From a virus, in IMG/VR virus record IMGVR_UViG_3300042934_000928, positions 1 to 38,609 of that record: DNA of 38,609 nucleotides. One strand, written 5' to 3'. The position numbers and the translations under genes are program-made. Positions 1 to 38,609 of the stretch are shown here, piece after piece. The stretch's first letter is position 1. Each line of letters begins with the position of its first letter. Under the pieces are notes generated by a model that saw nothing but the letters and a program-made list of their open reading frames with translations, had not been told where the DNA came from and ran no database searches.

Positions 1-1094
1 AACGAGACGTTGCCGAGCCTGCGCAGCGGATGAAACCGATTGGCGTTGGTTTGAAACATCAAGTACGGATAGCCGGTTTCAACTTGCTGCTTTCCGATCT
101 CGTTTAGATATTCCCGAGCACTTTTCGGCTCGCTCTTCCGGATCTTGTCGTTGGCCACGAGCTCGTCGTACATCTTATCAAAATCCACATCACTCATCTG
201 GATGCCGTATTCCTTTTTGATGTCGTAAGGGCTGAACTGATAGAAGTCTTCGCCCCGCTCAGCGAGCTCGAAGAAGATGTGCGGCACGATCAGGCCGGTC
301 GATAGCTTCTTGAGCCGGATCTTCTCGTCGGCGTTGTGCTTCTTGCTGTGGAGCAACTGATCGGCATCCAGGTGAAAGATCGATGCATAGGCCGCTCCGC
401 TGCCGTTGCGCTGACCCATTTGATCCCAAGCAGAGAAGGTGTCCTCCATCAGCTTGGCGACGACCATGATGCCCTTGGCGGCACCCTCGTAACCTTGGAT
501 TGGGTCGGACATGGCTCTGAGGTTCGACAGATTCACCGATACCCCACCACCGACCTTGGACAACTGACCGCAGCAGTTCAGCACATAGTTGATGCTGTTC
601 AGAGAATCGTCTGTAATGAGCAGGAAGCACGAGATGAGCTCGCCTCTACGGGCACGGCCGGCGTTCATGTAGGACGGAGTGGCCGGCTGGTATTCCTGCT
701 TCATGAGCGCATTGATATAGCGTCGGGCCCGGTCCATCCGGCCGGCTGCGTAATAGAGCGCCACGATCGTGTTATGATCTTCATAACTTTCAAGGTACTG
801 CTTCTTGTTGTTCGTCATCAGGGCATAGTCCTGATAGAATTTGCTGATCGCCATGAAGCTCTGGAATTTGAAGTTATAGGATGCAGCGATGCTGCGGATC
901 TCCAGGATCTCCTCCATGCTGTATTCCTTGAAGATCTCCTTGTAATAGTACCGGTTTTTGACCATCCATTTGAATCTGGCTTCATGCGATTTGAATTTTC
1001 GCATCTTGGCATCGACTTCCACCTGGAACTCGTCGATCGCTTGCAAATCATGCTCCAGCTGGTAAAAGCCATCTTCATGCCGCTGAAGAATCAT
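1..1094 (-). CDS. nrdE: Ribonucleotide reductase class Ib, large (alpha) subunit, 3' end cut by window edge
   Basis: Reduces ribonucleoside diphosphates to deoxyribonucleotides for phage DNA synthesis. I translated the first 364 codons from the ATG at 1094, one base after the nrdI stop. Family hallmarks in order: the SFMAISKFYQDYAL helix near residue 79, PATPSYMNAGRARRGELISCFLL at 137-159 (given in part: C156 is the first redox cysteine), the GGGVSVNLSNLRA loop at 182-194, and FSPYDIKKEYG near 287. The reading frame ends at GYPYLMF...RRLGNVS, just before the expected SNLCSE segment, so the radical-site and C-terminal cysteines lie off the left edge. There is no ATP-cone, as usual for NrdE. 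The product should work with NrdF, which I expect further left, and with NrdI encoded immediately upstream. Only the 3' truncation at the window edge is seen; the gene itself looks intact. Confidence 0.95.
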   Translation of the reverse strand, partial: MILQRHEDGFYQLEHDLQAIDEFQVEVDAKMRKFKSHEARFKWMVKNRYYYKEIFKEYSMEEILEIRSIAASYNFKFQSFMAISKFYQDYALMTNNKKQYLESYEDHNTIVALYYAAGRMDRARRYINALMKQEYQPATPSYMNAGRARRGELISCFLLITDDSLNSINYVLNCCGQLSKVGGGVSVNLSNLRAMSDPIQGYEGAAKGIMVVAKLMEDTFSAWDQMGQRNGSGAAYASIFHLDADQLLHSKKHNADEKIRLKKLSTGLIVPHIFFELAERGEDFYQFSPYDIKKEYGIQMSDVDFDKMYDELVANDKIRKSEPKSAREYLNEIGKQQVETGYPYLMFQTNANRFHPLRRLGNVS

Positions 1095-1095
1095 G

Positions 1096-1461
1096 TTATT
1101 TGACTCGATGTAACTCAAGACCTTTCACCCTTTCTAAGAAGTGTTGGACATCGCTCGGCCCGCCTGCAAGCTCAAATTTATGAATGATGGGAACACTGTA
1201 CCGGGATGAGATGATATCGGCGGCATGTGCAAACTTCGGCCAATTCCGGCTCCCGCTTGCGGCCACTCCTCGAAGATGATCCTTGTTATTTTCAATGAAA
1301 CGGATAACCTTTTCCGGCACTTCCCCGAACCCACAGGTATATGTGACCAGCACAAAGGCTTCGTCAACACGCAAACCATCTTCAATGCGCCTCACAGGCA
1401 AGCCAAGCTTGTGAACGAATTTATTTACCTTTCCGGTAAAACTGCTATACATAATTAGCAT
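1096..1461 (-). CDS. nrdI: NrdI flavodoxin-like protein for class Ib ribonucleotide reductase
   Basis: NrdI is a small flavodoxin that supplies oxidant for assembling the manganese-tyrosyl cofactor of NrdF. The 121-aa product starts MLIMYSSFTGKVNKF, the FMN-phosphate loop, and continues with VTYTCGFGEVPEKV and GVAASGSRNWPKFA, all typical NrdI segments. The ATG at 1461 is chosen because AGGGGTGAGAG lies just upstream; the same frame stays open to 1497, but that extension crosses the Shine-Dalgarno and operator. The stop is one nucleotide before the nrdE start, so the two are almost certainly co-translated. A sigma-A promoter and an operator-like palindrome precede it. Confidence 0.93.
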   Translation of the reverse strand: MLIMYSSFTGKVNKFVHKLGLPVRRIEDGLRVDEAFVLVTYTCGFGEVPEKVIRFIENNKDHLRGVAASGSRNWPKFAHAADIISSRYSVPIIHKFELAGGPSDVQHFLERVKGLELHRVK

Positions 1462-1475
1462 TCTCTCACCCCTGC

Positions 1476-1489
1476 GTAATACATTACAC
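1476..1489 (-). promoter_or_regulatory. Operator-like motif in the nrdI leader
   Basis: The minus strand reads GTGTAATGTATTAC. Its core GTAATGTATTAC is palindromic except for the central base pair. It lies downstream of the predicted -10 and just upstream of the nrdI Shine-Dalgarno, where a bound protein could block elongation or initiation. The same 14-bp pattern occurs at three other promoters in the window. Confidence 0.55.
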
Positions 1490-1508
1490 AAAAGCAATGG
1501 TAACTTTA

Positions 1509-1537
1509 ATTTTAATGGATAAAAAATATTAATTCAA
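1509..1537 (-). promoter_or_regulatory. Sigma-A-type promoter for nrdIE
   Basis: The minus strand has TTGAAT at 1537-1532 and TAAAAT at 1514-1509 with a 17-bp spacer. The region is very AT-rich compared with its surroundings. Predicted transcription starts near 1502, about 40 nt before the nrdI ATG. The preceding gene is separated by a terminator-like hairpin, which supports an independent unit. Confidence 0.65.
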
Positions 1538-1554
1538 GATATTGACATAGGGAA

Positions 1555-1580
1555 ACCCCAACACTACAGCATGTTGGGGT
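1555..1580 (-). terminator. Terminator-like hairpin ending the replication block
   Basis: ACCCCAACA and TGTTGGGGT form a perfect 9-bp stem with an 8-nt loop. On the minus strand the stem is followed by only three T residues (TTTCCC), so it may be leaky. It lies 12 nt after the stop of the 87-aa gene and before the nrdIE promoter. Confidence 0.6.
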
Positions 1581-1591
1581 ATAGATCATAT

Positions 1592-1855
1592 TTACCCGAT
1601 CCGGGGCGTGCCGGTCGGTCCTTGGTCTTTCCCTTTCGCATCGAGCACGACGAAGCTCGACCGCTGCAGCGCTTCTGCTGCCCCCAGGTGCTCAATGATC
1701 GCCTGGTTGTTGCGCACGACGAGCTGCGCATGCGGTGAAGGATCGTTGATGATATGATTGATTTTACGGGCGACCTCCAGGCGAAGTTGTGCCAACAACT
1801 CTTCCAGCTTCATACCATCCGGGTTGTCCCGTCCCATTAGAATTGGCTTTTCCAC
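1592..1855 (-). CDS. Hypothetical protein, 87 aa
   Basis: I do not recognise this protein. It starts (M)EKPILMGRDNPDGMKLEELL and is mainly helical for the first half, ending in a glycine/proline-rich tail (GKDQGPTGTPRIG). The GTG at 1855 is chosen because GAGGTGAGGA lies directly upstream and overlaps the end of the preceding gene; the open frame continues to 1891 but without a better site. It is the last gene before a terminator-like hairpin, so it belongs to the long replication-side operon rather than to nrdIE. Confidence 0.6.
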   Translation of the reverse strand: MEKPILMGRDNPDGMKLEELLAQLRLEVARKINHIINDPSPHAQLVVRNNQAIIEHLGAAEALQRSSFVVLDAKGKDQGPTGTPRIG

Positions 1856-1865
1856 GTTCCTCACC

Positions 1866-2360
1866 TCACAGGTTGATTTCGACAAACTCATAACGAGCGA
1901 TCTGATTCGCTAGGGCAATGATGAATCCCGGCTGCCCCATCTTCGGCTCCAGCTGCCTCGACGGCGACCGGGAACCTTCATGCCCTTCGATCATTTGAAT
2001 GAGGGCGTCGATCACCTGCGAATGGAGCTCTTTGCCATGCTCACGGATGATGCTGCTGATGGTGATCGGATGCAGGTGCTTCAGATCATCCGGCATGCTG
2101 TTGAGTGTCATGTCGCTGAACAGGACTGCCGTAAGCATCATGTCTCGGTACGGTCCGCCGGTACCTTCACGGACCAACATCTCATTGACAAGCTTGAATA
2201 CCTTCTTCACATGCGTCACGAGCTTTTCGTCTTGATAGAAGGCTTCTGGTGCAGTGGACAACATGTTCTCTGCGAATGCGTTGATGTCAGTGCTGATAAT
2301 CAAATCCAGCTCCGGGCGAAAAATCATAACGGCTTCTTTTACATTAACTGGCATACTCAT
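1866..2360 (-). CDS. Degenerate HD-domain-like protein, 164 aa
   Basis: The layout recalls HD-superfamily phosphohydrolases: H50 in THVKKVFKLVNEML, an AVLFSDMT segment at 78-85 where the family normally has HD, HP at 97-98, H127 in MIEGHEGSRSP, and ALANQIARYEF at 149-159 where LADYIA is usual. The histidine of the defining HD pair is a serine (S82-D83) and the last aspartate position is asparagine, so hydrolase activity is doubtful. This assignment rests on pattern memory only. The ATG at 2360 follows AAGGGGA; a second ATG six bases on (2354) has better spacing. The stop overlaps the Shine-Dalgarno region of the next gene. A role in nucleotide metabolism would fit the nearby nrd genes but is inference. 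Confidence 0.6.
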   Translation of the reverse strand: MSMPVNVKEAVMIFRPELDLIISTDINAFAENMLSTAPEAFYQDEKLVTHVKKVFKLVNEMLVREGTGGPYRDMMLTAVLFSDMTLNSMPDDLKHLHPITISSIIREHGKELHSQVIDALIQMIEGHEGSRSPSRQLEPKMGQPGFIIALANQIARYEFVEINL

Positions 2361-2368
2361 CGATCCCC

Positions 2369-2620
2369 TTATCTTCCCATGTTTTCTTGTGCACAGCTAA
2401 CGTGTGCTTCGTTGCGGATTTCCCAATCCAGACTGTTCATCCAAGCCCCGTTGTTTCCCCTCGGGGACTTGGAGGTCGGCTCCTTCACATTCAGACCGCA
2501 GTAGCGGCAGTACACGGGGGCATTTAGCGATCGTGCCGCCTGCTGCATGGCAATCTGATTGAAGTCTTTGGCGATCGATGCGGCCGGCTTGAACATGACG
2601 TGGCCCTTAAACTTCGCCAT
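2369..2620 (-). CDS. Small protein with C-x2-C and H-x2-C pairs, 83 aa
   Basis: No family recognised. CRYCG (C38, C41) and HVSC (H73, C76) form a plausible zinc-binding pair-of-pairs. The N-terminal half is basic and helical. The ATG at 2620 is chosen from GGGGTGG six bases upstream; the frame is open to 2635. It starts inside the end of the preceding cysteine-rich gene (14-nt overlap), so the two are probably translationally coupled and may act together. Confidence 0.6.
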   Translation of the reverse strand: MAKFKGHVMFKPAASIAKDFNQIAMQQAARSLNAPVYCRYCGLNVKEPTSKSPRGNNGAWMNSLDWEIRNEAHVSCAQENMGR

Positions 2621-3233
2621 CGTCATCCACCCCATCCGGCTTCCGGAATTGGAAGCATCTGATCCCTTCCTCGGTCAGGCTGACATCGGTCAGAACCCGC
2701 TCGCCTTTGCTCTTCCCGTTGAGGAAATACTCGAACGTTCGACCGATGTAGTCCCGCAGCGGCTCAAAGTCCGTGGTCCCACGTTCTTCGTCGTAATGGA
2801 TTACACGACCGTCAGGAACCTTATAAAGACGAACAAGGCCGAGACCCTCCTCGGTTTCATAATGGATTTCAAACTTGCCGAAATCCAGATCGATCCGTTC
2901 CCGCCGGATCATACGAGACAACACAGACGGTGTGTGCAGATCCCGCTTGCAGAGCAGCGATTGCTCCGTGAGTACACACTTACGGCAAGCCTCGTGCGCC
3001 GAGTTATACGAGCGGCATTTGTAACACAGCGGGCATTCCTCGAAGGCGGGGCAATAATGGACCACCTGGTGCCGAGGCCGGTTGAGCGGATCCTCGCTAC
3101 TCAGGTTGACTCTCTTGCCGGGCTTGAGCGTTTCGCCCTTCTTCGCCTGAGAATGCTTGTATTCCTCCACGAGCTCATGCCGCTGTGATCTGGTTAATCC
3201 ACCTTTGTAAATACGCTGCAGCATATCATCCAT
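2607..3233 (-). CDS. Cysteine-rich metal-binding hypothetical protein, 208 aa
   Basis: No family recognised. Residues 61-95 contain seven cysteines spaced C-x5-C-x2-C-x2-C-x9-C-x2-C-x8-C (C61, C67, C70, C73, C83, C86, C95), which looks like a zinc or iron-sulfur site. The remainder (100-208) is acidic and charged without a visible motif. The ATG at 3233 follows AAGGGGA at good spacing. The gene is embedded in the small-gene string downstream of the helicase and overlaps the next gene, itself a C-x2-C protein. Confidence 0.65.
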   Translation of the reverse strand: MDDMLQRIYKGGLTRSQRHELVEEYKHSQAKKGETLKPGKRVNLSSEDPLNRPRHQVVHYCPAFEECPLCYKCRSYNSAHEACRKCVLTEQSLLCKRDLHTPSVLSRMIRRERIDLDFGKFEIHYETEEGLGLVRLYKVPDGRVIHYDEERGTTDFEPLRDYIGRTFEYFLNGKSKGERVLTDVSLTEEGIRCFQFRKPDGVDDDGEV

Positions 3234-3254
3234 GGTACATTCCCCTTACTTGTC

Positions 3255-3590
3255 TTATTCTTCGAACCCGAGATCCATCAGATCTTTTAACGTCAGCGGA
3301 ATTTTGCGATCCTTGTTCGGATCCTTCTCCGCTTCTTCGAGCTTCTGCACCCACTTGTCGTTTTCATTGGCCATCTCATCGACACGGGCTTGCAGCTCCC
3401 TGATCCGGTTGACCACTTCGATCATACGGCCGGTCGGCGGCTCACCTTTGATCTTCGGCAGCGAGTTGTATTCTTGATTCAGTTTGGCCAGCTCCGTCTG
3501 AGCGCCTTTGATTTCCATTTTGTTCATGGAGATTTTATTATTCATTTGCTCTTCGATTTGAGCCAAGGTTTTGGATGGTCCGACTAACAT
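3255..3590 (-). CDS. Coiled-coil hypothetical protein, 111 aa
   Basis: A long amphipathic helix with heptad character runs from about residue 8 to 45 and again from 55 to 92 (EVVNRIRELQARVDEMANENDKWVQKL in part), suggesting oligomerisation. The middle PPTGRM segment could be a hinge. The ATG at 3590 is preceded by GAGGAG about ten bases upstream. No function can be named; it lies between a lectin-like gene and the cysteine-rich gene. Confidence 0.6.
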   Translation of the reverse strand: MLVGPSKTLAQIEEQMNNKISMNKMEIKGAQTELAKLNQEYNSLPKIKGEPPTGRMIEVVNRIRELQARVDEMANENDKWVQKLEEAEKDPNKDRKIPLTLKDLMDLGFEE

Positions 3591-3610
3591 GGTGGATTCA
3601 CTCCTCTGGA

Positions 3611-4573
3611 TTATTTGAAATAGGTGACAAAGAAATTGTCGATCAAAGCTTCGATGGCGCCGGAATTGGATGTGGCGCTTTCGAACAGCAGTTGCCGCAA
3701 AGACTGCGTGGAGTCGTATGGCGTGCTGAGCGTCTTGCCGTTGTATGCGATCGTCATGTTGCCGTTACCGTCGCCATCGATCTTCAGTTTGGATGCAGGC
3801 AAGAAGATGATGCCGTTATGCAGTTTCAAGAGATCAACAGGCTTGATGTCGAATCCGAGTGTACGCTGCACGGTTCGCTCCACGAAGATGATCTCATCTT
3901 GCGTGATGAACAGGATACCGATGCCTTTGAGATCTACCATAAACAGCGTTGGCGTAACATCGCTCTTGCGGGTCGGTGCAATGTTCAGTTCAATCGTAAA
4001 CTTCGCACCGGCCGGGATTGGCGAAGAAAACGTCTGCTGAAAGTCCTGCAGATCATAACACTTCTTCGCTTCATCGTAGATAGCCGTGCCGCTTTCGAAT
4101 CCAACCGGCGGCTCGAAGCTGTCGAACGTCGTGCCGATCAATGTCTGAGAGATCACCGGTGGCTTGTAGTTTTGCTCCAGCTTGGCTAGGTTGTTGCCTT
4201 TCAGGCCGGCATCGTAAATGTCGCTAGGTTGAACAATATCCATCCCGAGCGGATTTTTGTTGGCCGTCTCACTGATGAGGCCGATGACAATGTTCTCACT
4301 GGCCAGTTTGTTATTCTTGATTTCGAAGATCCATTTCTGGTCCGGCGCATAGCGGATCCGGTGGAAGTCGATATCGTGTCCCTGTGCGGTAGCGGCGAAA
4401 TGGAAGACGCCGGATTTGGATTCGGAACGAACCACTTCACCATCCAGAATCTCTGCAATCTTGGCCGTAAACATCATTTCGTTTCGACCTTGCACCAGGG
4501 TGTAGCTCGAAGGATGAAAGGAACACTCCAAGCGGTGTTTCTTCTCTTCATCAAAGTAGTATGAGAATATCAT
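3611..4573 (-). CDS. Probable concanavalin/LamG-like beta protein, 320 aa
   Basis: Not confidently assigned. The C-terminal half (about residues 145-320) has alternating beta strands with a pattern seen in LamG/concanavalin-like domains: FDSFEPP...GTAIYDEAKKCYDL, then a TIELNIAP strand, FMVDLKGIGILFITQDEIIFV, and a closing EALIDNFFVTYFK strand. No catalytic motif or signal peptide is evident. Two ATGs compete: 4579, which overlaps the upstream stop and sits only two bases from GGGAGGGG, and 4573, which has normal spacing and is preferred. A lectin-like protein is unusual among replication-side genes; it could be a minor virion component made early, or something host-directed. Both are guesses. 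Confidence 0.6.
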   Translation of the reverse strand: MIFSYYFDEEKKHRLECSFHPSSYTLVQGRNEMMFTAKIAEILDGEVVRSESKSGVFHFAATAQGHDIDFHRIRYAPDQKWIFEIKNNKLASENIVIGLISETANKNPLGMDIVQPSDIYDAGLKGNNLAKLEQNYKPPVISQTLIGTTFDSFEPPVGFESGTAIYDEAKKCYDLQDFQQTFSSPIPAGAKFTIELNIAPTRKSDVTPTLFMVDLKGIGILFITQDEIIFVERTVQRTLGFDIKPVDLLKLHNGIIFLPASKLKIDGDGNGNMTIAYNGKTLSTPYDSTQSLRQLLFESATSNSGAIEALIDNFFVTYFK

Positions 4574-4578
4574 GAACA

Positions 4579-5118
4579 TTACCCCTCCCGCTTCGAAATG
4601 GCCATTTGCGAGCTGTCTTTCCAGCTCTGGAGATCCACAGCGATTGGCACGGCCACGCTGCCTTTGGGCAACATGGTTACGACCTTGGTCGCCTCGTCGA
4701 ATCGAACATCGTTGCGCAGGCCGAACACATGGGCGATAAAGCCGCCTGCATCAAACTCCAGCGCCGCCAGCTCGATCGTGTGAGCCTGCAGGTCGCCAAA
4801 CATCTCAGCATTGCGCTGCTTCAGCTCATTGATAATCCGGGTGTAATCGTTTTTCAGTCCCAGGTGACGGTCCATGCGTTGCTTGGCTACCCGGATCTGC
4901 TCTGCCTTATCGGCTGGCACCTCCGGGAATATGGCCGCTTCAATTTCCAAGTTGCGGATCAGCTCGGCCTCATCGACAATATCGTTCATGATCCGAGTCA
5001 ACTGCGCCTGATAAGCGCTCATCGTGTCTTCCAGCCGCACTTGCTGCTGGATTTCACCGGCGATCAATCGTCGCAAGTATTTCTGCTGCATTTCAAAGTC
5101 CTGTGCGACTACATCCAC
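4579..5118 (-). CDS. Coiled-coil hypothetical protein, 179 aa
   Basis: Residues 5-115 are almost uninterrupted charged helix (DFEMQQKYLRRLIAGEIQQQ and following), followed by a smaller beta-rich end with TKVVTMLPKGSVAVPIAVDL near 144-163. The start is GTG at 5118 because GGAGGG lies eight bases upstream and no in-frame ATG is near. The stop overlaps the first possible ATG of the next gene. No family recognised; an oligomeric scaffold or virion-associated role is possible but unsupported. Confidence 0.6.
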   Translation of the reverse strand: MDVVAQDFEMQQKYLRRLIAGEIQQQVRLEDTMSAYQAQLTRIMNDIVDEAELIRNLEIEAAIFPEVPADKAEQIRVAKQRMDRHLGLKNDYTRIINELKQRNAEMFGDLQAHTIELAALEFDAGGFIAHVFGLRNDVRFDEATKVVTMLPKGSVAVPIAVDLQSWKDSSQMAISKREG

Positions 5119-5132
5119 TTGTAATGCCCTCC

Positions 5133-5465
5133 TTATAGATTCAATTCAAATTGGGTGAAGCTCATTTGTCTTCTGCGCCGCTTCCGCATAATATCCGGAT
5201 CCGTCGGCAAGAAGAGCTGACGCTCGTTGAGCTTCTGACGACAGCGGCGGATATCCTCCGGCGGTGTCGCATACACCATATCTTCCAAGCTGACGCAACT
5301 ATCATAGGTGCGCCAGTACAGGTAGATCAGAATATTGTCGCTGTTTCGGGCCGCCTCGTTTTGCTGCAGAAGATCGAAGACTCGCTGCTGAATGGTATTG
5401 AGGCTCGCTCGTTCAACTTGCCGGGGCGCTATTTCGCCAAATAGATCCCTGATTTCATCTGACAT
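5133..5465 (-). CDS. Small helical phage protein resembling the ARxSDN-type HTH-like family, 110 aa
   Basis: The core is QQRVFDLLQQNEAARNSDNILIYLYW (in part) at about 26-51 followed by EDIRRCRQKLNERQLFLP at 70-87. I recall this layout, 'aR.sDn.Li..vW ... i.R.RqkLn', from small phage proteins near replication genes; their function is unknown to me and a winged-helix DNA-binding role is only plausible. A run of basic residues (KRRRR, 95-99) near the C-terminus supports nucleic-acid binding. The ATG at 5465 is chosen for the CAGGAGG just upstream; the frame is open to 5546, inside the helicase gene, but without a site. It directly follows the helicase gene. Confidence 0.65.
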   Translation of the reverse strand: MSDEIRDLFGEIAPRQVERASLNTIQQRVFDLLQQNEAARNSDNILIYLYWRTYDSCVSLEDMVYATPPEDIRRCRQKLNERQLFLPTDPDIMRKRRRRQMSFTQFELNL

Positions 5466-5520
5466 GCGTTCATCCTCCTGTGAATGAAATTGATATATGA
5501 TCTCCTTGCGGAGTAATATC

Positions 5521-6612
5521 CTAAGCTTGGTTAATGAGTGATGCATAGCGGCGGCAATCTTCGATCGGCGCCTCTACCACGTAGTTCCAGTCCGGCGTGA
5601 ACTCGTAGAAGCGAGTCCCTTTGAAGCTGCCGAATTTGTTTTTCCCAATGAAGTTTTCAATGACGGGCATCTTCCGTTCCTCGTCTTCGTTAATCCAGTA
5701 CACGGTTGCATTTTCGGCTTTCACGCCTACCTCGCTGTATAGGAGGCAGATCAGGTTGGCCTCGTACTGAAGCTCGATCGTATCTTTTAGATCCTCGACG
5801 GTCGGTCGCTTGTTACCGGTCTTTCTCAAGTGCGCCGTACACATGACAACGGCGTTGTAGGTGACGCTCCACTTCTTGATAAACTTGGCCACATATGTGT
5901 TCTTGGCGTCGGTATTGGTGAACTTCTCGCTCTCGACGGTCAAGTCATTGAACGAGTCGATGGCAATGACGATCCTTGCTCCTTCCGGTAGCGTCATGAT
6001 GATGTCCTTGATGTGCTGCTCGATGCCTTCGACAGATGTAGTCTTATTGGAATCGAACATGCCGAAGCGATCTGTATGGCGGAATAGGTTCTTCATGCCT
6101 TCGTTCCGCCGCTCTAAGATGTCTTTCTGATCCGCAAAGCGCTCAGGCTGCTTCGCTTGTGCGATAGTTATGCGCTGATCGCAACTAATGTACCGAGGCA
6201 TGAGCTCGTTGTTGCTGTCATCCAGGGAGTGATAAGATACGTATACCCTGTCATTGCGCTCGGCCATCTGCTTGCAGATCTGGAGCATCAGGGCGGATTT
6301 CCCGACGTTCGGTGCGGCCGCAAACAGGATCAGGCCCGGCTGTGCGCCACCTTCGATCGCTTGGTCAAGCAGATCGAATCCGGTGGAAAGACCGCCTCTG
6401 GACCCTCGACTCCAAGCGTACTCATCCATCGCCAAGATGTTGGCGATCATTTGCCGCTCGATTATATTCAGCTCTCGGCCGAACAGTGCCCGCTCATCGA
6501 CGAGGATCAGCCGCTGCGGGTTGTTCGGGTCCTGGGCAAACACATTGACGGCGGACTCCGAACGCATCTGCTCGTTAATCTGGCGCATGACATCTTCAAA
6601 GCTTTGGCTCAT
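5521..6612 (-). CDS. DnaB/RecA-type replicative helicase, short form (363 aa)
   Basis: Hexameric DNA helicase core. GGLSTGFDLLDQAIEGG at 73-89 opens the RecA fold, Walker A is APNVGKS at 100-106, Walker B is IVIAIDS at 214-220 (D219), MCTAHLRKTG matches motif H3, and DLKDTIELQYEANLICLLY and NKFGSFKG match the later motifs with the arginine/lysine-finger region. Only about 70 residues precede the core, so the DnaB N-terminal collar (primase/loader-interacting domain) is absent or replaced. The ATG at 6612 follows GGGGAGGGAGAGAG at eight bases. The gene comes after the primase in the same direction and is preceded by a structured leader, suggesting separate control of its translation. Confidence 0.92.
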   Translation of the reverse strand: MSQSFEDVMRQINEQMRSESAVNVFAQDPNNPQRLILVDERALFGRELNIIERQMIANILAMDEYAWSRGSRGGLSTGFDLLDQAIEGGAQPGLILFAAAPNVGKSALMLQICKQMAERNDRVYVSYHSLDDSNNELMPRYISCDQRITIAQAKQPERFADQKDILERRNEGMKNLFRHTDRFGMFDSNKTTSVEGIEQHIKDIIMTLPEGARIVIAIDSFNDLTVESEKFTNTDAKNTYVAKFIKKWSVTYNAVVMCTAHLRKTGNKRPTVEDLKDTIELQYEANLICLLYSEVGVKAENATVYWINEDEERKMPVIENFIGKNKFGSFKGTRFYEFTPDWNYVVEAPIEDCRRYASLINQA

Positions 6613-6701
6613 TCTTCTCTCTCCCTCCCCTGTGGCCCGGCTCTCCCCTTGCGCATAGCTGCTTCTTGAACTCGCTCTGTATCAGGTATCGAAGGTGACA
6701 T
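6609..6701 (-). CDS. Possible 30-aa leader peptide overlapping the helicase start
   Basis: An ATG at 6701 opens a frame (MSPSIPDTERVQEAAM...) whose TGA overlaps the helicase ATG as ATGA, the usual sign of translational coupling. There is an in-frame TAG just upstream and no convincing Shine-Dalgarno, so it may be chance. It crosses the 3' arm of the long leader stem, so if translated, ribosomes would open that structure. Confidence 0.25.
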   Translation of the reverse strand: MSPSIPDTERVQEAAMRKGRAGPQGREREE

Positions 6702-6746
6702 CTGAAAAAGCTATCCCATGCGCAAGGGGAGCTGGCGAACTCCCCT
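6643..6746 (-). promoter_or_regulatory. Helicase leader with alternative hairpins
   Basis: In minus-strand RNA, segment A (AGGGGAG, 6746-6740 with one flanking base), B (CUCCCCUUGCGCAU, 6731-6718), C (AUGCGCAAGGGGAG, 6656-6643) and the helicase Shine-Dalgarno GGGGAGGGAG (6630-6621) can pair in different ways. A with B gives a 7-bp hairpin with an 8-nt loop. B with C gives a 14-bp stem, extended by AGCU/AGCU (6712-6709 with 6660-6657). B could also pair with the Shine-Dalgarno. This is what attenuators and translational switches look like. No known riboswitch class was recognised. Confidence 0.5.
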
Positions 6747-6790
6747 CACTTGGTGTATGTCAGGAGGCGGGAGCGGGATGCGACACCCAC

Positions 6791-6844
6791 TCCTGGCTGG
6801 ATACGTTACGTGATACTACGTGATCTTACGTGATCCACCCAGGA
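6791..6844. repeat. Three tandem 10-bp repeats (iteron-like)
   Basis: TTACGTGATA, CTACGTGATC and TTACGTGATC lie head to tail at 6806-6815, 6816-6825 and 6826-6835, matching YTACGTGATM, so each copy is about one helical turn from the next. They are flanked by TCCTGG (6791-6796) and CCAGGA (6839-6844). The position between primase and helicase would suit an origin or a binding site for a replication regulator, but nothing else proves this. Confidence 0.5.
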
Positions 6845-6860
6845 AAGGGGGTCGCTATCG

Positions 6861-7946
6861 CTACACGGCCTTCCCCTTGAATAGCGGGCAATTCGCTTTG
6901 TCGCACACGCCGCTGAGACCTTTGAATGTCTCACAGCCGTACTTGTACTGCCCGTTGTAAACCGAATGCACGGTTGTTTCAACCTCCCTGTTCGGTAGCG
7001 GCGGCACACAGTTTTCCTCACCCCACAGCGTCAAGCGAGCCAGCGCTTCCTCTCTTTCGACCCCTTGCTGCATGAAGAAACTGGCGAGCGCTGCACAGCT
7101 GTTGTTGCGGCCGTCAATCGTTTCTCGGAACGTTTTCTCCAGCATCGTCGTAATGCAGATCGGCAGCTCGGTTAATGCCCGCATGCGGCCGCTGTATTCC
7201 CTGCGGCTGTTCGCCCGATCCGTCCATGTTTTGATGTATTTTTCGAGCGCCAGCTTCGCTCGGTTCGACACCATCGTAGGCGGCTTGCGCAGCTGCCGGG
7301 GCGACATGGCCAGATTGCGAATGTCCTGCAGCGATAACGTGGCCAGCTCCAGATGTGTGATCGGGATCTTGTAGCGCTGCCCCTTGATGTTGAAGCTATT
7401 CACCATCCGGAACATCCGCTTGTCATCATACATTTTCGGATCCATTGTGTTGTGCAGGCAGTACCGCTTTATGTCGTTAAAGATTTCTTTGTAGATCATG
7501 TTCAGCGAATAGTGCGGCTGCAGGCCGAGAACGGTCGCATCCACCGTCAAGTGAATCCCCTTCTGTCCAGAGAAATACAGGTTCACCTGCTCCGGTTCGA
7601 CAGCTAGGATCAGCTTCAGGTAGCGCAGCGCCACATTCACGTCGAACTTGATCTTGTCGAAGTCATCATCCGTTTGAAGCGGGTAATCGAAATCCAGATA
7701 GAAGTCGCCGTACTTGAGCGACTCGCCGGCATTGATGATCCATTTCTGCTTGTCGTTTTGAAACCATACCGGATTGATGTACCGCATCATGGTCTCATAG
7801 ACGCCGCAGTTGTTGTATTTTTGACGGAAACCGTCCACCTGGTCCAAGGTCATAAAGTGCTTACGTGTGAAGGTAAACTTGCTGTCTTTGACCCATGGCA
7901 GATCGGCGCCGCACTCCACGTAAACCAGTGGCTGTACGTCGTTCAT
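6861..7946 (-). CDS. Archaeo-eukaryotic-type (AEP) DNA primase with PriCT-like domain, 361 aa
   Basis: Synthesises primers for DNA replication. AEP motif I is FYLDFDY at 82-88 (metal-binding D85 and D87), motif II is SGQKGIH at 126-132 (H132), and MDPKMYDDKRMFRMVNSF at about 168-185 matches the third motif region. Residues about 285-340 (CAALASFFMQQGVEREEALA, then PPLPNREVETTVHSVY) resemble the PriCT_1 helical domain. The last 25 residues carry C-x11-C-x4-C (GC...VCDKANCPLF), a probable zinc site. The ATG at 7946 overlaps the upstream TGA as ATGA. The helicase follows after a 248-nt leader; together with the Rad52-like gene this forms a replication cassette. Confidence 0.88.
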   Translation of the reverse strand: MNDVQPLVYVECGADLPWVKDSKFTFTRKHFMTLDQVDGFRQKYNNCGVYETMMRYINPVWFQNDKQKWIINAGESLKYGDFYLDFDYPLQTDDDFDKIKFDVNVALRYLKLILAVEPEQVNLYFSGQKGIHLTVDATVLGLQPHYSLNMIYKEIFNDIKRYCLHNTMDPKMYDDKRMFRMVNSFNIKGQRYKIPITHLELATLSLQDIRNLAMSPRQLRKPPTMVSNRAKLALEKYIKTWTDRANSRREYSGRMRALTELPICITTMLEKTFRETIDGRNNSCAALASFFMQQGVEREEALARLTLWGEENCVPPLPNREVETTVHSVYNGQYKYGCETFKGLSGVCDKANCPLFKGKAV

Positions 7947-8668
7947 GCTTCATCCCTTCTTCGTATCACTTTGTTGATCCCGACCTGCTTGTGCGTGTTT
8001 TCCTTTTCCCGAATGAACTCCCGTGCCAAATCCATATACCGCTCCAAGTCAAATGCATTGCGCAGCGGTGGCAGATCCCTTTCGGATCGGGCCGTCTTGG
8101 ACGCATCGATTGCAAACAGGATTTCATCCAGGCTGTATATGGTCAGCAGATGCTTGAATTTGCCCTCGTCTTGCTTTCGCATATGGTCATGCGGCACAAT
8201 CTCGCAGATGCTGTACCAGTATCCGGCAAGTTCCTTCATTGTGTACCGCTTTTTCATTTCGAGGTAGAACGGCTTGGATTCCCGGATCATCTGGCCCGTA
8301 ACCGGATCGAGGCGCATGCGCACCGGCGGCGGAACATCCCGGAGGATGTTGTGGTAATAAAACACATCCGGATGCATTAAGTTATCCGGCGGCTGCTTGT
8401 TGACGAAGATCTCTTCCAGATGGTAGATCCGTGTGATCATGGCCGGGTATTCTTTGGCGAACCGCTCGATCTCGCTTTGAATATCCGGCAAAGACCATCC
8501 TTCCGTTTCCAGCTTTTCAATCGTCTTGATCGACTTGGCGATTTTGTTTTCCGTATTGGCTATCGATTGATTCATCACCAGTACGAACCACTCCGCCAGC
8601 TTTGGTCGGGTATCCAGGGGAACCGCTTTGTAGTTCCCCGAGATATCCATATCCCATCGTTGGTTCAT
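7943..8668 (-). CDS. Hypothetical replication-cassette protein, 241 aa
   Basis: No family recognised. Helix-rich; residues about 30-75 look like a long helix or short coiled coil, and the C-terminal third is basic (ERYMDLAREFIREKENTHK). A PPPVRMRLDPVTGQMI segment lies near the middle. The ATG at 8668 follows GGGAGGGGAAGG. Placement between the annealing protein and the primase, with ATGA coupling to the primase, suggests a replication partner such as a loader or single-strand-DNA-binding accessory, but no motif supports either. No Walker motif is present, which argues against a DnaC-type ATPase loader. Confidence 0.7.
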   Translation of the reverse strand: MNQRWDMDISGNYKAVPLDTRPKLAEWFVLVMNQSIANTENKIAKSIKTIEKLETEGWSLPDIQSEIERFAKEYPAMITRIYHLEEIFVNKQPPDNLMHPDVFYYHNILRDVPPPVRMRLDPVTGQMIRESKPFYLEMKKRYTMKELAGYWYSICEIVPHDHMRKQDEGKFKHLLTIYSLDEILFAIDASKTARSERDLPPLRNAFDLERYMDLAREFIREKENTHKQVGINKVIRRRDEA

Positions 8669-8680
8669 GCCTTCCCCTCC

Positions 8681-9907
8681 CTACACAGCGATCTGCGTCA
8701 GGTAGTCGTTCAGGCCTTTGAGATTTTGCGGGTTAATGTCCTTCATGGATGCATTGGCATCTTTCAGGTAATCCCGAATATACGTGTTCATTTGTTCATC
8801 AGTTTGAATGTTGAGGCGGGCCCGGTGCTGATGCATGCGGATCATTTCTTGCTGATCCCACTCATGCGGAATGGAGCTCGGCTGTTGCGCTTGTTGCTCT
8901 TGCACAGCCGGCTGCGGCGCTCCTACCGGCGGGCCGTAGGTTTGGGGCTGGGCGTTGTACCCTTGCTGCTGTGCTTGACCCTGCGGTTGAGCTTGCCCTT
9001 GCGGCTGAGCGACATACGGCTGCTCCTGAACGCCTTGCGGCTGCTGTCCTGGCTGATGCTTTTGGTTCCATGCGTGATGCTCCGGCGTTCCTTCGTTGAA
9101 TGGGTTGAACGGATAGCTGTCTGGATCTTGTTGATTGAAAGCTCCGTTCGCCTGCTGGTTCACATCATGCACCCAGCTTTGCTGCTGCTGCTGCTGTTGC
9201 TGATATTGCGGCTGCTGCTGGTAGGGATCTACCGGCTGCCCCGCCCACTGTTGACCGCCTGGGAATTGATAGACGTTGCCTTGCTGCTGTTGACCGTATG
9301 GGTCAGGTTGTGCCGGCCAGCTTCCTTGCTGCACCCACCCGCCTTGAGGCGCTGGATACTGTTGCGGTTGCTGCTGTTGACCATACATGTTCGGCTGTTG
9401 TTGCGGCTGGCCAATCATGTAATTCGGATCGTTTTGAGTCTGAGCATAGTCGTCATCAACTTCGATCTTGATTTTCGAGTAAACGCTCTCGCCGATACCG
9501 AACAAGGATGCAGCTTTTTTAAAACAATCAGATGCCGCTGCCTTGTAAGCCGAGTTTTGATTATCCTTGCCACCGATCGCCACTTTGCTTCCGAACTGTG
9601 TGCGCTGGCCGATTCCTGCGATGAACAGATTACCACGAACATGGTACACGTATCCGTCGAATGACCAGGTGCTTGTTTTTTTATCGTATCTGTAGACCTC
9701 TTCTCTCCATTGATGGTCTACATCGAAATCCCAATATGTAGCTCCATCGACTGCGTGTTCGATGATCTGACGAACGGTGTTGTGGCCGAGCACCTTTTTG
9801 CCGTTGGCGTCGTCTTCCAACCACTCATCTTTGCACGCTTTCAGCTTTTCTTTCACCTTCTTGATCTGCTCGAAGTCGGGCAAATACTTCTCAATCGTTT
9901 GTCGCAT
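8681..9907 (-). CDS. Rad52-type single-strand annealing protein with Q-rich tail, 408 aa
   Basis: Anneals complementary single strands in phage recombination and recombination-dependent replication. The Rad52-fold signature runs from about residue 10 to 145: WSFDGYVYHVRGNLFIAGIG (81-100), then FGSKVAIGGKDNQNSAYKAA and SDCFKKAASLFGIGESVY (126-143). Residues about 165-345 are a low-complexity Gln/Pro/Gly/Tyr-rich segment with poly-Gln runs, probably disordered. A compact helical C-terminus (EMIRMHQHRARLNI, then a segment ending LKGLNDYLTQIAV) closes the protein. The ATG at 9907 is chosen because a TTGCAA-17-TATAAT promoter occupies 9970-9942, ruling out the upstream in-frame ATG at 9970. It is the first gene of the replication operon. 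Confidence 0.88.
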   Translation of the reverse strand: MRQTIEKYLPDFEQIKKVKEKLKACKDEWLEDDANGKKVLGHNTVRQIIEHAVDGATYWDFDVDHQWREEVYRYDKKTSTWSFDGYVYHVRGNLFIAGIGQRTQFGSKVAIGGKDNQNSAYKAAASDCFKKAASLFGIGESVYSKIKIEVDDDYAQTQNDPNYMIGQPQQQPNMYGQQQQPQQYPAPQGGWVQQGSWPAQPDPYGQQQQGNVYQFPGGQQWAGQPVDPYQQQPQYQQQQQQQQSWVHDVNQQANGAFNQQDPDSYPFNPFNEGTPEHHAWNQKHQPGQQPQGVQEQPYVAQPQGQAQPQGQAQQQGYNAQPQTYGPPVGAPQPAVQEQQAQQPSSIPHEWDQQEMIRMHQHRARLNIQTDEQMNTYIRDYLKDANASMKDINPQNLKGLNDYLTQIAV

Positions 9908-9941
9908 TACTGTTCCGCCTCTCGGATGGATTCGCCATTTT

Positions 9942-9970
9942 ATTATATCCCTCGGATTGAGGTGTTGCAA
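9942..9970 (-). promoter_or_regulatory. Sigma-A promoter P2 of the replication operon
   Basis: The minus strand reads TTGCAA at 9970-9965, a 17-bp spacer, and a perfect TATAAT at 9947-9942. Transcription should start near 9935, leaving about 28 nt to the Rad52-like ATG. It does not overlap the conserved operator motif, which lies just upstream in promoter P1. Confidence 0.75.
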
Positions 9971-9978
9971 ATGTATTA

Positions 9979-10027
9979 TTGAAAGACATTACACATTTAT
10001 AATACCATGTTCATGAATAACACGCAA
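9979..10027 (-). promoter_or_regulatory. Promoter P1 with conserved 29-bp element and operator motif
   Basis: TTGCGT (10027-10022), 17 bp, then extended -10 TGGTATTAT (-10 at 10004-9999). Bases 9979-10007 match 26 of 29 positions of the promoter at 38490-38518. The motif GTGTAATGTCTTTC (9994-9981) begins four bases after the -10 and so covers the expected start site. This suggests a phage-specific promoter/operator unit upstream of the constitutive-looking P2. Confidence 0.65.
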
Positions 10028-10041
10028 TGATGAAAACAGAA

Positions 10042-10074
10042 AAAACGTAGGATTCTGTGTGATTCCTACGTTTT
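10042..10074 (-). terminator. Rho-independent terminator of the structural/lysis operon
   Basis: AAAACGTAGGA and TCCTACGTTTT form a perfect 11-bp stem with an 11-nt loop, followed on the minus strand by TTCTGTTTTC. It begins 15 nt after the last lysis-block stop. The flanking A and T tracts could also let it work on the other strand. Confidence 0.85.
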
Positions 10075-10088
10075 GCTCCATTTTCCTC

Positions 10089-10361
10089 TTATTTACTCGA
10101 TTGCTTTTTAAAGATGCCGACCAGATTGTAGAAATTCACGATGATGTTGATGGACCGCTCGGCGACGGCCTGAACAAATTCCTTGGGGATTTTCAGCTCC
10201 ATGATTTTGCTCACTTCGTCATATGCCATGTCCACTGCATCGAGAACCGCTTCTTTCTTCTTGTCGCCGTTGCCCTCGACCTCAAAGAGCTTCACCATCT
10301 CCGCTACCATCATGAGAATCGCTGGCGTTACGGTCAGATACTGGATCACTGTTTTGATCAT
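10089..10361 (-). CDS. Small probable lysis-associated protein, 90 aa
   Basis: The 90-aa product has a hydrophobic N-terminus (MIKTVIQYLTVTPAILMMVA), a charged central helix (GNGDKKKEAVLDAVDMAYDE) and a second hydrophobic stretch near 71-84 (INIIVNFYNLVGIF), ending in KKQSSK. Size, topology and position right after a holin suggest a second holin or holin regulator; I do not match a named family with certainty. The ATG at 10361 is chosen for AAAGGAGAG ten bases upstream. The start lies 80 nt inside the preceding holin gene in another frame, and a terminator follows. Confidence 0.65.
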   Translation of the reverse strand: MIKTVIQYLTVTPAILMMVAEMVKLFEVEGNGDKKKEAVLDAVDMAYDEVSKIMELKIPKEFVQAVAERSINIIVNFYNLVGIFKKQSSK

Positions 10362-10887
10362 GTTGAGTCTCTCCTTTCCGATTCGTCGTTCTTTTCCGTG
10401 GTTTTGATTTCTTGCTGCTGGATCGGCTAATCTTCGCTTTGATTTCCGATTCCACGAACTTGATCGCCCATTTTGGAATCCACTTCTCCCATCCGGCTCG
10501 GAATGCGTTAGCCGTGGCACTGCACCACGTATGAAAAATGAGGGCGGAAGTAAGACCATAATAAATAGCGCCGAGCGGTGTGTTCAGCCACTGGTCCATC
10601 ATGTTGGCCGCAGCCGGCATACATAAGATGAAGAGGACCCGAAGCCCGCCGGCAATTCCGTATTCAGACGAATACGTTTTGTCTTTTCGGGAGGCGGCTA
10701 TCCCGCTAATAAAATCCATGAAAATAAGAAGCAGCAGTAAGCCAATCATAAGCCTCCTATCTGGACCGACCCCGTATACCTGCTCAACAACCGAACCGGT
10801 GATGCCGCCTAATACCGCAATCACCATATTCGACTTTGTAGCCACGTTCTCCAAACTGAACGTCTGGGATGTAAATAGTCTCAGCAT
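10282..10887 (-). CDS. Phage holin (holin-4/toxin-secretion type), 201 aa
   Basis: Forms membrane lesions that release endolysin at lysis. Hydrophobic segments at about 20-38, 45-64, 80-98 and 105-125 are linked by GPDRR and SRKDKTYSSEYGIAGGLR, a layout and wording typical of the phage_holin_4 / toxin-secretion family. After residue 130 the protein carries an unusually long cytoplasmic tail rich in Lys, Arg, Ser and Asp (SRSSSKKSKPRKRTTNRKGE). The last 80 nt, which encode part of that tail, also encode the start of the next gene. The ATG at 10887 has GGAAGGAGGT upstream. No endolysin is present in the window. Confidence 0.82.
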   Translation of the reverse strand: MLRLFTSQTFSLENVATKSNMVIAVLGGITGSVVEQVYGVGPDRRLMIGLLLLLIFMDFISGIAASRKDKTYSSEYGIAGGLRVLFILCMPAAANMMDQWLNTPLGAIYYGLTSALIFHTWCSATANAFRAGWEKWIPKWAIKFVESEIKAKISRSSSKKSKPRKRTTNRKGETQHDQNSDPVSDRNASDSHDGSGDGEAL

Positions 10888-10903
10888 TGTCCCTACCTCC
10901 TTC

Positions 10904-12148
10904 CTATTTCGAATAATTGAGCCGCACAGCGTGGAGACATGGGCTCACGCCATTGTTTGGATCCGGGTACAGCTTGGTTTTCACCCACAGCTTCTTAGCG
11001 TATTGCCCGGACCACTCATGGCTTTGCAGCGGCACGAGTGAACCATCCAGTTCCTCTTTCAATACATCGTAATCGTAGATTGCTCCATCCAGAAGATGGT
11101 CCAGCCGGATATCATAACTGAATGCGGAGCGGTTCAGGAATACGTGATCGATCGATTCTATGTTGTACAGTCCATCCATCTCAAAAGGAGAGAGGATGAA
11201 CCCGCCGCCTGGCTCAAAAAAGGTAAGGTGTACGCTGATTTCCTGGGCGCCAAGCACAAACACTTTCTTGCCGTTCAGATCGAGCGGATGCTTCTGCACC
11301 AAAGTGATCCGGATCTTCTGCACCGGCACATTCGGAAAGTGCCACTTTTTACGTGGCGAATATTGTTCGGTATCTATGGCTGAGATCTCGTCTTGTACGA
11401 ATCCTTTGATCTGTTGCCACGCATTCTGGTAATGCATTTCGATATTCTGGATTTGAATGCCCCGCTCCGGATGCGGATGCACGGTGATCGTGTTGATATT
11501 CAGGTTGTTGACCAGATGACTCGGCAGCTCGATCTCCAGCACGGCGTCTTCCTGATCCGGCGCACTCGCAAAGTCATAGCTGACTTTTCGCTGCCAATAC
11601 GATTCGTTGTCGCCGTTGAATGCCTTCATCACGTCGTTGTCTGCGACCTGGCCGCCGGTGTTGCTCCGGCCAACCCTCACCTTCAGCTCCGACGGAATGA
11701 TGATCTCCTGCGTCTTGTCGTTGACCAGGTGCGTCTTCGGGATCTGATGAATGAGCGGCAGCGTCACCATCCGATAAGCGGGATCGCTGTCACAGCGGAT
11801 GGCGGTGTCGCCGTTTTGCTGTGCCGTATTCGGGTACCTGGGCGTCATGCTCTGAGTGAACGTCGTCCTGCTGAGCACAGGTTCATACGGTGCGCTCTCT
11901 TCGATGCTGGCGAGCTGCGCTTCCATGCTGGCCATCCGGGTCTCCAGCATGCTGATGTACTTCTGCTGGGCGGCGTGCTCGGCGAGCACGATCTGATGCG
12001 CTTCTTGAAGCTGCATCAAGTTGTCGTTGCTTTGCCGGTACAGCTCGACCATCTCCAGATACTTATCGTCTTCATTGGAATTGTATTCATGCGAGGACGT
12101 GGGGCCCCGAAATCGGGCCCCACCGCCTTTACTGGTTGGCATTCTCAT
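10904..12148 (-). CDS. Virion fibre/baseplate protein with discoidin-like domain, 414 aa
   Basis: Residues about 28-85 form a coiled coil (QLQEAHQIVLAEHAAQQKY and on), then a discoidin (F5/8-C)-like beta domain at about 165-300: AFNGDNESYW, AVLEIELPSHL, INTITVHPHP, VQKIRITLVQ. The VLGAQEISV strand at 298-305 matches equivalents in three neighbouring fibre proteins. The C-terminal 100 residues are a further beta domain. Discoidin folds commonly bind glycans or membranes, so a host-surface role is likely. The ATG at 12148 follows GGAGGT and overlaps the upstream gene by 20 nt. It is the last fibre gene before lysis. Confidence 0.75.
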   Translation of the reverse strand: MRMPTSKGGGARFRGPTSSHEYNSNEDDKYLEMVELYRQSNDNLMQLQEAHQIVLAEHAAQQKYISMLETRMASMEAQLASIEESAPYEPVLSRTTFTQSMTPRYPNTAQQNGDTAIRCDSDPAYRMVTLPLIHQIPKTHLVNDKTQEIIIPSELKVRVGRSNTGGQVADNDVMKAFNGDNESYWQRKVSYDFASAPDQEDAVLEIELPSHLVNNLNINTITVHPHPERGIQIQNIEMHYQNAWQQIKGFVQDEISAIDTEQYSPRKKWHFPNVPVQKIRITLVQKHPLDLNGKKVFVLGAQEISVHLTFFEPGGGFILSPFEMDGLYNIESIDHVFLNRSAFSYDIRLDHLLDGAIYDYDVLKEELDGSLVPLQSHEWSGQYAKKLWVKTKLYPDPNNGVSPCLHAVRLNYSK

Positions 12149-12698
12149 ATCGACTGTACCTCCGTTCTACCTCGCCCAAGCGATCGCTCAGAGCCTGCAT
12201 GCGGGTGTGGATCTCGTTCATGCCGAGCATGCGTTGATTTGCAATGGGCACGGTGACGGTGTATTTAGCGACCAATGCACCTGCTTGTAATACATTACTA
12301 TTGATCACGAGATATCCGTTATTAATGCTATAATTGTCTGCAGTCAGTCCTGCTCCATTCAATTCTACCACAAGGGCATCGAATTGACTTCCTGACGCTC
12401 CGGGCACCAGTGGATACGAGGAGCGGTTGACATTCGCCTCGAATGTTTTTTCTCCTGAATACGTTATATTTTCCACCGGATCTCCCGTTTCCCCGTGAAT
12501 CCAAGTTCCAATCCTTTCCTTCTGCAGCTGAGTTACGGCGTCGATATCTTTGAAGTTTTGCCGAATATCGAAGATCTCTTCTTGATGGTCGGATAAAACT
12601 TTCGCAGATTCTCTTGGGCCACGATGACGGGCATTACGTTTCATCATGTTCGGCGTCTTGTATGCCGGATCCGCCGGCTCTATCGTTTTCCATTCCAC
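12129..12698 (-). CDS. Virion protein, coiled coil plus small beta domain, 189 aa
   Basis: The N-terminus is basic, followed by a helix to about residue 65, then a short beta-rich section (ENITYSGEKTFEANVNRSSY, then VVELNGAGLTADNYSINNGY and INSNVLQAGALVAKYTV), and finally a helical end (MNEIHTRMQALSDRLGEVER). The beta section has noticeably AT-rich codons compared with its neighbours and contains an exact copy of the nrd operator core at 12287-12298. GTG at 12698 is preferred over TTG at 12701 because AGGTGA is spaced six bases from it. Likely a short tail-fibre or connector; no family named. Confidence 0.65.
   Translation of the reverse strand: MEWKTIEPADPAYKTPNMMKRNARHRGPRESAKVLSDHQEEIFDIRQNFKDIDAVTQLQKERIGTWIHGETGDPVENITYSGEKTFEANVNRSSYPLVPGASGSQFDALVVELNGAGLTADNYSINNGYLVINSNVLQAGALVAKYTVTVPIANQRMLGMNEIHTRMQALSDRLGEVERRYSRYENANQ
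12287..12298 (-). promoter_or_regulatory. Intragenic copy of the operator core
   Basis: GTAATGTATTAC on the minus strand is identical over 12 bp to the core of the nrdI operator (1487-1476). It lies in an AT-rich patch of a virion gene, with an extended -10-like TGCTATAAT on the plus strand some 28 bp away but no good -35. It could be chance or an auxiliary binding site. Confidence 0.3.
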
Positions 12699-12704
12699 CA
12701 ATGA

Positions 12705-14774
12705 TCACCTCGCTCGCACTTCGATTAGATTTATCTTCGGGGACATGTGCGGCACGTTCTCGCTTCGCCTCAATGATGCCCGCAGCACGACCATATTGTT
12801 CTGCTTGCTGCTGTCCTCGACCTCATAGGAGAGTTGGAAGATGCAGTTCTGGGGCATGTAGTTCAGCACCACTTGCTGCTCATGGATGGCGAAGCAGTCC
12901 CGGTTGTTCGGCGACACGTTGTAGTACAGAGTGTGTGGGTCTACATGCTTCAGCGGCTCCCGATCCGCCCGCACCCGTTTCTCCATAGCGAAATTGAATT
13001 TCCCTACATATGTTTCATTCGGTAGCTCGCTTTCCGCTAAATCCTGGCGCAGCTGCATATTGCCGAAATGATATAGGATTTGGATCTCATTCCATCCGGC
13101 TTCGAGCGTTAGTGTGACTTCCTCATTGGATGGCACCAACCGCTTCTGGTTCACGTAGACCGCAAAGGTGCCGAGCCGTTTCTTCGGCCCTTCCTCCTGG
13201 CTCTTCAGGATCGCCAGTGACAACGGAACGACTCTTGTCTCATCGCTTTGGACACAGGTTGTGAAGCGGAAGAAATTATCCGTGCTACCGCCACTCTGTT
13301 TGCGCAAGCTGAGGGAATTGCTGATCGGAAGATAGTCGATCCGCACCGTTTGGGGCCGGTTGTCGTACTGATCCTTCCACGTTCCATTTAGCGGCATCGA
13401 ACCGTCGAATGGCAGATACGTGCGCTCCCGCCTCCATTGGTTGATCCCTCGCATCAGAATCGGTTCCTTGATCTTGTCAAAGTCGTGCGGCAGCGTTCCG
13501 TCGCCGTCCTCCCGAATCAATCGAAAGACCTGCATGCCATTCATGATCTGCAGAGATGCTTCAGCTTTGGCCATCTCCACAAACTTAGTTGCCCTTGCAT
13601 TGAACTCAACGACCTTCGCATGCTTCGGCACCGTTTCATCGATGGAGCTGATAGGGAACCAAAGCTGCTGCTCAATCGGTTTACTCTCATCATGCTGGGC
13701 GATCTCATAGTCGATTGTAGTGCCGTGCGGGATCTCATGGATTGCTTTGATCGACACCTGATTAATGTTCGGTGAGGATAACTCGATCGCTTCGGTATAC
13801 AGCACTCCGTCGCTCACGTAATCCTTCTTGCTAACGCTGATGTTCTTTGCGCCGAAGTAGTATTGGTACATTCCGCCGCTGAAATCATCGTGGTCTTTTT
13901 TCTCATACGTGAAGCGGATGCCCCGCACTTTGAGCTTGGAAAAATTCCATACGCCCTTGTCGATCACCTGGTGCTTGTCTTTCTCACCGGGAATCGGCGA
14001 GAACGTCTGGCCATCGTAAGTGTATTCGAGCTGCATGTACATGGGCTTGACGTGATGGGCGATATACTCGACCGTATTGATCTCCTCTTCTTTCGCAAAT
14101 AGGATCACCAACTCGGCCCGCATGGTAGTCGGCGACTGCACCTTGATCGTGTGCCACCACGCCGAATTAATATTGTCATCGAAGGCGTTGTCGATCGTTT
14201 CGAGTGCGGCATGGACCACGTTAGGCGAGATCGGATTAAACTTCGCTTGCGACCCATTCAGAAGAACTTTGTTGGTATTGCGTTCATTTTCCTTCAACGT
14301 CACCTGGCGATCACGTATGTTCACGTAAGCCGTCGTCTTCGAATTATTCACCATCTTCATATCGTAGAAGTTGGCGATGACCGCATCGAGATACCCAGAT
14401 CCGTTCTGCGACACGAGCAAAAGCTGATCGACCTTCTTCGAGATCTCGGCCAGGGAGTGCCAGATTTTTTGCCGCTCCGTTTCTGCGAACTGGAAGTCCG
14501 ACATGATCCGGGTCGTCTGGCTTATGGTTGCTTCATAGGCATCGGTGATGTCTTGGTGAATTAGTCCGATATCGCTGTTGTACAGTTCCGTGATGGACTT
14601 CTGCTTTCGAAACAGTTTGGTTGCTTTGAAGCCGGGAGCTCCGGGGGTATTCCCCCGAAGCCATTGGCCAAAGTGATACGTGATCGTCTGCAGAGTTGGA
14701 TACTTACCTTCCAGCAAATAATATTTGACGATCTTCTCGATCGCTCTTGTAATTTGAATTTGCCTGATGCCCAC
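12705..14774 (-). CDS. Virion fibre/baseplate protein with discoidin-like domain, 689 aa
   Basis: The N-terminal 150 residues are a basic segment (RGNTPGAPGFKATKLF) then long helices (IMSDFQFAETERQKIWHSLA), the same plan as the 820- and 1,584-aa proteins. A discoidin-like domain covers about 180-320 (TIDNAFDDNINSAWW, RAELVILF, LKVRGIRFTYE), followed by YYFGAKNISV, shared with its paralogues, and several further beta domains to the end (WNEIQILYHFGNMQL near 580). GTG at 14774 is preferred over GTG at 14783 because AGGTGA is five bases from it. The stop overlaps the Shine-Dalgarno of the next gene. Confidence 0.75.
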   Translation of the reverse strand: MGIRQIQITRAIEKIVKYYLLEGKYPTLQTITYHFGQWLRGNTPGAPGFKATKLFRKQKSITELYNSDIGLIHQDITDAYEATISQTTRIMSDFQFAETERQKIWHSLAEISKKVDQLLLVSQNGSGYLDAVIANFYDMKMVNNSKTTAYVNIRDRQVTLKENERNTNKVLLNGSQAKFNPISPNVVHAALETIDNAFDDNINSAWWHTIKVQSPTTMRAELVILFAKEEEINTVEYIAHHVKPMYMQLEYTYDGQTFSPIPGEKDKHQVIDKGVWNFSKLKVRGIRFTYEKKDHDDFSGGMYQYYFGAKNISVSKKDYVSDGVLYTEAIELSSPNINQVSIKAIHEIPHGTTIDYEIAQHDESKPIEQQLWFPISSIDETVPKHAKVVEFNARATKFVEMAKAEASLQIMNGMQVFRLIREDGDGTLPHDFDKIKEPILMRGINQWRRERTYLPFDGSMPLNGTWKDQYDNRPQTVRIDYLPISNSLSLRKQSGGSTDNFFRFTTCVQSDETRVVPLSLAILKSQEEGPKKRLGTFAVYVNQKRLVPSNEEVTLTLEAGWNEIQILYHFGNMQLRQDLAESELPNETYVGKFNFAMEKRVRADREPLKHVDPHTLYYNVSPNNRDCFAIHEQQVVLNYMPQNCIFQLSYEVEDSSKQNNMVVLRASLRRSENVPHMSPKINLIEVRAR

Positions 14775-14794
14775 TTTGATCACCTACCTTTTCT

Positions 14795-17700
14795 TTATAC
14801 CGGACAGAACACCTTGTAGCTCCAGGAGGTTCCGCTTGGCCCTGTCACCACGACCTTGATATATTCGATGCCGCCCGTCGGTGAATAGTTGAATGTCAGC
14901 TGGCCATCATTGCCAACCGGAGCCCCTGTGGTAGCGACCATTACATCTTTATAGTACACATCCATCTGATCCGGTACGCCGTACATCGAATAGGTGATTC
15001 GAACTAAGCCAGGTGTCGGCCCCATATTGTGATAATTCGTTGTGACGCCGGGTCCGCCGGATTGCGAGTTCACGCCGCACTGATATACGGTCGTGCCGCT
15101 ACCTGGCGAGCAGTCAAGGATCATAATGTTTCTACTGACTTCGGCTGTCTTTCCGCTTACCATTGTGACCTTGGCCGTCAACGTAACGGTTGTGCCTATT
15201 CCATAGCTGTTTGCCGCTATCGTCCCATTAAATGATTTGCTTGGTCCGAACCCCGTATACTTGACGGTGCCATTTTGATCCCTCAGTTGAATCGTGCCCA
15301 CATCGCCGATGCCGATGACTTCCATACTGAATCCGATCACCTTGTCACTGCATGCTGTCCCGTTCACGTACAGGTTGATGGTCGGCGGTGGCGTGCAATC
15401 CTCCACAACGGCGGTAATGGTTCTCGTGTACTTGCGGCCGTTGATCGCCGTCATCGTGGCGGTAAAGGTCATGTTACCAGGAGGATACAGATTGGCCGGG
15501 ATATTCGCCGAATAGCTCCAGGAGGTATCGGCTGCCGTGCCTTCTCTGCGGTAGCGTTCGTTGCCGTTCTGGTCCATAATGACCAACGATTGGATTCCTT
15601 TGACGTGCTCCGCTACGCCCGACAAGGTGAACTGTGCGTTGTTGCATGGCGTGGCATCTGAAATATCGAGCGTGAAGTTCGTCTGACAGTTGATGATCCG
15701 GATATCCGTGAACGGCTTGTTCGGTGTCGTGACGACGTTCGGGCTGCTGATGCCTTTCATGTTCGTTGCCCATCCTGTCACCCGGTAGGTGTTTTCCGGC
15801 AAGTCACCCAGCGAAATCGTGAAATCGAAATCCACCCGCTTCTGCCCGTTAGCCTGAATCGTTTTATCCGACAAGTCTATGAGGTGATTGCTAAACTGGA
15901 AACGCACTTCCTTGAGCGCCTTCATATCTTCCGCATAGCCCTTCACTCGCATTGTCGGTACGCCGGCGGCGTCCATCAAACACACTTCCTGCGGCGTCGA
16001 GCTCCATGGGAACGGCTCGATGTACACATGCGGCTGGTCCGGCGGGTTGCTGGGGTCAATACCTAGCTCCGGATCATTCTCCTTAGAAGCATCAATCGGG
16101 CAATGGTTATTCGTGAACTCGTCCATGAACTTGAAAGCCACGTAGTCGCCGACATCCATTAGGCTCGGCGCATTGGTGAAGTCGTCGGCTTTCACTTCAG
16201 GGATCCAAGACAGCGCACTGTATTCCTTCGGCTCGCCGACCATGACCTGCGAGTTCATAACGCCTGCCGTTTCAAACAGGATCTCTTTCGACCAGGCCTC
16301 TTTTCGGTCGCCATAGTAATCGCCAAATTTGATGGCCACGCCGGTAATGTGCCCGTTGTAAGATCCTGATCCTTCATTCAGCTGGTGCATCTTCACCGTG
16401 ACGCCCTTAAAGTAATCCGACCATCCGATCATGACCCAGGTGCTGCCCATCTTCACTGGCTTATCTCCGAGATCTTCGATCGGCACTGTAACCCGCTCCA
16501 GCGTATCGGTCTTCGGCTCGTAGTATTGAACGATCACGCCCTCCCAGGCTAAGCAGTTGCGCTGCGGCCCTTGGCTTGGATCATACGGCTTAATCGGCGG
16601 GCTGGTCAGATCCCGGTCTACGATATGGTCATCCGGATCGAAGTTCTTCTCAGCACCGATCGGGCAGTGCTTGCTGTTCCAATCACCACTGAAGCGGAAC
16701 ACGATGAAATCGTTCTGTGCGCCGATCGCCGGGGCTGGCATGTAGTTGCCGCTCTGTACAGCGGTGATCCAGCTGTTGGAATCCTTGGAGTCCGGCGCTC
16801 CGAGCATCAGGTTTGCATTTTTTACACCTGCGGATTGTTCTGCGATGCCGGCAGCCCAGCTCGTCTGCTCTTTATCATACTCATCTCGGTACGCAATCCC
16901 GATCGAGGAAAGGTTAAATGTCATGCCGCTCGAATCAAAGCTCTCGGTCATCATGACGACGACGCCATTCTTGGAGGCTTCCCAGCCGAAGGTTACTTTG
17001 TCCCCGTTCCCGTTATCCAGTTCATATGGCAGCCAGTCATATGGAATGTCGAAGGTATTCATGGCACGATCGTCATCCTGATAATACTGTACCCGGAGTG
17101 AATCGAACTGCAGGCAGTTTCTTATTTTCACCGGCGGCGGCGGGATCGTGCAATCTTTCAGTAGCAGCGTGTAGCTGTCGGTATCGACATTGCCCTGCGT
17201 GTCAAAGCCTTTGACTTCAATGGCGATCGATTGGTCGATACTGTAGCCGCTCGTCGGGATCTTGAAGCTGTAGGACAGCTCGGTGGCCGAACCTCCTGCC
17301 TTCTCCTGCACCGGCGACCCATCAATTAGCAGCACGGCTTTGGCGATCGGATAAGGTCCATCCACGATACCAGAGACGGCGAGCTCATCACCATGACAGA
17401 ACGAAGTAGCCTTATTGGTGATCCGAGTCCGCAGCTCCGGGTATCTCGGATCCGGATCTGGGATGTCTACTTCATCATCAACCGGCGGCTGGGTCGGCGG
17501 CGGCTTATCCGGGTCGGGCGGAGGCGGCGGATCCGTCGGCGCTGGTGGGCTTGGCGGGAAGTATGGCGGATCAATGATCTCGTCATCTGGTAGCTCCGCA
17601 TCTGGGTCGAACGCTTTGCGGCTCGACATCTGGCTGTCTTGCACCTCGCCTTGGAGATACGCCTTGATGTTGAAGCTCCGTAAGATCGGCGTGCCGAAGC

Positions 17701-19549
17701 TGAGACTTGGATCATCGGCAAACAGTTGCAGGAATCCGGCGGATTGCAGCGCTTCCGGCTGCGTCAGGTTCACCCGAAGGCGTACACTGTATACCGGCGT
17801 TTCCGTTTCCAGATAGCCCGGCCGTGGGTTGGACCGCTGCGACCCCTTATCCACCTGCTGGATCGTGTAGATCTTCGGAGGCTCCGGCCTCTGCAGATCG
17901 ACGTACACCTGGCGATCGATAGGTGAGATATCATGCCATGTCGCTCCATCGTCTATCGATACGGCATACTGCAAATACTGCGGCATTTCCTCGTTCACTT
18001 CGAGCGTAATCTTCTCCAGAGGCTGCTCAAAGTAATACGGCTCGGTGACGATCTGAGCGGTCGGCTCATACTCCGTCGAGAAGATCTCGATATCTCGGAT
18101 GCCGATGCAGTACCGCCACCCCTCGAACCGCTCAATCCCCATCTCGATATTTTCCGTATGCAGATTGTACTGCACGTTGTTGATGATGTTCTCCATCGAC
18201 TGGATAGCCGCTTCGGCTTTCTGCGGTGCATAGGTGGCGTCCACGCTGGCTTGCGTCGTCTTGATAATAACGCCGAGATCCTGCAGGGCAATCAGCGGAC
18301 CATCCTGGCGAGGCAAATGATTCGGCGAGTACACTTTGTTCACCGTATCAAACACATAGTCCGGGCCGTTTTCAATCTGCCGCTTGGCCTCATAGTAGAT
18401 GTGCCCGATATCCGTAAAGTATTTCTCCGCCTGTTCAAACAGGACCGAGATGACCTTGGCTTTGCGTGGTGTGAAGTGAAACGTGTAATCCGTACTCTTC
18501 TTGTTGGCCGTCATGATTGTACTTGGTGCGCCCGCTCCATCGGAGATCAGGATGTCTTTGATGACCGCCGTCTTGGCGCCGTGGTTCGGCGGGGTATACA
18601 TGTTAACGTTGATGCTGTTGATCAGCGTCTCCTCGTCAAGCACGATCTGCAGATGCAGCTTCAGCATGCCGCCCTCTGGTTCCCGGGCGAACAGCAGCTT
18701 CTGGTTGCCGTCTACCTGGTACTCCCAGCCGAGGTTTTTCGCCACCCGCTGCTTATCCTGATCTCGTACATTCACGAGCTCATATTCGAACCAGCTGTTG
18801 GCATTTCCGTCAAGGATCGCCCCATACGTGCAGCGATTATTCTTCTGGCCAATGAACTGGTACGTGCGATCGCTCGGCGTCAGGTTTGTGCCAGGCGTCA
18901 CCGTGATCTCATGGTTATTCCCGGGGAATCCGTTCGACTCGCTGCCGATAATGAAAGCCTTGTACGTTTTGTTGCCCGGCACGATCGCCACGGTGGCGAT
19001 CTCGCTTTTGTTCTCACTCTTCTTTTGCTTCAGGGTAACAGCGCCGTTTTCAATATGCGCCGGCACCCCAGTGATCCGATCGAAGTCGATCTTGTCGTTA
19101 TTGGCAAAGTCGTTACGGCAAAATATGATGTGGCCATTGGATGACAGGTTGGAGGATAACAGCTCCAAGTCCTTGATCTTATCGGCGATTTGCTCGAACT
19201 CGTTCTGCAGCATGCTTTGCTGCACCACGTTGTGATTGAAGTCTGTGAACAGTGCACGTCCGGTAATATCGACTTCCTGATACAAGAGATCCAGATCCTG
19301 CTTGATCTCATCCATCATACTGTTGAAGTCGGCGCTCCATGGCGGCCCGCCATCGACGGCGTAACGTGGAATCATCATCGGCTTGCCAGCCGACACGAAG
19401 AAATCCTGGAACGCTTGGAACACGGTTTGGATCAGCCGGGGCTCCGACTTAATACTTCCATCTTCGAATTTCATCTTGGCCTGTTCGAACTGATATCTCG
19501 CCTGGAGATAGAGCAGCTTGGAATTATTTTTGATAGGCAGGTTAGACAT
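14795..19549 (-). CDS. Large adhesin-like tail protein with duplicated and Ig-like domains, 1,584 aa
   Basis: Residues 1-135 are the shared helical anchor (PPWSADFNSMMDEIKQDL near 69). A beta/discoidin-like region follows, with IGIRDIEI at 482-489. A proline-rich hinge is at about 660-705 (PPYFPPSPPAPTDPPPPP). Then an Ig-like unit (707-800), two homologous Cys-bounded domains of about 170 residues (from RNCLQFDSLRVQYY near 810 and RNCLAWEGVIVQYY near 1000, each ending HCPI), three more Ig-like units each closing with a cysteine, and a terminal domain ending SWSYKVFCPV. The regular cysteine pairs suggest disulfides formed outside the cell. Start ATG 19549 has AGGAGGT upstream and overlaps the previous gene by 8 nt; the longer open frame to 19660 lacks support. 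Probably a receptor-binding fibre. Confidence 0.8.
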   Translation of the reverse strand: MSNLPIKNNSKLLYLQARYQFEQAKMKFEDGSIKSEPRLIQTVFQAFQDFFVSAGKPMMIPRYAVDGGPPWSADFNSMMDEIKQDLDLLYQEVDITGRALFTDFNHNVVQQSMLQNEFEQIADKIKDLELLSSNLSSNGHIIFCRNDFANNDKIDFDRITGVPAHIENGAVTLKQKKSENKSEIATVAIVPGNKTYKAFIIGSESNGFPGNNHEITVTPGTNLTPSDRTYQFIGQKNNRCTYGAILDGNANSWFEYELVNVRDQDKQRVAKNLGWEYQVDGNQKLLFAREPEGGMLKLHLQIVLDEETLINSINVNMYTPPNHGAKTAVIKDILISDGAGAPSTIMTANKKSTDYTFHFTPRKAKVISVLFEQAEKYFTDIGHIYYEAKRQIENGPDYVFDTVNKVYSPNHLPRQDGPLIALQDLGVIIKTTQASVDATYAPQKAEAAIQSMENIINNVQYNLHTENIEMGIERFEGWRYCIGIRDIEIFSTEYEPTAQIVTEPYYFEQPLEKITLEVNEEMPQYLQYAVSIDDGATWHDISPIDRQVYVDLQRPEPPKIYTIQQVDKGSQRSNPRPGYLETETPVYSVRLRVNLTQPEALQSAGFLQLFADDPSLSFGTPILRSFNIKAYLQGEVQDSQMSSRKAFDPDAELPDDEIIDPPYFPPSPPAPTDPPPPPDPDKPPPTQPPVDDEVDIPDPDPRYPELRTRITNKATSFCHGDELAVSGIVDGPYPIAKAVLLIDGSPVQEKAGGSATELSYSFKIPTSGYSIDQSIAIEVKGFDTQGNVDTDSYTLLLKDCTIPPPPVKIRNCLQFDSLRVQYYQDDDRAMNTFDIPYDWLPYELDNGNGDKVTFGWEASKNGVVVMMTESFDSSGMTFNLSSIGIAYRDEYDKEQTSWAAGIAEQSAGVKNANLMLGAPDSKDSNSWITAVQSGNYMPAPAIGAQNDFIVFRFSGDWNSKHCPIGAEKNFDPDDHIVDRDLTSPPIKPYDPSQGPQRNCLAWEGVIVQYYEPKTDTLERVTVPIEDLGDKPVKMGSTWVMIGWSDYFKGVTVKMHQLNEGSGSYNGHITGVAIKFGDYYGDRKEAWSKEILFETAGVMNSQVMVGEPKEYSALSWIPEVKADDFTNAPSLMDVGDYVAFKFMDEFTNNHCPIDASKENDPELGIDPSNPPDQPHVYIEPFPWSSTPQEVCLMDAAGVPTMRVKGYAEDMKALKEVRFQFSNHLIDLSDKTIQANGQKRVDFDFTISLGDLPENTYRVTGWATNMKGISSPNVVTTPNKPFTDIRIINCQTNFTLDISDATPCNNAQFTLSGVAEHVKGIQSLVIMDQNGNERYRREGTAADTSWSYSANIPANLYPPGNMTFTATMTAINGRKYTRTITAVVEDCTPPPTINLYVNGTACSDKVIGFSMEVIGIGDVGTIQLRDQNGTVKYTGFGPSKSFNGTIAANSYGIGTTVTLTAKVTMVSGKTAEVSRNIMILDCSPGSGTTVYQCGVNSQSGGPGVTTNYHNMGPTPGLVRITYSMYGVPDQMDVYYKDVMVATTGAPVGNDGQLTFNYSPTGGIEYIKVVVTGPSGTSWSYKVFCPV

Positions 19550-22004
19550 TTCGCACCTCCTGGTCGTAGCTTTGGCATCGCACGGTGTAGCTGTAGAGGG
19601 CTGGCGTGATGCTCTCATAGCCAGCGTGGTTCCGCCGCAGGATCGCCTTGATCCGCACATCGGTGGTCAGATAGAAGTAATCGATCGTGATGTTTTTGAG
19701 CTCCCCAGCGAACGTCGAGATCGGGAAATGTATCTTGTCGCCGACCTGGGCGAACACTCTTCCTCCGTTCTCCAGCTGCAGCCTCTCTTTGTCATAAGTG
19801 CCGTGCGCATAGTCCGTGATGTTTTTATACTCCACTCCGTTCACCCGCACGATCACCGGATAATACATGTCGCTCGCATCGAACTCGCTGCTTTGCTGAT
19901 CGTAGCGTTCATTGATCGGATCATAGGAGAAGATCTGATTCCGGAACACGTATGGGATATGCTTCAGCGTCACCGTGCCATTGGCGTCGGCGGCATCGAA
20001 ATACTCCCCGATCTCCCCGTTCGTGTTAACGTACTGCAGTGGCTCAATCAAAGCCTGGTCGATATCCACGAAGTACGCTTCATCGGCCGGCTTGTAGCTG
20101 ACCGTGTACGTGCTGGCCGGTGAATAGAACTCCGGGCCAATGCCGATCTTCTTTCCGTCGCCCGACACCTTGTACATGAAATTCGGCATCGGCTCGCCAT
20201 TACGGCGCAGCTGTACGGTCATGCCAGAGATAGCCGGGAAGCGGAAGCTGAACTGGATCATGCCTTTCAGCTCTTCATACTCCTCACCGACCGTGTTGCC
20301 GGTCAGCAGCTCGCCTTCGACATATGCCTTGTTGCTCGGGAAGATCGGCTTCCAGGAAGCGGGATCCGGGTTTTTGGTGTAGCCGACATAGAACTCGATG
20401 TCGGTGATCGGCGCTTTGTCGCCCTGATCCATGTCAATCGAGTGATGCTGCTCCACTGTCGTGAGCGTAATCGTCTTCAGGTTGCTTGCGAGCGGTAGCG
20501 GCTTGGACACATACACCGACTGCTGGTTGTAGCGGCGGCCGACGACGCTGATGTTATAGGCACCGTAAAGGTAGCTCAGCTTTGAGACCGGCTGCCAGTT
20601 CTGGGCCAGCACGCCCTCTTTGGTCACTTGTTCTTTCTTCTGATTCGAGGATATCGCTCGGAGCGCCAGCTGCATCGGGTTCGTGCCTTGGCTGAACTTG
20701 CCAGTACGTACAATATCCATGGCATTCATTGCCGCATCGATCACGCCTCTGGCTTTCTCTCCCTGCGCCTTGGCCCATTCCTTCAAGGCCGCCAGGTACT
20801 GGGTCCATCCGGTGATCTCGTTCTTGCGGTCAAACTGGGCGATCGACTCGCCCGGATCCTTGTAGTCGGCCACGAGCTTCCGTGATCCGGATAGTTTTTC
20901 CCACAGCTCAGCCTGCGCTGTCTCATCGGTGTTGACGATATAGTTCTCCTTGACGTAGTTCTCCTGCCGGATCAGCATCCGGATCTTGGAGATATCTACC
21001 GATGGGAACTGAAAACTCATGGCTGTTACGGAGTTCTTGCTTCGCTGATGCGGACTTTCATGATTCGGCGAGACGAGCTCATACACCTTGCCATCATGTA
21101 CCGACGACTCGTAGCCACGGATGCTGACAATCTGCATTGGATAAGTGCAGTATGGATCAATGGTGATTTCAGAGACGGGCGTAACGCCATTTAACGTGAT
21201 CTCGACTTCGCATAGGGCGCCATAGTTTGGCGTGTTCTTGAAATCATGCTCCCAGATCGCATCTATATCATGCTCCAACGGCGCATCAGCGAGAACTACT
21301 TCCGCCCAGAAGCTTTCCATCGATCCGTCAATGGCATAGTCCGCCGTGTACTTCGGGTTCGTTGCGATCATGCCGGTGCGGTTTTTGACTTCAATCTTGG
21401 CCAGCTTCGCCCCATATGGATTTTTTAGCTGGTCGATCGTTTGTGTGGAAGACAGCTGCAGGCGATCGGATACGATCTCTGCCTGATACTCCGCCGACAA
21501 GTAGTTACCGTGCCGCTCCTTTCGAAGCAGCAGCAGAATTTCTTCTGACGTTTCGGTATATTGTGGCGCCTTGAACTGCTCATGCACGCCCGACACGAAG
21601 CCGTCGGTGTTAGACATGACCAGTTTGTGCCGCTCCAAACGGGAGTCCAGCACGGCGATTTTCTTTTGAATGTCGGCCAGGGTGGAGCGGGTCAGCTGCT
21701 GGTTGTCATCCGAAAGCCGATCCAGCTGCGAGGAGACTTCGAACAGCGTGAGGAGATCAAACTCGATCTCTTCCATGTTTGCATTATAATCAGCCGAGCT
21801 GGTTTGCTCGGATTGATGTCGAGGTTGAAAGGTTGGCTTCCCTTGCCGGCGATCCAGCTCTTTAACCAGACGCTCCAGCTCGGCGGCCAACTCGGTTTGC
21901 GATTTGATGATGCCTTGCATCTGCTTGCTTTCAAGCAAATCCATCAGCTTCTTGCGCTGGGCTTCCGGCATGGTTAGGAGGAAGCCATCAAGAAACTTGC
22001 CCAT
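19542..22004 (-). CDS. Virion fibre/baseplate protein with discoidin-like domain, 820 aa
   Basis: Residues 1-135 are the shared helical anchor: a basic GKPTFQPRHQ segment, SSADYNANMEEIEFDLLTLF, then a coiled coil through KKIAVLDSRLERHKL. A discoidin-like domain follows at about 215-370 (YAIDGSMESFWAEVV, VSEITIDPYCTYPMQIVSIRG in part, ISKIRMLIRQE). YLYGAYNISV near residue 485 aligns with the 689-, 1,584- and 414-aa proteins. Further beta domains fill 500-820. The ATG at 22004 follows GCAGGTG. It is the first of the paralogous series and is separated from the upstream gene by a UUCG-loop hairpin. Confidence 0.77.
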   Translation of the reverse strand: MGKFLDGFLLTMPEAQRKKLMDLLESKQMQGIIKSQTELAAELERLVKELDRRQGKPTFQPRHQSEQTSSADYNANMEEIEFDLLTLFEVSSQLDRLSDDNQQLTRSTLADIQKKIAVLDSRLERHKLVMSNTDGFVSGVHEQFKAPQYTETSEEILLLLRKERHGNYLSAEYQAEIVSDRLQLSSTQTIDQLKNPYGAKLAKIEVKNRTGMIATNPKYTADYAIDGSMESFWAEVVLADAPLEHDIDAIWEHDFKNTPNYGALCEVEITLNGVTPVSEITIDPYCTYPMQIVSIRGYESSVHDGKVYELVSPNHESPHQRSKNSVTAMSFQFPSVDISKIRMLIRQENYVKENYIVNTDETAQAELWEKLSGSRKLVADYKDPGESIAQFDRKNEITGWTQYLAALKEWAKAQGEKARGVIDAAMNAMDIVRTGKFSQGTNPMQLALRAISSNQKKEQVTKEGVLAQNWQPVSKLSYLYGAYNISVVGRRYNQQSVYVSKPLPLASNLKTITLTTVEQHHSIDMDQGDKAPITDIEFYVGYTKNPDPASWKPIFPSNKAYVEGELLTGNTVGEEYEELKGMIQFSFRFPAISGMTVQLRRNGEPMPNFMYKVSGDGKKIGIGPEFYSPASTYTVSYKPADEAYFVDIDQALIEPLQYVNTNGEIGEYFDAADANGTVTLKHIPYVFRNQIFSYDPINERYDQQSSEFDASDMYYPVIVRVNGVEYKNITDYAHGTYDKERLQLENGGRVFAQVGDKIHFPISTFAGELKNITIDYFYLTTDVRIKAILRRNHAGYESITPALYSYTVRCQSYDQEVRNV

Positions 22005-22037
22005 GTTGACACCTGCTTTCTTGGTAATATGTAGAGA

Positions 22038-22053
22038 GGCAGCCGAAGCTGCC
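22038..22053 (-). other. C(UUCG)G tetraloop hairpin between structural genes
   Basis: Minus-strand RNA GGCAGC-UUCG-GCUGCC forms a hyperstable hairpin six bases after the upstream stop. The trailing TCTCTACA is not a proper U tract, so mRNA end protection or partial termination are both possible. Confidence 0.5.
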
Positions 22054-22058
22054 CTTAC

Positions 22059-23117
22059 TTACTTACCGACGACGCCGGCCTCACCGTCATAGGCCACCCA
22101 TCCGTTCGTATCCTTATCCCATTTTTCCACGATGAAGTGCGACAGGCTCGGGTGATCATTGTAAGCCCAGGTCGCATGAACGAGTCCGCTTTGAACGCTG
22201 ATCGTCAAGCCCTTCGGCGTAATGCTTTCCTTTACGAGATCCTGGTGATTCCGCATGATGGAGAAGTCTGCCGTCCAATTGGATCCTTTCATGGAGAAGA
22301 TATCGTCCGCCAAGTCGTTCATCATCTTCTCCAGCTTCAGGATCAGCTCCATGAGCGGGCTGGATTTGGAAATGACAGTTTCGACAAGCAGCATGAGGAA
22401 GTTATCCGGCACGTCTTTGAATTTCAGCCGGACCGGGAAGTACAAAAGCACCGGCTTGTTCGGGATGCTGCTTAACACGATGTTGCCTGATGCGTTAATT
22501 GCGCCAGTGATCATGTTACCCGCTTCATCCAAGATTCCTCTAACCCCATCGGACTCCATCACCGTTACCTCGCCGACAACAAACTCAACACCGTCTTCCT
22601 CTGGTACTTGAACCGTGGTTGTTGTCAGGTCCTCTGTCACCTCATGCTTGAACGGCATGATGATTTCTTTGTCACCGATCGCACCGCCCGAGGAACTCAT
22701 CTCTTGGATCTTCCGCAAGCGATAATCAAGCTTCAAGCCGTCCGGCACTACGCTGTCTACCTGGGAGATGGCGTTATTGATCTCATCGCTGAAAAACTTC
22801 GGTACGCTTCCACCCCCGCCGCCCGCATTCTGGGCGATCTCGACGACTTGCTTCTTCAAGTCATCCAGCAGCTTCTTGAGCCGCTGCCCTTTCGCTGCGA
22901 CAACGCCGTAGGTCGCCGTGTTGATCTCGGCCAGAGCATCTTCCGCTTTGACGATCGCCGAAATGGCAGACACCCGGTTTCGCTCAACCTGTGGGATGGC
23001 ATCCAGGATCTGAGAACGGTTTTGGGCCCATGTGGTCAGCCCTGCCTCGACTTCTATCAGCTTCGTTTCGAGCTGATTGACAAACGGAATGACATCTTTT
23101 GTATTTGAAATCGGCAC
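22059..23117 (-). CDS. Virion protein, coiled coil with FN3-like C-terminus, 352 aa
   Basis: The N-terminal 95 residues are helical coiled coil (ERNRVSAISAIVKAEDALAE, then KGQRLKKLLDDLKKQVVEIA), followed by a GGGGG linker near 100, a beta-rich middle (VQVPEEDGVEFVVGEVTVME) and a second helical stretch (LMELILKLEKMMNDLADDIF). The last 55 residues (LTISVQSGLVHATWAYNDHP ... FIVEKWDKDTNGW) look like a fibronectin type III domain. The start is GTG at 23117 behind AAAAGGAGTGA. It follows its own promoter/operator and is the first gene after the 1,811-aa giant. Confidence 0.72.
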   Translation of the reverse strand: MPISNTKDVIPFVNQLETKLIEVEAGLTTWAQNRSQILDAIPQVERNRVSAISAIVKAEDALAEINTATYGVVAAKGQRLKKLLDDLKKQVVEIAQNAGGGGGSVPKFFSDEINNAISQVDSVVPDGLKLDYRLRKIQEMSSSGGAIGDKEIIMPFKHEVTEDLTTTTVQVPEEDGVEFVVGEVTVMESDGVRGILDEAGNMITGAINASGNIVLSSIPNKPVLLYFPVRLKFKDVPDNFLMLLVETVISKSSPLMELILKLEKMMNDLADDIFSMKGSNWTADFSIMRNHQDLVKESITPKGLTISVQSGLVHATWAYNDHPSLSHFIVEKWDKDTNGWVAYDGEAGVVGK

Positions 23118-23147
23118 CGTGATTCACTCCTTTTAACATGATAACGG

Positions 23148-23163
23148 GCCGCCCGAAGGCGGC
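23148..23163 (-). other. C(UUCG)G tetraloop hairpin in a 5' leader
   Basis: Minus-strand RNA GCCGCC-UUCG-GGCGGC lies between the predicted start of transcription (about 23183) and the GTG at 23117. There is no U tract. It may stabilise the mRNA 5' end. Confidence 0.5.
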
Positions 23164-23189
23164 ACCCAAACGATCGCAAGTCTCTTTCT

Positions 23190-23218
23190 ATAATATCATG
23201 TAATGCGTTACACGGAAA
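23190..23218 (-). promoter_or_regulatory. Promoter with operator in the spacer
   Basis: Extended -10 TGATATTAT (-10 hexamer 23195-23190) with a weak -35 TTTCCG (23218-23213) at 17 bp. The motif GTGTAACGCATTAC (23213-23200), a near-perfect palindrome in its 12-bp core, fills the spacer, the classic place for a repressor. It would drive the second half of the structural genes from the 352-aa gene on. Confidence 0.6.
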
Positions 23219-26200
23219 CTATATTTCTTGAATCGTAAAGCTTGGATCTTCATCATGATACTCGATGATCGGCAGCACGCCATAGGTTTTATGCTTGGCG
23301 ATCGCCGCTTGGACCTGCGCTTCCGAGAAGGTTTCCAAAAGCTTCCGTGGCAAACGGATGATGATGACTCCGTTTTCTTGATAGGCCTCGCCATCGAAGT
23401 AACCGATGTCCCAGTTGTGGAGGCTCTCCTTATTGATCCGTGCGATGATCTCTCGGCTGAGCCCTTCGTCCAGCCCGCCGCCTCGACTGCGGATATCGAG
23501 GATTACCATATCCTTTTGCATGTCGGAATTGGATTGGACAAATACTCGGCCTAGTCGAAGCATACTCGGATCATGCATTCGATCCCGAGGATTGAACCAG
23601 TAATCCTCATCCGTATGATAGATGGACTGCTGTCGGAGCGTCCCGGCGATCAGCTCCGTGCTGGTTGGTGTGGCCAGCCAGATCCCGGTCGGCCGCAAGT
23701 AAATATTGATCTGACGAACCAGCAGCTCATTGCCTGGCGCCTCTACCATGGAGAAGCTTTCGCCCGTTTCGCTCACTGGGATCCAGCGATGAAAGCTGTT
23801 CTTCGCCAGCGTGAACGTGTGCCCCGGTGTCGGGTTGAAGTCCATGTGGAACAACTGCAGCGGCCGGCTCTCCTCCTTGGTGACGACCGGGACTGTGATC
23901 GTCACATACAGATCCAGAATGTCGGTCGGTGCGGCGCTTCGCTGCGCCACAGGTTTGCCGTCGGCCTGATACAAAAGCTCAAACTTGACGAGCGGCAGAC
24001 TCGATGCGCTCGTCGTTGCGGCCGGTGTCAGGGTTAGCGTCAGCGGAGCATACTCCTCAATAAATGCCTTCATATCTGTGCCGAATCCGGTGCGCAGCGG
24101 AATGCTGGCGATCTTCACTCGCTCGCTCTTCTCCGTCTCGGCGGAATACAAAGTAGTCGTGAAGCTCTGGTTGACCAAGCTTCCATCCTCGGTTTCGGTC
24201 ACTTCCGTCTCCACCGGAGCCGTCCAACTCACGATGTTTTCAATCATCTTTTTGTTTCCCGGATTCGTAAATCCACGGTCATTATCCATGAAGTTACAGT
24301 CGGTCATAAAAACGACACGCTGCCCGGATTGCTCAAAGGCTGCAACTACTACTTGCCCCACAGCATAGGCAATCGGCTGAACCCGTGTACCTGAAATCGT
24401 AAAGAAGGAGGCGGCTGTCATGTTGAAGCTCGTGCAACCTTGCGTAAGTGGATGGGACGTATTGAACGTTCCGTTCGTCGTAACGATTCCCGCCGGCACG
24501 AGCGTCAAGTCAGGGAAGGCGCTGGATATAATGCTCCTGAAGTTATCATTCCAATCCGTTAGTCCAGAGTGCTCTGCGGTGACGATGGCCGATCCGCCGT
24601 CTGCCAAGTAGCTGCTAAAGGCATTCAGCACTGTCGGGCCCTTTGCCTGTTGCATATAACCTATGATGATGAGATCGTACTCGTGATATTGAGCGGCCCT
24701 GGCATCCGTCCACGTATCGGTATCAACTGTCATGCCTTGCGCTCTTAGCACCTGAATGAACTGGTTAAATCCGTCTGATGGACTATATTCGGGGAGCCCT
24801 TCATGAAGGAACAATGCTTTTTTGAATTGGCCTCCGCTACCCGGATCTGTAACCATCTTCTTGCCGACGGCATGCAACTGCGCATTGTAGGTGACGCTTA
24901 ACGGCACCGGTGCGCCCACATCGATCACGTCCCGCTTCTCGTTCTTCGAGAAGCCTCGGTAGGTGTACCAATCTTCCCGATAAGCATATCGCACGAATAC
25001 TTCATCCTGATCTCGGATCCGGTCAATCAGGTAGATGATTCCTTTCTCGGCGTCCACATCAGACACTTTCAAGCGGCGGGCGCTGTTCATCCGGCTGGCC
25101 GTCACCTCCAGGTAGCTCACGCCACTCTCCGACGCCAGTACGATCGGTATGTGCTGCACCTGAATCATCTGTTCATTTAAGACGACCGGCGACTCCTTCT
25201 CTTTCAGCATGATCGGAAGATTCGTAAATTCCTGATTCGTATACTCCGGAATGGAATAATCCATTACGACCTCGACCGTCTCCTCGGCACTCTTCGGTTT
25301 GTAGGCGATCAGCTCCGGGTTGGCCACGTAGAGCTGCGGTACGTATTCTTGCGGTTCGTAATAGGGCAGACGCAGCCTGCGCTTCAGTCGGCCGTTCTTG
25401 ATTCGCATGTACCAGTTCTCCCGCTCCATCATCTTCTTTTCCACCCGAGGCTTCTCGATGTCAATTTTGTGGCTATCATCGATCTTGATGGCCAGCACCG
25501 GCACAGCCTCCAGCTCCTCGAAGTTGGTCCATGCGATCAGGTTCACCCTCAGCGCATCCAGGAACTCGGTGTGGCTATCCTTCTTCAGGATGTTGCGCAG
25601 CCGGATCCGGTTCACGCCCTTGTTGATCTGATCGACTTCAAAGCGCTTGTTGCCGTTCAGGTTGTATAGGAACCGGTAGTTGACCCGATACTCGGCGTTC
25701 TGTCCGTTCTCATTTTCGCCTCGCTCGATCCGAAGCAGCACTTCGCTCATTGGCACATCGGCGGGCAGGTTAAGCTTCGTCAGTAGATTGTCCAGCGTCT
25801 CGATCGACTTGATCCCCTCATGCTTGTAGATCTCACCTAGCTCCGTCGTGTACGGTGAACCGATCCGGGTGATCGGTGGGACCGGTGCATTCGCCAGCGG
25901 TTTGTTGCCAGAGCCCAGCGACAAGTTGATGGAGCTGTCGCCGCTCATCTTCTCAATCCGCCATTTGAAGTTCTGCACTTTCTCCGGGATCTCGGCGTCG
26001 ATCTCGTTCGGCGTAAACTCCCCGGTCATCGTGCCATCCGGAAGCAGTTGCACTTTGCCGCTGCCCTTGATGTTAAGCCCGTTGTCGCCGGTACGCCACG
26101 GCGTGATCTTGGTGCCGCCGGCCTGCGGGCTATTTGTGTAGCCATAGACATAACCGTCGTTTTTGATCCGGCCCTGTATCGGACCACTCGCTGTAAACTG

Positions 26201-28654
26201 GATCGGTTCCATCGGCTCGAATAGCTTCTTACCTTTGGCGAGTGCATCGATCTTCGGCTTGAGGATGTCGGCCGCCGTTTTATCGGACAGCTTCATCTCG
26301 GCGTTGGAGGTGAACGTCACCGGGAACATATCGCTCGCCACGCTTTGTCCCTCCAGCTCCGTGAAGGTCAGCTTGGACCAGTAGCAATCCTGCTGCGAGA
26401 TATTGAAGATCCCGTAGGAGCCTTGACTGTGGGCCGGAATGTTCTTGGTCGGGTTGCCTGCAGGCAGTGGATGGTTTTCGGTGTCCACGCCAACGCACAC
26501 TAGCTTCCCAAGCCCTGAATCGGAAACATCAGAGATGTATAACCTGAAGTCGTTGGACTTTACGACAACGGTGATCTTGTAGCTTTTGTTCAGCTCCCAA
26601 CCCGTGTCATCGTACAGCTGATTGTAGGCAGTAATATCCAAGTAGGAGCAGCCGGTGCGGTCACTCATGTATTTAGTCCTTGGCTCGTTGTTCGGATCAT
26701 ACGCCGGCATGAAGTTCGGCACCGCCTTGAATATCTTCTTCTTGCGCTTGCCGACCCTATCGTCGTTTGCCGAGTGGTTGAAGCTGCCCGAAAACTGCAG
26801 GTAGTTGCTCCAGTCGGGCTCATACGCATAGCCTTCGACCGTCACATTGTTAACGACAGCCGAAACGCCCCGATACCCCATCAAGATCCGGCCCATCCCG
26901 TTGCCGTCAGCGGCCACCTTGTCATTTAGCCGATCTTTCTCCCAGGCAAAGGCATAGTAGTTTCTGCTGTCCTGCACTCGGAACATGATGCCAATTACGT
27001 CGTCATCGTAGCCTTTGTCGCTGACTCTAACATTGGCAGAGAACATATAGTCCTTCTTGTCCCGGTGAGACGGATTGAAGAATCCGCCCAGGTCGATCTG
27101 GTTCTCCGTGAGATACAGCTCCTCGACGCCGCTGCTCTTGACCACTTTCCAATCCGACTTGTCGGTGACGGTGCCGATGTTGTTCCAGCTGCTCAGCGTC
27201 GTGCCGGTTTCGGTTGTGCTCTGATGCACGATATGAATATCCTGCCTGACACCCCAGGTCGCTTGAAGCGACGTGCTTTCGACGATCTGCCCTTCCCCGC
27301 TCGCCTCCCAGGTAAACGGCAGCTCAATCATCTGGCGCTCCGGAATGATTGTGCAGCGGTGGGAGATTGGCCGATTCTTCAGCCGAACGTTGCTCTCCAT
27401 GGCGCCTTCCCATTTGTTCGAAGCGGTCGCCGACTTCGCCCGGGCCGGCTCGCTACCGCTTGGATTCACTTCAGTGATGACCGATCCTTTATCCGGTGAT
27501 TGCGTGGTCGTGTAGAGCAGATTGCCTTCAGTGTCTTCGATAGAGTATGCGGTTTCCGGCGGCAGCGATGGCATGTCGATCGGGATCATCATATTCATGA
27601 GGCTTCGGCTGTCCATAATGGACGCTCCGGAGCGGAGCCCGAGGATTTTACTGTCGCCGGCATAGTCGAGCTTCTCGTGATCGAGCAGCGCACTTTGGTC
27701 GATGACGGAATCGGTGATATAGCCGCAGGTGATGACCCGTTCCTTCCCATTCTCGTCTTTGTATTTAGCCACGACCTTGTAGTTGAACATCTGGGCGGTC
27801 CGGGGGTCCAGCCTGGACTTCTGTGGCACGTAGATCCTGTAGCCGTCCACCTCCGGCCTCTCCTCTATGGCATAGATCTCTTTCAGCTCGCTCGCCGATT
27901 GCACCTCGCCAAGAGTCGCCTCATCGAAGGCGCCGCTGCCATTAATGATCCGCAGCTTGCCGCCCTCAATCACTTTTGGGTTGCTCTTGTTGGAGTACAG
28001 CTCGACGGTCTTTTTCACAGCCTGGGCGTCAGCGGCAAGCACCGGCGTATCGACATGGTTGTAGCGGACCTTGAACGTCTTCTCTTCGTCCGTGTTGAAT
28101 TGGAGATAGAGCCAGACCCGAAACACATGCGATGTGGTGGCCGGCGGTGTCGCCGCCTGCGCCTGTACGTAGACGATGTACTTGAAGCTGGAATCCAAAA
28201 CGTTTCCGTTCTCATCGGTCAGCTGGATTTGATTGCCCTTATACCGCACGACCTTCCCGGGCTCGCCCGGCTCGCTGTCGTAATGGTATAAGATCTCGGT
28301 CTTGTAAAACAGAGCGGCGGCAACCGTGTGCTCGTTGCGGATGAACCGCTTGGTGACTTTTACATTTTTGGATGGGAACATATCGTAAGGCGATCGGAGG
28401 ATAATCGGCTGGTCCTCGGAAAGAATCGTTGCATATTGAAGCTTGCCGGTGCTGTCGGGCACGACCATCGATTCAAGCTGATCCATCGGGATCAGATTAT
28501 CCGGCATTGATGTGGTCTGAATAAGGGAAATGTTTTGATCGGAGTCTATACGTGGCGTATGAATAAACGCCAGATTCACATCACCTTCGGGTACTTTTTC
28601 CCCGATCCGGAGCGCATATGCGCCGTTCGACAGCTCTTTCTTGAACTCTTTCAT
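23219..28654 (-). CDS. Giant tail-fibre protein with lectin-like and GATase1-like domains, 1,811 aa
   Basis: Domain order by inspection: beta-rich N-terminus (1-490); a concanavalin/thrombospondin-C-like domain at about 500-765 with NPSHRDKKDYMFSANV (527-542) and DDDVIGIMFRVQDSRNYYAF (550-569); more beta repeats; a GATase1-like (ThuA/DUF4350-type) alpha/beta domain at about 1278-1478 (KKALFLHEGL, YDLIIIGYMQ, YLADGGSAIVTAEHSG, HPLTQG, RVVFMTDCNFMDN); and a beta-rich C-terminus with RLPRKLLETFSEAQVQAAIA near 1780. No signal peptide. The ATG at 28654 follows AAAGGAGAGGTGG. The nucleophile cysteine expected of a true amidotransferase is not obvious, so the domain may be structural or bind ligand. 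It shares modules with the larger upstream gene. Confidence 0.78.
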   Translation of the reverse strand: MKEFKKELSNGAYALRIGEKVPEGDVNLAFIHTPRIDSDQNISLIQTTSMPDNLIPMDQLESMVVPDSTGKLQYATILSEDQPIILRSPYDMFPSKNVKVTKRFIRNEHTVAAALFYKTEILYHYDSEPGEPGKVVRYKGNQIQLTDENGNVLDSSFKYIVYVQAQAATPPATTSHVFRVWLYLQFNTDEEKTFKVRYNHVDTPVLAADAQAVKKTVELYSNKSNPKVIEGGKLRIINGSGAFDEATLGEVQSASELKEIYAIEERPEVDGYRIYVPQKSRLDPRTAQMFNYKVVAKYKDENGKERVITCGYITDSVIDQSALLDHEKLDYAGDSKILGLRSGASIMDSRSLMNMMIPIDMPSLPPETAYSIEDTEGNLLYTTTQSPDKGSVITEVNPSGSEPARAKSATASNKWEGAMESNVRLKNRPISHRCTIIPERQMIELPFTWEASGEGQIVESTSLQATWGVRQDIHIVHQSTTETGTTLSSWNNIGTVTDKSDWKVVKSSGVEELYLTENQIDLGGFFNPSHRDKKDYMFSANVRVSDKGYDDDVIGIMFRVQDSRNYYAFAWEKDRLNDKVAADGNGMGRILMGYRGVSAVVNNVTVEGYAYEPDWSNYLQFSGSFNHSANDDRVGKRKKKIFKAVPNFMPAYDPNNEPRTKYMSDRTGCSYLDITAYNQLYDDTGWELNKSYKITVVVKSNDFRLYISDVSDSGLGKLVCVGVDTENHPLPAGNPTKNIPAHSQGSYGIFNISQQDCYWSKLTFTELEGQSVASDMFPVTFTSNAEMKLSDKTAADILKPKIDALAKGKKLFEPMEPIQFTASGPIQGRIKNDGYVYGYTNSPQAGGTKITPWRTGDNGLNIKGSGKVQLLPDGTMTGEFTPNEIDAEIPEKVQNFKWRIEKMSGDSSINLSLGSGNKPLANAPVPPITRIGSPYTTELGEIYKHEGIKSIETLDNLLTKLNLPADVPMSEVLLRIERGENENGQNAEYRVNYRFLYNLNGNKRFEVDQINKGVNRIRLRNILKKDSHTEFLDALRVNLIAWTNFEELEAVPVLAIKIDDSHKIDIEKPRVEKKMMERENWYMRIKNGRLKRRLRLPYYEPQEYVPQLYVANPELIAYKPKSAEETVEVVMDYSIPEYTNQEFTNLPIMLKEKESPVVLNEQMIQVQHIPIVLASESGVSYLEVTASRMNSARRLKVSDVDAEKGIIYLIDRIRDQDEVFVRYAYREDWYTYRGFSKNEKRDVIDVGAPVPLSVTYNAQLHAVGKKMVTDPGSGGQFKKALFLHEGLPEYSPSDGFNQFIQVLRAQGMTVDTDTWTDARAAQYHEYDLIIIGYMQQAKGPTVLNAFSSYLADGGSAIVTAEHSGLTDWNDNFRSIISSAFPDLTLVPAGIVTTNGTFNTSHPLTQGCTSFNMTAASFFTISGTRVQPIAYAVGQVVVAAFEQSGQRVVFMTDCNFMDNDRGFTNPGNKKMIENIVSWTAPVETEVTETEDGSLVNQSFTTTLYSAETEKSERVKIASIPLRTGFGTDMKAFIEEYAPLTLTLTPAATTSASSLPLVKFELLYQADGKPVAQRSAAPTDILDLYVTITVPVVTKEESRPLQLFHMDFNPTPGHTFTLAKNSFHRWIPVSETGESFSMVEAPGNELLVRQINIYLRPTGIWLATPTSTELIAGTLRQQSIYHTDEDYWFNPRDRMHDPSMLRLGRVFVQSNSDMQKDMVILDIRSRGGGLDEGLSREIIARINKESLHNWDIGYFDGEAYQENGVIIIRLPRKLLETFSEAQVQAAIAKHKTYGVLPIIEYHDEDPSFTIQEI

Positions 28655-28689
28655 CTGCTATCCACCTCTCCTTTATGTAACAAGGGAAA

Positions 28690-28705
28690 GGTGGCCTTAG
28701 CCACC
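28690..28705 (-). terminator. Weak terminator-like hairpin spanning a stop codon
   Basis: Minus-strand RNA GGUGGC-UAAG-GCCACC followed by UUUCCCUUG; the TAA of the giant upstream gene is in the loop. The 6-bp stem and broken U tract mean partial termination at most. Confidence 0.35.
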
Positions 28706-31700
28706 GATCGCCTTGACATAAATAAAGCTGCTTGCTAATTCTCCGCCCATATTGTAGCTGGCCTGGACCGCCATCAATCCTTGAACCTCGCTGATTCCGT
28801 TCAGGGCAATTTGGGTATCGCCCAAACTGTTCGTGGTCACAGCTTGGCTTCTTGTAATGCCTTTCGTGTCTTTATAGCTAACAGCGATCGACTTGCCTGC
28901 CAGCCCGATCCAGTTCTCGTCTTTCAATGAGATCGTAATCACGGCCTGATCGTTTCGCCCGGCAAGGAGCACCGGCTTGCTCGATTTCAGAACGACGTGG
29001 TAGCGGTCTGCCACAGACGGCCGATAGTAATTGAGAAGCGCCACCGAGCTCTTGCCTTCGGAGATGGCCTCGTACTTGGAGATTAGGCCCGCCGGTGCGA
29101 CCGGGATATCCTGCTTGTAGACCTCGCCGGCTTGGTTCGTAAAGCCGGAATAGATCAGCTCACCGTCCCGATAGACATCGACCCTCTTGTTCTCGATCGG
29201 GTTGTTGTGCCGATCCCGCACCTGCGCCGTGATGTTGGCTTTGCTGAGGCCGTCGGCAGGCAGCGTCCCCGGCGAAACATGAATCGCAATCTGCTCCACG
29301 GTCTCCTCGGTGCGCTCCGTCATATATAGGAAGCCTCGGTGGTTGTGGTTTAGAATCGGATTCATCACGATCTCTTCGGCCCGGTAGAATGGCGTCGTCT
29401 TTGCTGCCTCGTACACGATCTCCATGTTCTGCATGTCCACCGGGTTGTAGGCTGTGTGCAGCAAGATTCTCGCCACATCGCCCGCCACATCATGGTTGTA
29501 ATCGATCAGATAGCTGTAAAGCAGCTTATACCTAACCTCGATTATATCATGAAATTCCAGGCTGTTGCTGAACTGCAGACAAGATTTTTCTTGATCGAAG
29601 ACGGGCATTACACTCTTTCCATTCACCTTAATCTTGAGTGTTGCCGGGTCAATATCCGTGTAGCTCAAGTAGTAGGTGGCGTAGCCGTTGCCGCTGAAGC
29701 TCTCCGTGTTTTCCAGCGTTAGATTCCACTGGTCATCGTAGAAGGAAACCTTGCGCAGCGACGTGCCTTTGTTGTCCCGCACGATGATCGGTGCGCCTTG
29801 CTGCGGTCGGGGTTGGATAAGCACTTGGTAATCGACCGGCGTCTTCACATGCTTGATCGCTTCAGCGTATAGGTAGTGCTCCCGCTCCTGAAAGTAGTAG
29901 TGGCCTGCATGGACCATCGGATTCCACGGCAGCGGCGCCGCTTCTTTGATCACGGCATTGACCTGATACCCAAGATACGGTGTCAAGGCTTCCGTCGGCA
30001 CGATCTCCCGCTGTCTTCCCGGCACCGTCCACTCCAGCTTAACCGCTGCACTACCGCCGTTCTCATAGTAGTTGGCATCGAGCGCATACGATTTGCCGCC
30101 CTCCAGGTAAAGGGATCCGCTGTACTCCACGTTGCCGTTATCCCACCACGCATCGATCACTTTCTTATTGTCGATCCACAGCCGGAAGCCGTCATCCACG
30201 GTGACATGGAACGTATAGTACCCGGAAACAGGTGCGTGAATGTAGCCTCTCCAACTGATCGCAAATCCATCTTCTGGTGTATTGTCATCCGGCGGCGTGA
30301 GTTGCGGAATGTATGGCTCAGGATTCCGTGGTACATACACATCGGTCGGACTATCTGGCTCCAAGTATTCCTGCTCCGTTTCCCGGTAGTCATCCCACTT
30401 CGGCTCTTCCGGCATCGTTTCCGGCATCGTGATGACCTCGGTGAACACCTGCGCTTCTTTGTTCTGCGTGGCCGTTTCCCGACCCTTATCGTTTCGCCAG
30501 GTGGCAACCTTCATCATCATGTTGATCCAGAGCTTCATCTCGTTATCCGAGAACTGCTGAATGAAGGTCCCGTCACACTGGTAAGTGGCATGACCGGCTT
30601 CCGAGTAAAAGACGTTTCCGACTCCCTTGAGCCAAGCATAGGATGGGTTTTCCGAAAACATATAGTATTCCTGACCACCATACACATGCGTCGTATGTGC
30701 GGTTGTCACATCCAGCTCATGCGCCAGATCATACGGATACTTCATCCACTCCTGCTCAACGTTCGGTTTGATCTTGGATAGCATCCCGCTCCACGGCCGG
30801 TTGTTGTCGATCGTGAATCCGAACTCCGCCAGCAGCCCCCTTGCGAGTGGCTTGGCATCGGTGTAGCCGGAGTCGTGACTGAAGATGATGACTTTCTTCT
30901 TCCGGTTGAAATCCCGCACAAACTCGACCATGCCGGCATCCAGAAAATCTTGATTTGCATTACAGTCGGCCGGGGTGAATGTCAGAACATCAAAGTCATC
31001 GACCTTGTATTTTGAGTAGTTCTCATAGGTGTCTTGCGTCACCGTGATTTTCTCGAACGGATTGAAGTCGCCAAATTTCTGCACCCCGAGCTGGATCGTC
31101 GTCATGCCCGCCGGGTTTGGTTTCAGGATCGAAGGTGTCAGCTCCAGCACACGGACCGTATGGTTCGGACTGAAGTACACCGGATGGGTGCTGTTGTCCC
31201 GCTCGATCTTGAAATCGATCACGAGATCACTTGCTGTTAGCTGTGGGTGATCGGCCAGAAACTTGGCAATTTCCGAAGCAAATTCCTGTTCCATCGGATG
31301 CTCCACAATCGGCAGCTGAATCGATCTGGCATTGTCCATCGCCGGCCGTGGTATATCCTTCTGGATAGCATGTCGGAACGTAGCATCCTGCAGGTGCGTT
31401 TGTTTCAGGAACTTCGATATCGTGAAATCCCAGAAGAACGTCTGCGGCTGCGACCAGGTAAGCGGCCCCCATGCGCCGGTCGTCAGTGCCCCTGGCGCAT
31501 CGTCCACGAGATTAAATTTCTCGTTTCCGTTCACCGTGACCTTAATGCTATTGCCAACCACCCGGATCTTAATTTCATTGATCTGGCTGGCACCGAACGC
31601 CCACGATTCCGCCAAGTGGCCGAGTCGCACCTTATCATACTGGAGCGAGACGATGCCGGCTCCTTCGGGGTTCTTGCAGATGTTCCGGTAGACGGCCATT

Positions 31701-34700
31701 CCGTAGATACTCACGCCTGCTCCTCCGCTCGTCAGCGCCGCATCCCACTCAAACGAATAGAAGCTCAGCGTCTTTGGATTGAAGCGGAAAATGGCACCAT
31801 ACATATCGTCATCACCGGAAGCTCGCTCCTGCACCTTAAACGAGAATGTGTAATCGGTGAAGTCGGCGTGACTTGGATTGTACCAGCCCGACCGGGCGCC
31901 CTGATTGATCACGTCGGTCACTTCCGGGTAGCCGGCTTCCGGCGGCCCGTGCCATTCTCCTTTGTTGTTCGGATCCTCATCCCATACCTTCCACTGGTTC
32001 GTGAAATTACTGAGATCAATGGCCTCGGTCGAGGGATAGGCGATCTCCAGATCCAGATTAAAATCGAACTTCATCGTATCCGGAATGGCCTCCATGGCCA
32101 TGAAACTCTGCGCCTGCACGAATGGCGACGACGCCCCCCAGTTGAAGTCGATGTTGCTGTCGATCCGAGAGAACTCGTACTCGCCCAAGTAATTATCCTT
32201 TGAGGCATCGAACTCGCCTGTGACCGTATACGACTGAATGTGGATCCAATCGTTTAAGCGAAGCAGCTCCTTCTGCACGATCAGCTGCACGCCGCTGATG
32301 CTGTACTTCGTGTCGTCGATCGGCACTCCGTTCAGGAACACCTGCTTGTTCAGTCCGACGCCATGGTTCAGCACGAAGATATTGCTCACCCCGCCCATCG
32401 AGTAGACGACCTGCACGTCGCCTGGCTTGATGAAGCTGCCATGGATCTCAAACGTATGGCCGCTCACTGTATAGCCGTTCGTCGCATCCTGCGGCATCGT
32501 CACGCCATCCTGCTTCACCTCTTCGATGACGATCGGATCGTTCTCCATGAACTCGAACGTCGTGCGCATCGACATGTTGCCTACCCGCACTCCGCCGGCC
32601 TTGTATTCGATCTTTACGACATCGGTTAGTAGCAGCGGCGCCGTTACGGCGATGTGCTTCTGGGTGTTCGTGAACTGCGTCGTTTCCGCATCGTTCACTT
32701 TCACCACGACGGATCCAGTATCCGGCACATAGCGGATACCAAACGATTGCTGTGCCGCCCCCAGGTTATGCGTGACCGCATACGGTGCGTCCCTCAGCCC
32801 GGCATTACGGATGACGACGTTCCACTCGCCCGGGATCGGATCGGTAAACGTCATTTGCTCCATGCCGCCTTGATCCCCGCTGAACTCATATTGCGAGCAG
32901 CTCTTGCGATCGGTCAGCGTCAGCGGAAGCGTGCCCCAGGTATCATTGAGAAATGACAAGCCAAATGATTCGCCGTTCGGAGCGATCACGTTCAGGTCTG
33001 GATATTCAGAGCCCGCACCGAGCATGAAGCTGCCGAGAATCGTAAGCTCCGGCTGCCCGCCTGGTACCTGAATTGTAGTCGCCGATCTATACTCCTTGGC
33101 TTTGATGATGCCTCGCACCGGAACGCTTCCGGCCAGGAATACTTCAGCCGCTTGGTCGCCGGGAAAGTACGTGTCTTCGATCTCATCGTTGACGTTGAAG
33201 ATCTGTAGCTTCCGATGGTAGTCGCCCCCCACCGTCCACGCCTGTTGCCTGACCTCGGTCATTTGCGGGAACTGATAATACGACCCATAGAGCCCTTGCG
33301 TATCGCCTTGCGTCTGATCGACCCAAGTCGATACAAACGGATTGTTACTCGTGACTTCAATGCGGTCCACGATGACGTTGTGGTCATACTGCGGATCATC
33401 GGTCGGCAGCACCTTCACCGGCTCCGTGATCACCATTCGTGCATTCCGCTTGGCCATGTATGTTGTTGGATCTTCCTTCCATGGCGTGAACCAGTCGGTG
33501 TACCAGATGTACTGATCCTGGAACTCGGAGGAGAACGTGATCGTCTTGCGGTTGCTGTCATAAACGAACTTGATCCGGGCATCGTTGACCTCGATAAACG
33601 GACCTTGAATGTTGGTCAGGTTCTCAGGCAGGAACACCACGTCGGCCGGCACATCGGCGAGATCCGCCTTGCCTTTTGTTTCCGTCATGTATGGCCGTTT
33701 TCCGTTCACCTTGCCGTAGCCGATATACTGCCCCGAGATCCATGGGATGTAGCGAGGATCCGGATCACACACGACCACGATGCGGTCTTCCATCTTATCG
33801 GTCTTGATCAGCGGAGCGCTAGTCATCGGATTGTTCTGGGTCGCATTGCGGGTTGTGACCGATGGGCTGCCCTCCCAATACATCCAGACATGCGGCTTGC
33901 CAATCGGTGCCTTTTGCATGACGTAATGCACGTCTTCAAAATGATATGGCATCGGCGTTTTCTTATAAGGCTCGACGTAATGCTCCGGCATCGGCGGGAT
34001 CTGGATATACACTTTCTTCTTGCTTGTCACCGTACCCTCGTTGAGAATGTCGGCCGGGAAGGTGCCCTGATACCACTCCGTCGTTTTAATCATGAGGATG
34101 TCGTTGCCGTTTGTCGTCATCCGCTCAGTCGGCGAGCTGGCCCATTGGATCTGATCATAGACCGGATTGAACGCCTCGCTGTTGTTGAAGATCTCCAGTG
34201 TATACTCGACCCAGGTGCCGCCACCGAACTCCTCAGCGAGCGGCTTCATGACCCAATCCTGGTACGCATAAGCCGTCACGACAAACTCCTTGGTCGTCAC
34301 GTTTTCTTGGGCCGTCGCATTCCACATCGTCAACTTCTTGTTATCATCCCAGGCGTACTGGGTATCCTCAGAGGACGGCTTCACGAGCGTATATACCGGG
34401 CGCACTTCCGTCAGATCCGGGTTGTCGGATTTGAACTTGGCCAGCTCCTGCACGAACAGCTTGGTCACATCATCAATGACCACGAGACCATTTTCCTTGC
34501 TCGTGTTGTCTGGCGTGATCTTGGCGGTCCCCTTCTTCGTCGAATTGATCGAGACGATCTCACCAGCATTCTGGGGATTGTTCGTCTTGATCTTAACTGG
34601 GCCAGCGTACTCCACAGAAACGGATCCGGTGCTTTCATCCTTCACATGCTTGGAGATGGCCTTGACGATATAGTTCGGCGGCAGATACCCACCTAGCTCC

Positions 34701-35938
34701 TTCTGGATGCTGCCGGCAATATATTGGTTGGCGTTATTCGTTACCGTCTTCTCGGTTCCGCCGGAGTAAGTTTCCCAATCGGTATACCCAGAGGCGTCAT
34801 TATACTTGGCGTAATCGACCTTATGGAACTGGATGGCCTGTGAGAAGTTGGCGATCCCGAAGCTGCCGGTATCCCATTCGGTGGTCAGCTCGAACACTTT
34901 TTGCTTCGATACGCCCGGCCGGGATAGGAAGATCTCCGTCTTGTCGCCGATCGAGATGGCTTCGATCGTATTCATCTGATTCATGTTCCAGCCTGGGATA
35001 TTGGTGGCATCCGGCTGAGTGACACGATACAGCTTGTTGCCGACGACCTTGTATACCCGGAAGTGATTATGCTTCCAGCCCGTATCGTTAACATACGTTT
35101 CGTATTGGGTGGCCGTCTTATAATCTCTCGACTTGATCATGTACTGATCCCACTGGCCGCTGTCGTTGCCGGTGGAAATATTTGCTCCATCGAGATCGTC
35201 TGCCATCCTCCAAGATCCTTTGACCCGATCATGGCGTTCCCACATGGCGATATAGAAATTCGATTTGTTCTTGGCTCTGAAGATCAAGCAGGCCAAGTCA
35301 TCGTCATCACCGCCGGGATCGTCCGTGCCGACGGCCAGGATTGGATAGAAGTCAGCGCTTACCCGATAGTCCTTGTCGTTGTAGCGGACCACACCATTGG
35401 CGATCGTGCCGCTCCAATGTGTACGGTTGACCGTTTCGTAAACATAGGACCCATCATTACTGAGCTTCCATACATCCGATGCACCCGCTCCGATGTAATC
35501 GCTCTTGCCCGAGGAGAAATCAAACAGCTCCTTGGCCGAGAACTGCTCATTGGTTTCGTAGCTGATTCCCCAGCCGAGACGCCACTCCATCGTCTTCGTG
35601 CCGACGACCCCGCCGACATCGAGCCGTATTTCCCAATCCCGGTCCACCGGAAGCCTGCGCCGCTCCGTGATGTTGTACTCGAACTTCTTGCCCGGGTACG
35701 CATCGATCGTGGCCTTGTAAGGCGATTCATTGTCATCGATAAACAGGTCGCCTTTGTACTGGATCCCATACTGGAAAGGAATTTCTGGATGGATCAAGGT
35801 CTCATGCTTGCGCCGGCCCCGCATCCTAGCGGCATACTGAAACGGCATCGTCTGATCCTCGGAAGCGGGCTGCTTGACCAGCAGATCATCATTGTCGCCG
35901 ATGCCGGAATGAAAGGCGTGTTTTTTCTCCTTGCTCAA
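28697..35938 (-). CDS. Giant tail-fibre/adhesin with PA14, GATase1-like and Big_1-like domains, 2,413 aa
   Basis: Approximate domain order (counting from the GTG at 35947, three codons upstream): two short PFQY repeats near 34-65; concanavalin-like domain 150-385 (DDDDLACLIFRAKNKSNFYI); long beta region; second concanavalin/TSP-C-like domain 1320-1510 (NPSHADFTDYTFSF, GDDDMYGAIFRF); GATase1-like domain 1650-1818 (FDVLTFTPADCNANQDFLDA, KKKVIIFSHDSGYTD, FYSEAGHATY, NEMKLWINMMMKVATW), recalling DUF5057-type domains; PA14 domain 1885-1990 (SWRGYIHAPVSGYYTFHV, DDGFRLWIDNKKVID); two Big_1-like Ig domains 2215-2412. PA14 and Ig modules usually bind glycans. TTG at 35938 is preferred because AGGTGA sits five bases upstream and overlaps the GTG at 35947. 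It is the largest gene in the window and probably the main host-contact fibre. Confidence 0.82.
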   Translation of the reverse strand: MSKEKKHAFHSGIGDNDDLLVKQPASEDQTMPFQYAARMRGRRKHETLIHPEIPFQYGIQYKGDLFIDDNESPYKATIDAYPGKKFEYNITERRRLPVDRDWEIRLDVGGVVGTKTMEWRLGWGISYETNEQFSAKELFDFSSGKSDYIGAGASDVWKLSNDGSYVYETVNRTHWSGTIANGVVRYNDKDYRVSADFYPILAVGTDDPGGDDDDLACLIFRAKNKSNFYIAMWERHDRVKGSWRMADDLDGANISTGNDSGQWDQYMIKSRDYKTATQYETYVNDTGWKHNHFRVYKVVGNKLYRVTQPDATNIPGWNMNQMNTIEAISIGDKTEIFLSRPGVSKQKVFELTTEWDTGSFGIANFSQAIQFHKVDYAKYNDASGYTDWETYSGGTEKTVTNNANQYIAGSIQKELGGYLPPNYIVKAISKHVKDESTGSVSVEYAGPVKIKTNNPQNAGEIVSINSTKKGTAKITPDNTSKENGLVVIDDVTKLFVQELAKFKSDNPDLTEVRPVYTLVKPSSEDTQYAWDDNKKLTMWNATAQENVTTKEFVVTAYAYQDWVMKPLAEEFGGGTWVEYTLEIFNNSEAFNPVYDQIQWASSPTERMTTNGNDILMIKTTEWYQGTFPADILNEGTVTSKKKVYIQIPPMPEHYVEPYKKTPMPYHFEDVHYVMQKAPIGKPHVWMYWEGSPSVTTRNATQNNPMTSAPLIKTDKMEDRIVVVCDPDPRYIPWISGQYIGYGKVNGKRPYMTETKGKADLADVPADVVFLPENLTNIQGPFIEVNDARIKFVYDSNRKTITFSSEFQDQYIWYTDWFTPWKEDPTTYMAKRNARMVITEPVKVLPTDDPQYDHNVIVDRIEVTSNNPFVSTWVDQTQGDTQGLYGSYYQFPQMTEVRQQAWTVGGDYHRKLQIFNVNDEIEDTYFPGDQAAEVFLAGSVPVRGIIKAKEYRSATTIQVPGGQPELTILGSFMLGAGSEYPDLNVIAPNGESFGLSFLNDTWGTLPLTLTDRKSCSQYEFSGDQGGMEQMTFTDPIPGEWNVVIRNAGLRDAPYAVTHNLGAAQQSFGIRYVPDTGSVVVKVNDAETTQFTNTQKHIAVTAPLLLTDVVKIEYKAGGVRVGNMSMRTTFEFMENDPIVIEEVKQDGVTMPQDATNGYTVSGHTFEIHGSFIKPGDVQVVYSMGGVSNIFVLNHGVGLNKQVFLNGVPIDDTKYSISGVQLIVQKELLRLNDWIHIQSYTVTGEFDASKDNYLGEYEFSRIDSNIDFNWGASSPFVQAQSFMAMEAIPDTMKFDFNLDLEIAYPSTEAIDLSNFTNQWKVWDEDPNNKGEWHGPPEAGYPEVTDVINQGARSGWYNPSHADFTDYTFSFKVQERASGDDDMYGAIFRFNPKTLSFYSFEWDAALTSGGAGVSIYGMAVYRNICKNPEGAGIVSLQYDKVRLGHLAESWAFGASQINEIKIRVVGNSIKVTVNGNEKFNLVDDAPGALTTGAWGPLTWSQPQTFFWDFTISKFLKQTHLQDATFRHAIQKDIPRPAMDNARSIQLPIVEHPMEQEFASEIAKFLADHPQLTASDLVIDFKIERDNSTHPVYFSPNHTVRVLELTPSILKPNPAGMTTIQLGVQKFGDFNPFEKITVTQDTYENYSKYKVDDFDVLTFTPADCNANQDFLDAGMVEFVRDFNRKKKVIIFSHDSGYTDAKPLARGLLAEFGFTIDNNRPWSGMLSKIKPNVEQEWMKYPYDLAHELDVTTAHTTHVYGGQEYYMFSENPSYAWLKGVGNVFYSEAGHATYQCDGTFIQQFSDNEMKLWINMMMKVATWRNDKGRETATQNKEAQVFTEVITMPETMPEEPKWDDYRETEQEYLEPDSPTDVYVPRNPEPYIPQLTPPDDNTPEDGFAISWRGYIHAPVSGYYTFHVTVDDGFRLWIDNKKVIDAWWDNGNVEYSGSLYLEGGKSYALDANYYENGGSAAVKLEWTVPGRQREIVPTEALTPYLGYQVNAVIKEAAPLPWNPMVHAGHYYFQEREHYLYAEAIKHVKTPVDYQVLIQPRPQQGAPIIVRDNKGTSLRKVSFYDDQWNLTLENTESFSGNGYATYYLSYTDIDPATLKIKVNGKSVMPVFDQEKSCLQFSNSLEFHDIIEVRYKLLYSYLIDYNHDVAGDVARILLHTAYNPVDMQNMEIVYEAAKTTPFYRAEEIVMNPILNHNHRGFLYMTERTEETVEQIAIHVSPGTLPADGLSKANITAQVRDRHNNPIENKRVDVYRDGELIYSGFTNQAGEVYKQDIPVAPAGLISKYEAISEGKSSVALLNYYRPSVADRYHVVLKSSKPVLLAGRNDQAVITISLKDENWIGLAGKSIAVSYKDTKGITRSQAVTTNSLGDTQIALNGISEVQGLMAVQASYNMGGELASSFIYVKAIGG
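28854..28865 (+). promoter_or_regulatory. Intragenic copy of the operator core, opposite orientation
   Basis: The plus strand reads GTAATGCCTTTC, identical over 12 bp to the core at the 38.5-kb promoter. It lies near the 3' end of the giant fibre gene with no promoter elements beside it. It may be chance. Confidence 0.2.
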
Positions 35939-35965
35939 AGGAATCACCTGCTCTCTGAGAAACTA

Positions 35966-35990
35966 GCCAGCACCATGGCATGATGCTGGC
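35966..35990 (-). terminator. Terminator-like hairpin after the exported-protein gene
   Basis: In minus-strand RNA GCCAGCAUCAU and AUGGUGCUGGC form an 11-bp stem (one G-U pair) with a 3-nt loop, followed by UAGUUUCUC. The stem is strong and the U tract imperfect. It begins seven nucleotides after the gene's stop codon and precedes the giant fibre gene, so some read-through is expected. Confidence 0.6.
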
Positions 35991-35997
35991 CGGATCA

Positions 35998-36918
35998 TTA
36001 AATTCTTGGTGTTTCTTGGCCATCCTTATTTGTCCGCTGTGGCTGGCCAGATGGATTTTTCTCCGTGGATTTTCCGGGCAGCGGGTTCTCCATCTCGTTC
36101 AGCGGGATCCCGTTTTGCTTCAGCTGCAGATAGATCTTGTAAACCGTAAAGCGATGGAACGGTTTACTGTAGGAAGATAGCTCATCTTCGTCGATGCTGC
36201 TGTCATTCACGCCAACCCACGAGGCTTTCGCAAACTCGTTGACATAGTAGAGCATATTGAATCCATCTGGCTCGGAGATCTTCATTCCCTTCAGATAATC
36301 GAGGTCGGCCTGTAGCTCCTCGGCGAACATCTTGTGATAGGAGATCGCAGCGCTTTGCGTCTTCTTGCCCGCCTTATATTCCTGCAGGTTTTCCAGCAGG
36401 AGCGACTGGTAGCCACCAAGGTTGAAACCGATTGCCGCCGCCTTTTTATCCTTAAAGGAGATGGGCTTCAGGTTGCCAAAGGTACTCGGATCCTTGATCG
36501 TCTCAGGCAGCTTCACCGGCTCGCCGTTAAACAGCTTGTCGATGTCGTTTTGTTCCACGGCCGGTTTCGTTGACGTAGCCGGCTTCTCTTCCTTCCCTGC
36601 CGGAATCTCGCCCTCATATATGTGGACGGTCTTGTTGTCGCCATCATAGACCAAGTTGAGGCCCAGCAGATCCGTCAGCTCCCGAATGCTGAAATACATC
36701 CGGCCCTCATACAGAATCGGCGGCCGATCCTCAGAGACACTCTGCTCCGTGCTCTTGCCTGCTTTATCGACCAGGTAAAACTTGAATCCATCCGGGAAAA
36801 AGATCTCCGTCCATTTGCTTGCGGCTTGCTGATTGGCTGCAGCAAACGTGACGCCCGCCGTGAAAACCCCCATCATCATGACGGCAAATACCATAATCCC
36901 TAGCAATCTACGCTTCAT
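35998..36918 (-). CDS. Exported protein with copper-amine-oxidase-N-like stalk domain (moron), 306 aa
   Basis: MKRRLLGIMVFAVMMMGVFT with AGVTFAAANQ after it is a clear Sec signal peptide, probably cut near residue 27. Residues 40-102 match the CuAO_N stalk domain common in Paenibacillus secreted proteins (ILYEGRMYFSIRELTDLLGL, then DNKTVHIYE). A Lys/Pro/Thr-rich linker follows, then a helical region (about 160-270: YQSLLLENLQEYKAGKKTQS) and a polar tail. Virion proteins do not normally carry signal peptides, so this is likely a host-surface or secreted protein expressed from its own promoter, placed between two tail genes. Superinfection exclusion or lysogenic conversion would be typical moron roles, but neither is shown. 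The ATG at 36918 follows GGGAGAGAG. Confidence 0.8.
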   Translation of the reverse strand: MKRRLLGIMVFAVMMMGVFTAGVTFAAANQQAASKWTEIFFPDGFKFYLVDKAGKSTEQSVSEDRPPILYEGRMYFSIRELTDLLGLNLVYDGDNKTVHIYEGEIPAGKEEKPATSTKPAVEQNDIDKLFNGEPVKLPETIKDPSTFGNLKPISFKDKKAAAIGFNLGGYQSLLLENLQEYKAGKKTQSAAISYHKMFAEELQADLDYLKGMKISEPDGFNMLYYVNEFAKASWVGVNDSSIDEDELSSYSKPFHRFTVYKIYLQLKQNGIPLNEMENPLPGKSTEKNPSGQPQRTNKDGQETPRI

Positions 36919-36948
36919 CTTGCTCTCTCCCTATTAGTTGATGTTTCC

Positions 36949-36978
36949 ATTATAAACCAACTATAGTTGAGAGAACAA
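36949..36978 (-). promoter_or_regulatory. Moron promoter with centred palindromic operator
   Basis: TTGTTC (36978-36973) and TATAAT (36954-36949) are 18 bp apart on the minus strand. The spacer holds the perfect 12-bp palindrome CAACTATAGTTG (36958-36969) with exactly three bases on each side. A half-site-like TAGTTGATG lies again near 36935. The arrangement indicates control by a dimeric regulator different from the one for the GTGTAAYG motif. Confidence 0.65.
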
Positions 36979-36994
36979 GAGAAAACGAGAGGTA

Positions 36995-38473
36995 TCAAGA
37001 GATAGTAGAAGGTTTGGCGTCAAACATGTAGTTTTTCCAAACTTCAATGTCAGAATCCCACATATTCGGCAGATAGCCGAGTCCGGTGAGTGACGGATCG
37101 ATTGTGTCCCAGAATCCTTCATCCCAGTTGAACTTACCCCACATGATCGGAGCGACCTGGTTAATATAGGCCACCCAGTTCTCCAGCGTCGAGGTCGCTT
37201 GGCCATCCGGCTGGTACATGATGCTGTGCAGCTCCTCGTCATCCGGATCGTGGAGTTCATGCTTCTTGATGCCTTGAATAAAGCTGACGGTGTGCTTTAC
37301 CCCGCTGTTCATGCTGAATAGAATGATGGATCCGTCGGGCTGCAGGTCATACATCTGAGGAGCCAGTTTCTGGCCGTCGAGCCGCAGCGTCCGTGGATCG
37401 ATTCCTTTTCCCCTGATCCGTAGATTCTTGGTGTCGTTATTCCAGGTGAACCGCTTGATTAGATTCATCTCCCGGCTGATCGCATGCGTAAGCCCCAGGT
37501 CACTGCTGTTGGCCTGATAGCGGAAGGCATCGAGGATCCGATCCTTGTAATTAGCGTTTGTCTCCAAGTGCAGCCGCTCTACCCCGGCTAGGAGTCCAAA
37601 CTCATCAAACGGATTCCAGATGTGGTGCGGAATTGGCATGGCGGTAAATGCGGATCCGTTTACCGTGACCTCCAGCGGCTCGAAGCGGTACTGCGAATAC
37701 ATGCGCCGATTTTTCGTATCGACGACGCCGCCCGCCCCCAGCTTGTTATAGAAGAAGCTTCGGAGATCCGGGAGCAGAGGCACATCTTTACCGGCCGACC
37801 GGAATGTTGTCGTATCCCCCGGTGCGATTGACGGCAGCTCGTAGACATACACCCAATCGATAATCTTGGTGTTCAGGAGCGGGAGGAATTTCTGGGTCTT
37901 GATGTCTGTAATATCGTCTTCGGCCACTTCTAATTGCATGGCCAAAAAGTTCATAAACCGCTGACCGTTACTCTCCCTGGATTGCCGGATGAACGTCCAC
38001 AGTGGAAACTCATCCCCAACCGTTCGCTGCGTATACGACGAGTACCAGTATTCATTAAGGAATACGGCAACCGGACCTAAACGATTTGTTGCTGCTCGCA
38101 GCACATAATTCTTTTCGTCACATGTCGTATCCAGACGTATCCAGCTTAATCCGTCATACACGCAGATAACTGCATATCTAGCTTCTGTGGCAGTCAGCCG
38201 ATTCGTATATGGAATTTCAAGTGAAATATCTACAAGACTCGGCTCCACTGCGTCTGCAGCACTGAATATTTGCGATGAAATCAAGAATTGCAGATTAGTG
38301 GGTTTATGCTTTTCGTAGTTCGGATCCACAATATTGTCTATGGGGCGCTGCTGAATAAGCGGGTCTACTTTTTCCTCGCAGACGATTCTAAAATTACTGA
38401 GAACTTTAATGTCCTTGCTTTCCCAGACAAAGGGGACCGTTGCAGCATCCGAAAATGCTGATTCTAAATACAT
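36995..38473 (-). CDS. Tail/baseplate structural protein, 492 aa
   Basis: Residues about 315-350 carry ETNANYKDRILDAFRYQANS followed by SDLGLTHAISREMNL, a wording I know from phage baseplate or tail-fibre attachment proteins. The N-terminal third is beta-rich (LVDISLEIPYTNRLTATEAR, TRLGPVAVFLNE region), the middle helical (RFMNFLAMQLEVAEDDITDI) and the C-terminus contains a small beta domain (KNLRIRGKGIDPRTLRL, then SGVKHTVSFIQG). The ATG at 38473 has CGGAGTG upstream; the frame extends to 38500 but that would run into the promoter. It is the first gene of the structural operon in this window, and likely connects the fibres to the tail. Confidence 0.72.
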   Translation of the reverse strand: MYLESAFSDAATVPFVWESKDIKVLSNFRIVCEEKVDPLIQQRPIDNIVDPNYEKHKPTNLQFLISSQIFSAADAVEPSLVDISLEIPYTNRLTATEARYAVICVYDGLSWIRLDTTCDEKNYVLRAATNRLGPVAVFLNEYWYSSYTQRTVGDEFPLWTFIRQSRESNGQRFMNFLAMQLEVAEDDITDIKTQKFLPLLNTKIIDWVYVYELPSIAPGDTTTFRSAGKDVPLLPDLRSFFYNKLGAGGVVDTKNRRMYSQYRFEPLEVTVNGSAFTAMPIPHHIWNPFDEFGLLAGVERLHLETNANYKDRILDAFRYQANSSDLGLTHAISREMNLIKRFTWNNDTKNLRIRGKGIDPRTLRLDGQKLAPQMYDLQPDGSIILFSMNSGVKHTVSFIQGIKKHELHDPDDEELHSIMYQPDGQATSTLENWVAYINQVAPIMWGKFNWDEGFWDTIDPSLTGLGYLPNMWDSDIEVWKNYMFDAKPSTIS

Positions 38474-38489
38474 GGTATCACTCCGTTCC

Positions 38490-38518
38490 TTGAAAGGCAT
38501 TACACATTTATTATATCA
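38490..38518 (-). promoter_or_regulatory. Structural-operon promoter with conserved element and operator
   Basis: Extended -10 TGATATAAT (hexamer 38515-38510) without a good -35, followed by the motif GTGTAATGCCTTTC (38505-38492). The 29-bp segment is 26/29 identical to 9979-10007 ahead of the replication operon. The predicted start (about 38503) is inside the motif. Confidence 0.65.
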
Positions 38519-38535
38519 AAACTTGCACATAAAGA

Positions 38536-38568
38536 AAGAGCATTTCCACGCAAGGCAGAAATGCTCTT
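38536..38568 (-). terminator. Rho-independent terminator of the upstream unit
   Basis: AAGAGCATTTC and GAAATGCTCTT form a perfect 11-bp stem with an 11-nt loop; on the minus strand it is followed by TCTTTATG. It lies directly upstream of the structural promoter, so it ends transcription coming from beyond the right edge. Confidence 0.75.
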
Positions 38569-38582
38569 CTCAGGCGGCTCGA

Positions 38583-38608
38583 TTACGGCGTGTTATCAAT
38601 CGCCGTAA
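38583..38608 (-). other. Hairpin at the window edge
   Basis: TTACGGCG and CGCCGTAA form an 8-bp stem with a 10-nt loop. There is no U tract. It may lie just after a gene beyond the edge or be part of its 3' end; the missing sequence prevents a better call. Confidence 0.35.
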
Positions 38609-38609
38609 C

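Follow-up and report, generated by a model that had tools for sequence, protein, structure and literature searches.

A moron-like cassette in the tail module of a large Paenibacillus-type phage, with a phage-class promoter lacking the TGTAAYGCRTTACA palindrome

The window examined in this study is a linear viral record of 38,609 bases whose main genes lie on the minus strand, and a gene predicted to encode an exported protein is lodged in it between two tail genes. The sequence-only reading of this locus had described the gene as a moron furnished with its own promoter, palindromic operator and terminator. The questions which arise are whether the gene represents an independent addition to the tail module, under whose control it is placed and what its product may do for the phage. 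The moron concept derives from phages HK97 and HK022. Apparent morons are also present in phage 0305phi8-36 (PMC2147016).

Position and distribution of the cassette

The cassette and its neighbors are arranged as follows.
36995 to 38500, minus strand: upstream virion structural gene (phrog_21059; PHROGs match and sequence), its stop codon inside the TCTC array
36927 to 36931, minus strand: ribosome-binding site GGGAG of the exported-protein gene (read directly)
35998 to 36918, minus strand: exported-protein gene, 306 aa (open reading frame)
35966 to 35990, minus strand: conserved hairpin GCCAGC...GCTGGC, 11 bp, between this gene and the fiber gene (folds)
28697 to 35938, minus strand: downstream tail/fiber gene with PA14 and invasin-type domains (domain search and comparison), the probable start being TTG 35938 after AGGTGA rather than GTG 35947

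Relatives were gathered via the upstream virion gene, which provided seven close relatives, namely, L002 (229 kb), L003 (197 kb), L004 (with L008; 206 kb, Paenibacillus sp. TCA20), L005, L009 (Alicyclobacillus shizuokensis), L010 and L011. A counterpart of the exported-protein gene was located at the same site in two of these, L002 and L003, while it was absent from the site in L004, L005, L009, L010 and L011, in all of which the two flanking tail genes abut or overlap. The L003 homolog is similar to the window protein at 39 to 42% over 158 to 182 aa (E of approximately 1e-28 to 1e-30), and the L002 protein is identified as a counterpart from its position, its signal peptide and its C-terminal tail, overall similarity not being significant. 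In alignments, the exported proteins of the three holders are 24 to 31% identical, compared with 59 to 65% for the flanking virion gene. More distant relatives of the upstream gene occur in Moorella phage MTATph1 (34%) and Bacillus phage KLEB27-3 (42% identity), where no such cassette is annotated at the corresponding place.

The adjacency of the flanking genes in five relatives is that expected around an inserted moron, although the N terminus of the downstream fiber protein also differs: the five nonholders have approximately 600 N-terminal residues there that the window, L002 and L003 lack. No similarity of the exported protein to this lost fiber segment was found by sequence. When a tree was built from the upstream gene, one side of a single branch was formed by the window, L002 and L003 with a support of 81/91, below the mark of 95/80, and the three holders are regarded as a weakly supported clade. 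The GC content of the cassette gene (51.8%) lies between those of its neighbors (49.9% and 54.1%), and base composition gives no sign of recent import, the deviant composition typical of morons not being apparent.

As judged from these comparisons, the cassette is moron-like and lineage specific, because a counterpart exists in two of the seven relatives, the flanks adjoin in the other five, and the holders group as one clade; the proposal of a moron between two tail genes is borne out by the presence and absence of the gene at this position. The distribution is most simply accounted for by one replacement event in the ancestor of the holders. The cassette resembles described morons in being a single extra gene that has a promoter to itself, is followed by a hairpin and separates genes which adjoin one another in relatives. 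It differs from them in that its promoter is of the phage's own class, there is no compositional sign of recent import, the hairpin has no T-run, and the cassette sits at a truncation site of the neighboring fiber gene.

The exported protein and its domains

The following features were assigned to the 306-aa product.
36835 to 36918, minus strand: signal peptide, residues ~1 to 28, MKRRLLGIMVFAVMMMGVFTAGVTFAAA, without a lipobox (heuristic scan and sequence)
36607 to 36744, minus strand: half stalk domain, residues 59 to 104, corresponding to PF07833 positions 5 to 50 (Pfam, just below cut-off)
36064 to 36528, minus strand: helical domain, residues 131 to 285, predicted four-helix bundle (AlphaFold2)
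36001 to 36018, minus strand: conserved C-terminal tail QETPRI (QETPQV in L002, QKTPKI in L003; alignment)

The N terminus, MKRRLLGIMVFAVMMMGVFTAGVTFAAA, has the properties of a Sec-type signal peptide in a heuristic scan and on inspection, as the sequence-only reading had held, and the cysteine that would mark a lipoprotein does not follow its hydrophobic stretch. The stalk domain of that reading is retained in part: PF07833 matches the window protein over 5 to 50 of its 108 profile positions (E of 5.6e-5), that is, over half of the domain, with 23.5 bits against a cut-off of 24.2. The L003 homolog exceeds this cut-off with 34.8 bits, and the L002 counterpart has no PF07833 match. The helical domain occurs once in the window protein and twice each in those of L002 and L003 (BLASTP). 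The structure prediction which had been suggested as a check yielded a four-helix bundle for this domain (AlphaFold2 with the five domain copies as input; pLDDT 78.5, pTM 0.73), but the full-length model was poor (pLDDT 52), and fold matches from it were therefore left unused. Comparison of the helical-domain model with the PDB and viral models returned generic four-helix bundles and no informative structural relative, the best Foldseek E values being 0.67 in the PDB and 0.15 in viral models and the VIA Z of up to 9.2 falling within the range usual for helical bundles.

Searches of PHROGs, NCBIfam and PADLOC returned no informative match to the exported protein, neither a defense family nor a solved structure was matched by sequence, and among phage records and viral contigs the L002 and L003 proteins were its only relatives. 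It was the only sizeable nonmembrane exported protein found in the window by heuristic scan, and its counterparts in L002 and L003 are among very few such proteins there.

Proteins of Paenibacillaceae that carry PF07833 (Cu_amine_oxidN1, "stalk"), such as the P. lautus superoxide dismutase PaSOD and the 370-aa proteins L093 to L095, likewise combine a signal peptide and a stalk with a differing C-terminal domain, which in the host proteins is duplicated in tandem. The phage protein, unlike these, has only half a stalk; the host homologs share with it only the signal peptide and this half stalk, and the sequence of its predicted four-helix bundle was not found in the hosts searched. Stalk-type domains were also observed elsewhere in the relatives, at the C terminus of amidase-like endolysins (L037, 2498 to 3664; L038, 2366 to 3361) and as four PF07833 matches in a 700-aa exported-looking protein of MTATph1 (L041, 3124 to 5223).

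A promoter of an apparently phage-specific class

Upstream of the gene, the following elements were identified.
36973 to 36978, minus strand: -35-like TTGTTC (read directly; three of six positions fit the consensus), coinciding with the position of the class consensus TTGATT
36970 to 36993, minus strand: phase-repeated TCTC promoter element ACCTCTCGTTTTCTCTTGTTCTCT (array analysis and position weight matrix [PWM])
36949 to 36954, minus strand: -10 TATAAT (read directly), 15 nt past the TCTC element
38500 to 38515, minus strand: for contrast, the upstream virion gene's promoter, in which TATAAT precedes GTGTAATG and there is no TCTC array

The TTGTTC-18-TATAAT promoter proposed at 36978 to 36949 was not listed by a standard promoter scan, which overlooked it because its -35 fits at only three of six positions, and support for it is comparative. 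Copies of TCTC at 37002, 36990, 36982 and 36972 in the window are spaced by approximately 10 bp, no other array of this kind in the window being associated with a promoter, and TCTC motifs with this spacing lie upstream of TATAAT in all three holders. Beyond the cassette, the PD-(D/E)XK nuclease-like genes of G001, G002, G003, G004 and G006 are likewise headed by a TCTC element, there at 14 nt from TATAAT, and a TCTC element precedes, in G003 and G007, a gene whose product looks like an annealing protein (the name being our own reading of the gene), with TATCAT and GATAAT as -10s. The distance from the TCTC element to the -10 is 14 nt in most other class members, against 15 nt in the window.

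When a PWM trained only on the five nuclease-type promoters of relatives was scanned over the window, G001 and G002, it recovered the moron promoters independently, ranking them third to fifth (26.0, 26.0 and 21.3) behind two training members. The window promoter scored 21.3, a value which is not decisive alone because two nonpromoter sites scored 21.3 and 20.5 and the reversed-sequence control reached a maximum of 18.9; the 15-nt distance to a perfect TATAAT adds weight to its assignment. The best TCTC element of L002 is displaced upstream from the usual position 14 to 15 nt before the -10, and next to the moron -10 there is a half operator-like GTAATGCGT.

None of 75 related host genomes contained an exact match to the TCTC pattern and its TATAAT. 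When three or fewer mismatches were allowed, both matches in the TCA20 genome fell on the 206-kb phage contig, and other host genomes contained few three-mismatch matches, approximately as expected for so loose a search. A match in an Alicyclobacillus phage contig was set aside, having no -10. The promoter class thus appears, on these sequence comparisons, to be phage specific and otherwise to drive recombination genes.

Palindromes and the hairpin

The palindrome within the promoter and the sites of a second palindrome, TGTAAYGCRTTACA, are positioned as follows.
36958 to 36969, no strand: CAACTATAGTTG palindrome, 12 bp, centered in the spacer, probably not an operator
23199 to 23212, 38491 to 38515, 1475 to 1489, and 9994: TGTAAYGCRTTACA-type sites in the window (found also in relatives G001 to G007)

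The palindrome claimed for the promoter spacer is indeed CAACTATAGTTG, exactly centered, but an operator role for it was rejected, as it is not conserved and such palindromes are not in excess, with 8 perfect 12-bp palindromes observed in the window against 9.6 expected. A search for further sites showed six relatives to be devoid of CAACTATAGTTG, and no palindrome occupied the corresponding place in the promoter spacers of relatives. The chance of a centered 12-bp palindrome in one given spacer is approximately 3e-4, and that of one anywhere in the spacer approximately 2e-3, both figures being post hoc, as the palindrome was picked after the fact. The suggestion that this element answers to a repressor of the host or another prophage is not sustained, given its lack of conservation and the absence of the promoter class from the host chromosomes tested.

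The GTGTAAYG motif flagged in the earlier reading is, in its complete form, the palindrome TGTAAYGCRTTACA. All seven nuclease and annealing-gene promoters of the class carry it, or a near form, just past the -10, and all three moron promoters are without it, a split which is descriptive because the ten promoters are related by descent. With two or fewer mismatches, each relative record contains 17 to 51 such palindromes, against 0 to 3 in reversed controls; near-complete relatives hold approximately 40 to 50 copies, often directly past a -10. All 13 exact copies in the TCA20 genome lie on the 206-kb phage contig, and 39 related genomes hold 0 to 4 exact copies each. Because the TCTC element and TGTAAYGCRTTACA are nearly confined to phage contigs as opposed to host genomes, both are probably read by phage-encoded proteins. 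The reader of TGTAAYGCRTTACA is most likely a repressor, and TGTAAYGCRTTACA would then probably serve as operator for a phage repressor that governs a large regulon. By this comparison, the distinguishing mark of the moron promoter is the missing TGTAAYGCRTTACA and not CAACTATAGTTG.

Behind the gene, the 11-bp hairpin at 35966 to 35990 is present as the sequence-only reading placed it and is conserved in all holders, equivalents occurring in L002 and in L003, where the seventh pair has changed from A-U to G-C (one double change). A canonical terminator is not supported, since the hairpin is followed by TAGTTTCTC without a T-run and is not listed in a terminator scan of the window, and it is better called a conserved stem-loop. 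At 38535 to 38569, just upstream of the promoter of the phrog_21059 gene, the same scan detected a strong hairpin of 15 bp that resembles an intrinsic terminator and has a T-rich tail.

Proposed role of the cassette

The phage is considered to be a large, plasmid-like phage of Paenibacillus-type bacteria. An ALP_N (ParM-like) gene was present in all five tested phage records of at least 136 kb (G001, G002, G003, G007 and MTATph1), the tested Paenibacillus-type phage records yielded no integrase, and within a bacterial isolate genome G003 forms a contig of its own; the likely resident state is a plasmid prophage. It is documented that morons are frequently expressed in lysogens at a time when the lytic genes are silent (PMC7067206).

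Other features of the relatives were observed in passing. In MTATph1, the actin-like ALP_N/ParM-type partition gene (L041, 7110 to 7889) lies a few kilobases from a tyrosine recombinase, a combination of plasmid-like and prophage traits. The same ORF occurs at approximately 9258 to 9554 and 221028 to 221324 of G001 (the L002 record), and this spacing of 211,770 bases points to a genome of approximately 212 kb that is circular or terminally redundant. In G004 (L035, 6007 to 6843), an ORF resembling a LAGLIDADG-type homing endonuclease separates two parts of a putative DNA polymerase III alpha gene, possibly as an intron or intein insertion.

The cassette, its position, the signal peptide, the promoter class and the missing operator are read from sequence, and from these we propose the following course of events. 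The cassette would have replaced the N-terminal part of the tail-fiber gene in a single event in the common ancestor of the holders, and would be transcribed from its own promoter of the phage-specific class, independently of the repressor which, via TGTAAYGCRTTACA, presumably silences other promoters of the class. The product would be exported by Sec and probably held at the membrane-cell wall interface by its half stalk domain, displaying one or two four-helix bundles. Retention in the envelope is likely by analogy, because the P. lautus superoxide dismutase, which carries a stalk N terminus and a signal peptide, was not found in the medium, its authors supposing that it is trapped between membrane and peptidoglycan (PMC10432803). 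The protein would probably alter the infected cell's surface, because it is exported, has its own phage-type promoter and is confined to one branch of relatives. It would most likely be made while the phage is a plasmid prophage, thereby altering the cell envelope; that the gene is such a lysogeny-expressed envelope moron, expressed from its own promoter, is the reading to which we give slightly better than an even chance.

The favored function would be superinfection exclusion, on account of the analogy to exported Ltp-type proteins, the fast divergence of the protein (24 to 31% against 59 to 65%) and the lineage-specific distribution. Ltp-type exclusion proteins (that of TP-J34 and gp41 of C. 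acnes phage Aquarius [PMC11480721]) are likewise exported and phage encoded, their signal peptide being followed by one or two copies of a small domain. The phage protein, unlike these, is not a lipoprotein and bears a four-helix bundle of approximately 130 aa, and the likeness is one of description only. No tie of the helical domain or the protein to phage exclusion was found, and exclusion as the actual function is held to be possible but doubtful.

The position of the gene, exactly at the site of the lost fiber N terminus, within the tail module and in the same clade, would also suit a tail-associated or assembly protein that takes over from the lost 600 residues, is made in infection and, placed in the envelope, aids tail assembly, release or adsorption. 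This reading is considered unlikely, given the lack of sequence similarity to the lost fiber part, a divergence far exceeding that of the flanking virion gene, and a promoter class shared with the recombination genes rather than with the upstream virion gene. A Sec signal peptide is, moreover, unusual in a virion protein of a tailed phage. On its side, the authors of the 0305phi8-36 study proposed that stand-alone morons and virion proteins exchange domains (PMC2147016).

Control of the promoter may be envisaged in other ways. If the TCTC element works with an early activator of the phage, the exported protein would act early in infection, blocking competitors or adjusting the envelope, and would be silent in lysogens. 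This fits with the nuclease-like and putative annealing genes driven by the other class promoters, which are probably early, and with the failure to find the exact TCTC pattern in 75 related host genomes; however, the missing TGTAAYGCRTTACA suggests a regime unlike that of these genes, and we regard this alternative as rather unlikely. The same result in host genomes speaks against a host biofilm-type, SinR-like regulator acting on the moron promoter. While GTTCTCT at 36976 on the minus strand matches the consensus GTTCTYT exactly and SinR sites are present in multiple copies and in more than one orientation (PMC3163267), GTTCTYT is found seven times in the window, and SinR prefers inverted repeats tenfold (PMC3163267) whereas the TCTC array consists of direct repeats, making its involvement very improbable.

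Within the preferred reading, that of an envelope moron expressed in lysogeny, the regulatory and distributional data may tentatively be joined into a two-part code and a swap site, a combination about which we remain more skeptical than convinced. TCTC with TATAAT would mark the class and TGTAAYGCRTTACA past the -10 would add control by the phage repressor; the moron would have kept the class promoter and dropped TGTAAYGCRTTACA, so that the exported protein would be made while the recombination genes are off. Both ends of the cassette would be constant, one comprising the promoter and the signal peptide and the other the QETPxI tail and the hairpin, with the middle of the protein exchanged: stalk and one bundle, stalk and two, or two without a stalk.

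If true, a class promoter minus the repressor operator would represent a sequence rule for recognizing lysogeny-expressed genes in large, little-known plasmid-like phages, and the exported protein family would be named as a phage-exclusion candidate in Paenibacillaceae. The cassette would, furthermore, exemplify a moron that is built with the phage's own promoter rather than imported under foreign control.
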